A DNA stretch of 64,000 nt. Source: Collinsella aerofaciens (GTDB lineage Bacteria > Actinomycetota > Coriobacteriia > Coriobacteriales > Coriobacteriaceae). A program made the position numbers and the translations under genes. Positions 1 to 64,000 of the stretch are shown here, one piece after another (the first letter of the stretch is position 1; the number at the start of each line of letters is the position of its first letter). The stretch is from the NCBI RefSeq assembly GCF_020181355.1, contig NZ_CP084004.1, positions 868,001 through 932,000 of the forward strand, written 5' to 3'. The notes below the pieces were generated by a model. The model saw only the letters and a program-made list of their open reading frames with translations, did not search any database and was not told the origin of the DNA.

Positions 1-1
1 C

Positions 2-352
2 GAGCTCGCAAGCGACCTGCGCACCATCGATATCGATTGCGCCTCGATTATCGCCATACGGCGCCCGATGCACGCCAGTACGGTAAGCGCCCTGTACGAC
101 TGCGTGTATGACTTTGCGTTTTTTGCCTACACCACCGACCATCCGGCGCTTATGTATCACTTGGGCGATCATGACCGATGCAGTGTCGAGCTGCGTGCCG
201 CGCTTTTTTCCAACGATGATGCAGATCTTTCGCAGACGCCCGCTGCGCAAGAGCTCGAAAGCGCTCTACAAGGGCGCAACGTGGCATACCGCCTTGAGGG
301 CGAGCCCGGCCAGCTGCGCATGATCGTCTTGATGCCGAGGGCGGGTGAGTGA
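2..352 (+). CDS. C-terminal end of an unidentified protein (cut by window edge)
   Basis: The reading frame is open from the first bases of the window to a TGA at 350-352, so this is the end of a longer gene. The visible 116 residues carry no motif I recognise; an internal ATG at 68 is probably not the start because the frame stays open upstream with similar codon use. The stop overlaps the start region of the next gene (GTGA), so it is probably co-transcribed with the histidine kinase and response regulator that follow. It could be a sensory or accessory part of that system, but this is inferred only from position. Confidence 0.55.
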   Translation, partial: ELASDLRTIDIDCASIIAIRRPMHASTVSALYDCVYDFAFFAYTTDHPALMYHLGDHDRCSVELRAALFSNDDADLSQTPAAQELESALQGRNVAYRLEGEPGQLRMIVLMPRAGE

Positions 353-1848
353 CGATGCAGATTTCGCTCATTCTTCCCCAAATCGTTGCGCTCGATGTTG
401 TCTTTGCCCTGGCTGCGTGTCTGCAGACGATCCACGTCCCGCTCATCGCATCGCGCCGTTCGTCCTATAACCGTAAGGTGATTTGCGCCTACGAGGCGAG
501 CCTTGTGCTTCACCTGATGATTTCGGCGCTCATCTTATTCGCGTCGTCTGGCTCGTATCTGGTGGCACCGCTTGACGTTTGCGCCAGGGCAATGGGCGGA
601 TCGCTGTGGCTCAATGCCGTGATCTTTGCCTACGGCGTGGTGCTTATGGTGCACTATCGTCGCCTCGTCATGCTGGCCGAACTGTTGCTCGTTGTCGCCG
701 TGACGCCGCCGGTGGTTTTTGCCATGGGCTCGGCGTGGACCGTTGTCCTTATCGCAGAGGGAGCGTTTTTCCTGTTTCGTTCCATCGCGGCGCTCTTGAT
801 GGACGTCCGTAACCGCCAGGAGGATATCACCGCGTTCTCGACGATCGAGACCATCAACGTGATTCCCGTGGGCATCCTGTATCTGGACCCGAGGGGCCGT
901 CCGCTGCTCATGAACCGCTGCATGCGCAAAAACCTAGTGGAACTTCATATGCCCACCGATCTAGGTGACATGAGCGGCACATGGAACGACCTGCGCAAAC
1001 TCAGCATGCAAATGCCCGAAAGCAGTAGGAACCGTGTGCGGATTAACTTGGATCGTTTTGGTGATGCTCGCGCGGTGATCGAGATTTCTCCCGCCGAGAT
1101 TCGCCTATTTGTGCACGACGAGGTTATGGTTTCGGGCCGCCTCTTTGAGCGCATTATCGGACTGGACGTGACGGAATACGCACACGCCTACGACCGCTTG
1201 GCGCAAGCAAACCACCTACTTGAGCTTGCGGGCCAAGAGCTCCAGTCCCAGATCGAAGAAGTTAAAAAGGTTGCCGACAATGCGGCCTACCTACGTATGC
1301 GCGCCCGCGTTCACGATGTGATCGGGCAGCGCCTGTCCATTCTCCATCGCTATTTGGAGGAGGGGCGCCTGGACGACGAGTCGCTCGAGCAGATTGACCC
1401 GTTGCTGCGCTCAATTGCCGCCGATTTGCGCAGTGGCGGTGCCAGCGAGCCTGCAGAGCAGCTGGGTGATATCGTCCATGCTTTTGGCTTGGTGAGTGTG
1501 CAGATCGATGTCGAGGGTGCGCTGCCTGAGGACGCGCGTGTCGCCGCCGCATTTTTGCAGATTATTCGCGAGGCCTCGACCAATGCCACCAAGCATGCGC
1601 AGGCGCATCGGGTCCATGTGCGCCTGTGGCAGGAGGGGGCGGATGCTGACGGCATCGCGCACATGACGATTTCTAACGACGGGTCCCCGGCCTCCGTATC
1701 GTATCGCGAGGGAACGGGTATCCCAGGTATGAGGCATGTCGCACAAGATCTGGGTGGCAGCCTAGAGGTCCATGCCGTCCCTCCCTTTACGCTTGCGGTG
1801 TCCATCCCGCTCAACGCCAGCGCCACAGCTCAAAGGAGAAGCTCATGA
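349..1848 (+). CDS. Membrane sensor histidine kinase, NarL/DesK-type (HisKA_3)
   Basis: The protein senses an unknown signal and should phosphorylate the response regulator encoded next. The first about 160 residues are several hydrophobic segments, followed by a PAS-like stretch (about 165-290), a coiled-coil linker and a dimerisation/phosphotransfer box RVHDVIGQRLSILHRYL near residue 320, with His in the RxxHDxxGQ pattern of the HisKA_3 family. A HATPase domain follows: N-box in REASTNATKHA, then SNDG and GTGIPGMRHVAQDLGG. The first possible start is GTG 349, overlapping the upstream stop; ATG 355 is an equally possible start. The downstream response regulator starts inside its stop (ATGA overlap), which indicates translational coupling. 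The ligand cannot be read from sequence. Confidence 0.9.
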   Translation: MTMQISLILPQIVALDVVFALAACLQTIHVPLIASRRSSYNRKVICAYEASLVLHLMISALILFASSGSYLVAPLDVCARAMGGSLWLNAVIFAYGVVLMVHYRRLVMLAELLLVVAVTPPVVFAMGSAWTVVLIAEGAFFLFRSIAALLMDVRNRQEDITAFSTIETINVIPVGILYLDPRGRPLLMNRCMRKNLVELHMPTDLGDMSGTWNDLRKLSMQMPESSRNRVRINLDRFGDARAVIEISPAEIRLFVHDEVMVSGRLFERIIGLDVTEYAHAYDRLAQANHLLELAGQELQSQIEEVKKVADNAAYLRMRARVHDVIGQRLSILHRYLEEGRLDDESLEQIDPLLRSIAADLRSGGASEPAEQLGDIVHAFGLVSVQIDVEGALPEDARVAAAFLQIIREASTNATKHAQAHRVHVRLWQEGADADGIAHMTISNDGSPASVSYREGTGIPGMRHVAQDLGGSLEVHAVPPFTLAVSIPLNASATAQRRSS

Positions 1849-2468
1849 TCCGCGTCCTTATAGTCGAAGACCAGGCCATCCTGCGCGAGAGCCTGGCGCG
1901 TTCCGTTGGCGACCAGCCCGATATGACCGTTGTTTCCGCCATTGCCGATGCTTCCGAGGCCTTGGGTGTCGCGCTCAAGGAGCGCCCGGACATGATACTG
2001 ATGGACGTGTGCACCGAACACGATTCAAACGGCATCGTGGCGGCGGCGCGCATCAAGGAGCAACTGCCCGAGTGTCGCATCATTATCATGACCGGCATGC
2101 CCGAGATCACCTTTGTCGATCAGGCCCGCGAGGCGGGCGTCGACAGCTTTGTGTACAAGAACGTCGGTATCGACGAGCTGTTCGCCGTGATGCGCTCCAC
2201 GCTGGCGGGCTATTGCACGTTTCCCAAGCCGCCCGAGAGCATTTTTTCGGGCACGGCGACCCTCGACGATGTCGAGCTGTCGATTTTGCGCCTTGCCTGC
2301 GAGGGCAAGAGCCGCCGCGAGATCGCGGCCGAGCTGTTTATGAGCGAGGGCACCATCAAACGCCGCATCTCGGAGATTCTCAACAAGACCGGCTACGACA
2401 ACATCATGCGCCTGGCCGTGCATGCGGTGACCGAAGGCAGCATCGTCCCCAACATGGAGCGCCCGTAG
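1845..2468 (+). CDS. Response regulator, NarL/FixJ family
   Basis: This is a 207-residue two-domain response regulator. The receiver domain (1-120) has the acidic pair E8/D9, phospho-acceptor D54 (in LMDV), the MTG Thr near 84 and the YKN Lys near 107. The C-terminal LuxR-type helix-turn-helix (about 140-200) contains LACEGKSRREIAAELFMSEG and TIKRRISEILNKTG. It starts 4 bp inside the stop of the kinase gene, so the two form a coupled pair. Targets are unknown; the membrane-protein cassette downstream is on the opposite strand and is not an obvious target. Confidence 0.93.
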   Translation: MIRVLIVEDQAILRESLARSVGDQPDMTVVSAIADASEALGVALKERPDMILMDVCTEHDSNGIVAAARIKEQLPECRIIIMTGMPEITFVDQAREAGVDSFVYKNVGIDELFAVMRSTLAGYCTFPKPPESIFSGTATLDDVELSILRLACEGKSRREIAAELFMSEGTIKRRISEILNKTGYDNIMRLAVHAVTEGSIVPNMERP

Positions 2469-2501
2469 TCGGTGTGCCGCCCGTGCTCCAACGCCGAAGA
2501 T

Positions 2502-2542
2502 AGGTCGCCCGCCGTTTTGCATCTAAAAACGGCGGGCGACCT
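2502..2542 (+). terminator. Hairpin terminator after the two-component operon
   Basis: A perfect 17-bp stem (arms 2502-2518 and 2526-2542, with T- and A-rich inner ends) lies 34 bp after the response-regulator stop. No long T-tract follows on either strand, so termination efficiency is uncertain. It sits between convergent genes. Confidence 0.65.
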
Positions 2543-2573
2543 GCTTGTATGGGCAGTGCTGTCGGCATAAAGC

Positions 2574-2608
2574 GGCGGGGCCGCAGGATCATTTCCTGCG
2601 GCCCCGCC
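2574..2608 (-). terminator. Hairpin terminator for the minus-strand lipoprotein operon
   Basis: A perfect 15-bp GC-rich stem (2574-2588 with 2594-2608, loop of 5) lies 50 bp past the minus-strand lipoprotein stop. Read on the minus strand it is followed closely by a short TTTAT run. It probably ends transcription of the cluster coming from 6956. Confidence 0.65.
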
Positions 2609-2658
2609 TGGCATGTGCGCGGATATGTCCGCCAATCCGCGGCTATCGGTGTCTGCCG

Positions 2659-3501
2659 TTACGCGATGGTTGCGCTGTAAGAGGCGACGTCCTCGTAGGA
2701 ATCGGTCAGGTAGGCGTCGATGCCGATGGTCGTGTTGACCAGGTCGTCAAGACTGTCAAGCTCGCCGCTCGAGAACGTGAATTCCTCGGTGGCGCTGGTG
2801 CCGGGCATCAGGTTAGCCGAGAACCAGGGTTCCTTCATGGTGCCGTTGACGTTGGTCTTGCCGGAAGGAGCGTAGAAGGTCAGGTCCTTGTCGCTCTTGT
2901 TGGTGATGTTGACGACAAAGCCGATGTCGCCCCAGTCGTCCTTGAACTTCTCGGTGATGGTGATGGTGCACAGATCGTCATCGGCGACGGTGACGGCGGG
3001 GGAGATTTCGACGTTCTGGACATCGTCGTCTTCGACGGCCTCATCGATCTCCTCTTCCTTCTCGGCCGCCTCGCGATCCTTCTTCACCGTACCGGACAGG
3101 TCCTTGTCGGACTTGGTAAAGACAAGATTGCCGTCATCTTCTTCGAGGATGAGTTTGCCGTCCTTGAGCTTCATGTCGTGCGACTCATCTTCGGCGGTGA
3201 TGGTTACGGTGGTGGCGTCCTTTGCCTCCCATTTAAGGTCGACGACTTCAAGGAACAGGTCGAGGGCGCCTGTACCGTCCTCATCGAGAATCAGGACGCA
3301 GTGGACACCCCAATCCTCGAGCATCTTCATGTACTCATCGGTCAGCTCTTCGCCATCCACGGTTCCACCCGAGAGTTCCCAGCTGCCGACGAAGTTGGCC
3401 TTGGGGTCCTTGCCGCCGCCGCTGCAGCCCGTCAGGGCAAAGGCGAGCGCCAGGACGCATGTCAGGAATGCGAGTACGGATTTTTTGAACGTTGTCTTCA
3501 T
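2659..3501 (-). CDS. Secreted lipoprotein of unknown function
   Basis: A 280-residue lipoprotein. The signal peptide (K-rich n-region, hydrophobic core) ends in a lipobox LTGC near residue 26, then a GGGK linker. The first half repeats short acidic beta-rich segments (GSWELSGGTVDG), and the centre is a Glu/Asp/Lys-rich linker (about 145-165). The C-terminal part (NKSDKDLTFYAPSG) resembles the immunoglobulin-like domains often found in Gram-positive lipoproteins. I chose ATG 3501 because GGAGG lies just upstream and the signal peptide begins there. It is the last gene after the SPFH/zinc-ribbon cluster (80-bp gap) and probably shares its transcript. Function unknown. Confidence 0.85.
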   Translation of the reverse strand: MKTTFKKSVLAFLTCVLALAFALTGCSGGGKDPKANFVGSWELSGGTVDGEELTDEYMKMLEDWGVHCVLILDEDGTGALDLFLEVVDLKWEAKDATTVTITAEDESHDMKLKDGKLILEEDDGNLVFTKSDKDLSGTVKKDREAAEKEEEIDEAVEDDDVQNVEISPAVTVADDDLCTITITEKFKDDWGDIGFVVNITNKSDKDLTFYAPSGKTNVNGTMKEPWFSANLMPGTSATEEFTFSSGELDSLDDLVNTTIGIDAYLTDSYEDVASYSATIA

Positions 3502-3581
3502 GGTGTCCTCCTTTATCGAACGAAACCCATAGAAGCAAATGCGGGGGTGGCGGATCCCCCGCCAATTACCAGATAGAGGGG

Positions 3582-4823
3582 CTAGGGCCGGGGCGTTCCG
3601 CAGTTGCTGCAGAACTTGCCGCCGTTTTCGCTGCCGCAGTTGGGGCAGAACCACTTGGCCGGTGCCGAGGCGGGTGCGGGACTACCGCACTCGGAGCAGA
3701 ACTTGCCGGTGTTGGTGGCGCCGCAGCTGCAGGTCCATGCGCCGGCCGCAGGTGCGGCGGTGGGAGCCGGTGCGGGGGCGTGAGCCGGAGCCGGCTGCGG
3801 AGCGGCCTGCTGCTGTGCCTGGCCGGCGGCGAACAGCTGGCTGGCGTTCATGCCGCCCATGCCACCTGCCATGCCCATGCCCATAAAGCCTGCCATCGCG
3901 CCGTTGGGGTTGGCGGCTGCCGCGCGCATTGCGTCGCTCTGGGCGCTGGCGATGTTGGCTGCCGCCATGGTGGGATCGCGCATGACCGCGGCTTTCTGCA
4001 GGTCCTTGATCATCTGCTCGTCCTCTTGCGAGGCGGCGATGGAGTTGACGCCAAAGCTCACGATCTCGACGCCGCGCAGGTCACGCCAGTCGGCAGAGAG
4101 GACCTCGTTGAGCGCGCGGGCGAGCTCGGTGGTGTGGCCGGGGATGGCGCTGTAGCGGATGCCCATCTCCGAGATCTTGGCAAAGGCGGGCTGCAGGGCG
4201 GTGAGCAGCTCGGACTTAAGCTGGCTGTCGATCTTGTCGCGCGTGTAGCTATCGGTCACGTTGCCGCATACGTTGGTGTAGAACAGCAGCGGGTTGGTGA
4301 TGCGGTACGAATACTCGCCGTTGCAGCGCACGGAGATGTCGACGTCCAGGCCAATGTTGTTATCGACCACGCGGAAGGGCACGGGCGAGGCGGTGCCGTA
4401 CTTGTTGCCGATGATCTCCTTGGTGTTGATGAAGTAGACGCGCTGGTCCTTGCCTGCATCGCCGCCAAAGGTAAAACGGCTGCCGATATTGGCGAAGGTC
4501 TCCTTGATGGAATCGCCCAGGTTGCCGCTAAAGACGCTCGGCTCGCTGCCGGTGTCGAAGACGAACTCACCGGGCTCCAGCGCGACTTCGATGATCTTGC
4601 CGTTTTGCACCACGAGCATGCCTTGTCCGTCGTTGACGGCGATGACCGAGCCGTTGGAGATGACGTTGTCCTCGCCGCGCGTGTTGGAGCTGCGGCCACC
4701 GGTACGTTTGCTGCCCTTGCAGGCCAAGACGTCAGCAGGCATCGATTCGCAGTAGATAAATTCCTTCCACTGGTCGGCCATGACGCCGCCGGCAGCTCCC
4801 AATCCAGCTTTCAAGAGTCCCAT
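3582..4823 (-). CDS. SPFH-domain protein with two C-terminal zinc ribbons (YdjI-like)
   Basis: A 413-residue protein. Residues 1-300 form an SPFH/band-7-like domain of the virion-core/YdjI type, starting MGLLKAGLGAAGG, with a WKEFIYCESMPADVL segment. A Met/Gly-rich stretch (about 300-320) and an Ala/Pro linker lead to two zinc ribbons with paired CxCG/CxxCG knuckles near residues 350 and 390. Family knowledge: Bacillus YdjI belongs to a cell-envelope stress operon with PspA and YdjG. Here the upstream neighbours also carry zinc ribbons, supporting a membrane-associated complex, but no PspA homologue is in the window. Role in membrane stress is inferred. Confidence 0.85.
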   Translation of the reverse strand: MGLLKAGLGAAGGVMADQWKEFIYCESMPADVLACKGSKRTGGRSSNTRGEDNVISNGSVIAVNDGQGMLVVQNGKIIEVALEPGEFVFDTGSEPSVFSGNLGDSIKETFANIGSRFTFGGDAGKDQRVYFINTKEIIGNKYGTASPVPFRVVDNNIGLDVDISVRCNGEYSYRITNPLLFYTNVCGNVTDSYTRDKIDSQLKSELLTALQPAFAKISEMGIRYSAIPGHTTELARALNEVLSADWRDLRGVEIVSFGVNSIAASQEDEQMIKDLQKAAVMRDPTMAAANIASAQSDAMRAAAANPNGAMAGFMGMGMAGGMGGMNASQLFAAGQAQQQAAPQPAPAHAPAPAPTAAPAAGAWTCSCGATNTGKFCSECGSPAPASAPAKWFCPNCGSENGGKFCSNCGTPRP

Positions 4824-4871
4824 GGTGATCTTCCTTTCTCGTCAAAGGCCGGGTGGTATTGGTTGGATTGC

Positions 4872-6194
4872 TTAGTCGTCCTTGTCGTCTTTCATGACAA
4901 CGGTGGTCTCGGTGTGGCTGAAGGTGTCGTGTTTCTCGGTCAGGTCGAGCTCGCCACAATACTCATCGGCACAGGTTGCTTCGTTGGCCGTCTTGAGCTG
5001 GCCTACCAGTAGCACGTCTCCGATAATCACGATGATCAGCGGCGCGATGATGTTGATGAGGATGCCCTCGATATCAAAGGTGAGGTAATCCGGATCGAAG
5101 GCGTATTCCCCCATAAAGAGAATCTGGGAGAGGATAAATCCGATCATAAAGAACAGCACCGAGGCGATGACGAGCTTGGGCTTGGAGCAGGGGAGCTCGC
5201 CGACCAAGCGGCCGGTCTGGCCGTTCATGGCAAACAGGTAGCTCTTGCCGTTCCACGAGGTGGAGAGCATCCAGACGGGGAACAGGGCGTAGTCGCTGTC
5301 TTCCCAGGTGTAGTCGAGCTGCTTGCTTTCGACCGTGGCATCGTCGTATTCGTCGACGACGGTCTCGCGCAGGGCCGAGATTGTGCTTTCTTCCATACGG
5401 CGCTCGGCGCGCGCCTTGCAGGTCTCGCAGTCCTCGTCGTAACGGTTGGCGATGTAGCCGGGCATATATGCGACCGAGAACGGACGCAGTGCGTCGTAGT
5501 CAAACGGCTCGATGGCGTCCATGTGGCCGTCGGGCATCTTGGATGATCCGTCGACGGGCACGCGCTTAAACGAGATATTGCCCTTGCGATAGGCATCGTA
5601 GTGGTCGGTGGTCGTGACGGTGCGGTCGGATTCCTCGGTCACGGTCTCGTTGGTCGCGTCAAAGTACACTTCGCCGTCAACGCGGGCGCCGTAGAGCCAA
5701 AACGGCACGTAGACACCTTGGACCTCGTCGATGTGGTTGCCGGTGACAAAGCTCTTGGGCAGCAAGATCTTGCCCTTGTAGTGTTCCTTGAGTGCGGCCG
5801 TGACGTCATCGCGCCCGAGCTTAAACGGAATCACCAGGTCGGGCGAGAAGTCGCCAGAGAGCTGGCCGGGCGCCACGGCGGAGTTGCCGCAGTACGGGCA
5901 GGTGGTGACGGCGACGGTGCCGTCGGACACGAGCTCGGCGCCGCACGACGAGCAGATGTAGCCGGCGTTTTGGGCGAGTTCCTGCACCGCGTCGTCGGCG
6001 ACGGGCTTGGGCGTTGCGGCTGCTGCATCGGCTTTGGCATCTGCCTTGTCCTGGCGCTCGCGATAGAGGGCCTCGACTTCTTCGACTTCAAAACGAGAAT
6101 CGCAGTAGTCGCAGACGAGCTTTTGCTCGGCACTGGCAAAGTGAAGGGGGCCGCCACACGCGGGGCATTGATAGTTGATGCTCTCAAAGGTCAT
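4872..6194 (-). CDS. Zinc-ribbon membrane protein (YdjG-like)
   Basis: A 440-residue protein. An N-terminal TFIIB-like zinc ribbon (CPACGG near residue 10, CDYC near 30) is followed by a low-complexity linker, a second zinc knuckle (CSSCG / CPYCG, about 92-115), and a large soluble domain. Two hydrophobic helices near the C-terminus (about 340-365 and 375-405) anchor it. It starts at ATG 6194 with AAAGGA upstream. It lies 48 bp upstream of the SPFH gene, in the same order as YdjG-YdjI in Bacillus, which is the main reason for this name. No enzymatic motif is visible. Confidence 0.75.
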   Translation of the reverse strand: MTFESINYQCPACGGPLHFASAEQKLVCDYCDSRFEVEEVEALYRERQDKADAKADAAAATPKPVADDAVQELAQNAGYICSSCGAELVSDGTVAVTTCPYCGNSAVAPGQLSGDFSPDLVIPFKLGRDDVTAALKEHYKGKILLPKSFVTGNHIDEVQGVYVPFWLYGARVDGEVYFDATNETVTEESDRTVTTTDHYDAYRKGNISFKRVPVDGSSKMPDGHMDAIEPFDYDALRPFSVAYMPGYIANRYDEDCETCKARAERRMEESTISALRETVVDEYDDATVESKQLDYTWEDSDYALFPVWMLSTSWNGKSYLFAMNGQTGRLVGELPCSKPKLVIASVLFFMIGFILSQILFMGEYAFDPDYLTFDIEGILINIIAPLIIVIIGDVLLVGQLKTANEATCADEYCGELDLTEKHDTFSHTETTVVMKDDKDD

Positions 6195-6218
6195 GATCGG
6201 TCCTTTCGCTGCCGGAGG

Positions 6219-6956
6219 CTATGCGCCGATGGCGCCGCCGCAGTATTCGCAGCGCCCGCTGGCATCGGGAATGGTGGTGGCTCCGCAGAAGGGGCAGGTC
6301 ACCGCGGTCTTGGGGGCTTTGGCGGCCACGACGCTGTCGCGCGTCTCCTGGCGCAGCTGCACCAGCGCATCGCGGACTTCGGTTGCCTGGCGCTTGGCCT
6401 CGCGATATTCGATGGAGCCGCGCTGATCGATGGTGGAGTCGTTCACGCGCAGGTTGATCTCGGTAAAGTACGGCGTGTTGACGTGGATGGTCAGATTAAA
6501 GTCGTAATCCAGGTCGTAGCGCGGCGGGTTGTAGCTCTCGCGCTCGCCGTCCTTGGTCTCGCGATAGATCTCGGTGCGTTGTTCGTCGATATCCATATCG
6601 CAGCCGAGTACCTGCGAGAACTCGATGATGTCGGGATTGGCGTCGCGCCAGCGGCTCTGCGAAGTGATGATCAGCAGGCCCGCGTCCTCATCGAGCATGA
6701 TATTGGTGCGCCCGGCAGAAAGCGTGCGCGTGGGGTTGAACGAAGACAGGCGCTCGGCGTTGGCCTCGCGGTAGGCGAGTTGCTCACGGATGTCGTCCGC
6801 GGTGCTGGAGCGATAGCCGTGAAAGTAGGGGGAGAGCTTGCCGGCGCACTCTTTGCACAGGTAGCCTTCATTGATTTTTGTCTTACCTAGAAGTCCCAGC
6901 TCGGTACCGCAAATCGCGCACTCTTTCTTCTCGAACATCTTGTCAAAGAAGCCCAT
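6219..6956 (-). CDS. DUF4428-type zinc-finger protein
   Basis: A 245-residue cytoplasmic protein with an N-terminal zinc finger (CAICGTELG ... CKECAGKLSPYF) of the kind annotated as DUF4428, a central beta-rich region, a charged helical segment (about 185-215) and a C-terminal zinc ribbon (CPFCGATT ... CEYCGG). It is the promoter-proximal gene of the three-gene zinc-ribbon/SPFH cluster, 24 bp before the next gene. Biochemical function is not known; sharing C-terminal ribbons with the SPFH protein suggests they are recruited to the same complex. Confidence 0.75.
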   Translation of the reverse strand: MGFFDKMFEKKECAICGTELGLLGKTKINEGYLCKECAGKLSPYFHGYRSSTADDIREQLAYREANAERLSSFNPTRTLSAGRTNIMLDEDAGLLIITSQSRWRDANPDIIEFSQVLGCDMDIDEQRTEIYRETKDGERESYNPPRYDLDYDFNLTIHVNTPYFTEINLRVNDSTIDQRGSIEYREAKRQATEVRDALVQLRQETRDSVVAAKAPKTAVTCPFCGATTIPDASGRCEYCGGAIGA

Positions 6957-7074
6957 GGCTGCCTCCCATCAACTGGTAGCGTGTGTCACTTTTGATGATG
7001 GGGGAGTGCGCAGCCTTTCACGATACCCAGACGGCTCAAGGAGTCTCCACAACTGGGACACATGGCCCATTTTT

Positions 7075-7150
7075 GACTAGTCGCCGGGGACGTTCTTAAA
7101 CGACTAGTCGCTGGGTGCCACTCATTGGGGACGTACTTAAATGAGTGGCA
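7075..7150. repeat. Two adjacent palindromes of the GGGGACGTTCTTAAA family
   Basis: Palindrome 1 pairs GACTAGTCG (7075-7083) with CGACTAGTC (7101-7109) around ggggacgttctta. Palindrome 2 pairs TGCCACTCATT (7116-7126) with AATGAGTGGCA (7140-7150) around ggggacgtactta. The loops are nearly identical while the arms differ. The same loop recurs at 9971, 15132 and 34928. They lie in the 377-bp gap between divergent genes; the rest of the gap (6957-7333) shows no gene. Confidence 0.8.
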
Positions 7151-7333
7151 GCTGGAGATACTCCTGGCCGAGCTAGAGGTCGCGCGTGTCCCTTCGGGTC
7201 CATGCGGCTCAAAATCGCGGCGTGATGTGGACGGCTGTGGTCGAATTAGCAGCATTTCGAGCCTGGCTTCGATATTGAGACTGGTTCTTTATTAAAATAG
7301 ATTTCCAGACAATTGAGCGGCTGGGGGTTAACC

Positions 7334-8878
7334 ATGAGGGACATGGGAGACACAACCGCATATTTGCGTCGGGGCATTCGGGAGATTATATGCCTGGCGC
7401 TGTTTTTCTTCACGTTTTTGGCGTGCGAGTATCTCTTTGACGTGCGCATGGCCGAGTTCGTGTCTCCGGACGAGGTTGTTATTTATGAGAGCCTTGTTAT
7501 CGGCGCGAGCGTGATTGGCTTTTTTGTGCGTCCTATTCTGTACTATCGCCGTCCCCATGCCATTGAAGCAACGAGTGACGTTACGGGCGTTTTGCTGGTG
7601 GCGGCATTGCTGCTGTTGATTATGGCGGTTCAGGTTGAGGTGATAATTGCCGGCGGTTTGGTGGCGTGCTGCGCGCTGGGCTACTGCGGATCGACTGCCC
7701 ATGCAAACTTTGCGCGGCGCTTTGCACGGACGCCCTGCTTGGCGCGTGCGGTTGCACTTTCCTACGCCATGGGCGTTCTGGTGCAGGTGCTCAACCACAT
7801 GGTGATGCCTGCCGGCATTCCTCAGCAGGCTGTTCTGGTCGTCTGCGCGATCGCGCAGGTGGCGTCGCTCCACGGCGCCCGACGCGCCAAGCTTCGCGAC
7901 GAGTCAGATCCCAACTTTGAACCCAATGTTGCCGGGCTTTCGGTAGATGCTTTGGAATATGGTGCCAAGTGGCAAGACGATCCCGAGGCAAAGGCGGCAT
8001 TCCGCCGCGCCGTAGCTCGCTTGACCGTGGCGACAGCGTGTCTTTCCGGCGTATTCGCCGCTCTCAACGCGGGTCTCACAACCCTGCATGCTACCGGAGT
8101 CGTCGATTTGGGCGATTGGCCACGCCTGCTGCTTGTCGTGAGCTCGTTGGCCGCCGGCGCCCTATTTGACCTGCGCGGCCGTTCGTATATGAATATCGGC
8201 ATGACATGTGCCGCCATCCTGTCCACGCTTTCGTTCTTTGTGCTCATCATCGATGGCAATGGCGGCAACGAGCTTGCTGCCTCGATCATCTTTTATCTGG
8301 GCTCGGGCTTTTTCGTGGTGTTCTTTACCACAAAATTCGCCGCCATCTCGCTCTATGCGCGCTGGTCATATTTTTGGCCGTGCATGGGTCGCGTCGTCAA
8401 CAACGTGTGCTCGATGCTCGTGACGGCGCCGGCGGTGGCAATCATTTCGAGTCAAAACGTGCTGGCTGCGGTCGGCGCGGCGCTCGTGATGTTTGTGGGC
8501 ATTGCGATTACGCTGCTGGGACAGTTGGGGCAACGAGCCGATGACGCCGTGATACGGGACGAGCTGGCGCCTGCCACCGATGATCTTGGTGGGGATCTTG
8601 CGCCCACATGCTCCGACCCCGAGCCCGTGGAGGCAGCGGAGCTCACGTCCGATGAACGCCTCGATGCCTTCGTCGCCACCTTTGAGCTTACAGAGCGCGA
8701 GCGCGATATTCTTGCGGCCTTGGTCGTTTCGGACCAGAGCGTTCAGGACATCGCCACAACGCTTTTCCTTTCGCGCTCCACGCTCTACCGCCACATTTCC
8801 TCGATCAACAAAAAGACCGGCACCACCTCACGTGTGGCCCTCATCAACTTCTTCTGGTCCTGGACACCCAAGGACTAG
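7334..8878 (+). CDS. Polytopic-membrane LuxR-family regulator
   Basis: About 514 residues. The first about 410 contain some ten to twelve hydrophobic segments (IICLALFFFTFLACEYLF and on), arranged like an MFS-type transporter. An acidic linker follows, and the C-terminus (about 450-510) is a LuxR helix-turn-helix with LTERERDILAALVVSDQSV and LFLSRSTLYRHI. Membrane-embedded LuxR regulators of this build are expanded in Coriobacteriia. The protein probably couples a membrane-sensed ligand to transcription. ATG 7334 follows a G-rich stretch; ATG 7343 is also possible. The next gene, pyrE, has its own ribosome site 120 bp downstream and is unlikely to be the specific target. Confidence 0.85.
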   Translation: MRDMGDTTAYLRRGIREIICLALFFFTFLACEYLFDVRMAEFVSPDEVVIYESLVIGASVIGFFVRPILYYRRPHAIEATSDVTGVLLVAALLLLIMAVQVEVIIAGGLVACCALGYCGSTAHANFARRFARTPCLARAVALSYAMGVLVQVLNHMVMPAGIPQQAVLVVCAIAQVASLHGARRAKLRDESDPNFEPNVAGLSVDALEYGAKWQDDPEAKAAFRRAVARLTVATACLSGVFAALNAGLTTLHATGVVDLGDWPRLLLVVSSLAAGALFDLRGRSYMNIGMTCAAILSTLSFFVLIIDGNGGNELAASIIFYLGSGFFVVFFTTKFAAISLYARWSYFWPCMGRVVNNVCSMLVTAPAVAIISSQNVLAAVGAALVMFVGIAITLLGQLGQRADDAVIRDELAPATDDLGGDLAPTCSDPEPVEAAELTSDERLDAFVATFELTERERDILAALVVSDQSVQDIATTLFLSRSTLYRHISSINKKTGTTSRVALINFFWSWTPKD

Positions 8879-8998
8879 CGTATGAGCCGCCGCCCAGTCC
8901 CTTACTCTAACGGGGGGCGTGGCCTCAAAGCACGCCCACATCGACGCCTCGCCTGCGCTAAACTGAAGAGCACGTACGCGATTACGAGAGGAGCCCGT

Positions 8999-9682
8999 AT
9001 GGAGGCTTACAAGCAAGAGTTCATCAAGTTCATGGTTGAGTCCGACGTTCTTAAGTTCGGCAGCTTTACGCTCAAGAGCGGCCGTCAGTCCCCGTTCTTT
9101 ATGAACGCCGGCGCTTACGTGACGGGCTATCAGCTCAAGAAGCTGGGCGAGTATTACGCCCAGGCCATCCACGATAACTTTGGCGACGACTTTGACGTCC
9201 TGTTTGGGCCGGCCTACAAGGGTATTCCGCTGGCTGTTGTTACCGCCATTGCCTACCACGAGCTGTACGGCAAGGAGGTCAAGTACTGCTGTGACCGCAA
9301 GGAGGCCAAGGATCACGGTGCCGATAAGGGCAACCTGCTGGGTTATGAGCCCAAGGACGGCGACCGCGTGGTCATGGTCGAGGACGTTACCACCAGTGGC
9401 AAGTCCATCGACGAGACCTATCCCAAGGTCAAGGCTGCTGCCGATGTCGAGATCAAGGGCCTGATCGTGTCCCTCAACCGCATGGAGGTCGGCAAGGGTG
9501 GCGTGACCACCGCACAGAAGGAGATCGAGGCAAAGTACGGTTTCCCCGTCGCGAGCATCGTTTCCATGGCCGAGGTCGTCGAGACCCTCTACAACCACGA
9601 GATCGACGGCAAGGTCGTCATCGATGACGAGCTCAAGATCGCCATCGATGCCTACTACAATCAATATGGTGCCCAGGAATAG
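8999..9682 (+). CDS. pyrE: Orotate phosphoribosyltransferase
   Basis: Converts orotate and PRPP to OMP, the fifth step of pyrimidine synthesis. At 227 residues it has the usual length. The PRPP-binding loop VVMVEDVTTSGKS lies at about 124-136, preceded by the FxLKSGRxSPFFMN signature near residue 20 and YKGIPLA near 73. ATG 8999 follows GAGAGGAG. No other pyr genes are adjacent; the 3' end runs straight into a conserved two-hairpin element at 9682-9756. Confidence 0.96.
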   Translation: MEAYKQEFIKFMVESDVLKFGSFTLKSGRQSPFFMNAGAYVTGYQLKKLGEYYAQAIHDNFGDDFDVLFGPAYKGIPLAVVTAIAYHELYGKEVKYCCDRKEAKDHGADKGNLLGYEPKDGDRVVMVEDVTTSGKSIDETYPKVKAAADVEIKGLIVSLNRMEVGKGGVTTAQKEIEAKYGFPVASIVSMAEVVETLYNHEIDGKVVIDDELKIAIDAYYNQYGAQE

Positions 9683-9756
9683 TTGCGCGGGTATCAGGGC
9701 AACAACCTGATATTTGAAGAGGGCGGCATGACCAGAAGGTCCATGCCGCCCTCTTT
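9682..9756 (+). terminator. Structured 3' element, copy A (terminator of pyrE)
   Basis: Begins at the last base of the pyrE stop codon. A small hairpin ATCAGG/CCTGAT (9693-9711) is followed by TTTGAA and a strong hairpin (9719-9753; GAGGGCGGCATG-ACC, loop agaa, GGTCCATGCCGCCCTC) with a TTT tail. The whole aligns with the elements at 14951 and 34660, with changes that keep the stems paired. It lacks the 3' half of the outer helix found in those copies. Confidence 0.75.
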
Positions 9757-9757
9757 C

Positions 9758-9800
9758 TAAAACCTGCCAAAAAGGGACAGGTTTATTTTGGTAGGTTTTA
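9758..9800. repeat. Palindrome of the GGGACAGGTTTATTTTGG family
   Basis: Arms TAAAACCTGCCAAAA (9758-9772) and TTTTGGTAGGTTTTA (9786-9800) with one mismatch around agggacaggttta. The same words recur at 10994-11030 and, in two inverted copies, at 21090-21168. Confidence 0.8.
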
Positions 9801-9828
9801 TCTGGGCAAACGCAGACCATCGACCAAC

Positions 9829-9876
9829 ATCGATTCTAATAACGAGTTTATGGCGAAAATAGTTATTAGAATCGAT
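9829..9876. repeat. Perfect 15-bp inverted repeat, AT-rich
   Basis: ATCGATTCTAATAAC (9829-9843) pairs perfectly with GTTATTAGAATCGAT (9862-9876) across an 18-base spacer. It differs in composition from the other palindromes here. It may be a regulator-binding site, a REP-like element or the footprint of a lost element; no adjacent promoter is clear. The remainder of the 9877-10113 gap holds no gene. Confidence 0.6.
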
Positions 9877-9970
9877 TTGAACAATCTAATGACGAGAAGT
9901 CGTGATTACGTTGGTGCAAGGTGGTCAGGTGGCCCCTCGGGGCGGCGGAAAACGGATCATTCATGTCAAG

Positions 9971-9999
9971 TAGTCGTTGGGGACGTTCTTAAACGACTA
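9971..9999. repeat. GGGGACGTTCTTAAA-family palindrome
   Basis: TAGTCGTT (9971-9978) pairs with AACGACTA (9992-9999); the loop is ggggacgttctta, identical to that of the copy at 7075. Confidence 0.75.
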
Positions 10000-10020
10000 G
10001 TCATCGCACCAAGAACAAGC

Positions 10021-10076
10021 GTGGATAATCTCCCGTTTTTGGCCTGTGCGCGGGCTCAAAGTGGGAGATTATCCAC
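10021..10076. repeat. 14-bp perfect inverted repeat
   Basis: GTGGATAATCTCCC (10021-10034) pairs with GGGAGATTATCCAC (10063-10076) across 28 bases. It lies 38 bp beyond the stop of the minus-strand RpiR gene and could act as its terminator, though no T-tract follows. Confidence 0.7.
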
Positions 10077-10113
10077 CCTCGTTAGATAGACGTCCGAAAA
10101 TCCTCGCTCGTTG

Positions 10114-12619
<2,506 letters not shown>

Positions 12620-12630
12620 GGGAATCCATC

Positions 12631-13476
12631 ATGTCCGCTCGTAAGATTTTGTTCCTTGATGTCGACGGCACGATCACCGACTACGAGAACAATATCCCCG
12701 CGTCCTGCGTGGCTGCCATCCAGGCCGCCCGCGCCAATGGGCACCTGGCCTATATGTGTACGGGTCGCAGCAAGGCCGAGGTACCGCCCGAGCTCGAGGC
12801 TATCGGCTTTGACGGCATGCTCGGCGGCAACGGCTCCTATGTCGAGTCGGCGGGCGAGGTGGTCATGCACCAGCTCATCACCGCCGACCAGTGCCGTCAC
12901 ATTGTCGATTGGCTACACGGTCGCGGCCTCGAGTTCTACCTCGAGAGCAACAACGGCCTGTTCGCGAGTGAAAACTTCCGCGAAGCTGCGCGCCCGGTGC
13001 TGCAGACCTATATGGGTCGTAAGGGCGTGGAGGGCGCCGACGAGCTCGAGACCGACGACGTCATGCACGGCATGGTCTACGGCGCGCCACTCTACCGCGA
13101 CGACCTCAACAAGGTGAGCTTTATCCTGTCGAGCTATCAAGACCACCTGGATAGCATCGAGGAGTTCCCCGACCTTGAGTGCCACACCTGGGGTGGCGCG
13201 GGCGAGACGGCGCTCTTTGGCGACATGGGTGTGCGCGGTATTACCAAGGCGCACGCCGTCAACACGCTGCTCGAGCACCTGGGCGCCGACCGTGCCGACA
13301 CGATCGCCTTCGGCGACGCCAAGATCGACATTCCTATGTTCGAGGCGTGTGCCACGAGCGTGGCCATGGGGTCGGGCGGCGACGAGTGCAAGGCGGCGGC
13401 CGATTACGTGACCACCGACGTCGTCGACGACGGCATCTGGAACGCCTTTGTGCACCTGGGTCTTATCGAGGGATAA
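12631..13476 (+). CDS. HAD-superfamily hydrolase, Cof type
   Basis: A 281-residue phosphatase. Motif I is FLDVDGTITD (residues 8-17), motif II is CTGRS (about 43), and motif IV is FGDAKIDIPMFEA (about 229-241), with a large cap in between, as in the Cof/YidA group that dephosphorylates sugar phosphates and cofactors. It lies 11 bp after the GH1 gene and is probably in the same transcript, suggesting dephosphorylation of an excess sugar phosphate. Substrate not determinable. Confidence 0.88.
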   Translation: MSARKILFLDVDGTITDYENNIPASCVAAIQAARANGHLAYMCTGRSKAEVPPELEAIGFDGMLGGNGSYVESAGEVVMHQLITADQCRHIVDWLHGRGLEFYLESNNGLFASENFREAARPVLQTYMGRKGVEGADELETDDVMHGMVYGAPLYRDDLNKVSFILSSYQDHLDSIEEFPDLECHTWGGAGETALFGDMGVRGITKAHAVNTLLEHLGADRADTIAFGDAKIDIPMFEACATSVAMGSGGDECKAAADYVTTDVVDDGIWNAFVHLGLIEG

Positions 13477-13561
13477 TTGTCAAAATGAGTGCCGCTGGAG
13501 CATAGGCTTTGGAGGGGTTCGCGATTCGAGTCCTCACCATAGCTTTTAGATCAAATGACAC

Positions 13562-13567
13562 TATAAT
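13562..13567 (+). promoter_or_regulatory. Candidate -10 (TATAAT) of the PTS IIA gene
   Basis: A perfect TATAAT lies 49 bp before ATG 13617, in the only AT-rich patch of the gap. No good -35 is seen at 17 bp, so activation or an atypical promoter is possible. Confidence 0.5.
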
Positions 13568-13616
13568 TACCGTAGGCATGCGCACAACGTTGCGCTTAAT
13601 CAAGAGGAGAAAACGT

Positions 13617-14153
13617 ATGGGTCTGTTTGATATGTTCAAGAAGAAGGCTGAGCCCGCGGCAGCTGCTGCTCCGGCCTCCATCTCTGCTTCTGCCGGCGCC
13701 GACGTGCTGTGCTCGCCCGTCAAGGGCAAGGTCATCAAGATGGCCGACGTGCCCGATCCCGTCTTTGGTGGCGAGGTTCTGGGCAAGGGCTGCGCCGTAT
13801 GGCCCGAGGACGACCTGGTCTACGCTCCCTGCGACGGCAAGGTGACCGTTACCATGGGTCACGCCGTGGGCCTGCAGTCCGATAGCGGCATCGAGGTTCT
13901 GGTGCACGTTGGCGTCGATACCGTCAACATGAACGGTGATGGCTTCGAGGGCTTCGTCAAGGCCGACGACGTCGTGAAGGCTGGCCAGCCCATACTCAAG
14001 ATCGACCGCGCCAAGATCGCTGCTGCCGGTTACAAGGACTGCGTCGTCGTGGCCGTGTCCAACACCGCCGAGTTTGCCGATGTCGAACTCGCCGTCGAGG
14101 CCGACTCCGCTGTCGCCGCCGGTGACGCCATCGTTAAGGTCGTCCGCAAGTAA
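13617..14153 (+). CDS. PTS glucose-type IIA protein (Crr-like)
   Basis: Phosphocarrier that receives phosphate from HPr and passes it to a sugar-specific IIB. 178 residues: an Ala-rich linker (10-30), then the IIA-Glc beta-sandwich starting at VLCSPVKGKVIKM. The active-site His is in EVLVHVGVDTVNMNG (about 96); the second conserved His lies in VTMGHAVGLQ. It is a stand-alone protein, so it must serve IIBC permeases encoded elsewhere and may also report sugar flux. AGAGGAG precedes the ATG, and a terminator follows at 14180. Confidence 0.92.
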   Translation: MGLFDMFKKKAEPAAAAAPASISASAGADVLCSPVKGKVIKMADVPDPVFGGEVLGKGCAVWPEDDLVYAPCDGKVTVTMGHAVGLQSDSGIEVLVHVGVDTVNMNGDGFEGFVKADDVVKAGQPILKIDRAKIAAAGYKDCVVVAVSNTAEFADVELAVEADSAVAAGDAIVKVVRK

Positions 14154-14179
14154 ACTGCGGCATCCAAAGGATGTGCAAG

Positions 14180-14208
14180 GGTGGTCGGGTTTTCCGGCCA
14201 CCTTTTTT
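14180..14208 (+). terminator. Rho-independent terminator
   Basis: GGTGGTCGG pairs with CCGGCCACC (14180-14202; one mismatch), followed by six T. It lies 26 bp after the IIA stop. Confidence 0.85.
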
Positions 14209-14389
14209 ATTGCATAGCGGGGAAGCGTTTTATTGCACATTGGGCGGGCTTGCAAACCGTTCGGACGCTAAAACGAACCGACCGCGCCTTCGCGTTGCCG
14301 AGGGTGTTCATAAGTGGATAGTATGGGCTTACTTATTACAACGTGCGCCGCGTTTGGGAAGCGCAGTGCCGCTCATTGGGAGGAACAAC

Positions 14390-14947
14390 ATGAAAAAGAA
14401 GCTGCTGCTTGTGCCCCTCATGGCCGTCTTGGTTGCATGCGTGGTCGTGCTTTCCGGCTGTGGAGGTCCTTCGGTTGAGGAGCTCATCACCGAGGATCTT
14501 ACGACGCAGTTTGACGAGGTCAAGAACGGTGGCGACGACTTCCTCTCTGGTCTGGAGGAGGCTTCGGGCGACGAGTTCGAGCAGCTGGGTATCGATCCCA
14601 AGGAGTATGCCAAGACCTATCTCGAGGGCTTTGACTACAAGATCGGCGACGTGACGGTCGACGAGGACAAGGGCGTCGCGACCGCCGAGGTCTCTATCAC
14701 CTGCAAGTCTATGAACAAGATCGTCGAGGACTTCTCTACCCAGTATCAGGAGAAGGTCGCCGCGCTTGATACGGTTCCTTCCGATGACGAGCTGTACAAG
14801 ATGGCCGGTCAGGTTATGGTCGATGTGACCAAGGCCACCGAGCCCAGGAAGACCACGGTTATCTTCAAGTACACCTGCAACGACGACGGCGAGTGGTCTG
14901 CCGACGACTCCGTCAACTCCGAGATGATGGATGCAATGCTGAGCTAG
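14390..14947 (+). CDS. Small secreted lipoprotein
   Basis: A 185-residue lipoprotein: MKKK, hydrophobic core, lipobox LSGC at about 20-23, then an acidic globular domain of alternating helices and beta strands (YKIGDVTVDEDKGVATAEVSI). It resembles DUF5105-like lipoproteins in layout, but I cannot assign a family. GGGAGGAACAAC precedes ATG 14390. It is flanked by a terminator upstream and a structured element downstream, so it is monocistronic. Confidence 0.8.
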   Translation: MKKKLLLVPLMAVLVACVVVLSGCGGPSVEELITEDLTTQFDEVKNGGDDFLSGLEEASGDEFEQLGIDPKEYAKTYLEGFDYKIGDVTVDEDKGVATAEVSITCKSMNKIVEDFSTQYQEKVAALDTVPSDDELYKMAGQVMVDVTKATEPRKTTVIFKYTCNDDGEWSADDSVNSEMMDAMLS

Positions 14948-14950
14948 TTC

Positions 14951-15097
14951 GTTGCGGCGTTTTACCAAACGCCGCAACTGCTCGACGTTGCGCGGGCACC
15001 AGAGCGACAACTTGTCATTCAAAGAGGACGGTATGACCAGAAGGTCTATGCCGTCCTCTTTTCATGCCAATTTGTTCGCTCTGGTGTCCGCTCGCTG
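14951..15097 (+). ncRNA. Structured 3' element, copy B
   Basis: Starts 4 bp after the lipoprotein stop. Helix P0: GTTGCGGCGTTT/AAACGCCGCAAC, loop tacc (14951-14978). Outer helix P1: 14992-15007 with 15076-15091, 16 bp, one wobble. Enclosed are P2, GACAA/TTGTC (15006-15016), and P3, a terminator-type hairpin with loop agaa (15023-15059) and T-run. Copy C at 34660 has the same order of helices, the same tacc loop and related linkers, while stem bases differ in matching pairs. It probably acts as a terminator or processed 3' end. Confidence 0.6.
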
Positions 15098-15131
15098 TCC
15101 GTCCTCTACCTGCGGCGTTGCCATTGTTGGG

Positions 15132-15188
15132 GTAGTCGTTGGGGCGTTCTTGTCTGACTAGTCGTTTAAGAACGTCCCCAACGACTAC
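15132..15188. repeat. Long palindrome of the GGGGACGTTCTTAAA family
   Basis: GTAGTCGTTGGGGCGTTCTT (15132-15151) pairs with AAGAACGTCCCCAACGACTA plus C (15168-15188), with one bulged base; the spacer contains gactagtcg. Here the whole phrase is duplicated as an inverted pair, unlike the single-phrase copies at 7075, 9971 and 34928. Confidence 0.8.
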
Positions 15189-15235
15189 TTTCCGCGCAAC
15201 AGCATTGTCGCAGCTGCGTTAAGCAGTGTCGCTCG

Positions 15236-15904
15236 TTACTCGCCCAGGATTAGCGCTGCGAGCTCGCCCTGGGTGTCCACCACGTAGTCGGCGCCGGCGG
15301 CTTCCAGCTCTGCGCGGCCGCGGAAACCCCAGCTGACGCCCGCACTCTTAAGGCCGGCGTTGTGGCCGGTCAGGATATCGACATTGGAATCGCCTACGTA
15401 GAGCGTGGTCGCCGGGTCGGCGCCTAGCTCTTCCATCACATGCAGCGTGACGGGTGCTTCGGGCTTGGGCGGAAACGCATCGACACGGCCCTGCACCAGC
15501 GCAAAGCGCTCGGAACCAAAATACTTTTCGATAAGCGGAGCCGCCGAGACGTGGTCCTTGTTAGTGAGCACGGCAAGCTGAACGCCTGCGGCGCGCAAGC
15601 GGTCGAGCATCTCGATCGTGCCGGCATAGGGAGCGGTGTGGTCTTCCTTGTGCTCGCCGTAGTAAGCCCTAAACTCGGCAAGCGTCTGCTCAAACATGCG
15701 GCCGTCGCCTGCGTACTCGGCGGGCATAAAGCGCTCAACCAGCTTGAGCATGCCGTTTCCCACCTTGTAGCGGTACTCGTCAACGGCAAACGTGGGCCAG
15801 CCGTGCGCCTCGCAGGTATGGTTGCTGGCGGCCGCCAGGTCCTCGAGCGTGTTGAGAATGGTGCCGTCCAGGTCAAAGATCACATGGGAAAAAGCTGCTG
15901 CCAT
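15236..15904 (-). CDS. HAD hydrolase, phosphoglycolate phosphatase-like
   Basis: A 222-residue HAD phosphatase: motif I FDLDGTILNT (about 9-18), motif II Thr/Asn in AVLTNKDHV (about 113), and motif III/IV GDSNVDILTGHNAG (about 168), with the small alpha-helical cap of the Gph/PpaX group. ATG 15904 has AGGAG upstream. It is the last gene after the hyp operon (105-bp gap), possibly co-transcribed but not functionally linked. Substrate could be phosphoglycolate or pyrophosphate. Confidence 0.85.
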   Translation of the reverse strand: MAAAFSHVIFDLDGTILNTLEDLAAASNHTCEAHGWPTFAVDEYRYKVGNGMLKLVERFMPAEYAGDGRMFEQTLAEFRAYYGEHKEDHTAPYAGTIEMLDRLRAAGVQLAVLTNKDHVSAAPLIEKYFGSERFALVQGRVDAFPPKPEAPVTLHVMEELGADPATTLYVGDSNVDILTGHNAGLKSAGVSWGFRGRAELEAAGADYVVDTQGELAALILGE

Positions 15905-16009
15905 GGGTGCTCCTGCCGCTTGAGTTGTAAAACGCACCCCATGATACTGGGCATGCGTGCCGGGCATGTTTGGAATCTGAATATCTTTAATAGCCCTGAG
16001 CCTTTGTCG

Positions 16010-17044
16010 TTAGCAAATTCTCGGCAGCTGCTCTCCTACGAGCATGTCGAGGATGCGGGTCGAGCCCCAGCCGGTGCGCACGCGCACGGCGGGATGGGCG
16101 CCCTCGGCAAGTGGCAGCACGCGGCCGATGATGGCGGCATTCTCGCCGTAGCGGGCGGCGCGCATGGCGCTCAGCGCGGCATCGGCTTGCTCGGCCGGCA
16201 CGACGGCAACCATCTTGCCCTCGTTTGCCACCTGCAGCACATCGTAGCCGAGCATCTCGCAGGCGGCCTGCACGTCGGGACGCACGGGCACGGCATCCTC
16301 GTCGATCTCCATGGCAACGCCGCTGGCCTGCGCAAACTCGTTGAGCGTCGAGGCCAGGCCACCGCGCGTGGGGTCGCGGAAGCAGCGTGTGTCGGGTGCT
16401 GCGGAAAGCACATCGGCAATCAGGTGGTTGAGCGGCGCGGCGTCGCTTTCGATGGTGCTCGAAAACGCCAGACCCTCGCGTTGGCTCATGATAGCGATGC
16501 CGTGGTCGCCCAGTGTACCCGAGACCAGGATGACATCGCCGGGCTGGCAGTTTGCGCCGCTGAGCGCCACGCCCGCAGGCACCTCGCCCACGCCGGCGGT
16601 ATTGATATAGACGCCGTCGGCCCCGCCGCGCTCGACCACCTTGGTGTCGCCCGTGATTATGGACACGCCCGCCTCGTGCGCCGTCTCGGCCATCGTCTGC
16701 ACAATCTGGCGGAGCCTATCCATGGGATAGCCCTCTTCGAGGATAAAGCCGCACGACAGGTAGCGCACGTTGGCGCCCGAGGTCGCGACGTCGTTGACGG
16801 TTCCGCACACGGCGAGGCGGCCGATGTTGCCACCGGGGAAGAACTGCGGCGAGACTACAAAGCTGTCGGTCGACATGGCGATGCGCCCGCTCGCGGGCAG
16901 CGCGGCGACGCCGGCATCGTTGCCTTCGAGCAGCTCGGGCGACCCAAAGGCATCCAAAAAGACCTCATCGATGATGCGCTTCATCATCTGTCCGCCGGAG
17001 CCGTGGCCCAACAGGACGGTGCTATCGGTGATGCTATGGGACAT
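16010..17044 (-). CDS. hypE: Hydrogenase maturation protein HypE
   Basis: Dehydrates the thiocarbamate on its C-terminal Cys to a thiocyanate, the source of the cyanide ligands of the NiFe centre. 344 residues; starts MSHSITDSTVLLGHGSGGQMM, contains the PurM-like ATP-binding core (GNDAGV, STDSFVVSP, DPTRGGLASTLNE), and ends in the diagnostic PRIC. ATG 17044 is preferred over the TTG two codons upstream because GGAG is correctly spaced. It is 48 bp downstream of hypD in a hypC-hypD-hypE run. Confidence 0.97.
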   Translation of the reverse strand: MSHSITDSTVLLGHGSGGQMMKRIIDEVFLDAFGSPELLEGNDAGVAALPASGRIAMSTDSFVVSPQFFPGGNIGRLAVCGTVNDVATSGANVRYLSCGFILEEGYPMDRLRQIVQTMAETAHEAGVSIITGDTKVVERGGADGVYINTAGVGEVPAGVALSGANCQPGDVILVSGTLGDHGIAIMSQREGLAFSSTIESDAAPLNHLIADVLSAAPDTRCFRDPTRGGLASTLNEFAQASGVAMEIDEDAVPVRPDVQAACEMLGYDVLQVANEGKMVAVVPAEQADAALSAMRAARYGENAAIIGRVLPLAEGAHPAVRVRTGWGSTRILDMLVGEQLPRIC

Positions 17045-17092
17045 ATCCAAAACTCCAATCGTGGGAGGTGTCAGTGCGCGGGGGCGTTCGGG

Positions 17093-18205
17093 CTAGACTC
17101 GGTAACGGTAGTACGCCGCGCAGCTGCCTTCGGAACTCACCATGCACGGGCCGACGGGGTGCTCGGGCGTGCAGGTGCGGCCAAAGAGCGGGCAGCTGCT
17201 CGGCGTAATGGCTCCGCGCAGCACGTCGCCGCAGCGGCATCCGCGCGGCTCAACCGTCGGCTCAACGGGCACGTCAAAGCGAACGCGGGCATCAAAGCGC
17301 GAGAACTCGGGGCGGATGGAAAGGCCCGAGTTGGCAATCGGCCCCAGCCCGCGCCACGTGGTGTCGCATGGCTCAAACACCTGCTCGACCAGCTGGCGCG
17401 CCACGGGGTTGCCGTCTGCGTTGACGCCACGGCGGTAGGCGTTGTCAATCGCCGGCCTGTCCTCGACAACCATCTGGACCAGCATGCAGATGCCCTGCAG
17501 GATATCGACCGGTTCAAATCCCGTGACCACGCCCGGGGTATTGAATTCGTCGACCAAAAAGCTAAAGGGCGCCAAGCCCGTGATGGTGGCGACGTGTCCC
17601 GGCAGGATAAAGCCGTCGATGGCGGTCTCGGGATCGTTAGCGATGGCGCGCAACGCCGGCGGCGTGGTCTTGTGGGCGCAATAGACCGAGAAGTTCAAAA
17701 GCCCGCGCGCTTCGGCCTCCAAGATGGCGGCGGCGATGGTGGGCGTTGTGGTCTCAAAGCCCACGCCCATAAAAATAACCGGGCGATCGGGGTTTTGCTC
17801 GGCAATGTCGAGTGCATCGAGCGGGGAGTACACAATGCGAATGTCACGCCCTGCCGCCTTTTGTGCAGCGAGCGAGGTGGACGATCCGGGCACGCGCATC
17901 ATGTCGCCAAAGGTGGTGATGATGGCGCCGTCTATGTTGGCGAGCGCGATTGCGTGGTCGATGTCGCGGTTGGCGGTGACGCAGACGGGGCAGCCCGGGC
18001 CGCTCAGCAGCTTGAGCCCGGCCGGCATAATGGAGCGAAAGCCATAGCGCCCGATGCTCACGGTATGCGTGCCGCAGACTTCCATAAGGTTGATGGCGCG
18101 GTCGCCGACAAGCTCATGAATGCGCTCGATGAGCTCGCGAGCCAGCTTGGGATCGCGGAATGCCGAGAAATCGATACCGGAGCGCGCCGGCTGCTCGGGC
18201 GCCAC
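17093..18205 (-). CDS. hypD: Hydrogenase maturation protein HypD
   Basis: Iron-sulfur scaffold on which, with HypC, the Fe(CN)2CO group is assembled. 370 residues. Conserved Cys motifs are MEVCGTHT (about 41-48), GPGCPVC (about 69-75) and a C-terminal GCRCGDVLRG with further Cys, which bind the 4Fe-4S cluster. The start is GTG 18205, sharing one base with the hypC stop (TAGTG), so the two are translationally coupled. Confidence 0.97.
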   Translation of the reverse strand: MAPEQPARSGIDFSAFRDPKLARELIERIHELVGDRAINLMEVCGTHTVSIGRYGFRSIMPAGLKLLSGPGCPVCVTANRDIDHAIALANIDGAIITTFGDMMRVPGSSTSLAAQKAAGRDIRIVYSPLDALDIAEQNPDRPVIFMGVGFETTTPTIAAAILEAEARGLLNFSVYCAHKTTPPALRAIANDPETAIDGFILPGHVATITGLAPFSFLVDEFNTPGVVTGFEPVDILQGICMLVQMVVEDRPAIDNAYRRGVNADGNPVARQLVEQVFEPCDTTWRGLGPIANSGLSIRPEFSRFDARVRFDVPVEPTVEPRGCRCGDVLRGAITPSSCPLFGRTCTPEHPVGPCMVSSEGSCAAYYRYRV

Positions 18206-18465
18206 TAGTAAGCCTCCGCCGGGTTGGTGGTCAGCTGGTCTTCTTCGACCAGCTCGGACATGGCATTAACAAGCTCGAGCGTTTCCTGTGCTTCCTGCTC
18301 GTCGACAATCTGGATGCCAAAGCCGGCGTGTACGAGAATATAGTCGCCAACCTGCGCCGTCGGCACGAGTCGTAGCGACACGGGGCGCTCGATGCCCATC
18401 ATGTCGACGGTGGCCTTGAGGTCGTCGTCGCGTTTGACTACTTTACCGGGAACGGCAAGGCACAT
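18205..18465 (-). CDS. hypC: Hydrogenase maturation chaperone HypC
   Basis: Small chaperone that carries the iron-ligand group from HypD to the hydrogenase large subunit. 86 residues, starting MCLAVPGKVV with the essential Cys2, and with VGDYILVHAGFGIQIVDE. ATG 18465 follows AAGGGG. The 134-bp gap up to hypF contains no gene. Confidence 0.96.
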   Translation of the reverse strand: MCLAVPGKVVKRDDDLKATVDMMGIERPVSLRLVPTAQVGDYILVHAGFGIQIVDEQEAQETLELVNAMSELVEEDQLTTNPAEAY

Positions 18466-18599
18466 ATTGTTCCCCTTTTAGACGCTTTGCGCTGGATAGG
18501 CGCTCAATAATCCATCAGTTGATGGTAGCGCTCGCGGGGTTTGCGGGCAAACGCGTTACGCCTGTGAGACGGCTGGGCACAGCGGCGTGTGAGGGCGAG

Positions 18600-21071
18600 T
18601 TACTGCGATGCAATCTGCGCAAGACGAGCGCTTGCGACCGCCGCCTGACCGTAGGCGATGCAGCCGTCATTGACGGGTACGGTGTGGGGGACCAAGACAG
18701 CAAGGCCCGCGTATTTGAGCTCGCGGGTGAGGAGCTGGAGCAGAAGTCGGTTCATGAACACGCCGCCCGAGAGCGCGACGGTGCCAATGCCCTCGCGCGC
18801 GCAGATTTCGGTGGCGATGCGCGCCGAGGAGCGCGCGACGGCGACATGGAAGTCGAGTGCGAGCCTGTCGGCGGGCGCTCCGGCTTCAATTCCCTCCAAA
18901 AGTGCCTCAAAGAGTGCTTTCTGGTCCAGAACATAAGGGCCGTCCAACCACGATGGGCCAGATGCGAAATAGCCGGCGCTGTCGTCGGGAAAATGGGCGA
19001 TTTCGTCGTCCAGCGCATGCCAGGCGGCGGCTTCGAGCTCGATGGCGGGTTCGCCCTCGTAGGTTGCCTGGCCGCAAATGCCCAAAATCGCGGCTGCGGC
19101 ATCAAACAGGCGACCCATACTGCTGGTGCGCGGACTGTTGATGCCGCGCTCGATCATCGTTGCCGTTATGCTGCGCGTTTGCTCGTCAAGGCTGTTCAAG
19201 AGCCCCGCAGCGCCCGGGTGCTCGAGCAGGTCGAGCTCGCTGAGCAGGGCAAAGGCGTTGCGGCGGGCATCGTGTACGGATGCGGCGCCACCGGGAAGCG
19301 CCCAGGTGCGCAGATGCGCGACGCGCTCAAAATCGGCGAGATGGGCGACAAGAAACTCACCGCCCCATATGGTGCCGTCGGTGCCGGCACCCGTGCCGTC
19401 GAAGGCGATGCCGAGGACGCGTGCATCGGGCGCAAGCCGGCCTGCGGCAATCGCCTCTGCCATGACGCTCGCGATGTGCGCATGATGGTGTTGGACTTCG
19501 ATAAGCGGCAGATTGTGCTCCCGTGCCTGCTCGCGCGCCCACTGGCCCGATAGATAGCTGGGGTGTAAATCGCAGGCCAAGGCGGCGGGCGCCAAGTCAA
19601 AGAGATCTTCCAAGCGCGTGCGCGCGGCGTTCCAGGCATCGAAGGTCCCGCCGTTTTCAACATCGCCGATATGCTGCGACACAAAACAGGTTGCCTCGCC
19701 GTTCGTCCCTTCACGCGTAAGCGCAATCGTGGCCTTTTGTTGTGGCCCGCAGGCGAGCACGCAGGACGGAGCGCCGTCGAGCGCCGGCAACGGCAGCGGC
19801 TGGGGTGCATATCCGCGAGCGCGGCGCACGGGCATAACGGCGCCGTCGACCACGCGTACTACAGAGTCGTCGTAGCGCGAGAGGATCGCGCGGTCGTTAC
19901 CGAGCAACGCGTCGGCGATGCCGGCGGCAACGAGGTGTTCCCAGGCAAGATCGTCATCGGTCTCGATGGGCCCTTCGCTCAGGTTTCCGCTGGTCATGAC
20001 GAGCGCGTGCATACCGTGCGACGCGGCAGCTGCAAGCAGAAGATGCTGAAGCGGGGTGTAGGGGAGCATAACGCCAAGCTCGGGCAGGTCGTGCGCGACG
20101 GACGGTGCGAGTACGAGGGCGTCGGGAGAATCGCCGTCGTTCCCGCAAACAGCACGCCGGCGCAGCAACACGATGGGGCGAATGCTGCCGGCCAGCAAGC
20201 CGCGCTCAACATCGCTGACATGGCATAGGCGTTCAACGTCAGCAAGGTCGCGCACCATGACGGCAAGTGGTTTGTTGCTGCGGCGTTTGCGACGGCGTAA
20301 CTCGGTCACCGTCTGCTCGTTGGCAGCGTCACAGGATAGATGGAATCCGCCCAGGCCCTTGATGGCGACGATGCCACCGCTGGCCAGCAGCTCAACGCAG
20401 CGCTCGATAATGGCGTCGCTGGCCTCGCATGTGGTGCCGACGGCTGGTGTCGCGGACGAATTCCCGCACGCATCGCCGTTCACAGCCTCGCGCCACGTAA
20501 TATGCGGCCCGCAATCAAAGCAGGCATCGGGCTGCGCGTGAAAACGCCGGTCGAGCGGGTCGGCATACTCCGCGGCGCACTTGGGACACATGGGAAAACA
20601 ATCCATCGACGTGGCCGCTCGGTCATAAGGCAGCGAGCGGATGATGGTAAAGCGTGGGCCGCAGTTGGTGCAGTTGATAAAGGGGTAGTGATAGCGTCGG
20701 TCGGCGGGATCGAACAACTCGCGCAGGCAATCGTCACAGGTGGCGATATCGGGCGAGACGAGCGTGGTGTGCGCGGTCTGGTCCTGCGATGCTACGATGT
20801 GAAAACCCTGTTCATTGGCGGTATCCCAACCGTTGGCTGCCAGGTCCACAACCTCGACATACTCTACGCGGGCTGCCGCAGGCGCATGCTCAGAAAGCGC
20901 GGCAACAAAAGCATTGAGCGCATCGGCCGGAGCGTGCGCCTCGATATGCACGCCGTCGCCCGCGTTGAGCACCCAGCCGCAAATGCCATGCACCATGGCC
21001 TCGCGATACACAAACGGTCGCATGCCAACGCCCTGTACAATGCCCGTCACATGAATATGCACATGCCGCAT
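18600..21071 (-). CDS. hypF: Carbamoyltransferase HypF
   Basis: Makes carbamoyl-AMP from carbamoyl phosphate and ATP and loads the carbamoyl group on HypE. 823 residues in the standard order: acylphosphatase domain (1-90; VQGVGMRPFVYR), two C4 zinc fingers (about 105-180; CDDC..CTNCGPRF, CPKC..CFDCGP), a YrdC-like domain (about 200-390; KGLGGFHLSCDA), and a Kae1-like domain (about 410-823; VQHHHAHIASVMAE, AFDGTGAGTDGTIWGGE). The start is ATG 21071, where MRHVHIHVTG begins. Complete and intact; first gene of the hyp operon. Confidence 0.97.
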   Translation of the reverse strand: MRHVHIHVTGIVQGVGMRPFVYREAMVHGICGWVLNAGDGVHIEAHAPADALNAFVAALSEHAPAAARVEYVEVVDLAANGWDTANEQGFHIVASQDQTAHTTLVSPDIATCDDCLRELFDPADRRYHYPFINCTNCGPRFTIIRSLPYDRAATSMDCFPMCPKCAAEYADPLDRRFHAQPDACFDCGPHITWREAVNGDACGNSSATPAVGTTCEASDAIIERCVELLASGGIVAIKGLGGFHLSCDAANEQTVTELRRRKRRSNKPLAVMVRDLADVERLCHVSDVERGLLAGSIRPIVLLRRRAVCGNDGDSPDALVLAPSVAHDLPELGVMLPYTPLQHLLLAAAASHGMHALVMTSGNLSEGPIETDDDLAWEHLVAAGIADALLGNDRAILSRYDDSVVRVVDGAVMPVRRARGYAPQPLPLPALDGAPSCVLACGPQQKATIALTREGTNGEATCFVSQHIGDVENGGTFDAWNAARTRLEDLFDLAPAALACDLHPSYLSGQWAREQAREHNLPLIEVQHHHAHIASVMAEAIAAGRLAPDARVLGIAFDGTGAGTDGTIWGGEFLVAHLADFERVAHLRTWALPGGAASVHDARRNAFALLSELDLLEHPGAAGLLNSLDEQTRSITATMIERGINSPRTSSMGRLFDAAAAILGICGQATYEGEPAIELEAAAWHALDDEIAHFPDDSAGYFASGPSWLDGPYVLDQKALFEALLEGIEAGAPADRLALDFHVAVARSSARIATEICAREGIGTVALSGGVFMNRLLLQLLTRELKYAGLAVLVPHTVPVNDGCIAYGQAAVASARLAQIASQ

Positions 21072-21089
21072 GCGACACCCCTCATCAAA

Positions 21090-21168
21090 ACCTACCAAAA
21101 AAGACAGGTTTGTTTTGGTAGGTAAAACTTCTAAACCTGCCAAAATAAACCTGTCTTTTTTGGTAGGT
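21090..21168. repeat. Inverted pair of the GGGACAGGTTTATTTTGG-type element
   Basis: Two copies face each other: 21090-21123 and 21135-21168, each itself a palindrome with ACCTACC/GGTAGGT ends. One copy reads aagacaggtttgttttgg and its inverse aagacaggtttattttgg. The pair fills most of the gap between nikR and hypF and could terminate nikR. Confidence 0.85.
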
Positions 21169-21186
21169 GCGCTGCAGGAAATCCCG

Positions 21187-21699
21187 CTACAGCCCCAGGC
21201 TCTGCTTGGTGGCGGCGCACGTGAGCTCGCCGTGCTTAACGCCGCGCAGGCCCAGCAGGCGGTCGGCTAGTTCGTAGACGCGCTCGCCGCGACCCTTGAG
21301 CGCCAGAATCTCCAAGCAGTTGTGGTGATCCAGATGCACGTGCATGGTCGATACGATCTCGTTGGTGTAGTCGTGCTGCACCTCGTCCAGGCGGCGCGTC
21401 AGATCGCCGGTGTGATGGTCGTAGATCATAGTGAGCGACCCGATAACCTGCTCATCGGGCGTGCGCATCTGCTCCTTGGCGATCGAGGCGCGAATCAGGT
21501 CGCGCACGGCCTCGGAGCGGTTGGCCACGTCGCCGCGGCGTGCGATCTGCTCGTCAAAACGGCGCAGCAGGTCGTCGGGTGCGGTAACCGAAAAACGGAC
21601 CAGCTCGGAGCCGGAGCCACTACAATGGCAGCCCGCGTCACCGTCCGTCCCGTGCGGATGCTCGTGCTCGTACCCGCAGCCGTGCTCGTGTTCGGCCAC
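21187..21699 (-). CDS. nikR: Nickel-responsive regulator NikR with His-rich N-terminus
   Basis: A 170-residue Ni(II)-dependent repressor. A His/Cys/Gly-rich extension (residues 1-30: HEHGCGYEHEHPHG, CHCSG) precedes the ribbon-helix-helix domain (about 33-75; VRFSVTAPDDLLRRFDE) and the ACT-like nickel domain with TMHVHLDHHNCLEILALKG, which matches the His-His-Cys nickel site of NikR. The start is GTG 21699, one base after the stop of the 82-residue gene. Next to the hyp operon, it probably governs nickel uptake for hydrogenase. The His-rich tail is unusual and may store or sense metal. Confidence 0.92.
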   Translation of the reverse strand: MAEHEHGCGYEHEHPHGTDGDAGCHCSGSGSELVRFSVTAPDDLLRRFDEQIARRGDVANRSEAVRDLIRASIAKEQMRTPDEQVIGSLTMIYDHHTGDLTRRLDEVQHDYTNEIVSTMHVHLDHHNCLEILALKGRGERVYELADRLLGLRGVKHGELTCAATKQSLGL

Positions 21700-21700
21700 G

Positions 21701-21949
21701 TTACACCAGCTTCACGGAGCCGACGGAGTTGTGGTCGGCCTCGATGGCCTCTTCGTAGCCCTCGAGTGCGGCATGGGCCTCGTGCAGCGCGGCCATGGCT
21801 GCTTCGAGCTTGGCGCCGATGCGCTCCATGTCAAAATTCTCGGTCGCATGCAGCAGCTGATGGCTCCACTCATGAGCGAGCTCGATGGTGTCGTCGACCT
21901 GTTTGACGCTCATGGCAAGCTGGCTCATGTTCATTCCAACATCATGCAT
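21701..21949 (-). CDS. Small helical protein coupled to nikR, unknown
   Basis: An 82-residue, probably all-helical protein, with His and Glu spread along amphipathic helices (LAHEWSHQLLHATENFD, ALHEAHAALEGYEE, EADHN). GGAGATTTCCC precedes ATG 21949. Its stop is one base before the nikR GTG start, so NikR translation probably depends on it. A metal-handling or nikR-accessory role is a guess from context and the His content. Confidence 0.7.
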   Translation of the reverse strand: MHDVGMNMSQLAMSVKQVDDTIELAHEWSHQLLHATENFDMERIGAKLEAAMAALHEAHAALEGYEEAIEADHNSVGSVKLV

Positions 21950-22180
21950 GGGAAATCTCCTTTTGTATGGGGCAGTTCAGTGGTTCAGATTTTACTACGC
22001 CCGCTCTGCGCGCAGTTACATAAGAAAACGGGTACGAGTCTGTGCGACCCGCACCCGTTCACTGGGGGCTGTTTGTGACTACCATACTATCCGCGGTTGC
22101 ACTCGGTGCATTCAGAAGTCCGGCGAGCGGCGTAAAAGCGCTCATGGACGGCAGGCAGACGGCAACATGTAACAAGCATA

Positions 22181-22501
22181 TTACAGATGCTTTTCCAGCA
22201 GCGCCTGCAGCCTCGCCTTGGGCAGAGCGCCGACCGAGCGGTCAATTTCCTCGCCGTTCTTAAAGACAATCAGCGTGGGGATGCTCATGACGCCATATTT
22301 CATGGCCAGGTCCTGGTTGTCGTCGACGTTGCACTTGGCAACGGCAAGTTTGCCAGCCAGCTCGTCTGCCACCTCGTCAACGATGGGCGAGAGCGATCGG
22401 CAGGGCCCGCACCAGGGCGCCCAAAAATCGACTAGCACGGGCAGGCCGTCGTTAACGATGGAATCGAAGTTCTCGGGGGTAATCTGCTTAATGTCAGCCA
22501 T
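22181..22501 (-). CDS. trxA: Thioredoxin
   Basis: Cytosolic dithiol-disulfide reductase. 106 residues with DFWAPWCGPCRSL (active site WCGPC, residues 30-34) and the cis-Pro loop SIPTLIVF (about 73). The ATG at 22501 follows GGAGGTCACC. Monocistronic; thioredoxin reductase is not adjacent. The 230-bp gap downstream to 21950 contains only a weak hairpin (aacgggt/acccgtt, 22028-22058). Confidence 0.95.
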   Translation of the reverse strand: MADIKQITPENFDSIVNDGLPVLVDFWAPWCGPCRSLSPIVDEVADELAGKLAVAKCNVDDNQDLAMKYGVMSIPTLIVFKNGEEIDRSVGALPKARLQALLEKHL

Positions 22502-22603
22502 GGTGACCTCCATAATGCGACGCGGCTCAGCCGCGTAAAACTCAGTACGACCGTGCTTATACCCAGTGGCCCGCAAAGCAACCACTCGCGGGCAGCTCTT
22601 TTA

Positions 22604-22609
22604 TATAAT
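22604..22609 (+). promoter_or_regulatory. Candidate -10 (TATAAT)
   Basis: A perfect TATAAT lies 29 bp before the ATG at 22638, giving a short leader. A convincing -35 is not seen; the GC-rich pair GCCCGC/GCGGGC is just upstream. Confidence 0.5.
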
Positions 22610-22637
22610 GGTGGGCACGCAAACGATTGGAGAGCGC

Positions 22638-23213
22638 ATGCCCACGTCACAAAGCCAGAAAAAAGAAGCCATCGCCCAGGCGACCGAGCAGGAGCTCGCA
22701 TCGCTCGCGGGTCGTGGCGTGCGTATCGCGGGCAACGCGTGCTCGCCGATCGTGCTGGTCAAAGGCGATTTGGACGAGGCCGAGCGTTCGGGTGGCGAGC
22801 TTGCCGCCGGCCCGGATGGCGCGGCGTTGCGCAAGGCGCTTGGGGCCATCGGCTACGCGCCCGAGGATTTTTGCGTGCTGGCAAGCGTCGCCGGCGTGGG
22901 TGACGGAGCGGTCGCGGTGGGCGAGACTCTGCCGTGCGAGCTGTTCCGTGAGGCGCTTGAGGCTTTGGACCCCGAGGCGGTGCTACTGCTCGACAACAAC
23001 GCGGCTGACGCCATGCGCGAGACCTACGCCGATATGCTCGTGGCAATCGATGACTTCGACACCGCCATGCTCAAGCCCGGCTTGGTCGCCCATGTGCAGG
23101 GTCGCCGCGTGCTCGCGCTCGACGGTTTTGAGGCGGCGCTCACTGACAAAGCCGCCAAGCAGCGCATGTGGGCATACATCAAGCAGCTGACCCCGGCGGC
23201 CGCTCCGCTGTAG
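22638..23213 (+). CDS. Unknown protein, possibly a degenerate uracil-DNA-glycosylase-like fold
   Basis: A 191-residue cytoplasmic protein. The pattern SPIVLVKGDLDEAE..., GYAPEDFCVLASV, LFREALEALDPEAVLLLDNNAADAMRE resembles the layout of family-4 uracil-DNA glycosylases (strand, loop, then a helix followed by xPxxVLLLG). The catalytic GEAPG and iron-sulfur cysteines are missing, so it would not be an active enzyme of that type. ATG 22638 follows TTGGAGAG. It is transcribed away from trxA. I would treat it as a hypothetical protein. Confidence 0.7.
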   Translation: MPTSQSQKKEAIAQATEQELASLAGRGVRIAGNACSPIVLVKGDLDEAERSGGELAAGPDGAALRKALGAIGYAPEDFCVLASVAGVGDGAVAVGETLPCELFREALEALDPEAVLLLDNNAADAMRETYADMLVAIDDFDTAMLKPGLVAHVQGRRVLALDGFEAALTDKAAKQRMWAYIKQLTPAAAPL

Positions 23214-23277
23214 CGGATTGGCGCCGGTGAGCGATTGCCTGGCGGGCAAGACACGCCGCGAGATCGGCGCCGCACTT

Positions 23278-24554
23278 CTACATCACAGCGCGCAGCTCAA
23301 ACCGATCGCCGTTAATGCGGAACTGGCAGTTGCCGTTCATGCGTTCGACGGCAAGCTTAATGCTCTTGGTTCCAAAGCCGTGTCCGGTGTGCCCGGCTAC
23401 GGGCATGCCGTCGACCATGCGCGGCGCGCGGTCAAACGTGTTGGAAACTAACAGCAGCAGCTGGCCGTCCTCTAATCGCAGGTCAAAGTCGACGAATCGC
23501 TTTCCCTGGGGCGCGGCGCTTGCGGCGGTGATAGCGTTTTCCAAGGCATTTGAGAGCACGCTAAACAGGTCGGCGTCACCTACGTGGATGGTTTCGGGTA
23601 CGGCGGCGCGCAAGTTGGCGGTAATGCCGTTTCTATTGATATCCGAGTTAAATGACGAAAGCGCGATGTTTACGGTCTCGTTGGCGCAGAAGCGGCGTAC
23701 GGCGGTGCGGTCGCCGGCTTCGCAGAGTTCGTCGATGCGATCGAGCGCCTCGTCGGTGTGGCCCTCTTCAATTAAAGCGGCCAGGCCGCGTAGAAAGTGG
23801 CGCATGTCGTGGCGAAGAATCGACAGCTCGCGCCCAGATTGACGCCAAGCCTCGAGCTCTTTGATGGCGACGCTGTCGCGTGTCTCGAGCATCCAGCGTT
23901 CACGCTCGGCAGCTTCTTTTTCTTCGTATTCGCGTAGGTAAACGGCAAGAAACATAAGATAGAAGGCACAGAGCGCAAATGCCAAAAACTCAACCGTCAC
24001 CACCGAGCCCGAGTGGAACAGCGTGGTATAGACGTTGGTGGCATAGTCAAAGACGTAATAGACGAGCGGTAGGATTAAAAGGATGCTCAGCTCGGTGGTG
24101 CTTTTAATCGCCAAGCGCGGACCGATGTCGCCGGCCCAATGCAACAGGACGGCAAAGACGGCGAGTGTGGTCGCGATGCGCGCCAGATAGTACGCGATCT
24201 GAGAATCGGTTGCGGCAAATGCGGCGATGCCCATCCAATTGCTGAACTGGCAGCTCAGATAGGCACTCGTAATGCCGAGCACGGTAAGCAGCGGGCTCAG
24301 GCGGTAGCGCGCGCACAAATAGATGACGAGCGGCAGATGCACGACGAGCGGATATACCTGGCGGGCGAAAAGCTCGCCGCCGACGGCATTGGCGATCGAA
24401 AAGGCAGCGCCGGTCACGACGCCGACCAGCACCAGTTCAAGCGCATGACGCCGGTTGATCTCGACACCGCACAGCGCCGCGAGGCAAAGACGCCAAAGAG
24501 CAGCGTCGTGGCGTGGTGGATTGCCCAAAGGATCATTTCGACCGAGGAGACCAT
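23278..24554 (-). pseudogene. LytTR-partner sensor kinase (GHKL), frameshifted near its start
   Basis: The main frame gives about six membrane helices, then a coiled linker, a phospho-acceptor box SILRHDMRHFLRGL, and a GHKL ATPase ending GHGFGTKSIKLAVERMNGN, as in AgrC/LytS-type kinases. The natural start is ATG 24554: it overlaps the response-regulator stop (TGATG), has GGAGG upstream, and encodes MVSSVEMILWAIHHATTLLFGVFA, a good first helix. That frame stops after 46 codons, and the rest lies one base out of register. The switch is near 24478-24492, where one missing base would restore ...FASAALCGVEINRRH. It could be a real null allele or a sequence error. Confidence 0.75.
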
Positions 24555-25276
24555 CAGCGCCTCCCGCCCTCAAAGCGCACCGCAAAGTAGGCGTCTTGGA
24601 ATCCCTGCTTGCAGCTGCGCGAAAGCGGGATGCACGCGCCCGAGCGCATGACGATGTCCGTGCGGTCAAAGTGATCGATATTGCGCAGGTTGACCTGGTA
24701 GCTGCGGTGGCATTTAAAGAAGACCGCGTTTTGCTCCAAGCGGTCCTCGACGCTGCGGAACGACTCGAGTGCCTCGATATCGCGTCCGTCGCGCAGGCGG
24801 AAGACCACGTGCTTGTTGCGCGCCTCGGCATATTCGATGTCGGACAGGCGCAAGGCGTGGTAGCCAAAGGAAGTTTTGATCACGAGCTCGTCGGTTGCCG
24901 CCGGGCGCATGCTCGAAAGCTCGTCGAGTAATCGCGCCAGGCGTTCGTAAGTCACGGGCTTGAGCAGATAGTCGAAGGCGCGGACCTCGTAGGATTCCAG
25001 CGCGAACTCGGGCGACGAGGTGAGGAACACCAGGCGCACGGCGGTGTCGGCCTGGCGCAGTTCGCGTGCGGTGTCCATGCCGTTGACGAGCGGCATGATC
25101 ATATCGAGCAAGATGATGTCGGCGCGCGATGCGGCATGGCGGGCCAGCAGGTCCTCGCCGCGCGTGACGAGCGCAACATCGACCGCCGTGCCCGTCTCGG
25201 TCGACCAACGGTCGATCATCCGGTGCAGTCTATCTAGAAAAGCGACATCATCGTCGCAGGCAATAATCTTGAGCAT
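24554..25276 (-). CDS. LytTR-family response regulator
   Basis: A 240-residue regulator. The receiver domain (1-120) has ACDDDV (acidic pair), D58 in ILLDMIMP, TSS near 87 and LLKPV Lys near 106. The LytTR DNA-binding domain (about 135-235) shows ELVIKTSFGYHALRLSDIEYAEARNKHVVF split by typical loops, FKCHRSYQVNLRNI and IPLSRSCKQGF. It is upstream of and overlaps its partner kinase by one base. Such pairs often control peptide-signalled or surface genes; no peptide gene is evident nearby. Confidence 0.9.
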   Translation of the reverse strand: MLKIIACDDDVAFLDRLHRMIDRWSTETGTAVDVALVTRGEDLLARHAASRADIILLDMIMPLVNGMDTARELRQADTAVRLVFLTSSPEFALESYEVRAFDYLLKPVTYERLARLLDELSSMRPAATDELVIKTSFGYHALRLSDIEYAEARNKHVVFRLRDGRDIEALESFRSVEDRLEQNAVFFKCHRSYQVNLRNIDHFDRTDIVMRSGACIPLSRSCKQGFQDAYFAVRFEGGRR

Positions 25277-25483
25277 TCGGCCCCCTTAAGTAGTTCGATT
25301 TTGCCACATCGGGCACGCGCCGCTTGCGGGGGTGCGGACCGTTTGCGCCCCACGGCGTGCAGCTCGCGCCAAGCGGTGTTGCGGTGGCGAAAGATGCCTC
25401 CTGCGCTATCGAAAGCCCGGCTATCCTCAGCTTGCCAGTTCGAAAATGGACTTGCCGCATGATTGAATTTTTATTTCAACTTT

Positions 25484-25527
25484 ACACCTAGGTTTACAGC
25501 TGTCTTGTCAGCTGTAAACCTAGGTGT
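25484..25527. promoter_or_regulatory. 19-bp-arm perfect palindrome before nadA (candidate NiaR operator)
   Basis: The right arm CAGCTGTAAACCTAGGTGT (25509-25527) is the exact inverse of 25484-25502, with a 6-base spacer. It lies 42 bp before nadA, next to an AT-rich stretch (25465-25483) that could carry the promoter. NiaR, encoded at the end of the same operon, represses nad genes in response to nicotinate in other bacteria, so autoregulation through this site is the obvious hypothesis. It could also act as an RNA hairpin. Confidence 0.65.
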
Positions 25528-25568
25528 CATACTAAAGCCCCAAGATTCGCCAAAAGAGAGGGGCCTTG

Positions 25569-26594
25569 ATGGCACAGAGCGCGAACATGGATGCGTCGGA
25601 GCTTGCACGCGATATCGCGGCCGGCCTGGCATCGGCAACGACGGCAACGGAGCGCGCGGCACTGGTGCCCGCAGAGCTCGTCGAGGCCATTCAGCAGCTA
25701 AAAACCCAACGTGACGCGGTGATTCTGGCGCACTATTACGTGGCGCCCGAGGTGCAGGCCGTGGCTGATTACGTCGGCGACAGCTTCTACCTGGCAAAGC
25801 TCGCCAAGAGCCTGCCGCAGCAGACTATCGTGCTGTGCGGCGTGGAGTTTATGGGCGAGAGCGCCAAGCTGCTCAACCCCACTAAGACCGTGCTGCTGCC
25901 CGAGCCGGGCGCGGACTGCCCCATGGCGCACATGGTCAAGCGCGAGACAGTCGATGCAGCGCGCGCCGAGTACGGTGACGACCTTGCCGTGGTCTGCTAC
26001 GTCAACTCCACGGTCGAGATCAAGAGCTGGAGCGACGTGTGCGTCACCAGCTCCAACGCCGTTAAGATCGTGTCCGAGCTGCCGCAGCAGCATATCCTGT
26101 TCATTCCCGACCAAAACTTGGGCCGCTTCGTAGCCGAGCAGGTGCCGCAAAAGCACGTCATCCTCAACAACGGCTACTGCCCGCGCCATCACATCATCAC
26201 CGTCGAGCAGATCGTCGACGCGACGGAGGCCCACCCCGACGCGCTCGTGCTGGCGCACCCCGAGTGCAAGGCCGACGTCCTTGCCGAGGCCGACTACATC
26301 GGCTCCACCGCCGGCATCATCAAGTATGCCGAGGAGTCCGACGCGAGCGAGTTCATTATCGTGACGGTTCGCGGCGTGCTCTACGAGCTCGAGCGCCGCT
26401 GCCAGGGCACCGGCAAGAAGTTCTACTTCCCCGCGGTGCAGCCCACCTGCGTCAACATGGACCTCATCACGCTCGAAAAGCTCGTGCGCTGCCTGGAGAC
26501 GGGCGAGGGCGAGGTGCAGATCGGCGTCTCGGACGAGGCGGCAGACCAGGCCAAGCTCACGCTCGACCGTATGCTCGAGTACGCAGCGCGCTAG
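25569..26594 (+). CDS. nadA: Quinolinate synthase
   Basis: Condenses iminoaspartate with dihydroxyacetone phosphate to quinolinate, using a 4Fe-4S cluster. 341 residues. The three cluster Cys are in VLCGVEFMGESAK (about 90), NNGYCPRHH (about 203) and QPTCVNMDL (about 294). ATG 25569 follows AGAGAGGGG; an in-frame TTG is immediately upstream. First gene of nadA-nadB-nadC-niaR. Confidence 0.97.
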   Translation: MAQSANMDASELARDIAAGLASATTATERAALVPAELVEAIQQLKTQRDAVILAHYYVAPEVQAVADYVGDSFYLAKLAKSLPQQTIVLCGVEFMGESAKLLNPTKTVLLPEPGADCPMAHMVKRETVDAARAEYGDDLAVVCYVNSTVEIKSWSDVCVTSSNAVKIVSELPQQHILFIPDQNLGRFVAEQVPQKHVILNNGYCPRHHIITVEQIVDATEAHPDALVLAHPECKADVLAEADYIGSTAGIIKYAEESDASEFIIVTVRGVLYELERRCQGTGKKFYFPAVQPTCVNMDLITLEKLVRCLETGEGEVQIGVSDEAADQAKLTLDRMLEYAAR

Positions 26595-26597
26595 AAC

Positions 26598-26632
26598 AAT
26601 GTGACATGAGGGGCAGTCCCTTATGCCACATT
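26598..26632. repeat. Short palindrome between nadA and nadB
   Basis: AATGTGACATGAGGG pairs with CCCTTATGCCACATT (two mismatches) around gcagt. It carries the same kind of words (ggggcagtccc) as the other intergenic palindromes, here inserted inside an operon. Confidence 0.7.
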
Positions 26633-26650
26633 ACAAGGGAGAGGATTCCT

Positions 26651-28027
26651 GTGGAAACCAAGCAATACCCCGATATGGAGTGCGACGTCGTCATTGCCGG
26701 CTGCGGCGTGGCGGGCCTGTACGCGGCCCTCAATCTGCCGACGAGCACGCGCGTGATCATGCTTTCCAAGGGCGCGGTCGACGAGTGCGATTCGATGCTC
26801 GCGCAGGGCGGCATCTGCGTGCTGCCCGAGGGCTCGGACTACGATGCCTTCTTTGAGGACACCATGCACGCCGGCCACTACGAGAACCGCCGCGAGAGCG
26901 TCGACATCATGATCCGCTCGAGCCGCTCGGTCATCAACGACCTGCTGGCCATGGGCGTGGACTTTGAGCGCAAGGCCGACGGTAGCCTCGACTTTACCCG
27001 CGAGGGCGCGCACAGCCGTCCGCGAATTGCCTTCCATGCCGACATTACGGGCAAGGAGATCACGACCAAGCTGCTCCAGGCCGTTCGCAAGCTGGATAAC
27101 GTGCAGATTTTGGAGCACGTGGCCATGACCGACATTCTAACGGGCGAGCGTGACGGCGCCACGGTGTGCACCGGCGTCGTCGCCGTTCCCGTGGACGAGG
27201 ACAACTCGCTTCGTCCCGCCGACGAGCTGGCAAATGTCGCCGAGGGTGTGCATGCCGGCGAGCTGTTTAAGATCCATGCCCGCCACACGCTGTGGGCAAC
27301 GGGCGGCATCGGCGGCGTATACGACCACTCGACCAACTATCCGCAGCTCACGGGCGATGCCTGCTACATCGCTCAGGAGCATGGCATTAAGATGGAGCAC
27401 CTGGACTACGTGCAGATCCACCCCACGGGACTGTTCTCGCCGCAGCCGGGCCGCACCTTCCTGATCAGCGAGAGCTGCCGCGGCGAGGGCGCGATTCTGC
27501 TCAACGCTGCCGGCGAGCGCTTTACCGACGAGCTGCAGCCGCGCGACGTAGTCGCCGCCGCTATTCGCGAGCAGATGAAGCAGGACGGTACCGAGCACGA
27601 GTGGCTGAGCTTTGCCCCCGTCGAGCGCGACGTGGTGACCGGGCACTTCGCCAACATCCGCGCACGCTGCCTGGAGGACGGCCGCGACATCCTGGACGAG
27701 CCCATTCCCGTCACACCCACGCAGCATTACTTTATGGGCGGCGTGTGGGTCGACAAGGACGGCCGCACCTCGATGCCCGAGCTCTACGCCGCGGGCGAGA
27801 CAGCCTGCAACGGCGTTCACGGCAAGAACCGCCTTGCATCAAACAGCCTGCTCGAAGCGCTGGTCTGGGGTCGTCGCGCCGCTTGGCGTATGCGTACCGG
27901 CGAGTCGCTTGCCGTGGAGCAGACGGGCGAGCCCGCGCTCGATGGGCACCATCGCGCCCTGAGTTCCGATAACCTTGCAATCGATGATCTGGCCCGTGCC
28001 GCCGGCACGCAGGCCGTGGAGGAGTAG
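26651..28027 (+). CDS. nadB: L-aspartate oxidase
   Basis: FAD enzyme producing iminoaspartate for NadA; in anaerobes it uses fumarate or other acceptors rather than oxygen. 458 residues. FAD-binding VVIAGCGVAGLYAA (about 14-27), substrate motifs LAQGGICV and HTTL-equivalent RHTLWATGGIGG, IHPTGLF, and the C-terminal SLLEALVWG. The start is GTG 26651 with GGGAGAGG upstream. The protein is somewhat shorter than E. coli NadB because the C-terminal helical domain is reduced. Confidence 0.95.
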   Translation: METKQYPDMECDVVIAGCGVAGLYAALNLPTSTRVIMLSKGAVDECDSMLAQGGICVLPEGSDYDAFFEDTMHAGHYENRRESVDIMIRSSRSVINDLLAMGVDFERKADGSLDFTREGAHSRPRIAFHADITGKEITTKLLQAVRKLDNVQILEHVAMTDILTGERDGATVCTGVVAVPVDEDNSLRPADELANVAEGVHAGELFKIHARHTLWATGGIGGVYDHSTNYPQLTGDACYIAQEHGIKMEHLDYVQIHPTGLFSPQPGRTFLISESCRGEGAILLNAAGERFTDELQPRDVVAAAIREQMKQDGTEHEWLSFAPVERDVVTGHFANIRARCLEDGRDILDEPIPVTPTQHYFMGGVWVDKDGRTSMPELYAAGETACNGVHGKNRLASNSLLEALVWGRRAAWRMRTGESLAVEQTGEPALDGHHRALSSDNLAIDDLARAAGTQAVEE

Positions 28028-28030
28028 ACC

Positions 28031-28891
28031 ATGAATCCCATTACCATGAAGCTCGTCGTCGATGATTTGATTCTGCAGGCTCTGCGCGAGGACATTACCT
28101 TTGAGGACGTGAGCACGGCGAGCGTGTGCCCCACGGCGCGTCCCGCCACGGTGGAGCTTATCGCCAAGGCCGATGGCATTATCGCGGGCCTGGATGTGTT
28201 CGCTCGCACCTTTGAGCTGCTGGATTCGCAGAGCTCGGTGCTGTTTGATGTTGCCGATGGTGACGAGGTGCACGCCGGCGACCACGTGGGCCAGGTGCGC
28301 GGCGATGCGCGCGTACTGCTTTCGGGCGAGCGCGTGGCGCTCAACTACCTGCAGCGCATGAGCGGCATCGCTACTTACACGCATCGGATGGCAGCTGCGC
28401 TCGAGGGCACCAAGACCGTGCTTGTCGACACGCGCAAGACCACGCCGGGCATGCGTGTCTTCGAGAAGGCTGCAGTCGAGATCGGCGGTGGCAGCAACCA
28501 CCGCTATAACCTGTCGACGGCTGTCATGCTCAAGGACAACCACATCGACGCCGCCGGTGGCGTGGCACGCGCGATTGAGATGGCGCGCGCCCATGCGTCG
28601 TTTACCGCGACGGTCGAGATTGAGTGCGAGAACCTGGATATGGTGCGCGAGGCAGTTGAGGCCGGTGCCGATATCATCATGCTCGACAACATGACCCACG
28701 ACGACATGGCTGCCGCGATTGAGCTTATCGCCGGTCGCGCCAAGACCGAGTGCTCGGGCAATGTGGATGCCAGCAATATCCGCGCCCTCGCCGACCTGGG
28801 CGTTGACTTTATCAGCTCGGGGGCGCTGACGCACTCTGCGCCGATTCTCGACCTCTCGCTTAAGCACCTTCGTCTGCTGGACGGTAAATAA
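28031..28891 (+). CDS. nadC: Nicotinate-nucleotide pyrophosphorylase (carboxylating)
   Basis: Converts quinolinate and PRPP to NaMN. 286 residues; visible signatures LVDTRKTTPGMRVFEKAAV (about 136-154), GGGSNHRYNLSTAVMLKDNHI, and the barrel strands VEIECEN and DIIMLDNMT. Starts 3 bp after nadB and ends in TAATG, sharing one base with niaR. Confidence 0.97.
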   Translation: MNPITMKLVVDDLILQALREDITFEDVSTASVCPTARPATVELIAKADGIIAGLDVFARTFELLDSQSSVLFDVADGDEVHAGDHVGQVRGDARVLLSGERVALNYLQRMSGIATYTHRMAAALEGTKTVLVDTRKTTPGMRVFEKAAVEIGGGSNHRYNLSTAVMLKDNHIDAAGGVARAIEMARAHASFTATVEIECENLDMVREAVEAGADIIMLDNMTHDDMAAAIELIAGRAKTECSGNVDASNIRALADLGVDFISSGALTHSAPILDLSLKHLRLLDGK

Positions 28892-29436
28892 TGAACGCCC
28901 GCGAGCGTCGCCGTGCCATCATGGCCGTGCTCGAGGGGGCCAAGGGGCCCGTATCGGGCAGCGCGCTTGCCCGCGAGGTGGGTGTGAGCCGCCAGATCGT
29001 GGTGCAGGACATCGCCCTGCTGCGCGCCGATGGGCACGATATCGTGGCGACCAACCGCGGCTACGTGCTGCAGGAGGCCCCCAGCAGCCCCGCTGTGCCC
29101 ACACGCTTGGTCAAGGTTCGCCACGGCGTGGAGCAGGCAGGCGATGAGCTTACGAGTATCGTCGACGCCGGAGGCGCCGTGCTCAACGTGATCGTCAATC
29201 ACCGCGTGTACGGTAAGATCACGGCCGACCTGGACATCCGCAATCGTCGCGATGTTGAGCGCTACCTGCACGATATCGAGAGCGGCAAGAGTTTCCCGCT
29301 GCTAACGGTGACGAGCGGCTATCACTTCCATCGCATCGCGGCGGAGGACGAGCAAACCCTCGACGAGATCGAGGCGATGCTCAAGGAGAAAGGCTACCTA
29401 GCAGACCTCATGCCTTACGAGGACGATCTATCGTAG
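28891..29436 (+). CDS. niaR: NAD-biosynthesis repressor NiaR (HTH_11 + 3H domain)
   Basis: A 181-residue regulator. Winged HTH (1-60; GSALAREVGVSRQIVVQDIALL) followed by the 3H domain, named for its conserved histidines, seen here in KVRHGVE (about 77), VNHRVYG (about 107) and GYHFHRI (about 147). In Firmicutes and Thermotoga NiaR binds nicotinate and represses nad and niacin-uptake genes. It is translationally coupled to nadC, and the palindrome before nadA is its likely operator. Confidence 0.93.
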   Translation: MNARERRRAIMAVLEGAKGPVSGSALAREVGVSRQIVVQDIALLRADGHDIVATNRGYVLQEAPSSPAVPTRLVKVRHGVEQAGDELTSIVDAGGAVLNVIVNHRVYGKITADLDIRNRRDVERYLHDIESGKSFPLLTVTSGYHFHRIAAEDEQTLDEIEAMLKEKGYLADLMPYEDDLS

Positions 29437-29475
29437 CCGACGCTGCAAACGCCCCTAAGCGGCAATCTGCAGCGG
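29437..29475 (+). ncRNA. Remnant of the structured 3' element (copy D)
   Basis: Immediately after the niaR stop the sequence ccgacgctgcaaacgccc and taagcggcaatctgc matches the P1 5' strand and P2 region of copy C (34690-34723). The outer-helix 3' strand and P3 are missing; a different terminator hairpin follows at 29493. Confidence 0.5.
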
Positions 29476-29492
29476 TGCCAAATTAGTTATCC

Positions 29493-29544
29493 GCACAAAA
29501 AAAGGAGGCCTCCGCGGCGATGCGGAGGCCTCCTTTTTTTGTGC
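29493..29544. terminator. Bidirectional terminator between niaR and ferredoxin
   Basis: A perfect 23-bp stem (29493-29515 with 29522-29544, loop ggcgat) containing A7 and T7 tracts, so it works for both the nad operon and the convergent ferredoxin gene. Confidence 0.92.
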
Positions 29545-29578
29545 ACGGTGTACTTTTGAGTGTGCAAGTGGGGAGTTG

Positions 29579-29764
29579 TTACTCCTCGACGATCTCGGTG
29601 ATCGCGCCAGCGGGGCAAGCGTCCTGGCAAGCGCCACAGGCGACGCAGGAGTCCTCGTCAGCGACGGTAGCGACGTCCTGGAGCTCCAGAACGCCAGCGG
29701 GGCAGGAGTCGACGCAAACGCCACAAGCGATGCACTCGTCGGCATCAATTACGGGATGAGCCAT
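29579..29764 (-). CDS. 2[4Fe-4S] ferredoxin
   Basis: A 61-residue bacterial ferredoxin with two CxxCxxCxxxCP clusters: CIACGVCVDSCP and CVACGACQDACP. The start is ATG 29764 (MAHPVIDADEC). It is a low-potential electron carrier for pyruvate:ferredoxin oxidoreductase, hydrogenase or the like. Monocistronic. Confidence 0.95.
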   Translation of the reverse strand: MAHPVIDADECIACGVCVDSCPAGVLELQDVATVADEDSCVACGACQDACPAGAITEIVEE

Positions 29765-30018
29765 GGTAGTTTCCTCTCTGTTGACCGACGCTACAGGCGA
29801 TGCGCGCCGGTTTGATTCGGGCAAAAACATACCACGGGAGCGACCGTTTGCAATACCCTCTGACCGGCATCTTCATACCGTTCGCCGAGTATGCCAAGGT
29901 TTACTAAAAAACGTGCAGGTGGGGCCGTTGAGCTGCGTAAATGTTAGCTAAAGGTGACTTGAAATATTGAGCTATTGGGCGCGCCTGCGGAAAGGGCATC
30001 CCGTTATTTGGCCGAAAA

Positions 30019-30066
30019 CCGGGTCGCAGTTTCCGGTTGGGCCCGCTAGCGGAAACTGCGACCCGG
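30019..30066. repeat. 17-bp perfect palindrome with GGGTCGCAGTTTCC words
   Basis: CCGGGTCGCAGTTTCCG (30019-30035) pairs with its exact inverse (30050-30066). Related words (GGGACACAGTTTCC) form tandem hairpins at 63807-63998. The surrounding 29765-30223 gap otherwise shows no gene. Confidence 0.85.
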
Positions 30067-30223
30067 TATCAGCTCTCAAAACGGGACGAGCTTTCCGCAA
30101 GGCAGCCCCAGGCATCCTCGGACCCAAGCCTCAGCCATCTCTACATAGATCTCGATAGATTTGCCTAGAACTCAAACAGCGCATCTACCTGCGCATTTAA
30201 GAACCTAAACTCTCGGCAATAAG

Positions 30224-30258
30224 AAATCTTATATGAATTGACTTAGATTTTGTATATT
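30224..30258 (+). promoter_or_regulatory. dnaK promoter with candidate HspR box
   Basis: AAATCTTA-N11-TTAGATTT (30224-30250), directly followed by TGTATATT (candidate -10 at 30253-30258). The same 27-bp arrangement precedes clpB at 46931-46957, and the HspR repressor is encoded in the dnaK operon. The sequence differs from the actinobacterial HAIR consensus, so this is inferred from co-occurrence. Confidence 0.7.
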
Positions 30259-30359
30259 CCGGCCCATAAGGGGATACACTACATCCTGAAAGACAAGCCG
30301 AAACACCGCTCGGCAGACCGCCGAGTCGGTGCAAACGCACAAGAGAGAGGGAATTTCTA

Positions 30360-32252
30360 ATGGGCAAGATTCTTGGTATCGACCTTGGTACTACTAACTC
30401 CGCAATGGCCGTCCTCGAGGGCGGTTCTCCGACCATTATCGTGAACGCCGAGGGCGACCGCACCACCCCGTCCGTCGTGGGCTTCCGTGCCGACGGCGAC
30501 CGCGTCGTGGGTAAGGCCGCTAAGAACCAGGCTGTCACCAACCCCAAGAACACCGTGTTCTCCATCAAGCGCTTCATGGGCCGCAAGTACTCCGAGTGCA
30601 CCTCCGAGATCAAGACCGTGCCGTACGAGGTCAAGGAGGGCCAGGGTGGCCGTGCCGTCGTCGACATCGAGGGCAAGGATTACACCGCCGAGCAGGTGAG
30701 CGCCATGACGCTCGCCAAGATGAAGGCCGACGCCGAGAAGTATCTGGGCGAGACCGTTACCGACGCCGTCATCACCGTCCCGGCCTACTTCAACGACGCC
30801 CAGCGTCAGGCCACCAAGGACGCCGGTAAGATCGCCGGCCTCAACGTCAAGCGTATCGTCAACGAGCCGACCGCTGCTGCTCTTGCCTATGGCCTGGACA
30901 AGCAGGGCACCGACCAGCGCATCCTGGTCTTCGACCTGGGCGGCGGCACCTTCGACGTCTCCATCCTCGACCTCGCCGACGGCGTGTTTGAGGTTCTGTC
31001 CACCTCGGGCGACAACCACCTGGGCGGCGATGACTGGGATCAGCGCGTCATCGACTGGATGGCCGATAAGTTCCAGCAGGAGAACGGTGTCGACCTGCGT
31101 CAGGACCCCATGGCCCTGCAGCGTCTGAAGGAGGCCGCCGAGAACGCCAAGAAGGAGCTCTCCGCCGCCCAGCAGACCACCATCAACCTGCCGTTCATTA
31201 CCATGAACCAGTCCGGCCCGCTGCACCTCAACTACACGCTGACCCGCGCCGAGTTCGAGAAGATCACCCGCGACCTGCTCGAGCGCTGCAAGCAGCCTGT
31301 CACCAACGCCCTGCGCGACGCTAAGCTCAAGCTCTCCGATTTGACCGAGGTCATCCTCGTCGGCGGCTCCACCCGTATGCCCGCTGTCCAGGAGCTCGTC
31401 AAGACCATGACCGGCAAGCAGCCCAACATGTCCGTGAACCCCGACGAGGTCGTTGCCGACGGTGCTGCCGTCCAGGGCGGCGTGCTCACCGGCGACGTCG
31501 AGGGCATCCTGCTGCTCGACGTTACCCCGCTGTCGCTGGGCGTCGAGACCATGGGCGGCATCATGACCAAGATGATCGACCGCAACACCACGATCCCGAC
31601 CTCCAAGACCGAGGTCTACTCCACCGCTGCCGACAACCAGACCAGCGTCGAGATCAACGTGCTCCAGGGCGAGCGCGAGCTTGCCCGCGACAACAAGTCG
31701 CTCGGTAAGTTCCAGCTGACCGGCATCCCGGCTGCCCGCCGCGGCGTGCCGCAGATCGAGGTCACTTTCGACATCGACGCCAACGGCATCGTCAAGGTCT
31801 CCGCTAAGGACAAGGGCACCGGCAAGGAGCAGCAGATCACCATTTCCGGCTCCACCGCTCTGTCCGACGACGAAGTCGATCGTATGGTCAAGGACGCCGA
31901 GGCTCATGCCGAGGAGGACAAGAAGCAGAAGGAAGAGGTCGAGGTCCGCAACCAGACCGACAGCCTGTGCTACTCCACCGAGCAGACCCTCAACGAGCTG
32001 GGCGACAAGGTTTCCGCCGACGTGAAGTCCAAGGCCGAGGCCGCTATCGCCGACGCCAAGAAGGCGCTCGAGGGCTCTGACGTCGAGGCCATCAAGGCCG
32101 CCGGCGAGTCCCTGCAGTCCGTGGCCTACGAGCTGGCCCAGGTTGTCTACGCCGACGCTCAGCAGCAGACCGACGGTGCCGCCGGCGCCCAGCCTGCCGA
32201 CGATGACGTCGTCGACGCCGACTACGAGGTTGTGGACGACGAGGACAAGTAA
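30360..32252 (+). CDS. dnaK: Chaperone DnaK (Hsp70)
   Basis: ATP-dependent folding chaperone. 630 residues: ATPase domain (1-365) with DLGTTNSA (6-13), [10 protein letters not shown] near 190 and VGGSTRMP near 330; linker and substrate-binding domain (about 370-520; [13 protein letters not shown]); C-terminal lid and acidic tail ending VVDDEDK. It starts at ATG 30360 after GAGAGAGGG. First gene of dnaK-grpE-dnaJ-hspR; only 2 bp separate it from grpE. Expression is probably controlled by HspR at the upstream palindrome. Confidence 0.98.
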
Positions 32253-32254
32253 TC

Positions 32255-33097
32255 ATGTCCGGCCGTAAAGCTCGCACGGAGGCGGCCGCCGTTGGTGCCG
32301 CCCCCGTTGACTCTGAGGAGAAGGACGTGAAGATTCCCGTAGAGGCCGCAGACGTTACCGAGGCCAACGAGGCCCCGGCCGCCGAGGCTGCCGAGAACCA
32401 AGTAGAGGATTCCAACAAGGAGGCGACGATGACCGAGGACGAGATGGTGGAAGCCGCTATCCGCGCCGGTGAGGAAGCCGCCGACAACGACTTTAAGCTC
32501 AAGTTCGAGCAGGCTCAGAAAGAGCTTGCCGACGTGCGCAACGAGCTCGATGCTGCGGCGGAGGCTCAGAAGGCCGCCGAGGACAAGGCAAAGGACGCCA
32601 CCGAGCGTACCGCCCGTCTGCAGGCCGACTGGGAGAACTTCCGTCGCCGCACCGCCAATGAGCGTATCGCCGAGCGCGAGCGCGCGACCGAGAAGCTCGT
32701 CACCGCGCTGCTGCCGGTGGTCGACGATATCGAGCGTGCGATCGACCATGCCCGCAGCCAGGAGCTTGCCGACGACTTTAAGCAGTTCGTCGACGGTGTC
32801 GACGCGGTGCATGCCAAGCTGCTCGATGTGTTTGCGCACGAGGGCGTTGAGCCCATCGACCCCAAGGGCGAGGCGTTCGATCCGCTCGAGCATCAGGCCG
32901 TGGGTCGCGTCGAGGACGCATCGCAGTACGACGAGACCGTCAACGACGTGTACCAGAAGGGCTACCGCATGGCGGATCGCATCCTGCGTTCCGCGATGGT
33001 GACGGTGACCTACGGTGGCGAGAAGCGCCCCGCACCGGAGCCCGAAGCGGCGCCCGAGGATGCTGCGGCCGATACGGCCGAGAGCACCGAGGAGTAA
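32255..33097 (+). CDS. grpE: Nucleotide exchange factor GrpE
   Basis: Releases ADP from DnaK. 280 residues, longer than the typical about 200: an extended acidic Ala/Glu-rich N-terminus (1-75), a long coiled coil (about 78-140) containing LQADWENFRRRTANE, then the beta domain with GVEPIDPKGEAFDPLEHQAV and VYQKGYRMADRILRSAMVTV. A second Ala/Glu-rich tail closes the protein. ATG 58 codons in (MTEDEMVEAAI) is a possible shorter start. Confidence 0.96.
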   Translation: MSGRKARTEAAAVGAAPVDSEEKDVKIPVEAADVTEANEAPAAEAAENQVEDSNKEATMTEDEMVEAAIRAGEEAADNDFKLKFEQAQKELADVRNELDAAAEAQKAAEDKAKDATERTARLQADWENFRRRTANERIAERERATEKLVTALLPVVDDIERAIDHARSQELADDFKQFVDGVDAVHAKLLDVFAHEGVEPIDPKGEAFDPLEHQAVGRVEDASQYDETVNDVYQKGYRMADRILRSAMVTVTYGGEKRPAPEPEAAPEDAAADTAESTEE

Positions 33098-33102
33098 TTG
33101 AG

Positions 33103-33134
33103 AAGGGCCCCGGGGCAACACCCGGGGCCCTTTC
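33103..33134 (+). terminator. Hairpin after grpE
   Basis: AAGGGCCCCGGG pairs perfectly with CCCGGGGCCCTT (33103-33132) and a short T-run follows. As dnaJ lies 70 bp further with its own ribosome site, this may attenuate dnaJ-hspR relative to dnaK-grpE. Confidence 0.75.
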
Positions 33135-33204
33135 TGGCCTAGTGCCATATGAAAGCATGAGCCGCCGCCCGCTGGGCGGCGGATGAAACAGGAGAGGAGC
33201 TACG

Positions 33205-34170
33205 ATGGCTGCAGGCAAAACCTTCTATGACATCCTGGGCGTATCCAAGAGCGCCTCCGACAAAGAGATCAAGAGCGCGTTTCGCAAGCTCGCGCAAAAA
33301 TATCACCCCGATGCCGGCGGCGACGAGGCCAAGTTCAAGGAGATCAGCGAGGCCTACGAGACGCTTTCGGACGAGAAGAAGCGCAAAGAGTACGACCAGA
33401 TGCTCATGTTTGGCGGCATGCCGGGCGCGGGCGGCGCGTATGGCGGCGGCTATGGTGCCGGCGCGGGCGCCAGCGGCTGGGGCGATATCTTCGACAGCAT
33501 CTTTAGCGGCAACGGCGCCTGGGGCAGCGATTGGGGCTCGGGCTTTGCCGGGGCTGCAGGCACTGCCGGTGCCGGCGCGGGTCGCAGCCGTTCGCGCAAG
33601 GGCGGCGACTTGTCGCTGACCGTCGATGTGACGGCCGAGGACGCGTTTCGCGGCGTGACGCACAAGGTCACTTACCGCATTCCCTCGACGGGCGAGCAGC
33701 AGACCATTACGGTCTCGGTCCCCGCGGGCGCGGTCGACGGCGGCAAGCTGCGCTACAAACGTCGCGGCGAGTATGGCGTTGCCGGCGGCGAGCGCGGCGA
33801 CCTGGTCGTGACCACGCACGTGGAGGAGCATCCGCTGTTTAAGCGTAAAGGTGCCGACGTGACCATGGAGGTACCGGTCTCGGTCTATGAGGCGGCGCTC
33901 GGCTGCACGGTGGACGTGCCGACGCCCGGCGGTGCGACGGTTCGTCTGAAGGTGCCCGCGGGTACCCAGACGGGCAAGAAGTTCCGCTTTAAGGAAATGG
34001 GGGCGCCCGATGTTAAACACCGTGGCCGTACAGGCGCGCTGCTCGTCGAGATCAAGGTGCAGGTCCCCACGAACCTGTCCGATGACGAGCGCGATGCCAT
34101 GACCAAGCTGCGCGAGGCCGACACGCGCGACTACCGCGAGAAGGTCAACCGTTACAAGGCAACGTACTAG
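33205..34170 (+). CDS. dnaJ: DnaJ-family co-chaperone without zinc finger (CbpA-like)
   Basis: Stimulates DnaK ATPase and delivers substrates. 321 residues: J domain (1-65) with HPD in [11 protein letters not shown], Gly/Ala-rich linker (about 70-130; with [12 protein letters not shown]), then the two C-terminal beta domains with [10 protein letters not shown] and [13 protein letters not shown]. The CxxCxGxG zinc-finger repeats are absent, so it is a type-II J protein, although it occupies the dnaJ slot of the operon. Confidence 0.93.
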
Positions 34171-34242
34171 GGCGGTCGTGGCGCACGCCCGCGCCCGCGG
34201 GCTTATGATGGACGATAACGAGACGGAAAGGGGTCAGGTAGC

Positions 34243-34659
34243 ATGGCCGAGGACAATAGGAATAAACCGCTGTACATGATCAGCGTGGCGGCCGAGTTGA
34301 CCGGCATGCACCCGCAGACTCTGCGCGTCTACGAGTCCAAGGGCCTGGTGAACCCCCAGCGCTCGGGCGGCAACACGCGTCTGTATTCGCGTGCCGATAT
34401 CGAGCGCCTAGAGCTCATCAACCAGCTGACCGACGAGGGCATCAACCTTGCCGGCGTGGTGCGCATTCTCGATATGAAGGAGCGTGCCGAGGAGCGCGAG
34501 CGCGAGAACGAAAAGCTCCGCGCCCGTGTGCGCCAGCTCGAGGACGAGCTGCACGAATACAAGATGCAGAAGAAGATTACCGCCCTGGCCCCGCGCGACG
34601 GCTCGGTCAACCCCGAACAGGTCATGCGCAAGCTGCTGGGCGCCGGCGGAGATCTGTAG
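34243..34659 (+). CDS. hspR: Heat-shock repressor HspR (MerR family)
   Basis: A 138-residue repressor. MerR-type winged HTH (about 12-80): YMISVAAELTGMHPQTLRVYE, GLVNPQRSGGNTRLYS. A coiled coil (about 84-115) provides dimerisation. In other actinobacteria HspR uses DnaK as co-repressor and binds promoters of dnaK and clpB. Fourth gene of the dnaK operon; shared palindromes before dnaK and clpB are its likely sites. Confidence 0.94.
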   Translation: MAEDNRNKPLYMISVAAELTGMHPQTLRVYESKGLVNPQRSGGNTRLYSRADIERLELINQLTDEGINLAGVVRILDMKERAEERERENEKLRARVRQLEDELHEYKMQKKITALAPRDGSVNPEQVMRKLLGAGGDL

Positions 34660-34806
34660 TTACGCGGGTTTACCAACCCGCGTAACCAGTCGACGCTGCA
34701 AGCCCGCCAGAGCGGCAATCTGCCTTTCAACTTCGACGGCATGATCAAAAGATCAATGCCGCCTTGTTTCAAGGCACCTTGCTCGCTCTGACGGGCTTTC
34801 GCTGTC
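34660..34806 (+). ncRNA. Structured 3' element, copy C
   Basis: Starts at the hspR stop. Helix P0: TTACGCGGGTT/AACCCGCGTAA, loop tacc (34660-34685). Outer helix P1: AGCCCGCCAGAGCG (34701-34714) with CGCTCTGACGGGCT (34784-34797), one mismatch. Within it are P2, GGCA/TGCC (34714-34724), and P3, CGGCATGATC-aaaa-GATCAATGCCG (34737-34761). Order, loops and the linker gtcgacgctgc match copy B at 14951, with stem bases changed in pairs. Confidence 0.6.
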
Positions 34807-34927
34807 CGCGCCAAAATATCGGCGTTGCCATGGCCCGGATGCGGCACTTGGGAACGTTCCTCACTTTGGAAATACGGCCCGCTCGCTGTCCGTTCTCTGC
34901 CTGCGGCGTCGACTTGCTCCGGATGGG

Positions 34928-34956
34928 TAGTCATTGGGGACGTTCTTAAATGACTA
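34928..34956. repeat. GGGGACGTTCTTAAA-family palindrome
   Basis: TAGTCATT (34928-34935) pairs with AATGACTA (34949-34956) around ggggacgttctta, the shared loop. The rest of the gap 34807-35130 has no gene; AT-rich sequence at 35050-35100 may hold the promoter of the hydratase gene. Confidence 0.75.
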
Positions 34957-35130
34957 GTTGAAAGGGACACACTTGCACCAAATCCGCCGGTCCTGCACCG
35001 GGCTCGTCCTTTGCTTTACTGAGATAAAGTGAACGCGCAGATTCGTAACCCACTCGCAACCGTTCTATGGCACGATATTGAACGAATGTATGCTATGCGC
35101 CCAAATCTCTTGGGCAGAGTGGGAGACAGT

Positions 35131-37431
35131 ATGGTCAAGCTGTACGAGGACGGCATCTACCTGCGCGGCGGCAGCGAGGTTGTGCCTGCGGCCGAGGCTG
35201 CCGAGCGCGGTATTACGCAGATGCCCGAGGATGCCAAGCGCGGCACCATCGCGTATTCGATTCTTCAGGCACACAACACGTCCGGCGACCCCGAAGCGCT
35301 CAAGATTCGCTTCGACGCCATGGCGAGCCACGACATCACCTTTGTCGGCATTATCCAGACGGCGCGTGCCTCGGGCATGGAGCAGTTCCCGCTGCCCTAC
35401 GTGCTTACCAACTGCCATAACTCGCTGTGTGCCGTGGGTGGCACCATCAACGAGGACGACCACGTCTTTGGCCTCTCGGCTGCCAAAAAGTACGGCGGCA
35501 TCTTTGTCCCGCCGCACATCGCGGTCATCCATTCCTTTATGCGTGAGAACTTCGCCGGCTGCGGCAAGATGATCTTGGGTTCCGACTCGCACACCCGCTA
35601 CGGCGCCCTGGGTACCATGGCCGTGGGCGAGGGCGGTGGCGAGCTGGCAAAGCAACTGCTGCGCGACACCTACGATGTCGCCTATCCCGGCGTCGTTGCC
35701 ATCTACCTCACGGGCGCCCCGCGCCCCGGCGTCGGCCCGCACGACGTGGCGCTCGCCATCATCCGTGCCGTCTTTGCCAAGGGTTACGTTAAGAACAAGG
35801 TCATGGAGTTCGTGGGCCCGGGCATTGCGAACATGACGACCGATTACCGCAACGGCGTCGACGTCATGACCACCGAGACCACCTGCCTGTCGAGTATCTG
35901 GGCTACCGACGAGGACACGCACGCATTCTTGACCATGCACGGCCGCGGCGACGACTACCGCGAGCTCAAGCCCGCCGATGTTGCCTACTATGACGGCTGC
36001 GTCGAGGTCGACCTGTCGAGCATCAAGCCCATGATTGCGCTGCCGTTCCATCCTTCCAACGGCTTTGAGATTGACGAGCTTAACGAGAACCTCGAGGACA
36101 TCCTGCACGAGGTGGAGCTCGAGGCTGCCAAGATCGGCGAGGGTAAGACGCACTTTAGCCTGCTCGACAAGATCGTCGACGGCAAGCTGCACGTGCAGCA
36201 GGGCGTTATCGCCGGCTGCTCGGGCGGCAACTACGACTCCGTGGTCCAGGCTGCCCGCGTGCTCAAGGGCGCCAACACCGGCTGCGGCGAGTTCTCGCTG
36301 TCGGTCTATCCCACGAGCCAGCCCGTGGCACTCGAGCTTACACGCCGCGGCTATATCTACGACCTTATGGAGGCTGGCGCGATTGTGCGCACGGCGTTCT
36401 GCGGCCCGTGCTTCGGCGCCGGCGACACGCCTGCCAACAACGGTCTGTCCATCCGCCACACCACGCGTAACTTCCCCAACCGCGAGGGTTCCAAGCCGGG
36501 TAATGGCCAGCTGAGCGCCGTGGCCCTGATGGACGCTCGCTCCATTGCGGCGACGGCTGCCAACGGCGGCGTCCTGACGCCGGCGACCGACCTGCCCGAG
36601 GAGACTTGGGACGAGGGCTGCGAGTACGCCTTTGACGACGCGCCGTACAAGAAGCGCGTGTACTGGGGCTTTGGCAAGGCTGAGCCGGCCGACGAGCTGG
36701 TCGAGGGCCCCAACATCAAGCCGTGGCCCGCGATGGAGCCCCTCGGCGACGACATCCTGCTCAAGGTGTGCTCCAAGATCATGGACCCGGTCACCACGAC
36801 CGACGAGCTCATTCCCTCGGGTGAGACGAGCTCCTTCCGCTCCAACCCGCTGGGCCTGGCCGAGTTTACGCTCAGCCGCCGTGACCCGGCCTACGTGGGC
36901 CGCTCCAAGGAAGTCGACGCCGTTGAGAAGCGCCGCGTGGCCGGCGAGGCCGCGGGCGACCTGGCGGCGCTCGATGCCGAGCTTGCCGGTGTTTTTGAGG
37001 CACTGGCCGGCGCGGGTGTCGCTGCCGATGCCAAAACGACCGAGTACGGCTCCATGCTCTATGCCAAGAAGCCCGGTGATGGTTCTGCCCGCGAGCAGGC
37101 CGCGAGCTGCCAGCGCGTAATTGGCGGCCTGGCCAACATCGTCCACGAGTACGCTACCAAGCGCTATCGCTCCAACGTGATGAACTGGGGCATGGTGCCC
37201 TTCCAGATGGAGGCCGAGCCCAGCTTTGAGGTGGGCGACTACGTCTTTGTGCCGGGTATCCGCGCCGCGCTCGACGGCGACCTGAAGGACATCGCCGCTT
37301 ACGTGGTTCGCGCCGATGGTGCGGTCGAGCAGATTGAGCTCTACATTGCCGATATGACGGCAGAGGAGCGTGCCATCGTCAAGGCCGGCTGCCTGATCAA
37401 CTACAACAAGTTCAAGGCCGCTGCCGAGTAA
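35131..37431 (+). CDS. Aconitase-family hydratase (YbhJ-like)
   Basis: A 766-residue 4Fe-4S hydratase. It has the aconitase fold: [35 protein letters not shown], cluster ligands in [11 protein letters not shown] and [16 protein letters not shown], then a swivel domain with GMVPFQ. The length and order fit E. coli YbhJ, a putative hydratase, better than classical AcnA (about 890 residues). Role as citrate cycle aconitase is possible but unproven; no TCA genes are adjacent. ATG 35131 has GGGAGA close upstream; the open frame extends back to 35029. Confidence 0.85.
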
Positions 37432-37446
37432 CGCACATACTTGTCC

Positions 37447-37518
37447 GCCCCGGTTATACCTTTCCCTGCCGCTCACGCGCTTCGCGAGGGTCGCGTCAGA
37501 GAAAGGTATAACCGGGGC
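37447..37518. repeat. 18-bp perfect palindrome with inner hairpin
   Basis: GCCCCGGTTATACCTTTC (37447-37464) pairs exactly with GAAAGGTATAACCGGGGC (37501-37518); the spacer contains gcgcttcgcg. It lies just after the hydratase gene and could terminate it. Confidence 0.85.
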
Positions 37519-38125
37519 TACTTGTTAAGTGCTGCTCGTTGGGTCTTGAGGGCGCTAAAATCGAGGTTGCAACTCTCCTCTATGGGGGAGTGCGCCTTTG
37601 TTCATATGCTATCTAGAATTGACAGTATGAAGTTGGCGCTTTAAAGTGAGCTCAAAACACTCTCGTTTGTGGAGTTGAAGATGAAGCGTTGCACTTCTGT
37701 TTTGTTGCTGTTGGTGGCTTGCGTCGTCGCTGCTGCGGGCGTGGTCCTATTTGGCTCGCTTATCTTCTATGGGCCGAGTGGGGTTGAGCAGACGGTTGAG
37801 ATGGCGTTCCTTGTTGCATCGATGCCCGGGCAAATGATTTCGGACGTTACAAAGCCCGATGAGATAACGCTCGATATCGAGGAAACGCCGGGCATTCTAA
37901 GCATAAGCAACTACCCCATGATTGAACTTGGCTCGTCTCGCTATACCAAGGACGAGAAGTTGTCCCGACAGGCGCTGGACTTGCTAAACGGGCGTTCGTT
38001 CAAACGCTGGGACGGTTGGGATGCCTATGAGCGCCGACGTGGTTCTGTGAACGGTGGCTACTATACAACGCTGAAGTTGTATTCATCTGATGGCAAACTG
38101 ATGCGCACCGTTAACTACAATCCGG

Positions 38126-39746
38126 CCTTGATTCTCATTTTCATTGCAACAGCCTCAGGACTCAGCGCAACGCGTTGCGCTGAGTCCTGAGGCGCGAATC
38201 CGGGTAGGCAACCCCAGAGGGGCCGGAATCCCCCGGCCCGCGATGGAGGGAGGCCGGCATGTCCAGACCCAAGCCGTCCGGAAGGTCGTACGGGAGGCTC
38301 ACGAGGCACGAGAGGAACACGGTCGAGAGGATGCTCGACCGCAACCGCAGCGCCCGCGAGATCGCCGCGGAGCTCGGCAGGTCGCCGTCGACCGTGACCA
38401 GGGAGGTGGCGGCGCACCGCTACGTCACCGCGCCGCGCTCGCGCTACGGCGAGCCCGCGCCCGCGGACCTGTCGGGGGCCTGCCCCAGGCTCTCCGCGTG
38501 GCCGAGGTGCTGCAACGGCTGCTCGCACAGGAGGGGCTACGGCTGCTCGAGGAGGCCCAGGGTGTTCTACAGCGCCAGGAGGGCGCAGGAGGCGGCCGAC
38601 GCCGAGCTCTCGGCGAGCAGGTCCGGGATCGACGAGACCGAGGAGGGCGCCGCCGCCAAGCTAGCGGCCATCAGGGACGGGCTCGCGCGCGGGCTCTCCC
38701 CGCAGCAGATAGCGGCGACGACCCCCGGGCTCAGCGCCTCCACCGTCTACAGGTGGGTGGACGCCGGCTACGACGGCATGACGAACATGGAGCTCAGGCG
38801 CAAGGTCGGCTACAGGCCGAGGTCGCGCCGGGCCCCGAAGAGGGCGACGTCCCACTCGGCGCGCAGGTCGCACGCGTCGTTCCTCGCGCTCGGCGAGGAC
38901 GCCTGCGCCGCGGCCTGGGAGATGGACACCGTCGAGGGCCCCAGGGGCGACTCCGCCAGGCTCCTCACGCTCCTGCACCGCCCGAGCCGCTTCCAGCTGG
39001 CCCTGCCGCTGCCGGACGGCACGTGCGCCTCGGTCCTGGCGGCGCTCTCCTCCCTGCGCGGGGTCCTCGGCGAGGACGGCGCGAGGCGCGCCTTCGGCGC
39101 CGTGCTCACCGACAACGGGAGCGAGTTCGCCGACGAGGGCGCCATCGCGGCGCTGTTCGGCGAGCGGGACGGCGAGACCAGGCTCTTCTACTGCGACCCC
39201 CGGCAGAGCCAGCAGAAGGGCGCGTGCGAGAAGAACCACGTGGAGATCAGGAAGCTGCTGCCCAAGGGCGCAGGGGCCAGGTTCGACCGGCTGACGGCGG
39301 CGGACTGCGCGCTGCTCATGTCGCAGGTGAACTCCGAGCCGAGGGGGGCGCTCGGGTTCCTGACGCCGGCGCGCGTGCTGCGGGCGGCCCTCGGGGAGGA
39401 CGCCTCCGCCCTCATGGACGCGTTCGGGATAGAGGAGCTGGCGCCCGGCGAGCTCGACCTCACGCCCGGCTGCATCGACAGGGCCAGGGCCGCGAGGGGC
39501 GAGGGGCCGCTGGCGGGATAGGCGGCGGGCCGGGACATGGGCCGGAGGGCCCGTTGCGCTGAGTCCGGAACGGCTGCGCGGCGGGCTGGCGGAGCATGCG
39601 GCGGCGGCATGGGGGCACCGGCCTCCACAGCCTCTCCACCTGCGGAAACGAGGCGACGAGCAGGTGCCGGGGGCTATTTCCGCGTTGCGCTAGCTGCGGA
39701 AACGCGGGGCCCGTTCAGGCTGTTGCGTTGAGATTGAAAATCAACC
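38126..39746 (+). mobile_element. IS30-type insertion sequence (1621 bp)
   Basis: Flanked by the 13-bp direct repeat AACTACAATCCGG (38113-38125 and 39747-39759). Imperfect terminal inverted repeats: the left end TTGATTCTCATTTTCATTG plus CAACAGCCT matches the inverse of the right end (TTGATTTTCAATCTCAACG plus CAACAGCCT). A second internal palindrome (gactcagcgcaacgcgttgcgctgagtc) lies at 38160-38187. GC and AGG-codon use are higher than in the host genes, indicating foreign origin. It carries one transposase gene. Confidence 0.88.
38259..39521 (+). CDS. IS30-family transposase
   Basis: A 420-residue DDE transposase. N-terminal HTH (RLTRHERNTVERMLDRNRS, AREIAAELGRSPSTVTREV), a central second HTH (LSPQQIAATTPGLSASTVYRW), and a DDE core with D in WEMDTVEG (about 224), D in VLTDNGSEF (about 288) and E in KGACEKNHVEIRK. 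Length and intactness suggest it is functional. Confidence 0.9.
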   Translation: MSRPKPSGRSYGRLTRHERNTVERMLDRNRSAREIAAELGRSPSTVTREVAAHRYVTAPRSRYGEPAPADLSGACPRLSAWPRCCNGCSHRRGYGCSRRPRVFYSARRAQEAADAELSASRSGIDETEEGAAAKLAAIRDGLARGLSPQQIAATTPGLSASTVYRWVDAGYDGMTNMELRRKVGYRPRSRRAPKRATSHSARRSHASFLALGEDACAAAWEMDTVEGPRGDSARLLTLLHRPSRFQLALPLPDGTCASVLAALSSLRGVLGEDGARRAFGAVLTDNGSEFADEGAIAALFGERDGETRLFYCDPRQSQQKGACEKNHVEIRKLLPKGAGARFDRLTAADCALLMSQVNSEPRGALGFLTPARVLRAALGEDASALMDAFGIEELAPGELDLTPGCIDRARAARGEGPLAG

Positions 39747-40012
39747 AACTACAATCCGGAATACGCAAAAGCCGGAGGTGGGGACGGCGTCTATATCCAA
39801 GATGGCGGCGTGACCTACATTCTTGAAGGCGACCAGCAGCAGGTGATCGATTTTTTGGATCGTTGCGTGATGGACGCGTACGACCAGACCTGCCTGCCCG
39901 ACCCGCAGACTGCACGCGATGGTGGATCTGCTCGTACATGGCTATTCGAGGATGAGATGCCCTGGACCGCCGAATCGGGAAGCACGGGCTCGGCAAAAGA
40001 GTAGAGAACGCG

Positions 40013-40045
40013 ACCACCACAAAGGTGCCCCTTTGCGGTGGTTTT
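40013..40045 (+). terminator. Terminator after the interrupted gene
   Basis: ACCACCACAAAGG pairs with CCTTTGCGGTGGT (one mismatch), loop tgcc, then TTTT. An identical copy follows the paralogue at 41963. Confidence 0.85.
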
Positions 40046-40057
40046 CAGTCTGTCTCG

Positions 40058-40268
40058 ATCTGTAACATCTGGGCCGTTAAAAGTGGGCTTGGTGTTGCAG
40101 ATTTAGATTATCGATTCGGGTGTCTTCTGTTTATCTCGATCTGTAACAGGTGGACCCTTATTTGCCGAGTAGTTGTTACAGATTTAGATAAACGGGCGCC
40201 GCTGAGCATTTCATCTCAATCTGTAACATCTGGGGTCAAAAACGGCCGCTAGATGTTACAGATCGAGA
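40058..40268. repeat. Array of three ATCTGTAACA hairpins (copy 1)
   Basis: Three successive palindromes: ATCTGTAACA/TGTTGCAGAT (40058-40102), TTTATCTCGATCTGTAACA with TGTTACAGATTTAGATAAA (40130-40192), and TCTCAATCTGTAACATCT with its near-inverse (40214-40268). Spacers differ. The array recurs beyond the paralogous gene at 42006-42039 plus 46690-46868, where an IS21-type element splits it. No coding potential. Confidence 0.85.
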
Positions 40269-40292
40269 CAGATGAGCGCCGGAGTCGAAAAT

Positions 40293-40323
40293 CACCACAA
40301 AGGTGCCTGTCCCCTTTGTGGTG
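40293..40323. repeat. CACCACAAAGG palindrome
   Basis: CACCACAAAGG pairs with CCTTTGTGGTG around tgcctgtcc. A copy with one base change is at 41161-41191. They flank the minus-strand gene at 40380-41048. Confidence 0.85.
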
Positions 40324-40379
40324 GTGGGGGGCGGGCTCGATGTTATTGTGATCGCTGGGCAGCATTTTAATGAATGTCT

Positions 40380-41048
40380 CTACAGGATTTCATCTGGGGT
40401 GGCGGGTTTGGTTGTTTTGGGGATGCCGAGTTTGGACGACGCGAAATCGTCAACATTGTCCTTAATTCCGTCTTTGGTGTAGACGGTGACCATATAGGTG
40501 CTGTGTCCGAATTCGCTCTTGTCGCGTGTTGCCCAGGCCTGCCAGTAGGCGGCCCCACTTCGCCCTTCGATTTTTCCGACACGGCGGAGTTCTGTTCGCT
40601 TTAATTTCTGGTTGCTATAGATGGTTCGACCGTCCTCCTCGGTGAGCCCGCACTGTCCAAGCATCTTGTCGAGGACTTGGTTCATGTGGCGCTCATCGGT
40701 GTTTGGTGCGTAGTCGTAGGCGAGGGTGATGGAGTCGAGTGGCTGGTCGTCGATCAGATAGTTTAGCGCCTGAGGTTCAAGGCAGAAATGGGGGGAGCAT
40801 CCGTCGATCTGACCGAGCAGTGGCAACTTTGACTGCCAAAATCCGGTGGGAATTCTATCTTCGTAAAACACGCCGCGGCAGATAAAGGAGAGCGAGGTGG
40901 CACGCGAGCCGGCGTCGACCATCCCGCACAAATCGAAGGGCGAGGCGATACCGAGAGAAAAGGGCGTGATGACGATAAGGAAGAGCATCACGATGGGTAC
41001 GGCGAGAATGGCGATGACGTTGCGACCGGTGGAATGAGACGGCTTCAT
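40380..41048 (-). CDS. Single-pass membrane protein, unknown
   Basis: A 222-residue protein. Short basic N-terminus, one membrane helix (VIAILAVPIVMLFLIVITPF), then an extracytoplasmic domain with four Cys (LCGMV, FICRG, DGCSPHFCLEP) that could form disulfides, and motifs QPLDSITLAYDYAPNTDERH, GAAYWQAWATRDKSEF. ATG 41048 follows GGGGAG. It lies between the two paralogous genes on the other strand, so it was probably the original neighbour in the duplicated block. No family recognised. Confidence 0.7.
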   Translation of the reverse strand: MKPSHSTGRNVIAILAVPIVMLFLIVITPFSLGIASPFDLCGMVDAGSRATSLSFICRGVFYEDRIPTGFWQSKLPLLGQIDGCSPHFCLEPQALNYLIDDQPLDSITLAYDYAPNTDERHMNQVLDKMLGQCGLTEEDGRTIYSNQKLKRTELRRVGKIEGRSGAAYWQAWATRDKSEFGHSTYMVTVYTKDGIKDNVDDFASSKLGIPKTTKPATPDEIL

Positions 41049-41160
41049 ATGATCTCCCCGAAACAAAAAGCTGTTGAGGATAGATAGAAATAGATAAATT
41101 CAGATAACAAATTAAGTTTAATCTCATGGCGTGAGATGGTCGACCGTTAGCGTCGAAACC

Positions 41161-41191
41161 CACCACAAAGGTGCCTGTCTCCTTTGTGGTG
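41161..41191. repeat. CACCACAAAGG palindrome
   Basis: Same palindrome as at 40293 with tgcctgtct in the loop; 92 bp upstream of the start chosen for the paralogous gene. Confidence 0.85.
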
Positions 41192-41282
41192 GTGGGGAGC
41201 GAGCGGCTTCTTTTGGTGATAGTGTTAGCTGACGGTATCATTAGGGCAAATGACGCAGATCTGCATTGCGAGGTGTTTTGCT

Positions 41283-41954
41283 GTGAGTCGCTCTGCCCGT
41301 ATTGGATTGATTGCTCTGGCGCTTGCGATCGCCGTGGTTGGTGTGGGCGTTGTCGGTATGGCATTTCTGCCTGCTGCGGTGACGGAGCCGGTGGTTAAGC
41401 CTGTGACTCAATCAGTCGAACTTCTGACCGGCGACGAAAAACCCGAGACCATTACTGTTGATTTTGATGAGAAACCGGCAGCGCTGGGCATTAGCAATTA
41501 TCCGCGCATTCAGCTTGGGGCCATGCGCTACACCATGGACGCGAGCCTAATCAGCAAAGCAACCGAGCTGCTCAAAGGCAAAACCTTTAAGCGTTGGTAC
41601 GGATATGCGTCCTATCGGGCAAAAGCGAACGACATGGTTGGCGGATGCCACTCTTCCATCGAGCTGGATACCGCGAACGGCGCAAAGCTATGTGATGTCT
41701 CGTACGATCCGGGTTACGAGGGCAATGAGGGTCCGGGCATCTACATCATGGACGGCGATGTGGCCTATGTCATGGAGGGCGACCAGACCGAGCTCAACGA
41801 GTTTATGGGTCAGTGCATTCAGGATGCCTATGAACAGACCTGCTTGCCCGACCTGCAGGCTGCACGCGATAGTGGGTCTGCTCGTACATGGCTATTCGAG
41901 GATGAGATGCCCTGGAACGCCGAATCGGGAAGCACGGGCTCGTCAAAAGAGTAG
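41283..41954 (+). CDS. Membrane-anchored protein, intact paralogue of the split gene
   Basis: A 223-residue protein: one N-terminal membrane helix (IGLIALALAIAVVGVGVVGM), then an extracytoplasmic domain with ITVDFDEKPAALGISNYPRI, FKRWYGYASYRAKAND, IYIMDGDVAYVMEGDQTE and C-terminal SARTWLFEDEMPWNAESGS. The last 60 codons and the 3' flank are nearly identical to those of the gene split by the IS30-type element. GTG 41283 is preferred because GAGGTG lies 7 bp upstream; ATG 41250 is in frame but has a weak ribosome site. Function unknown. Confidence 0.75.
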   Translation: MSRSARIGLIALALAIAVVGVGVVGMAFLPAAVTEPVVKPVTQSVELLTGDEKPETITVDFDEKPAALGISNYPRIQLGAMRYTMDASLISKATELLKGKTFKRWYGYASYRAKANDMVGGCHSSIELDTANGAKLCDVSYDPGYEGNEGPGIYIMDGDVAYVMEGDQTELNEFMGQCIQDAYEQTCLPDLQAARDSGSARTWLFEDEMPWNAESGSTGSSKE

Positions 41955-41962
41955 AGAACGCG

Positions 41963-41995
41963 ACCACCACAAAGGTGCCCCTTTGCGGTGGTTTT
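41963..41995 (+). terminator. Terminator after the paralogue
   Basis: Identical to the hairpin at 40013-40045, with TTTT following. Confidence 0.85.
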
Positions 41996-42146
41996 CAGTC
42001 TGTCTCGATCTGTAACATCTGGGCCGTTAAAAGTGGGCTTGTTAGCGCCGGAATAATTTAGCCAAATATAGTCGGCCGAGATTGACCAATCCCGGCCGAC
42101 CCATTTTAGCCAACACGCCCGCATCTATGACTTTCCTATCGCATTC

Positions 42147-42974
42147 CTACATCCCCTCGGGCTGGATCCCCCTCACCTTCACCGCCTGGGGGACGGCCTC
42201 CACCGAGTAGGTGTCAAGCTCCCTGCCGCGGTAGCTCGGGCCCCGCATCACGAACACCGACGCCTTGTCGAACAGCCTGCCGAGGGCGCAGAGGAGCGTG
42301 TCGTCGCCCGTGAAGAACTCATCCCACCCGCTCGGGGCGATGTTGCTCGTGAGGACCATCGCGTTCGGCCCCTCCTTCTCGTAGCGCCTGTCGACGACAT
42401 CGAAGAACAGGTCGGTGCACGGCCTGTCGTAGACGCATCTCCCCACCTCGTCAACGATGAGGCACGACGGCTTGACGAGCGAGGAGACGACCCGCGAGGT
42501 GTTTCCCCGCTGGACGGCCTTCTGGAACCTGTCCCTGAGCTCGGTCGCCTTTATGTAGTAGGTCTTGAGCCCCCGCATGCAGCACTCGCGCCCGTAGGCC
42601 TGCGCGAGGTGCGTCTTCCCTATGCCGCCGGGCCCGACGAAGGCGACGTTGCGGTGCGCGTAGAGGTCGGCCAGCGACGGGAGCTTGCCCAGCGCGGCCG
42701 CGTCCCGGCCCTGGATCCTGGAGAAGTCGAAGCCCTCGAAGGTCTTGGGCTCGCGCCTGGGCAGCCTGCTCAGCCTCAGCAGCGTCTCGATGGAGGCGAG
42801 CCTCCTCTTCTCCGCAAGGTAGGAGAAGGTGGCTGCCACGGCGGCCATCTCCCCGTCGCCGAGGTCGAGGTCCGAGGCGAGGGTCGCGAGCTCCTCCGCC
42901 CCGACGGCGATCCCGAGCCTCGACGCGGCGTCGCTCGCGAGCTCGTAGGGGCTCGCCCCCGCGCCCGCCATCAT
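42147..42974 (-). CDS. IstB-like ATPase of the outer IS21-type element
   Basis: A 275-residue transposition helper ATPase. Walker A GPGGIGKTHLA (about 114-124), Walker B CLIVDEVG (about 172-179) and sensor VLTSNIAPSGWDEFF. ATG 42974 overlaps the istA stop (ATGA). Intact, so it could still act, but its istA partner is broken. Confidence 0.9.
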   Translation of the reverse strand: MMAGAGASPYELASDAASRLGIAVGAEELATLASDLDLGDGEMAAVAATFSYLAEKRRLASIETLLRLSRLPRREPKTFEGFDFSRIQGRDAAALGKLPSLADLYAHRNVAFVGPGGIGKTHLAQAYGRECCMRGLKTYYIKATELRDRFQKAVQRGNTSRVVSSLVKPSCLIVDEVGRCVYDRPCTDLFFDVVDRRYEKEGPNAMVLTSNIAPSGWDEFFTGDDTLLCALGRLFDKASVFVMRGPSYRGRELDTYSVEAVPQAVKVRGIQPEGM

Positions 42975-43329
42975 TCGGCCCTCCCGAAGTCGAACCTCTC
43001 GAAACCGGGTTTCGTCCTGGGCGGGGCGATTTGCTCGACCACGGTCCCCACCGGCTGGGTCGGCAGCTCCTCGGGCTGCGCCGGCGATGTCTCCCACTGC
43101 CCCTCGCACCAGCTGTCGGCGCCGGTGCCGACGGCGTGGGCGACGAGCTCGCGGGAGAGGTCGTCGCTGTATATGTGCACTGTTAGCGCTAATCTAAAAT
43201 TGACCACTTTCGCAAACGCATCTCGCCGAATGCGCTAACGCGCTTTCGCCGACCCCGCTAACGTACTTTCACCAACTGCGCTAACGGAACTATGCTCCGA
43301 TCGGGTATCCGACCCGGGAGGAGCGGGAT

Positions 43330-44562
43330 ATGGAGCGAAACGTAATGGGAGAGCTGAACGTCTACAGGGGGTCCGGCGCGAAGCCGAACTTCAGCGAGAT
43401 CGCGAGGAGGCACGGCATGGACCGGCACACGGTCGCCAAGTACCGGCGGGAGGGCGAGTCCGCCGCCGACGGGAGGTCCGCGAGGGGCAGCGCCTTCGAC
43501 CCGCTCGAGGAGGTGATCCGCGCGAAGGCCCAGCTGCCCGGGATGACCAAGATGGCAGTCTACGCGTTCCTGCGCGAGGGCCGCGGGGAGGGGCTGCCCG
43601 GGTACGGCGCCTTCACCGCGTGGTGCCGGGCCCGCGACGTGCCCTTCGGGGGCGCGGGCGGCCGCGAGCCGCACCCGCGGTTCGAGACGCCCCCGGGCAG
43701 GCAGCTGCAGTTCGACTGGAAGGAGGGCATGAGGCTCGTCGACTCGGAGGGCGAGGTCTTCGAGTTCAGCGTGTTCACCGCGACGCTCGGCTACTCCCGG
43801 AAGCACCGCTTCATACCGGTCAGGAGCCGCACGCTCGACGACCTGCTGTCCTGCCTGCTCGCCACCTTCACCCGCCTCGGCGGCGTCCCGGAGGAGTGCA
43901 TCACGGACAACATGTCGTGCCTGGTGACCGTCTCGGGCCGCAGGAGGACCAGGCAGGAGAGGGCGTGGCGGTTCGCGCGGGAGGCCGGCTTCGAGCTCAG
44001 GCTCTGCGCGCCGCGCTCGCCGCAGACCAAGGGCAAGGACGAGTCGGCCAACCGCTTCCTGAACCGCCTGCTCGCCTACGGCGGCGAGTTCACCGGGTGG
44101 AGCGGCCTCGCCGAGGCGGTGGCCCGGGTCGAGGCCCAGGCCAACTCGGAGCCGAACCGCACCACCGGCCTGCCGCCCGACGCGCTGTTCATGCGGGAGA
44201 AGGAGAGCCTGCGGCCCATCGGGAACCTCCGGCTCCTCGAGTCGATGGTGGGCGACGTGAGCGTCCAGACCGTCCCGCCGACCATGCTCGTCAGGGCCGC
44301 CGGCAGGGAGTGGTCCGTGCCCAGGCGCTGCATCGGCCGGCGCGTGAGCGTCATAGCGATGCCCGGCGGCCAGGTCGTTGTGAGGATGGCCGGCGAGGAG
44401 GTCGCCGTCCACGACGCCGCGTCCGGGCCGTCGAGGCCCATCAACTACGACCCCGACCACTATGGGCAGGCCCTCGAGGGGAAGCGGGGCCTGGCCGACG
44501 CGGACATCGCCGAGGCCGCGCGCGCCAACCTCGCGCTGCTCGACTCGCTCGGAGGGGCGTGA
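43330..44562 (+). CDS. IstA-like transposase (inner element)
   Basis: A 410-residue DDE transposase. N-terminal HTH FSEIARRHGMDRHTVAKYRR, catalytic D in LQFDWKEGMRL (about 132), D in CITDNMSC (about 195) and E in KGKDESANRFLNRLL (about 236), then the C-terminal beta domain. ATG 43330 after GGGAGGAGCGGGAT. Its TGA overlaps istB (TGATG). Confidence 0.93.
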   Translation: MERNVMGELNVYRGSGAKPNFSEIARRHGMDRHTVAKYRREGESAADGRSARGSAFDPLEEVIRAKAQLPGMTKMAVYAFLREGRGEGLPGYGAFTAWCRARDVPFGGAGGREPHPRFETPPGRQLQFDWKEGMRLVDSEGEVFEFSVFTATLGYSRKHRFIPVRSRTLDDLLSCLLATFTRLGGVPEECITDNMSCLVTVSGRRRTRQERAWRFAREAGFELRLCAPRSPQTKGKDESANRFLNRLLAYGGEFTGWSGLAEAVARVEAQANSEPNRTTGLPPDALFMREKESLRPIGNLRLLESMVGDVSVQTVPPTMLVRAAGREWSVPRRCIGRRVSVIAMPGGQVVVRMAGEEVAVHDAASGPSRPINYDPDHYGQALEGKRGLADADIAEAARANLALLDSLGGA

Positions 44563-45344
44563 TGGGCGCCGTCGCGGAGGGCAGCCCCTCGATCAGGGCG
44601 CAGGCGAACCTCTCCGCGCTCGGGCTGCACGAGATGGCGGCGTCCCTGCCCGACTACGTGAGGATGGTCGCCGCGGGCGAGCGGGGCTTCGCCTCCGCCC
44701 TCGAGGAGATGACGCGCGTCGAGGTCGCCGCCCGGGAGGTCAGGATCACCAACCAGCGCATACGTTCGTCGGGGTTCCCCTACGTCAAGGGGCTGGCGGA
44801 CTTCGACTGGGACTTCCAGCCGTCGGTCCCGCGCGCAGAGATCGAGGAGCTCGCGACCCTGAGGTTCGTCGAGCGGGCCGAGAACGTCCTGTTCGTGGGG
44901 AGCCCCGGCGTGGGCAAGACGCACCTCGCCGTCGCGCTGGGCATCGAGGCGGTCAGGGCGGGGCGCGAGGTCAGGTTCGTGGACTGCGCCCGGCTCGTCG
45001 AGGACCTGGAGGACGCCTCGTCGCGCGGCATCCTCAAGAAGAGGCTCAAGTACTACGCCCACTCGAGGCTGCTGATCATCGACGAGCTCGGCTACCTCGA
45101 CGTCGGCAGCGCGGGCGCGGACCTGCTGTTCCAGCTGATATCGACGCGCTACGAGCAGCGCTCGACGATCATCACCGCCGACGTGGGGATCGGCGGCTGG
45201 GGCAGGGTGTTCGGGGACGACGTGGCGGCGAGCGCGATCGCGGACAGGGTGTGCCACCACTGCCACCACTGCCACCTGGTCAAGATAGCCGGCAGGTCCT
45301 ACAGGCTGAAGGACCTGCCGAGGGACGGACCCGTCAAGGCGTGA
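44562..45344 (+). CDS. IstB-like ATPase (inner element)
   Basis: A 260-residue AAA+ helper. Walker A VGSPGVGKTHLAVALG (about 107-122), Walker B LLIIDELGYLD (about 168), sensor TADVGIGGWGRVFGD; C-terminal run HHCHHCHLVKIAGRSYR. Translationally coupled to istA by a one-base overlap. Confidence 0.93.
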   Translation: MGAVAEGSPSIRAQANLSALGLHEMAASLPDYVRMVAAGERGFASALEEMTRVEVAAREVRITNQRIRSSGFPYVKGLADFDWDFQPSVPRAEIEELATLRFVERAENVLFVGSPGVGKTHLAVALGIEAVRAGREVRFVDCARLVEDLEDASSRGILKKRLKYYAHSRLLIIDELGYLDVGSAGADLLFQLISTRYEQRSTIITADVGIGGWGRVFGDDVAASAIADRVCHHCHHCHLVKIAGRSYRLKDLPRDGPVKA

Positions 45345-46689
45345 CCGGAATCGGTGAAAATACGTTAGCGCAAGCGGTGAAGCCGCCTTTGCGCGAACGG
45401 CGCGTTTGATTAGTGAAACTGGTGAAAAATAGATTGACGCTAACATGCACCACGCGCCCCTCCCGGTTCACCCTGCACTCGCGGCGGACGTACCAGTAGG
45501 GCACGCCGTAGCGGTGCCCCTCGAAGCTCACGAAGCCGTCGAAGGAGATCTTCCGGCGCGGGCACAGGTACCGCTCGACCTCGGCCGTGACCTCGAGCGG
45601 CCTGGTGTTCGCCGAGCACGCCGCCTCGTGCTCGCGCATCGGGACGCATGCCGCCGCGCGCCGCCAGCGGCCTCCCTGCTCGGCGCACCAGAGGGCGGCC
45701 TCCCGGTTGAGGGCGTCAAGGTCGGTAAAGGACCTTCCCGCGAGGAAGTTCCCCTTCACGAAGCGGACGAGCCTCTCCACCTTGCCCTTCGTATAGGGGT
45801 GGCGCGGCCTGCACAACCTGGTGCGGAAGCCGACGACGCCCATGAACTCGGCGTAGTCGGCCTGCCAGACGGGCCGGCCGTCGGCATCGCGGCGGACGAC
45901 CACGCTCTTCATGTTGTCGGTGAGCACGGTCGCGGGCACGCCCAGCGCCGAGAACGCGTGCAGCATCCCGATGAGGAGGTTCTCCTGGCGCGCGTTCGGG
46001 AAGAACTCGACGTGGGCGCCCCCGCAATGGTGGCAGACCATGGCGAAGCAGGCGATCCGCGCCCGCTCCCCGCCAGGGCGCTCGACCGCGACGAAGCCCC
46101 AGTCCATCTGGTAGGCCTCTCCGGGCGCCGTCCTGAAGCGCTGGCCGCGGCAGCCCTGCGGGGCCGCCTGCCGCCTCTTCGCGGGCACGAGGTCCCGGTG
46201 CGCGGCGATATAGGTCTTCACCGTGGTGAGGCCGCCGGCGTAGCCCTGGCCGAGCAGCCGCTCGAATATCACCTGCGAGTTGGTGACGCCCTTCCGCAGG
46301 AGGTCGTCCACCAGGCCGGTGTGGCCGGCGAGCACGCCCGGCGCGGCCCTCCTCCCGCTGTTCCCGTGGGGCAGGGCCCTGAACCCGTGTGCCCTGACCG
46401 TCCTCGCGCGGGAGCGGGTGAGCCCCGTCCTCCTGCAGAACTCCGCGAGGTTGCATGCCTGCGGGTCGAACCCGTCGCCCTCCTCCGCGGCCATCTCCCG
46501 GAGCGCCGCGTCTATAATCTCCTGTAGGTCATCGTGTCTCTCGTTCACCTCAATGGTCCTCCTAACGCCGGCGTGTTGGCACCACCAGCGTAGTGGCGGC
46601 GGGGAGGCACGGTGGCCATTATTCGGTGACCGGGATTGGTCAAAATAGTTTGACTATTAGCGGCTAAAATCGCCCGGCGCTAACAGGCT

Positions 46690-46868
46690 TGGTGTTACAG
46701 ATTTAGATTATCGATTCGGGTGTCTTCTGTTTATCTCGATCTGTAACAGATGGACCCTTATTTGCCGAGTAGTTGTTACAGATTTAGACAAACGGGCGCT
46801 GCCGATCATTTCATCTCGATCTGTAACATCTGGACCCAAAAACGGCTGCTAGATGTTACAGATCGAGA
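46690..46868. repeat. ATCTGTAACA hairpin array (copy 2, right part)
   Basis: Continues the array broken at 42039 by the outer IS21-type element and matches 40091-40268 base by base except for scattered substitutions (ttgttacagatttagacaaacg in place of the first copy's ...gataaacg, and so on). The hairpins are kept despite the substitutions. Confidence 0.85.
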
Positions 46869-46930
46869 CGGTTGGTCGTCGGGGATGCAGTGGGTCGGCG
46901 TCTCAGTACCCTATCCTTCAATCACTCAGA

Positions 46931-46966
46931 AAATCTTATATATAGAGACTTAGATTTGTGTATAAG
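46931..46966 (+). promoter_or_regulatory. clpB promoter with candidate HspR box
   Basis: AAATCTTA-N11-TTAGATTT (46931-46957) followed by GTGTATAAG (candidate -10 at 46961-46966). Both palindrome halves and spacer length are identical to those before dnaK. Confidence 0.7.
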
Positions 46967-47046
46967 AACGCGCAAAGCTGGCAACAATACTTCTCGAACA
47001 ACGTGAAGCCGCCCCGTAGGGCGGCCGCCCCAAGAGAGGTGATTCC

Positions 47047-49674
47047 ATGAGAATCGATAAGCTAGCAATGACGTCGCGCGAGGCGTTGCAGACCGCCATG
47101 AGCACGGCTGCTGACGCGCAGGCCGGCGCGGTGGAGCCGATTCACCTGCTGTCTGCCCTGCTCGGTGCCGGCGAGCGCAATATCTCCGTGATTATCGAGC
47201 GCATCGGTGCCGACCCAGCCCAGCTCGCACGCTCCACACAAGATGCCATCGACCACGCGCCCAAGGTTTCGGGCGAGGGCCAGCAGATGGGTCTGTCCAA
47301 CGAGCTCGTCCGCGTCATCGAGAAGGCCGAGAAGAAGGCCACCAAGATGGGCGACAGCTTTGTGGTGACCGAGCATCTGCTCATGGCACTTGCCGAGGAC
47401 AAGGGCGAGGCCGGCCGCGTGCTGCGCGACGCCGGCGTGACCAAGGAGCGCATCGAGCAGGTCTACGAGGAGCTGCGTGGCGATGACCGCGTGACGTCTG
47501 CCGAAGACAAAGCCCAGTTTGAGGCCTTGGAGCAGTACGGTCGCAACATCTGCGACCTGGCCCGCGCCGGCAAGCTCGACCCGGTCATCGGCCGTACCGA
47601 TGAGATTCGCCGCACTATCCAGGTCCTGTCCCGTCGCACCAAGAACAACCCCGTGCTCATCGGTGAGCCGGGCGTCGGTAAAACGGCCATCGTCGAGGGC
47701 ATCGCCCAGCGTATCGTGGCCGGCGACGTGCCGAGCACCCTGCGCGACCGCGACCTCATCGAACTCGACATGAGCGCGCTGGTCGCCGGCGCCAAGTACC
47801 GCGGCGAGTTCGAGGACCGCTTGAAGGCTGTGCTTAAGGAAGTGCAAAAGTCTGAGGGCAAGGTCATCCTGTTCATCGATGAGCTCCACACCATCGTGGG
47901 CGCGGGTGCCACCGAGGGCTCCATGGACGCCGGCAACATCCTCAAGCCTGCGCTCGCCCGTGGCGACCTGCATGCGATCGGCGCGACCACACTCGACGAA
48001 TACCGCAAGTACATCGAGAAGGACGCGGCGCTCGCCCGTCGTTTCCAGACCGTTATGGTGAGCGAGCCTACCGTCGAGGACACCATCTCGATCCTGCGTG
48101 GCCTCAAGGAGAAGTACGAGATCTTCCACGGCGTGCACATCACCGATAGCGCGCTCGTGGCCGCCGCCGACCTCTCCGATCGCTACATTGCCGACCGCTT
48201 CCTGCCCGACAAGGCCATCGACCTGGTCGATGAGGCCGCAAGCCGCCTGCGCATGGAGCTCGACAGCATGCCGGTCGAGATTGACGCCACCACGCGTCAG
48301 CTCACCCAGCTGCAGATCGAGGAGCAGGCGCTCATGAAAGAGACCGATGACGCCTCCAAGGAGCGTCTGGAGGCCTTGCGTCAAGAGATTGCCGAGGTCC
48401 AAGAAAAGCTCAACGTGCAAAAGGCCGGCTGGCTCAACCAGAAGAACGCCATCGACCACGTGCAGGAGCTCAAGGGGCAGCTCGACGAGGCCAAGAGCGA
48501 AGAGGAGCGCGCGACGCGTAACGGCGACCTGGGCCGTGCGTCCGAGCTGCGCTACTCCGTGATTCCTGGTCTGCAGCAGCAGATTCAAGATTCCGAGGCC
48601 GCGCTCGAGGCGCAAAAGCAACAGGACGGCGAGGGCCTCAACGAACAGGTGACCTCCGATGAGATTGCCGAGGTCGTGAGCGCTTGGACCGGTGTGCCCG
48701 TCTCCAAGATGATGCAGGGCGAGCTCGACAAGCTCAAGGGCCTGGAGGGCGAGCTGCATAAGCGCGTCATCGGCCAGGACGAGGCCGTCTCCGCCGTCGC
48801 CGCAGCCGTGCGCCGCAGCCGTGCGGGCCTCTCCGATCCGGACAAGCCCATCGGCAGTTTCTTCTTCCTGGGCCCCACCGGCGTGGGCAAGACCGAGCTC
48901 GCCAAGGCGCTTGCCGAGTGCCTGTTCGATGACGAGCGCGCGCTCGTGCGTATCGACATGTCCGAGTACATGGAGAAGTTCAGCGTCCAGCGTCTGATCG
49001 GCGCGCCCCCGGGATATGTGGGCTACGACGAGGGCGGCCAGCTCACCGAGGCCGTGCGCCGTCGTCCGTACTCCGTGATCTTGCTCGACGAGATGGAGAA
49101 GGCTCATCCGGATGTATTCAACGTGCTGTTGCAGGTGCTTGACGACGGTCGTCTGACCGACGGTCAGGGTCGCCAGGTGTCCTTCAAGAACACGATTATC
49201 ATCATGACGAGCAACGTGGGCTCCAAGGCTATCGCCGAGCTTTCCGGCAAGGACGAGGAGGAGATGCGCCATCAGGTTGACGCGGCCATGGCTCAGACCT
49301 TCCGCCCCGAGTTCCTCAACCGTATCGACGATATCGTGGTGTTCCATCCGCTCGGCATGGCGCAGATCGAGAAGATCGTCGACATCCAGCTTGCCGACGT
49401 CCGCGCACGCCTGGCCAAGGAGCGCATGACGCTTGCCATCACCCCGGCGGCCAAGCAGATGCTCGCCGTGGGCGGCCTGGACCCCGTGTTCGGTGCCCGT
49501 CCGCTCAAGCGCCTGGTCCAGCGCGAGGTCGTGGACGCCATCGCCGCCGCCATCATCGACGGCACGGTGCGCGAGGGCGACCAGGTGACGGTCGATGTCG
49601 ACAAGGACGGCGGCTTTACCGTCGTGTGCGATAACACGCCGGCGGCCACCTACGAGGTCCCCGACGCCGAGTAA
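47047..49674 (+). CDS. clpB: Disaggregase ClpB (Hsp100)
   Basis: Works with DnaK/DnaJ/GrpE to dissolve aggregates. 875 residues: N domain (1-150), first AAA+ module with [15 protein letters not shown] (about 204) and [15 protein letters not shown], coiled-coil M domain (about 410-535), second AAA+ module with [14 protein letters not shown] (about 610) and [16 protein letters not shown], then the small C-terminal domain. ATG 47047 after AAGAGAGGTG. Monocistronic with its own terminator, and preceded by the dnaK-type palindrome. Confidence 0.98.
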
Positions 49675-49717
49675 ATTTTGGGGCATGCCTTAAAATCTGC
49701 CTTTTGAGCCGAACGCC

Positions 49718-49757
49718 AAGGGCGGCGGATCCAATTGGGTCCGCCGCCCTTTTTTCT
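49718..49757 (+). terminator. Rho-independent terminator of clpB
   Basis: AAGGGCGGCGGA pairs with TCCGCCGCCCTT (arms 49718-49729, 49740-49751), extended by TCC/GGT in the loop; a run of T follows. Confidence 0.9.
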
Positions 49758-49800
49758 GCGACAATCGATGGTGTTGAACGTGAGCACATGGCAAGGAGCT

Positions 49801-50001
49801 ATGCAGATGAAAGACGAGAACAAGACGAACGCACCGGTGGCTGAGGCGGCACCCGCCGCACCTAAGCCTGCGCCTAAACCGGCGCCCAAGCTGCGCGACC
49901 CCTACATCCGTGCCGAGAACGAGGACGACGACGGCTACGATCCCTACAGCGATCGCCGCCCCGAGCGCGAGCCAATGTTCGAAGCTGACCCGTGGCGCTA
50001 A
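49801..50001 (+). CDS. Small Pro/Ala- and Asp-rich protein
   Basis: A 66-residue hydrophilic protein: Ala/Pro/Lys repeats (PAPKPAPKPAPK) then an acidic tyrosine-rich half (NEDDDGYDPYSDRRPE) ending EADPWR. AAGGAG is correctly placed before ATG 49801, and codon use matches the host. Probably intrinsically disordered; no function assigned. The longer frame from 49735 overlaps the clpB terminator and is less likely. Confidence 0.6.
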   Translation: MQMKDENKTNAPVAEAAPAAPKPAPKPAPKLRDPYIRAENEDDDGYDPYSDRRPEREPMFEADPWR

Positions 50002-50025
50002 GTGCCACCCAAAAGGCCACCAATA

Positions 50026-50092
50026 AGTTGCGGTGAAATAGGGACTGTTTTGCGGTTTGACCAGCAAAAACAGTCCCTATTTCACCGCAACT
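50026..50092. repeat. 26-bp perfect palindrome, AGTTGCGGTGAAATAG type
   Basis: The 26-base arms 50026-50051 and 50067-50092 are exact inverses; they begin AGTTGCGGTGAAATAG and contain gggactg. A shorter relative with one mismatch is at 60106-60172. The rest of the gap to 50253 has no gene. Confidence 0.9.
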
Positions 50093-50253
50093 GCGTTAGG
50101 GATTTTTCTACAGGGGGAGGGTAGTCAAAAAAGCCCCGTCCCAAATTGACTGCTCGGGGAGTCGCATTCGAGCTCGGTTGTCCTCTTAGCCACTCGATAT
50201 CCTTCGGAGCAATAACGGTGATAAACTTGCTTAAGTGTTAATCAAGCTACACA

Positions 50254-50315
50254 CAATCTTGCTCTCTAATTAATCAAGAATCGCTATAATTTTGATTAGC
50301 TAGAGAGCAAGATTG
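50254..50315 (+). promoter_or_regulatory. Nested 62-bp palindrome around the ATPase promoter
   Basis: Outer arms CAATCTTGCTCTCTA (50254-50268) and TAGAGAGCAAGATTG (50301-50315) are exact inverses; inner arms TAATCAA (50271-50277) and TTGATTA (50292-50298) nest inside; TATAAT at 50285-50290 sits in the loop. The right arm reaches the GGAG ribosome site of the next gene. It may be a repressor operator (possibly autoregulatory) or an RNA fold hiding the ribosome site. Confidence 0.65.
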
Positions 50316-50322
50316 GAGAATC

Positions 50323-51675
50323 ATGGCATTCAACGACTTGATCGCCCAGAAAATAAAGGACTTTGAACAGCAGGGGGTTCCGCAGGTCTTTGAGCGAGAC
50401 CTTGATCTAGGAAACCCACAGGAGCCAAAGCGCGACAACATCGTAAATGTGATTGTGGGGGCCCGCCGTTGTGGAAAGACGTATCGCCTGTATCAGGAGA
50501 TGTGGCGGCTTCAGTGCCGGGGCGTCAAGCTTGACCGGATGCTTTACTTCAATTTTGAGGATGAGCGCTTGCGCCCGTATGAGCCATCGCTGCTGGCGGA
50601 CGTGCTCGACACGTTCTATGCGCTGTATCCTGTTGCTCGAATCGAGGGCGCTTACATTTTCTTTGACGAGATCCAAGAAATTCCCGAATGGGGTGCGTTT
50701 CTGCGTCGTGTAGTCGATACGGAGAAAGCGACCGTCTATGTGACGGGATCTTCTTCTAAGATGCTGTCCTCAGAGCTTAAGAGCGAGTTCAGGGGTCGTT
50801 CTCTTATACGGGAGCTTTTTCCGTTGAGTTTTTCGGAATACGTTCGATATAAGACGGGGAACGTTTTCGAGCCAGATGCGACCTTTTCCCCGAGCGATGC
50901 AGCGCTGCTTCGACATCATCTGATCGGGTATCTTGAACGAGGGGGATTCATCGCGACACTTGAGCAGACGCCTGCAGACGCGATTCAGCTGCTACAGGAA
51001 TATGCTTCGCGAACGGTCGCCATGGACGTCGTTGAACGGTACGACGTCAAGAACCCTCGCCTGGCATCGCTGTTCTTGACGCGGTGTATGGCATCTTCGG
51101 GACGAGAGCTGTCAGTGAACAAAGTGTACAACGAGTTCAAGAGCAGACAGATACCCGTCAGTCGTAATTCGCTCAGCGATTTACTTGAGTATTATGAGGA
51201 CGCCTACCTGTTATTTTCTGTGCCGGAGTTTACGCGTTCACTGGCAAATAACATGCGGTCTGCGTCTAAGGTCTACGCTGTCGACCCTGCGATGTTTGGA
51301 GCATTCTCTCCCGCATCGGCATTGGACCAGGGCCAGAGGCTCGAGACCGCAGTGTTCAATGCGCTAAGGAGAAGGACTCCCGCGGTGAGGACCGGCTCGG
51401 TCTGCCGCCTGCTAATCAAAGAGAAGAGCAAAAGCCATGAGGTGGACTTTGTGGCTGGGGACGCGCTTCTCATGCGGGCTTATAGCCTGATTCAGGTGAG
51501 TGCGGATATGGCAAGTGAGAAAACGCGCGAGCGCGAAATTGCCGCGCTTGATGCCTCGATGGCCCAGTTCGATCTTGGCGAGTCGGCAATCGTTACCATG
51601 GATGAACAGACCGATATTCCATGCGAGCACGGTGTGGTACACGCTATGCCCGCATGGAAGTGGCTTCTTGCCTGA
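50323..51675 (+). CDS. AAA-14/DUF4143-type ATPase
   Basis: A 450-residue ATP-binding protein of the type linked to mobile elements and possible toxin-antitoxin-like modules. Walker A VGARRCGKTYR (about 44-54), Walker B YIFFDEIQEIP (about 112-122), arginine/sensor VTGSSSKML; C-terminal DUF4143 nuclease-like region with EVDFVAGD (about 370) as in PD-(D/E)xK folds. Lower GC than its neighbours and an AT-rich palindromic promoter suggest horizontal acquisition. Cellular role unknown for the whole family. Confidence 0.85.
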   Translation: MAFNDLIAQKIKDFEQQGVPQVFERDLDLGNPQEPKRDNIVNVIVGARRCGKTYRLYQEMWRLQCRGVKLDRMLYFNFEDERLRPYEPSLLADVLDTFYALYPVARIEGAYIFFDEIQEIPEWGAFLRRVVDTEKATVYVTGSSSKMLSSELKSEFRGRSLIRELFPLSFSEYVRYKTGNVFEPDATFSPSDAALLRHHLIGYLERGGFIATLEQTPADAIQLLQEYASRTVAMDVVERYDVKNPRLASLFLTRCMASSGRELSVNKVYNEFKSRQIPVSRNSLSDLLEYYEDAYLLFSVPEFTRSLANNMRSASKVYAVDPAMFGAFSPASALDQGQRLETAVFNALRRRTPAVRTGSVCRLLIKEKSKSHEVDFVAGDALLMRAYSLIQVSADMASEKTREREIAALDASMAQFDLGESAIVTMDEQTDIPCEHGVVHAMPAWKWLLA

Positions 51676-51748
51676 TCATCTATGGACCTGTGGGGTTAGG
51701 ACCTCCTGGCTCCTTCATCGCGGTTGGGGAGCACCTTGCTGCGCCCGG

Positions 51749-53251
51749 CTAGTCCTGGGCTTTGATACTCGGCAGTAGGATCTGCGCGAGGTAGTCGGTT
51801 TCGAGCTTAGTGGCACCATCGGCCTTGCCGTCTTTACCTACCAGGTCGTTCTTGATCTGACTATACGTATAGCGGTTGCCGGTCGTCAGCTCGACAAGCT
51901 CAATGGCCGTGTCCATGGGGTAGGTTGACACGGGGTTCTGCGTCCGTCCGTTGATGGTCTGGGGCACCACGTACGGATAGACGGGGCCGCTGGCGTAGAC
52001 GGTATAACCGTTGCCTAGATTGGCCGCACCCAAAACCGTATCGCCTTCATCGGGCGTAAAGCTCTCGCCCTCGCGCACCGCGACGAGCGTCACGAGCGGC
52101 GTATTGGCGTCGTCGCCCAGATAGATGCATAGCGTGCTTCCGTTTTGCCAAGTTGCGACCTTGCCGTACCACTCGACGGGAATATCGAGCTGGTAGAGGT
52201 CGGTTGCCTTGTGGCGAGCGTCAGCATCACGGGACGCCTGTGCCTTTTGCGCGCTCACGGCATTGACGGCGGCGTCGCGCCGCGCGGTTGCCGCCTGCTG
52301 AAGTATCTTGGCGGCCGCGGCGGAGCTCGCACCGCCTTCCTCGGCATACTTGGCGGCGGCATCGATCTGGTCGTCAGTCACCGTGTCGGCCGAAGGCACC
52401 TTGAGCTTAAAGGCGGCCTGGGCACTTAAATCCTGTCCATCGCTCTTAACGGTGACCTGCGTCTTGGTGGTCGGGACGGTATAGACGGTGCCGTCGGCCG
52501 CGATGGGGGAGGCGGCGATGGAGAGCGTGTAATCGCCGGGCAGCAGTTTGATGCCGCGGCCGTGCTCGTCAACATAGAGTGTTTCGCTCACGGAGGAGCC
52601 ATCAGCGTCCTGACCGCTCACCTGTACGGGAATCTTGGAGCCGGTGGAACAGTCGAGGCCCGCGGCATGCACGCCAATCTGCACTGACATCATCGTGTGG
52701 GCATTGGCGGCGGCAGCGGCAGCCTGCTCTTGCTGATATCCGTTCCAGGCAGCATAGCCTGCACCGCCGGCGACGAGCGCGACGGCTACGACACCGGCGA
52801 CCATCAGATTGCGGCGCTTGGGCGACATCTTGCGATGGCGAACCTCGGCCTCGCGTGCCGAGGGAACGGACGGCAGGGGAATATCGCCCATGGCGATGGT
52901 CTCGTCCACGGCTGGTGCGGAACCCAGGCCAGGAAGCTCGCGGGTCAGCGAATCCTCGGCCGGCAAGCTGTCGAGCAAGACGGTTTCCTCGCCCGTGTCG
53001 GATTCGGGCTGATTGCCGGCCTCGCATTCGGATTTCTCGTGCCCCGCCCCGCCTTCGGTGGGCGCGGCGCCATCGTCTTTTGCATCCTGATCATCGGACT
53101 GCGCCTCGGCTTCCGACTCATCCTGCACATCAACGCCCGAATCGTCAAACGCAATCTCATCGAGTGAAATCCGGTCTAAGCTCTCCAAGGCCTCAGCGCA
53201 AGCTTCTGCATCTTGGGCCGCATCCTCTTGGCCCATCGTCTCATCTTTCAT
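51749..53251 (-). CDS. Membrane-anchored protein with acidic cytoplasmic N-terminus
   Basis: A 500-residue protein. Residues 1-147 are strongly acidic and low complexity, suggesting a disordered cytoplasmic tail with TREL and PSAREAE stretches. One membrane helix (LMVAGVVAVALVAGGAGYAAW, about 148-168) follows a basic KRR stop. The outside part has a beta-rich PEGA-like segment (KLLPGDYTLSIAASPIAADG), an Ala-rich helical region (about 305-345) and a C-terminal domain with WYGKVATWQNGSTLCIYL. ATG 53251 follows GGGGGATAT. Function unknown; it could be a sensor anchored like anti-sigma or kinase-linked proteins. Confidence 0.75.
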   Translation of the reverse strand: MKDETMGQEDAAQDAEACAEALESLDRISLDEIAFDDSGVDVQDESEAEAQSDDQDAKDDGAAPTEGGAGHEKSECEAGNQPESDTGEETVLLDSLPAEDSLTRELPGLGSAPAVDETIAMGDIPLPSVPSAREAEVRHRKMSPKRRNLMVAGVVAVALVAGGAGYAAWNGYQQEQAAAAAANAHTMMSVQIGVHAAGLDCSTGSKIPVQVSGQDADGSSVSETLYVDEHGRGIKLLPGDYTLSIAASPIAADGTVYTVPTTKTQVTVKSDGQDLSAQAAFKLKVPSADTVTDDQIDAAAKYAEEGGASSAAAAKILQQAATARRDAAVNAVSAQKAQASRDADARHKATDLYQLDIPVEWYGKVATWQNGSTLCIYLGDDANTPLVTLVAVREGESFTPDEGDTVLGAANLGNGYTVYASGPVYPYVVPQTINGRTQNPVSTYPMDTAIELVELTTGNRYTYSQIKNDLVGKDGKADGATKLETDYLAQILLPSIKAQD

Positions 53252-53435
53252 ATATCCCCCAAGCTCAATATCGGGACAACACTGTACCCAAAAATGGAGC
53301 CATATAAAGCGCGTGCGAAATATAAGATCCGATTTAACTCGAGCGCATCGTTCGGCCGCATCCTCGCGGCAGCAAAAGGCCCCCGGAACGCGAACGATGA
53401 ACTGCGCCCCAAAACTTGGACGGCTTAAATAAGAA

Positions 53436-54347
53436 CTACGCCGCAAGGGACTGTCTCCGGAACTCCTCCGGGGTCAGTCCCTTCAGTTTAACCTGGCGCC
53501 TCCTCGTGTTCCAATGGACCACGAAGTCGTCGAGGTCCGCCTTGAAGGACTCGAAGTCCGGCCACGTCCTTCCGCGGAAGAACTCGTCCTTGATGTGGCC
53601 GAACACCTGCTCCGTCGCGCCGTTGTCGATGCAGTTGCCCTTCCGGGACATGCTCTGCACCACGCCGGCCTCCTCCAACCGCCTGCACCAACCGGCCTGC
53701 TGGTACTGCCAGCCCATGTCCGAGTGCAGGATCGGCCTGGAGCCCTTGGGCTTCCTGGACACGAGCTGGTCGAGCAGCTCGTGCTGCTGAGCCATGTTGG
53801 GGTGCAGCGACGTGGACCAGGCGACGATCTCCTTGCTGCCGAAGTCGTAGACCGGCGCGAAGTAGGCCTTGCCCCAGGGCTGCTTGAACTCGGTGACGTC
53901 GGTGCCCATCTTCTCCCACGGCCCGTCGGCGGCGAAGTCGCGCCCGATGACGTTCTCGAAGGTCTTTCCGACCTTGCCCCTGTACGAGTTGTACCTGTGG
54001 TAGTCGGTCTCGCGGCGAATCCCGCAGCTGATGCCCATCTCGCGCATCATCTTCAGCACGGTCTTGTAGGCTATGCGCGCGCCCCGCTCGGCGCGCAGGC
54101 ACATGGCGATCTGCCTGTGGCCGCACCCGTTGGCCGTGCGCGAGAATATCTCGGCGGCGGCCTCCCAGAGCTCGGGCCTGGTGGGAGCCTTCGGGTGCGA
54201 CAGCGCGTAGTAGTAGCTGGACCGGGCCATGCCGGCGCACTCCAGCAGGCGCCCCAGCCCGTGCCCCTCTTCGCGCAGGACCCTCACGGCCTCGACCTTC
54301 GCCCTGGTCAGAGCCCGTCCCTCCCGACCAGGGCACGCAATTTTTTT
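53436..54347 (-). CDS. IS3-type transposase OrfB (DDE domain)
   Basis: The catalytic half, read after a -1 shift from OrfA. It begins at IACPGREGRAL and has HTH_21-like LLECAGMARSSYYYAL, DDE residues in KMGTDVTEF, LHSDMGWQYQQ and NGATEQVFGHIKDEFF, and ends KLKGLTPEEFRRQSLAA. Appears intact. The frame is open further upstream than the slippery site, but that part is out of register with OrfA. Confidence 0.9.
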   Translation of the reverse strand, partial: KKIACPGREGRALTRAKVEAVRVLREEGHGLGRLLECAGMARSSYYYALSHPKAPTRPELWEAAAEIFSRTANGCGHRQIAMCLRAERGARIAYKTVLKMMREMGISCGIRRETDYHRYNSYRGKVGKTFENVIGRDFAADGPWEKMGTDVTEFKQPWGKAYFAPVYDFGSKEIVAWSTSLHPNMAQQHELLDQLVSRKPKGSRPILHSDMGWQYQQAGWCRRLEEAGVVQSMSRKGNCIDNGATEQVFGHIKDEFFRGRTWPDFESFKADLDDFVVHWNTRRRQVKLKGLTPEEFRRQSLAA

Positions 54348-54799
54348 AGGTAGGCCACCTCGGTCTCGAGCCTTCGGCAGCGCTCCTCGAGCTCCTCCTC
54401 GCGGGTCCGCGGCCTCGCCTTGGAACCGCTCGGCCGGCCCTTGGGCCTGGGCCTGAGCGCCTCGGCGCCGCCCTCGCGGTAGAGCGCGCACCATCTCTTG
54501 AGCGGCGCCAAGGACATGACCCCGAACGCCTCCATGGCGTCCCGCTTGCTCATGCCGCCGTCGACCACGGCCGAGGCGGCGGCGACCTTCTGCTCGTATG
54601 TGTACCTGGCCTGCTTGCCGTCCATGGATAGCAGCACCTCGCTTCCGAACGACCGGTATACGTAGAGCCATTGTCTCACGGTGTCGCGCGGGACCGACAG
54701 CGCCTTCGCCGCCGACTCGGAGCCGTGGCCTCGCTCGAAGAGCCCGATCGCCGCCTTCCTGGCCTCGATGTCGTGCTTCACCCTCAAGTCGACACGCAT
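54308..54799 (-). CDS. IS3-type transposase OrfA (DNA-binding)
   Basis: A 163-residue protein with two HTH regions (KAAIGLFERGHGSESAAKAL, SVPRDTVRQWLYVYR; MSKRDAMEAFGVMSLAPLKRW) and a leucine-zipper-like coil near the end (EELEERCRRLETEVAYLKKL). Start ATG 54799 with GGGAGG six bases upstream. The run of seven A on the minus strand (54347-54341, within CTA AAA AAA) allows the -1 slip that makes the OrfAB fusion. Confidence 0.88.
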   Translation of the reverse strand: MRVDLRVKHDIEARKAAIGLFERGHGSESAAKALSVPRDTVRQWLYVYRSFGSEVLLSMDGKQARYTYEQKVAAASAVVDGGMSKRDAMEAFGVMSLAPLKRWCALYREGGAEALRPRPKGRPSGSKARPRTREEELEERCRRLETEVAYLKKLRALVGRDGL

Positions 54800-54934
54800 A
54801 AAAAGCCTCCCATTTCTCATGTCCAAGAAATGGGAGGCAGTTCACGAATCACATTCCGGGGGCTCTGCAATGCGTTGAGTTGCGCGGAGCCGGCTATGCT
54901 GCTTCGCGCTCAAGCGATGTCTGCGTCAGGCGCG

Positions 54935-55942
54935 TTACTCGGCGTGCGCGTAATCAACCTTGGCGCGGCGAGCGGTAGCCTTCTCCCAATCGCTGGTGCC
55001 CTCAAAGACATCCTGTTTGTAGGGATTGCGACCGAGCTTCTTGGCGCGGTAGGCGATGTAGATGATCGCGGCGACGTTGGCGATCAGCGCGGCAATCGAG
55101 ACCGCGGTAGCGGCGCCGGGGTCGAGCGTGGAGTGGGTCACAAAGATGGACTCCTCCTGGAAGTACGGGAACACTTGGGCAAACATGCACCAAATGGCCA
55201 GCGTAAAGGCGCGGTTCTGGATCCAGCCGCCCTTGTTCCAGATAAAGGCGGCGACGGTGGGCGCCAGCAGCAGCGCAAAGCCACAGAACCAGGAGTGGGT
55301 GGGCAGGCAGTTGTAGGTGTAGCAGAAGTTCCAGATATCGTAGGCGATGATGTAGACCCAGGTCATGTCGGGCCACAGCATGTCGGTCTGATCCTCGGAG
55401 GCGTAGACGCTCCACCAACCGGTCATGCAGAAGATGTTGATGATACCGGCAATGCCGTTGAACACGTTGTTCCAGCCGGCCAGCTGCGTAGCACCTTCGG
55501 AGGTGACCCAGGTGGACTCGCCCAGGACAAAGAAGTGATAGGCGCTCTCGAAGTCGGATACGACGGCAATCATGATGTTGATGGCGACGATCACAAACGG
55601 CCATGCGCGGAACCAATGTGCCTTGCCGATCTTGCCCCACTGGTACTTAATGGCAATGAAGCCCCAGCAGCCGGCCAGCGCCGCGTATACCTTGGCGTAG
55701 TGGAACCAGCTGTTCTGGTACACATGGGTGGGGTTGGTGAGCGCCCACTCGGCACCCTGCGAGACACCGATGGCGATGGCGGCGCAGTAGATGGTCATGG
55801 CCAGCGGAGCCACGCCAAAGATGATTGCCGCGCCCAGCTTGGTGCGGCGGCCGACCTCGTTGAGCACGATCAGGCCAATAAAGACTATGGCCCAGCCGGC
55901 CCAGTGGATAAGGGTATCGCTACCCCAAACATCGAACAGCAT
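54935..55942 (-). CDS. Polytopic membrane protein, possibly DUF5692
   Basis: A 335-residue integral membrane protein with about nine helices, rich in Trp and aromatic residues; examples are LIHWAGWAIVFIGLIVLN, WPFVIVAINIMIAVV and VYIIAYDIWNFCYTYN. Soluble loops carry ESTWVTSEGATQLAGWNN and a Cys-bearing NCLPTHSWFCG. I believe it belongs to DUF5692, whose role is unknown. It is adjacent to and downstream of the tetR gene (63-bp gap), so both probably form one minus-strand unit from the operators near 56750. Transport or a membrane redox role would be guesses. Confidence 0.75.
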   Translation of the reverse strand: MLFDVWGSDTLIHWAGWAIVFIGLIVLNEVGRRTKLGAAIIFGVAPLAMTIYCAAIAIGVSQGAEWALTNPTHVYQNSWFHYAKVYAALAGCWGFIAIKYQWGKIGKAHWFRAWPFVIVAINIMIAVVSDFESAYHFFVLGESTWVTSEGATQLAGWNNVFNGIAGIINIFCMTGWWSVYASEDQTDMLWPDMTWVYIIAYDIWNFCYTYNCLPTHSWFCGFALLLAPTVAAFIWNKGGWIQNRAFTLAIWCMFAQVFPYFQEESIFVTHSTLDPGAATAVSIAALIANVAAIIYIAYRAKKLGRNPYKQDVFEGTSDWEKATARRAKVDYAHAE

Positions 55943-56005
55943 GCTGCTCTCCTCTCACACGCCCGCGGCCCCTCTTCTGATCGCGGGCAGTTTGGCCAAA
56001 TGTCG

Positions 56006-56668
56006 TCAGTTCTGGGGCTTGCGCTCCGGATACTTGGCGGTATAGCCCTCGATGTGGAGTGTCGAGGCGATGATTTCCTTGACCGTCTCGTCGGGCACAT
56101 CGGGGTGCGTGCGGATATACATCAACAACCCCATGATGAGGGTGTAGAACGTCTCGTAGACATGGTCGATGCGTAGCTCATGATGGGCGACAAAGTCCAC
56201 CACGGTGGTGTCGCAGATATACTGCGCCACACGCTGGACCACGTTGTGCAAAAAGCCGCCGTAGAGCGCGCCGCTGCTTGAGGTGAGCGTACTCGGCAGC
56301 TCGTGGCCGCTGGCGACCAGGCGCTTAAAGAGCGGGGCGACGGTGTCGAGCGCGCCTTCGATATCGCCGACGGTGCGGTCGGCGTTCCACTGCTCGAGTT
56401 CGGAGATAAAGCCGTCGATCGCCTCGTCCATGACGGCGGTGACGGCGGCGTCCATATCGGCAAAGTAGTGGTAGAACAATGAACGCGTGCAGCCGGCTCG
56501 CTTGGTCACGGCCGATACCGATAGGTGGGACACGCCCAGCTCGGAGCTTACGGTGCGCACGGCATCGAGGATCTCGCGACGGCGTTCGTCGCCCGTCAGG
56601 CGCTTTGCCGCGCTATCGGATGCGGGAACGGCATCGACCACAGAGGTATCTGCTGTGTTGTTGCTCAT
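56006..56668 (-). CDS. TetR-family repressor
   Basis: A 220-residue regulator. N-terminal HTH (about 28-75): GDERRREILDAVRTVSSELG, SVSAVTKRAGCTRSLFYHYF. The C-terminal half is all-helical and would bind an unknown ligand. Divergent from the large oxidoreductase gene; the two palindromes in the 189-bp gap are likely its operators, controlling both directions. Confidence 0.92.
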   Translation of the reverse strand: MSNNTADTSVVDAVPASDSAAKRLTGDERRREILDAVRTVSSELGVSHLSVSAVTKRAGCTRSLFYHYFADMDAAVTAVMDEAIDGFISELEQWNADRTVGDIEGALDTVAPLFKRLVASGHELPSTLTSSSGALYGGFLHNVVQRVAQYICDTTVVDFVAHHELRIDHVYETFYTLIMGLLMYIRTHPDVPDETVKEIIASTLHIEGYTAKYPERKPQN

Positions 56669-56726
56669 GTTTTGCCGCCTTTCATCCTCTTTTGCCTGAC
56701 CGTTCGCCTGACAGTCTTGAATATTG

Positions 56727-56764
56727 TTGACGGTTCGTCAATACTATTTTTGACACAATGTCAA
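56727..56764. promoter_or_regulatory. Two TTGAC-N5-GTCAA palindromes (candidate TetR operators)
   Basis: TTGACGGTTCGTCAA (56727-56741) and TTGACACAATGTCAA (56750-56764) are perfect palindromes with identical arms, centres 23 bp apart, i.e. about two DNA turns. Their position between divergent tetR and the oxidoreductase gene, and their spacing, fit cooperative TetR-dimer binding. Confidence 0.8.
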
Positions 56765-56857
56765 CTAATGGCGGGTGAACGGCATGGGGGCATGCCCGGC
56801 CTGCAAAAAAGAGGGGTGCCGCGGTCTCGCTGGGCTGTGGCAAGAGAAGGGACAACC

Positions 56858-59635
56858 ATGATTCTCAACGGACCGGGGATTAGCTATACCGAGCCCGATA
56901 TCGGCGCTGAGTTCGTGCCGCCGATACCGGAGCATCCGCGCGAGGCCATCGTCAAACTGTGCGAGCACTGCACCAACCGTCTGTTGCACCGCGACGAGCT
57001 GCTGGGCTACGAGTACTGGTCGTTTGCCGAGGCCGCAACCGACGAGCAGGCCGAAGTGCTCTGCAAGATGAAGATGCGCCGTCCCTATACGCTGCCCGAG
57101 ATGGTCAAGCTCACCAGCATGCCCGAAGCCGATATCGAGAAGATGCTCGACGACATGAGCTACACGGGTCTGCTCGAGTACAACTGGGAAAACCCCGAGC
57201 ACGCCAAGCAGTGGGTGCTGCCCATGCTGGTGCCGGGTTCCGCCGAGTTCCTCAACATGCGCGTGAGCCAGCTCGAGGAGCACCCGGTCTATGCCAAGTT
57301 CTTTGAGCAGGCGTCCAAGGGACCGCTGTCCAAGGCCACGCCGATGGTGCCGCCCGGTGGTGCCGGCATCGGCATGCATGTCATTCCGGTCGAGAAGGCT
57401 ATCGATGCCGCGAGCACGTCGGTGCCTATTGAGCATATAGAGCACTGGCTCGACAAATACGAGGGTAAGTATGCCGCCAGCACCTGCAGCTGCCGCGCGA
57501 GCCGTCGCGTGATGGGTGAGGGCTGCGCCGACGACCCGGCCGATTGGTGCATCGCCGTGGGCGATATGGCCGACTACGTGGTCGAGACCGATCGTGGCCA
57601 TTACGTGACCCGCGACGAGGTCTACGACATCCTGCGCCAGGCCGAGGACAACGGCTTTGTGCACCAGATCACCAACATCGACGGCGAGAACAAGATCTTC
57701 GCCATCTGCAACTGCAACGTCAACGTGTGCTACGCCCTGCGCACCTCGCAGCTGTTCAACACGCCCAACCTGTCGCGCTCGGCCTATGTCGCCAAGGTCG
57801 AGAAGGACAAGTGCGTGGCCTGCGGTCGCTGCGTTGAGGTGTGCCCCGCCGGTGCCGCCAAGCTCGGCCAGAAGCTCTGCAGCAAAAAGGCCGGCGGACA
57901 GGTGCCCGAGTATCCGCGCCAGGAGCTGCCCGATGCCACCAAGTGGGACCACACCAAGTGGTCGCCCAACTACCGCAACGATAACCGTATCGAGACGCAC
58001 GAGTCCGGCACCGCGCCCTGCAAGACGGCTTGCCCCGCGCACGTTGCCGTTCAGGGCTATCTGAAGCTTGCGGCACAGGGGCGCTATGACGAGGCCCTAG
58101 CACTCATTAAGCGCGAGAACCCGCTGCCCGCTATCTGCGGCCGTGTGTGCAACCGCCGCTGTGAGGATGCCTGCACCCGCGGCCGTGTGGATGCCGCCGT
58201 GGCTATCGACGAGGTCAAGAAGTTCATCGCCCAGCGCGATCTGGATGCCGCGACCCGCTACGTCCCGCCCGTGGTGACCCCGACGCGTGCCGGCGGCTTC
58301 GACCAGAAGATCGCCATCATCGGTGCCGGTCCGGCCGGCCTGTCCTGCGCTTTCTACCTGGCCGAGAAGGGCTACAAACCTGTCGTGTTCGAGAAAAACG
58401 AGCGCCCGGGCGGCATGCTCACCTACGGCATTCCCAGCTTTAAGCTGCAGAAGGATGTTATCGAGGCCGAGGTCGAGATCATTCGCCTGATGGGTGCCGA
58501 GTTCCGCTATGGCGTGGAAGTCGGTCGCGACGTGACGCTCGACGAGCTGCGCGCGCAGGGCTTTAAGGCCTTCTACGTTGCCATTGGCTGCCAGGGCGGC
58601 CGCCTTGCCGGTATTCCGGGTGAGGATGCCGAGGACGTGACCGTGGCCGTCGACTTTTTGCGCGAGGTCAACAGTGGCAAGATCGACGCGCTGCCCGGCC
58701 GTACCATCGTGGTGGGCGGTGGTAACGTGGCTATCGATGTCGCGCGCAACGCCTGCCGTCTGGGTTCCGAGCACGTTGAGATGTTCTGCCTGGAGAGCGA
58801 GGCCCAGATGCCCGCCAGCGAGGAAGAACGTCGCGAGGCCGTTGAGGACGGCGCTCACATCAGCTGCGGCTGGGGCCCCAAGGAGATTCACCTGGACGAG
58901 GCCGGTCGTGTGTGCGGTATCACCTTCAAGCGCTGCACGCGTGTCTTTGACGACGAGGGCCGTTTTGCGCTCGAGTACGACGAGAACGATCTGCGCCGTA
59001 TCGATGCCGACCGTGTCGTCATGTCGATTGGCCAGTCCATTGTGTGGGGCGACTTGCTAGCTGGCTCCAAGGTGGAGCTCGGCCGCGGCCAGGGCGCCCT
59101 TGCCGATCCCCAGACCTACCAGACCGCCGAACCCGACATCTTTGTGGGAGGCGACGTCTACACCGGTCCGAGCTTTGCCATCGACGCTATCGCCGCCGGT
59201 CACGAGGCCGCGGTGTCCATCCATCGCTTTGTACAGCCAGGCTCCACGCTCACCATCGGCCGCAACCAGCGCCGCTACACCGCGCTCGACCGCGACGACG
59301 TTGTGCTCGAGAGCTACGACAACGCGAGCCGCGAGGTTGCCCACGTGGACCGCGAGCGCGAGAAGGCCGCGCCGTTTAGCGAGTACGTCGAGACCTTTAC
59401 CGAAGAGCAGGTGCGCGCCGAGACCGCCCGTTGCCTGGGTTGCGGTGCCTCGATCGTCGACCCCAACAAGTGCATCGGCTGCGGCCTGTGCACCACCAAG
59501 TGCGCGTTCGACGCCATCCATCTGGATCGCGACCGCCCCGAGTGCTCCACGATGGTCAAATACGAGCAAAAGCTCCCAAGCCTCGGCAAGTACGCTCTAA
59601 AGCGCGCCATCAAGATTAAGTTCGGTCGCAAGTAA
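56858..59635 (+). CDS. Large GltD-like flavin/iron-sulfur oxidoreductase
   Basis: A 925-residue fusion. An N-terminal domain of unknown family (1-300), with Cys pairs (LCEHC; CSCRASRR; CNCNVNVCY) and a winged-helix-like segment, leads into a 4Fe-4S ferredoxin motif CVACGRCVEVCPAG (about 317). A GltD-type domain follows: cluster cysteines CKTACPAHV and CGRVCNRRCEDACTRG (about 388-437), FAD site IIGAGPAGLSCAFYLAEKG (about 487) and NAD(P) site VVGGGNVAIDVARNA (about 617). A C-terminal ferredoxin motif CIGCGLCTTKCAF (about 873) closes it. It likely moves electrons between NAD(P)H, FAD and a ferredoxin or substrate. TetR-type operators lie upstream; hypA follows after 30 bp. Confidence 0.87.
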   Translation: MILNGPGISYTEPDIGAEFVPPIPEHPREAIVKLCEHCTNRLLHRDELLGYEYWSFAEAATDEQAEVLCKMKMRRPYTLPEMVKLTSMPEADIEKMLDDMSYTGLLEYNWENPEHAKQWVLPMLVPGSAEFLNMRVSQLEEHPVYAKFFEQASKGPLSKATPMVPPGGAGIGMHVIPVEKAIDAASTSVPIEHIEHWLDKYEGKYAASTCSCRASRRVMGEGCADDPADWCIAVGDMADYVVETDRGHYVTRDEVYDILRQAEDNGFVHQITNIDGENKIFAICNCNVNVCYALRTSQLFNTPNLSRSAYVAKVEKDKCVACGRCVEVCPAGAAKLGQKLCSKKAGGQVPEYPRQELPDATKWDHTKWSPNYRNDNRIETHESGTAPCKTACPAHVAVQGYLKLAAQGRYDEALALIKRENPLPAICGRVCNRRCEDACTRGRVDAAVAIDEVKKFIAQRDLDAATRYVPPVVTPTRAGGFDQKIAIIGAGPAGLSCAFYLAEKGYKPVVFEKNERPGGMLTYGIPSFKLQKDVIEAEVEIIRLMGAEFRYGVEVGRDVTLDELRAQGFKAFYVAIGCQGGRLAGIPGEDAEDVTVAVDFLREVNSGKIDALPGRTIVVGGGNVAIDVARNACRLGSEHVEMFCLESEAQMPASEEERREAVEDGAHISCGWGPKEIHLDEAGRVCGITFKRCTRVFDDEGRFALEYDENDLRRIDADRVVMSIGQSIVWGDLLAGSKVELGRGQGALADPQTYQTAEPDIFVGGDVYTGPSFAIDAIAAGHEAAVSIHRFVQPGSTLTIGRNQRRYTALDRDDVVLESYDNASREVAHVDREREKAAPFSEYVETFTEEQVRAETARCLGCGASIVDPNKCIGCGLCTTKCAFDAIHLDRDRPECSTMVKYEQKLPSLGKYALKRAIKIKFGRK

Positions 59636-59665
59636 GTAGTCATAACGGGAACGGCGGAGGAAAAA

Positions 59666-60094
59666 GTGCACGAGCTCGGAATCGTCTATCACATCATTCG
59701 CGATGTCGAGAATGTGGCGCGCGCTCATGGCGTGCGTCGCGTTTCGAGCGTGACGTTGCTGCTGGGCGAGGTCTCGGGCGTCGTTCCCGACTTGCTGCTC
59801 GACGCTTGGCGCTGGGCAGCAGATAAAAAGCCTATCGCGCAGGGCGCGGAGCTTATCGTGGAGTCCGTCGAGGCCGTGACACATTGCGAGGCGTGTGGCT
59901 GCGACTACGCGACGGTCGAGCACGGCAAGACCTGTCCCCATTGCGGTAGCGGCGAGACATACCTGCTGCAGGGCCAGGAGGTCATGATCAAGCAGATCGA
60001 GACCCCCGACGAGGACCCGGCAGACGCTGTCCCCGACGGCCCTTCCGACGTCCCCGACGCCGTCGACGCCGCCAACCCCCTCCACATCGCCTAG
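59666..60094 (+). CDS. hypA: Hydrogenase nickel-insertion protein HypA
   Basis: Delivers nickel to the NiFe-hydrogenase large subunit with HypB. 142 residues: MHELGIVYHI with nickel ligand His2, and zinc site CEACGCDYATVEHGKTCPHC (about 75-94). It has an acidic, Pro/Asp-rich tail (about 112-142) not seen in typical 115-residue HypA. GTG start after GGAGG. It is separated from the other hyp genes by 38 kb and follows the oxidoreductase by 30 bp, so it may be co-expressed with it. Confidence 0.93.
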   Translation: MHELGIVYHIIRDVENVARAHGVRRVSSVTLLLGEVSGVVPDLLLDAWRWAADKKPIAQGAELIVESVEAVTHCEACGCDYATVEHGKTCPHCGSGETYLLQGQEVMIKQIETPDEDPADAVPDGPSDVPDAVDAANPLHIA

Positions 60095-60105
60095 GATTCC
60101 CTATA

Positions 60106-60172
60106 AGTTGCGGTGAAATAGTTCCTAAATTCAGCCTTCTGGCTCTTAAACAAGAACTATTCCACCGCAACT
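60106..60172. repeat. AGTTGCGGTGAAATAG-type palindrome
   Basis: AGTTGCGGTGAAATAGTTC (60106-60124) pairs with GAACTATTCCACCGCAACT (60154-60172), one mismatch. It is related by its first 16 bases to the palindrome at 50026. It may terminate hypA. Confidence 0.8.
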
Positions 60173-60224
60173 ATTTTGAGTGGTTTCATAGACCATAAGT
60201 CACGAAATAAGTCAAGCCATGTCT

Positions 60225-60429
60225 GTTTAAACAAAATAGCGGCAGTACAAGCGCATTCGCGCTTGCCAAAAATCGATATTAATGAACAGCCTGCTTGTAT
60301 CTGTAAAATGCATGGCTTGATGAGCGACGCCTTGTCGTGTAATGAGTCAAAAAGCAGTAACGTAATCAACTTGTAACAAACCTAGACGTTTAAACAAATA
60401 ATCCAACCTTTTGCGGATTTAGCTATAAT
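60225..60429 (+). promoter_or_regulatory. PTS operon upstream region: GTTTAAAC repeats and TATAAT
   Basis: An AT-rich 325-bp region without genes. The palindrome GTTTAAAC, followed by AAA, occurs at 60225 and again at 60388. TATAAT at 60424-60429 is a candidate -10, 70 bp before the ATG at 60500. The GTTTAAAC sites may bind a regulator of the PTS operon. No clear -35 is visible, consistent with activator dependence. Confidence 0.5.
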
Positions 60430-60499
60430 TCCACAAACCAAACAGCTATACTCCTTTCATGTCGTGTAGGAAATACGTAGACAAAAAGGAGGTTATGTG

Positions 60500-61489
60500 A
60501 TGGTAAGTATTGTTCTTGCTAGCCACGGGGACTTGGCAGCTGGAATCAAGCAGACGGGCTCGATGGTCTTTGGTGATCAACCGTCTGTTGCCGTGGTCTC
60601 GCTCGAGCCGAGCATGGGCCCCGACGATTTCCGTGCCAAGGTCGAGGAAGCAATCGCTTCCTTCGAAGACCAGGAGCAGGTGCTCTTCCTCGTTGATTTG
60701 TGGGGCGGCACGCCGTTCAACCAGATCAGCGGGCTCATCGAGGGCCACGATTCCTGGGCTATCGTCACCGGTGTCAACCTGCCTATGCTCATCGAGGCAT
60801 ATTCGCAGCGCTTTGACGCAAAGAACACTGCACATGCGATCGCAAAACATCTCGTGACTGAGGCTAAGGCTGGCGTGCGCGTCAAGCCCGAGTCTCTGGA
60901 GCCCGAGGAGAAGAAGCCGGCTGCGGCCGCCGCTGTTCCTGCAGGCGCCATCCCTCCGGGAACGGTCATCGGCGATGGGCACATCAAGATCGCCCACGTC
61001 CGTATCGACACCCGTCTGCTTCATGGCCAGGTGGCCACCACGTGGACCAAGCAGATCAACCCCAACCGCATCATCGTGGTTTCCGACGGCGTTGCTCACG
61101 ACGAGCTCCGCAAGACCATGATCGAGCAGACTGCCCCTCCGGGAGTCCATGCCAACGTCGTGCCCATCAAGAAGATGGCCGAGGTCGTCAAGGACACGCG
61201 CTTTGGTAACACCAAGGCCATGCTGCTCTTTGAGAACCCGCAGGATCTGCTCAAGGCCATCGAGGCCGGCGTCGACATCAAGGAAGTCAACATCGGTTCC
61301 ATGGCTCACTCCAAGGGCAAGGTCGTCGTCACCAACGCCGTCGCTATGGGCGATGACGACGTCAAGACTCTCGAGGCCCTCAAGGCCAAGGGCGTCAAGT
61401 TCGAGGTCCGCAAGGTTCCTTCGGATTCCTCCGAGGATCTCGACGCCATGTTGAAGAAAGCTAAGGCCGAACTGGCCGCTCAAGCATAG
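60500..61489 (+). CDS. PTS mannose-family IIAB component
   Basis: Cytoplasmic phosphotransfer protein for a mannose/fructose/sorbose-type permease. 329 residues: IIA domain (1-130) with phospho-His9 in LASHGDLAAG and LWGGTPFNQ; Ala/Pro linker (about 135-158); IIB domain with His in IDTRLLHGQVATTW (about 174). ATG 60500 follows AAGGAGG. First of the IIAB-IIC-IID operon. Confidence 0.95.
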   Translation: MVSIVLASHGDLAAGIKQTGSMVFGDQPSVAVVSLEPSMGPDDFRAKVEEAIASFEDQEQVLFLVDLWGGTPFNQISGLIEGHDSWAIVTGVNLPMLIEAYSQRFDAKNTAHAIAKHLVTEAKAGVRVKPESLEPEEKKPAAAAAVPAGAIPPGTVIGDGHIKIAHVRIDTRLLHGQVATTWTKQINPNRIIVVSDGVAHDELRKTMIEQTAPPGVHANVVPIKKMAEVVKDTRFGNTKAMLLFENPQDLLKAIEAGVDIKEVNIGSMAHSKGKVVVTNAVAMGDDDVKTLEALKAKGVKFEVRKVPSDSSEDLDAMLKKAKAELAAQA

Positions 61490-61507
61490 TAAAGGAGGGT
61501 CCGATAC

Positions 61508-62326
61508 ATGTCTGCAATCACTATTCTGCTTGTTGCGATTGTCGCGTTGCTTGCCGGTATGGAAGGCATTCTGGATGAGTTCCAGTTCCATCAGCCGCTC
61601 GTGGCATGCACGCTTATCGGTCTCGTAACCGGTCACCTTCAGGAGGGCATCCTCCTGGGCGGTTCGCTCCAGATGATGGCCCTTGGCTGGGCTAACGTCG
61701 GCGCCGCTGTCGCGCCTGACGCCGCTCTGGCCTCGGTCGCTTCTTCGATCATCATGGTGCTCGCCCTCAACGGTGGCGCCACCGATTCGGCCAAGGCCGT
61801 TACCACCGCTATCGCCGTCGCCGTCCCGCTGTCGGTCGCTGGTCTGTTCCTGACCATGATCTGCCGTACCATTGCTACCGCTATCGCTCACGCCATGGAC
61901 GGTTGCGCCGAGAAGGGCGACTTCTCCGGCATCGAGCGCTGGCAGTATGCTGCCATCCTCATGCAGGGCCTTCGTATCGCCATCCCGGCAGTGCTTCTGT
62001 GCGTCATCCCGGCCGAGGCCGTTACCAACGCGCTTAACGCTATGCCCGACTGGCTGTCCGGCGGCATGGCTGTCGGCGGCGGCATGGTCGCTTCCGTCGG
62101 TTACGCCATGGTCATCAACATGATGGCCACCAAGGAGACCTGGCCGTTCTTCGTCCTCGGCTTTGTCCTTGCTGCCATCCCTCAGCTCACGCTGATCGCC
62201 CTTGGTCTCATCGGCATCTCCCTTGCCCTCATCTACCTTGGCCTTAAGGATCTGGCCAAGCAGGGTGGCGGCATGGGCGGTGGCTCCGGCGACCCGCTCG
62301 GCGACATTCTGAACGATTACGAGTAG
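61508..62326 (+). CDS. PTS mannose-family IIC permease
   Basis: Membrane channel subunit. 272 residues with about six to seven hydrophobic helices; typical EII-Sor signature near residues 45-65 (LVTGHLQEGILLGGSLQMM, then ALGWANVGAA). Starts 18 bp after IIAB with AAAGGAGGG upstream. Confidence 0.95.
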   Translation: MSAITILLVAIVALLAGMEGILDEFQFHQPLVACTLIGLVTGHLQEGILLGGSLQMMALGWANVGAAVAPDAALASVASSIIMVLALNGGATDSAKAVTTAIAVAVPLSVAGLFLTMICRTIATAIAHAMDGCAEKGDFSGIERWQYAAILMQGLRIAIPAVLLCVIPAEAVTNALNAMPDWLSGGMAVGGGMVASVGYAMVINMMATKETWPFFVLGFVLAAIPQLTLIALGLIGISLALIYLGLKDLAKQGGGMGGGSGDPLGDILNDYE

Positions 62327-62342
62327 GAGGGGAGTGATACAT

Positions 62343-63263
62343 ATGGCAGAGAACAAGATTCAGCTCACCAAGGCTGACCGCAAGAAGGTTTGCTTCCGTC
62401 ATCAGTTCCTTCAGGGCTCGTGGAACTACGAGCGTATGCAGAACGGCGGCTGGTGCTTCGCAATGATCCCTGCGATCAAGAAGCTCTACACCAGCAAGGA
62501 TGACCAGATTGCCGCTCTTAAGCGCCACCTGGAGTTCTATAACACCCACCCCTATGTTTCCGCCCCCGTCATTGGCGTTACCCTCGCTCTCGAGGAGGAG
62601 CGCGCCAACGGTGCCCCGATTGACGACGTCGCCATTCAGGGCGTCAAGGTTGGTATGATGGGCCCGCTCGCCGGCGTCGGCGACCCCGTCTTCTGGTTCA
62701 CCCTTCGCCCGATTCTGGGCGCTCTGGGCGCTTCCCTGGCCATGTCCGGCAGCATCGTCGGTCCGCTGCTGTTCTTCTTCGCGTGGAACATCATCCGTTA
62801 CGCTTTCCTGTGGTACACGCAGGAGTTTGGCTACAAGGTCGGCTCCTCCATCGCCAAGGACCTCTCCGGTGGTCTAATGGGCAAGGTCACCGAGGGCGCT
62901 TCCATCCTGGGTATGTTCATCATCGGCGCCCTGGTCGAGCGCTGGGTGTCCATTTCCTTCACCCCGATCGTCTCCACGGTCAAGCAGTCTGCTGGCGCCT
63001 TTATCGACTGGGCTAGCCTGCCCTCCGGTTCCGAGGGTATCAAGGAAGCGCTGACGATGTACAACTCCGTCGGTGCTACCGCCCTTGATCAGATGAAGGT
63101 CACCACGCTTCAGGCCAACCTCGATCAGCTCATCCCCGGCCTTGCCGCCGTGTGCCTGACCCTGCTGGTCTGCAAGCTCCTCAAGAAGAAGGTCAGCCCG
63201 ATTGTCATCATCCTGGCTCTCTTCGCCGTCGGCATCATCGGTCGCTTCTGCGGCTTCATGTAA
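62343..63263 (+). CDS. PTS mannose-family IID permease
   Basis: Partner membrane subunit. 306 residues. Soluble N-terminal part with QGSWNYERMQNGGWCFAMIPAI (about 25-46) and FYNTHPYVSAPVIGVTLALEEE, then GPLAGVGDPVFWFTLRPI and C-terminal hydrophobic helices. Starts 16 bp after IIC. With IIAB and IIC it forms the complete permease; the sugar could be mannose, glucose, fructose or N-acetylgalactosamine. Confidence 0.95.
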   Translation: MAENKIQLTKADRKKVCFRHQFLQGSWNYERMQNGGWCFAMIPAIKKLYTSKDDQIAALKRHLEFYNTHPYVSAPVIGVTLALEEERANGAPIDDVAIQGVKVGMMGPLAGVGDPVFWFTLRPILGALGASLAMSGSIVGPLLFFFAWNIIRYAFLWYTQEFGYKVGSSIAKDLSGGLMGKVTEGASILGMFIIGALVERWVSISFTPIVSTVKQSAGAFIDWASLPSGSEGIKEALTMYNSVGATALDQMKVTTLQANLDQLIPGLAAVCLTLLVCKLLKKKVSPIVIILALFAVGIIGRFCGFM

Positions 63264-63319
63264 GCACGCTTCGGCTTAAGACCGAGAATTGCTAGGCAAG
63301 GGCTTTTGAGCCATTGAAA

Positions 63320-63362
63320 CGGACCGCACCCGGTGGGTACACTGGATGCGGTCCGATTGTTT
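63320..63362 (+). terminator. Terminator after the PTS operon
   Basis: CGGACCGCACCC pairs with GGATGCGGTCCG (one mismatch), followed by ATTGTTTTA. DUF956 follows just after, so read-through may still supply it. Confidence 0.75.
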
Positions 63363-63383
63363 TATTTGGAGGGCGAGGCGCGC

Positions 63384-63782
63384 ATGGCGCAATCTCAGAA
63401 CAGCACGGTCGATTTGGCAACGCCGGCAACCTGCCTGATGGGGCTTACCAGCCACGGTAACGTGATGGTGGGCAATAAGGCGTTCGAGTATTACAACGAG
63501 CGCAATCCCGAGGATTATATTCAAATCCCGTGGGACGAGGTCGACTATATTGCCGCCGAGGTTTTACGCGGCACCAAGAAGATCACGCGTTTTGCCATCT
63601 TCACCAAGGACAACGGTCACTTTACGTTTTCGACGCGCGACGACAAAGAGACGCTTCGTGCTGTCCGCAAGTACGTCGACGAGGATAAGCTCGTGCGTTC
63701 GCCCGACTTTATCGATGTGACTGCCAAGGGCGCCAAGAGCATCCCCTCCGTTATCAAAAACCTTTTCCACAAAGGCAACTAG
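63384..63782 (+). CDS. DUF956-family protein (ManO-like)
   Basis: A 132-residue cytoplasmic protein. DUF956 proteins are encoded with mannose-family PTS operons in Firmicutes and are named ManO; role probably regulatory. Visible: TCLMGLTSHGNVMVGNKAFEYYNE, IQIPWDEVDYIAAEV, FAIFTKDNGHFTFST. ATG 63384 follows GGAGGGCGAGG. The gap after the IID gene (120 bp) holds the terminator only. Confidence 0.88.
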   Translation: MAQSQNSTVDLATPATCLMGLTSHGNVMVGNKAFEYYNERNPEDYIQIPWDEVDYIAAEVLRGTKKITRFAIFTKDNGHFTFSTRDDKETLRAVRKYVDEDKLVRSPDFIDVTAKGAKSIPSVIKNLFHKGN

Positions 63783-63806
63783 TCATTAAAGAGCGCCCCC
63801 CAAGTG

Positions 63807-63998
63807 GGACGCAGTTTCCCATGGGGCTCGATCGGGAAAGTGCATCCCGGTTCGAGCGCCGATTCCGGGATGTAGTTTCCGGAACGGGGTCGTTTGGGAA
63901 ACTGTGTCCCGTTTCGAGCCGAAATTCTGGGACACAGTTTCCAGCGAGGTCCCATTGGGAAAGTTTGACCCAGAATTTGCCTGGATAGTGGGACACAC
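63807..63998. repeat. Tandem GGGACACAGTTTCC hairpins
   Basis: At least three imperfect palindromes follow each other: GGGACGCAGTTTCCC/GGGAAAGTGCATCCC, GGGATGTAGTTTCCG/GGGAAACTGTGTCCC and GGGACACAGTTTCC/GGGAAAGTTTGACCC, with spacers of 10-15 bases. Another GGGACACACTT begins at the window edge, so the array may continue. Related to the palindrome at 30019. No coding potential seen. Confidence 0.8.
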
Positions 63999-64000
63999 TT

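Follow-up and report, generated by a model that had tools for sequence, protein, structure and literature searches.

A composite palindromic repeat at gene ends in Collinsella and its possible maintenance as a DNA-level hairpin

Four related sequences in a 64,000-nucleotide stretch of the Collinsella aerofaciens genome (NCBI RefSeq assembly GCF_020181355.1, contig NZ_CP084004.1, positions 868,001 to 932,000 of the forward strand; the whole stretch is referred to as the window) belong to a repeat family that, judged from its distribution among sequenced genomes, is old in the Coriobacteriales and has many copies in a group of Collinsella species. With a confidence that falls just short of even, the family is interpreted here as a composite palindromic repeat of the REP/BIME or MITE kind, which is homogenised by recombination and whose hairpin at gene ends is under selection at the level of DNA.

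Architecture of the element

Both B (14951-15097) and C (34659-34804) are made up of a short hairpin (H1), a linker, a long hairpin (HP2) and the foot TCGCTG. The features in the window, numbered from its first letter, are:

9682..9756 (end approximate), forward strand: copy A, truncated, without H1 and without the outer right arm; directly past the stop of a presumably pyrE-like gene
14951..14978, forward strand: H1 of copy B, 12 bp with loop TACC; starts 3 nt past the TAG at 14945-14947
14979..14991, forward strand: linker of copy B, TGCTCGACGTTGC; family consensus YCGACGCTGC, with CGTC on the opposite strand
14992..15091, forward strand: HP2 of copy B, an imperfect palindrome of ~100 nt
15092..15122, forward strand: right foot TCGCTG of copy B with the variable tail TCCGTCCTCTACCTGCGGCGTTGCC
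29437..29470 (end approximate), forward strand: copy D, linker and left-arm fragment; directly past the stop of a gene that we take to be niaR-like
34659..34686, forward strand: H1 of copy C, whose first G doubles as the third base of the TAG stop codon of the MerR gene
34687..34699, forward strand: linker of copy C, CAGTCGACGCTGC
34700..34798, forward strand: HP2 of copy C, of a sub-type unlike that of B (AAGCCCGCCAGAGCGGCAA...)
34799..34804, forward strand: right foot TCGCTG of copy C
34875..34909, forward strand: what remains of the right end of an older element, located downstream of copy C (CGGCCCGCTCGCTGTCCG...)

B and C can be aligned over 141 nt at 71% identity (E 1e-13). In agreement with a preliminary description of this DNA, both carry a 12-bp hairpin with loop TACC at the stop codon or 3 nt past it, followed by the linker TCGACG(T/C)TGC, which lies between H1 and HP2, and by a long hairpin. 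In turn, HP2 is a hairpin of ~100 nt that comes after the 12-bp H1 and the GACGCTGC linker. The same description had placed a tiny helix, GACAA/TTGTC, within the outer helix; this, however, would require a hairpin within the left arm whose loop is a single base, and the pairing that is supported joins the left with the right arm around a TC/TC loop (GCGACAA with TTGT-T-CGC in B, GCGGCAA with TTGC-T-CGC in C), interrupted by a conserved bulge, by mismatch loops and by a bulge at the apex. In B, HP2 contains the TC/TC internal loop, a second mismatch loop, two bulges and the apex GACC-AGAA-GGTC. The predicted folds are very stable, with -91.6 kcal/mol (z -13.5) for B and -79.1 kcal/mol (z -9.0) for C, and for neither copy was any of 200 dinucleotide shuffles as good. 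The element is multi-copy and structured and is indeed not a single simple terminator hairpin, as had been remarked before.

The order of the unit is stop codon, H1 (optional), YCGACGCTGC, HP2, CTCGCTG and variable tail. The bottom strand of the linker reads GCAGCGTCGR and thus contains CGTC, CGCTG directly flanks HP2 on either side, and the core of HP2 across families is approximately ATCTTGCCnTTCA ... TTCAnGGCAAyCT.

With respect to the partial copies, A matches B over 75 nt at 83% identity (E 4e-17 to 6e-17), and D matches the left end of C over 36 nt at 83% identity (E about 1e-5); D, which was said to keep only the middle of the element, actually retains the linker and the left arm. That all four copies lie behind unrelated genes holds, since the domains encoded upstream all differ: a phosphoribosyltransferase domain at A, a 258-aa protein without Pfam match at B, MerR at C, and HTH_11 with 3H at D.

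Other repeats adjoin two of the copies. One of them (AAAACCTGCCAAAAAGGGACAGGTTTATTTTGG..., window 9759-9803) starts where copy A lost its right arm and has matches at 10988, 21087 and 21141. A palindromic repeat (GTCGTTGGGG(A/C)CGTTCTT... AAGAACGTCCCCAACGAC) is located at 15133-15188 downstream of B, and similar sequence follows several other copies.

Copy number and taxonomic distribution

The family is considerably larger than the four copies initially counted, and the expectation of further genomic copies was borne out in this genome, in the genus and in the order by covariance-model searches. Model R1 comprises both hairpins and was built from 17 copies of this genome in an alignment of 55 pairs, which omits copies without full H1 or full length (L004/L046, L015, L018/L053, L022) as well as those found later. 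In the 2.28-Mb genome, 28 matches span the model at 80 bits or more, in addition to fragments and opposite-strand echoes, and on reading a good H1 is absent in at least four of these 28 (L046, L049, L051, L053). At E <= 0.01, R1 matches 34 of 43 genomes of the genus, and 21 of the 43 have at least 27 matches, echoes included; at E <= 0.001, 46 of 65 genomes from the genus and the other genera of the family are matched.

A second model, R2, represents HP2 alone (35 sequences) and at E <= 1e-5 finds matches in at least 73 of 197 genomes and at least 25 of 89 genera of the order, both figures being lower bounds with 20 candidates scored per genome. Among 30 R2 loci read in 16 genomes, 13 have GACG(C/T)TGC directly before HP2, and in 12 others HP2 starts -12 to +1 nt from a stop codon. 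Because linker motif and stop abutment lie outside R2, most of the order-wide loci are considered real homologues. G106 and G127, from a different family of the order, have HP2 variants whose apical part is longer (117-121 nt), with up to 15 matches per genome.

Searches with apex patterns gave matches in C. aerofaciens, C. tanakaei, other Collinsella, an uncultured Coriobacteriaceae and an Eggerthellaceae MAG, among 80 listed loci of at least 120 matched stretches, and one such pattern had 0 matches in viral_contigs, where carriage by phages would be visible. No Rfam family reached its gathering score in the window or in nine distant loci; at copy B, there were sub-threshold matches alone, mostly to microRNA families. 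Judged from titles and the beginnings of abstracts, no description of the element is apparent in the open-access literature searched.

Placement at stop codons and termination

In 21 of the 28 copies of this genome, the match begins -14 to +4 nt from the stop of a long sense ORF. Likewise, an open frame of at least 60 codons ends within -6 to +4 nt of 48 of 60 sampled copies from other genomes, a sample drawn from the top of the R1 matches and therefore in favour of typical, high-scoring copies. The host genes, as far as we recognise them from their translations, presumably include prfA, htpG, rpoC, lysS, tyrS, ileS, queA, proB and others. According to a crude gene call, the next neighbours of the 28 copies are co-directional in 15 cases, convergent in 8 and otherwise arranged in 5; at L006 and L048, this gene call picked an antisense ORF upstream, contrary to the stop-codon analysis.

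The TAG that precedes H1 is often the stop codon of the host gene. A role of TAG as insertion target was considered and rejected: TAG is found at 43 of the 48 abutting copies from other genomes, yet it already accounts for 25 of 45 stops in the window (crude ORF set), sites common to several genomes are not independent, and host genes ending in TGA and TAA occur in other families.

The abutment to stop codons in one orientation suggests a function as gene-end punctuation, and it is easier to understand from a role in the transcript or in termination than from a function in DNA only. A structured 3'-UTR RNA would accommodate this placement behind genes read by us as prfA, rpoC, lysS, tyrS and ileS; in such a case, H1 and HP2 would fold in the messenger RNA and terminate transcription, block 3' exonucleases or be processed. 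The very high stability of the RNA fold, the strong two-sided covariation together with the kept mismatch loops (see below), and the A- and T-runs at the apical stem in some sub-types are also in its favour, as are inverted repeats of other kinds which, as assessed by eye, follow the same stop in several outgroup loci of the site of copy C. Overall, we regard this explanation as a serious one that is nevertheless unlikely to be correct, as no Rfam family was matched at gathering score and as the following observations on termination, exchange and mismatches point in another direction.

The run of T ending at the right-hand loop has a length of 4-5 in 11 of 31 own-genus rows and of just 2-3 in all 26 other-genus rows, so that a T-tract terminator is unlikely to be a common property of the family, as far as this can be read from sequence. 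In addition, a terminator scan flagged no copy of the element. This counts only weakly against the transcript-level explanation: the scan also missed an obvious terminator at ~29497-29540, since T-runs paired with A-runs escape its rule, and its silence therefore does not exclude termination.

At the C site, the outgroup loci L245, L250 and L251 have long palindromes from other families, starting a few to ~20 nt from the same stop (by eye). Placement of palindromes beside stop codons may be general in this group of bacteria.

Paired changes and exchange of modules at fixed sites

In the alignment of 17 copies of this genome, 92.6% of the cells at the 55 pairs are paired. Two-sided changes are present at 32 of the 55 pairs and amount to 141 cells, in comparison to 46 +- 4.7 cells in shuffles and 9-33 cells with slid partners. 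The paired base changes that had been reported for the window copies are thus corroborated, and the helices covary, whereas the number of further pair types in the same copies does not exceed that in shuffles (46 vs 46.7).

A comparison of sites between genomes sheds light on how these changes came about. Fifty-four of the 60 sampled copies from other genomes reside at 18 of the 28 sites known from the present genome, and at nine of the 18 multi-genome sites there is more than one sub-type, the other half having a single one. Of 98 same-site pairs with an upstream flank at least 93% identical, 28 have elements less than 80% identical. Mean identity is 0.878 between copies at the same site, 0.775 between different sites in different genomes and 0.751 between different sites in one genome, a comparison that omits seven weak own copies by name and others shorter than 140 nt by length. 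Since same-site copies remain more alike on average, exchange between copies appears to be frequent but not complete.

The comparison at the B site covers 22 of 30 fetched loci, 19 of which have an alignable upstream gene. In 18 of these 19, two of them cut by a contig end, the element lies directly past the same stop and is represented by at least four left-arm types, despite upstream genes that are ~85-99% identical; the nineteenth locus (L148, upstream gene 71%) is without an element. The 30 loci at the C site comprise 12 with full elements of differing sub-types, that of the present genome among them, six with remnants (G012, G019, G025, G030, G031, G034), three without the upstream gene, and nine outgroup loci holding other sequence. 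It follows from the B-site, C-site and 60-copy comparisons that the positions are inherited and that modules (H1, arms, apex, tail) are exchanged. At the B and C sites, no locus of the element-bearing clade was found to be a clean empty site. HP2 itself might be an insertion with a CGCTG duplication, but a clean empty allele was not found, and the two loci L022 and L321 resemble deletions.

Individual loci illustrate rearrangements within the palindrome. A stretch of 22 nt in the right arm of L221 is perfectly complementary to the left arm, the TC loop included, while the same-site sister L213 has a normal right arm; the copy at 610833-610965 of this genome (G000:C1) has an inverted apex; and L138 is a mosaic of a B-type left and a C-type right part with mispaired arms. 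H1-linker units are doubled in L199 and L055 (one site), L235, L315, L316 and L381, and these, together with the nested old right ends at the C site, show in their sequences that additions have happened. Template switching at imperfect palindromes is a known route of mutation (PMC7202029, PMC3820800), and allelic recombination between strains could account for part of the exchange pattern.

The paired changes are thus largely sub-types swapped as blocks, which explains them better than messenger-RNA function alone. They had previously been regarded as what selection on an RNA or cruciform fold would leave. They need not be a mark of RNA selection, because copies trade sub-types while staying at their sites, one arm can serve as the template for the other (L221) and G·T is not enriched on the sense strand; the cruciform, or DNA, half of that proposal fits somewhat better.

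Conserved mismatch loops and the strand of the fold

After removal of 10 antisense rows, the TC/TC mismatch persists in all 26 other-genus rows and in 30 of 31 own-genus rows. Of 30 loci from genomes that are more distant or R1-negative, 26 have it and four have lost it. As arm-to-arm copying alone would erase mismatch loops, their retention argues for selection and represents the best evidence for selection on structure. It also bears on a neutral origin, in which ordinary terminators were duplicated by chance or as an expanding repeat and template switching alone kept them paired. Template switching in the palindrome has been seen (L221) and would maintain complementary arms without selection, but it should have erased the loops that are kept in 26/26, 30/31 and 26/30 cases; together with the short T-runs outside some own-genus sub-types, the stop abutment and the recurrent GACGCTGC and CTCGCTG feet, this renders a neutral origin very improbable.

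If a fold is selected in the sense RNA, G·U should be tolerated and A·C should not. Counted over both hairpins of 68 distinct genus copies, there are 24 G·T and 38 A·C cells, H1 alone contributing 6 G·T and 0 A·C. For isolated mismatches of HP2 in an unbiased arm alignment, A·C exceeds G·T by 64 to 32 (p = 0.0014; 167 distinct arm pairs in 30 clusters), and with one representative per HP2 cluster by 21 to 9 (p = 0.04). A left-arm motif filter excluded 19 of 186 arm pairs from this analysis, several of which are genuine copies of known sub-types; when it is omitted, with clustering at 75%, the counts are 72 A·C and 33 G·T (41 clusters). Twelve tRNAs from the same loci gave 15 G·T and 0 A·C, a soft control in that ARAGORN structures favour standard and G·T pairs. 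On the sense strand, T is more frequent than A in the 3' flanks, so that mutation bias would favour G·T.

The absence of a G·U preference on the sense strand and the excess of A·C over G·T in HP2, unlike in tRNAs, are evidence from sequence against selection of HP2 as a sense RNA. With regard to the strand that folds, this one mismatch statistic is at most a hint at the bottom strand. Against the DNA interpretation it has to be held that the hint comes from one statistic, that a fixed-structure count of HP2 in other genera is equal (G·T 43, A·C 42), and that H1 in a wider set has no clear bias (A·C 12, G·T 9; 76 hairpins, some of which are not real H1s).

Transposases and insertion sequences

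Alternatively, the element could be a non-autonomous transposon that is active, its single-stranded hairpin being the substrate on which a RAYT/Y1 (HUH) transposase acts to move it. An orthologue of such a RAYT gene (>=70% identity) is present in 20 of the 21 genus genomes with at least 27 matches, the exception being G030, and in G032 (11 matches, 72% complete), but absent from the remaining 21 genomes of the genus (0-13 matches). The doubled H1-linker units, which suggest additions, are also compatible with transposition, and the kept mismatch loops resemble what TnpA-REP requires of its substrate in E. coli (PMC8266576). However, the co-occurrence of RAYT gene and element may reflect one clade, and in 16 of 20 readable orthologues, this genome's included, the catalytic tyrosine is replaced by serine. 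Moreover, no element match at E <= 0.001 was obtained in 31 fetched Y1_Tnp/RAYT loci (2-4 kb, partly overlapping), at several of which other REPs are present (by eye), and there was no Y1_Tnp match in the element-bearing genomes G044, G046, G131, G127, G191 and G017, some of which are incomplete drafts. A clean empty site was also not found in the clade. An active transposon is for these reasons regarded as improbable. RAYT was rejected as the cognate mobiliser in spite of the clade-wide correlation, and because of its catalytic loss, of the lack of an adjoining element and of the genomes without Y1_Tnp, homologous exchange is favoured over current transposition.

The RAYT gene itself (G000:C1:2143801-2144607; L124, L260) and its orthologues (L253-L273) have retained their reading frame in many Collinsella species, and in six orthologues arginine takes the place of one HUH histidine. 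Its sequence would be in line with a gene that has possibly been domesticated.

In five loci (L034, L043, L180, L186 and L233), the element is followed, at one and the same point (CGCT^), by the sequence CATATGACCCAATCC.... Two of these are located in this genome (L034 at C1:223256, L043 at C1:2221213), where the sequence runs into a long ORF, and the others in G009 (L180), G001 (L186) and G018 (L233, at the C site). The ORF at L034 encodes an IS110-type transposase (Transposase_20 and DEDD_Tnp_IS110), and from the common junction the element seems to be a target of this insertion sequence. REPs, too, are targets of insertion sequences (PMC1525189).

A model for maintenance and its implications

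In the interpretation given at the outset, sequence would spread mainly by ectopic recombination (gene conversion) between copies, with template switching inside the palindrome as a second route, rather than by frequent new insertion. Selection would keep the hairpin and its mismatch loops as a DNA structure, either as a cruciform or in a single strand, perhaps the bottom one. By analogy, the kept mismatch loops suggest recognition by a protein, which might read HP2 in the way TnpA-REP reads REP. As the weakest step of this model, the unit might act as gene-end punctuation in termination, insulation or protection of mRNA 3' ends, a role that would account for its position right next to stop codons in the sense orientation.

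A more far-reaching version, which we consider distinctly doubtful, holds that the elements are order-wide gene-end DNA hairpins whose bottom-strand pyrimidine mismatch loops are read by a conserved host protein. They would then form one recombining pool of stop-locked 3' cassettes, with positions inherited, sequences shared within a genome and pairing restored by arm-to-arm copying.

The strong covariation found here is owed in large part to block exchange and arm copying, which calls for caution in the discovery of RNA motifs in repeat-rich genomes. Comparing G·T with A·C by strand is a test needing nothing but sequence that can help to separate RNA from DNA structure. If a host protein indeed reads the kept mismatch loops, this would be an undescribed gene-end system behind core genes, and the repeat family in addition provides markers that vary between strains of a common gut genus.

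Comparison with known systems

In mycobacteria, MIRUs are small repeats that are likewise found at gene stop codons, but they are direct tandem repeats that are not known to have the fold of the present element. Palindromic candidate structured RNAs from human microbiomes have paired structures on both strands and are said to be terminators or REPs (PMC8040213); no Collinsella 3' element appears in the passages of that study that were consulted, and an unnamed overlap is possible.

Bacterial MITEs of the RUP, NEMIS, Nezha and ERIC class, as covered in Di Nocera 2013 (PMC3733652), have a length of 70-300 bp and long inverted arms, lie beside genes and are non-coding, all of which they have in common with the element; unlike for MITEs, no target duplication is proven, and a clean empty site was not found.

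TnpA-REP of E. coli needs conserved mismatches in folded single-stranded DNA and recognises one strand (PMC8266576). The imperfect hairpin with conserved mismatches is a feature that REP of E. coli shares with the element (PMC8266576), in contrast to which the RAYT orthologue of Collinsella mostly lacks the catalytic tyrosine, no element adjoins it, and several element-bearing genomes have no Y1_Tnp.

According to Di Nocera 2013, REPs and BIMEs are built from GTAG- and CGTC-tagged palindromes of 20-40 bp, the CGTC class being without a dedicated transposase (PMC3733652); a word search of that article for Actinobacteria or Collinsella had no result. The element differs from REPs in that HP2 has ~100 nt and is coupled to a second hairpin, H1 alone (28 nt) being of REP size, in that a GTAG tag is not evident at the hairpin foot and CGTC is located in the linker, several nt from either stem, and in that it abuts stop codons tightly. 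Unlike in the GTAG class, there is no cognate RAYT gene flanked by the repeat among the 31 loci. In common with REPs, on the other hand, it occurs in many dispersed copies downstream of genes (28 in the genome, 21 of them at a sense stop), and the resemblance to REP/BIME extends to dispersed intergenic palindromes that are mostly downstream of ORFs, fall into varied sub-types and are targets of insertion sequences (PMC3733652). Although it departs from REPs in size and in the lack of a cognate RAYT, and from MITEs in the lack of proof of insertion, the element works like a REP/BIME or a MITE.
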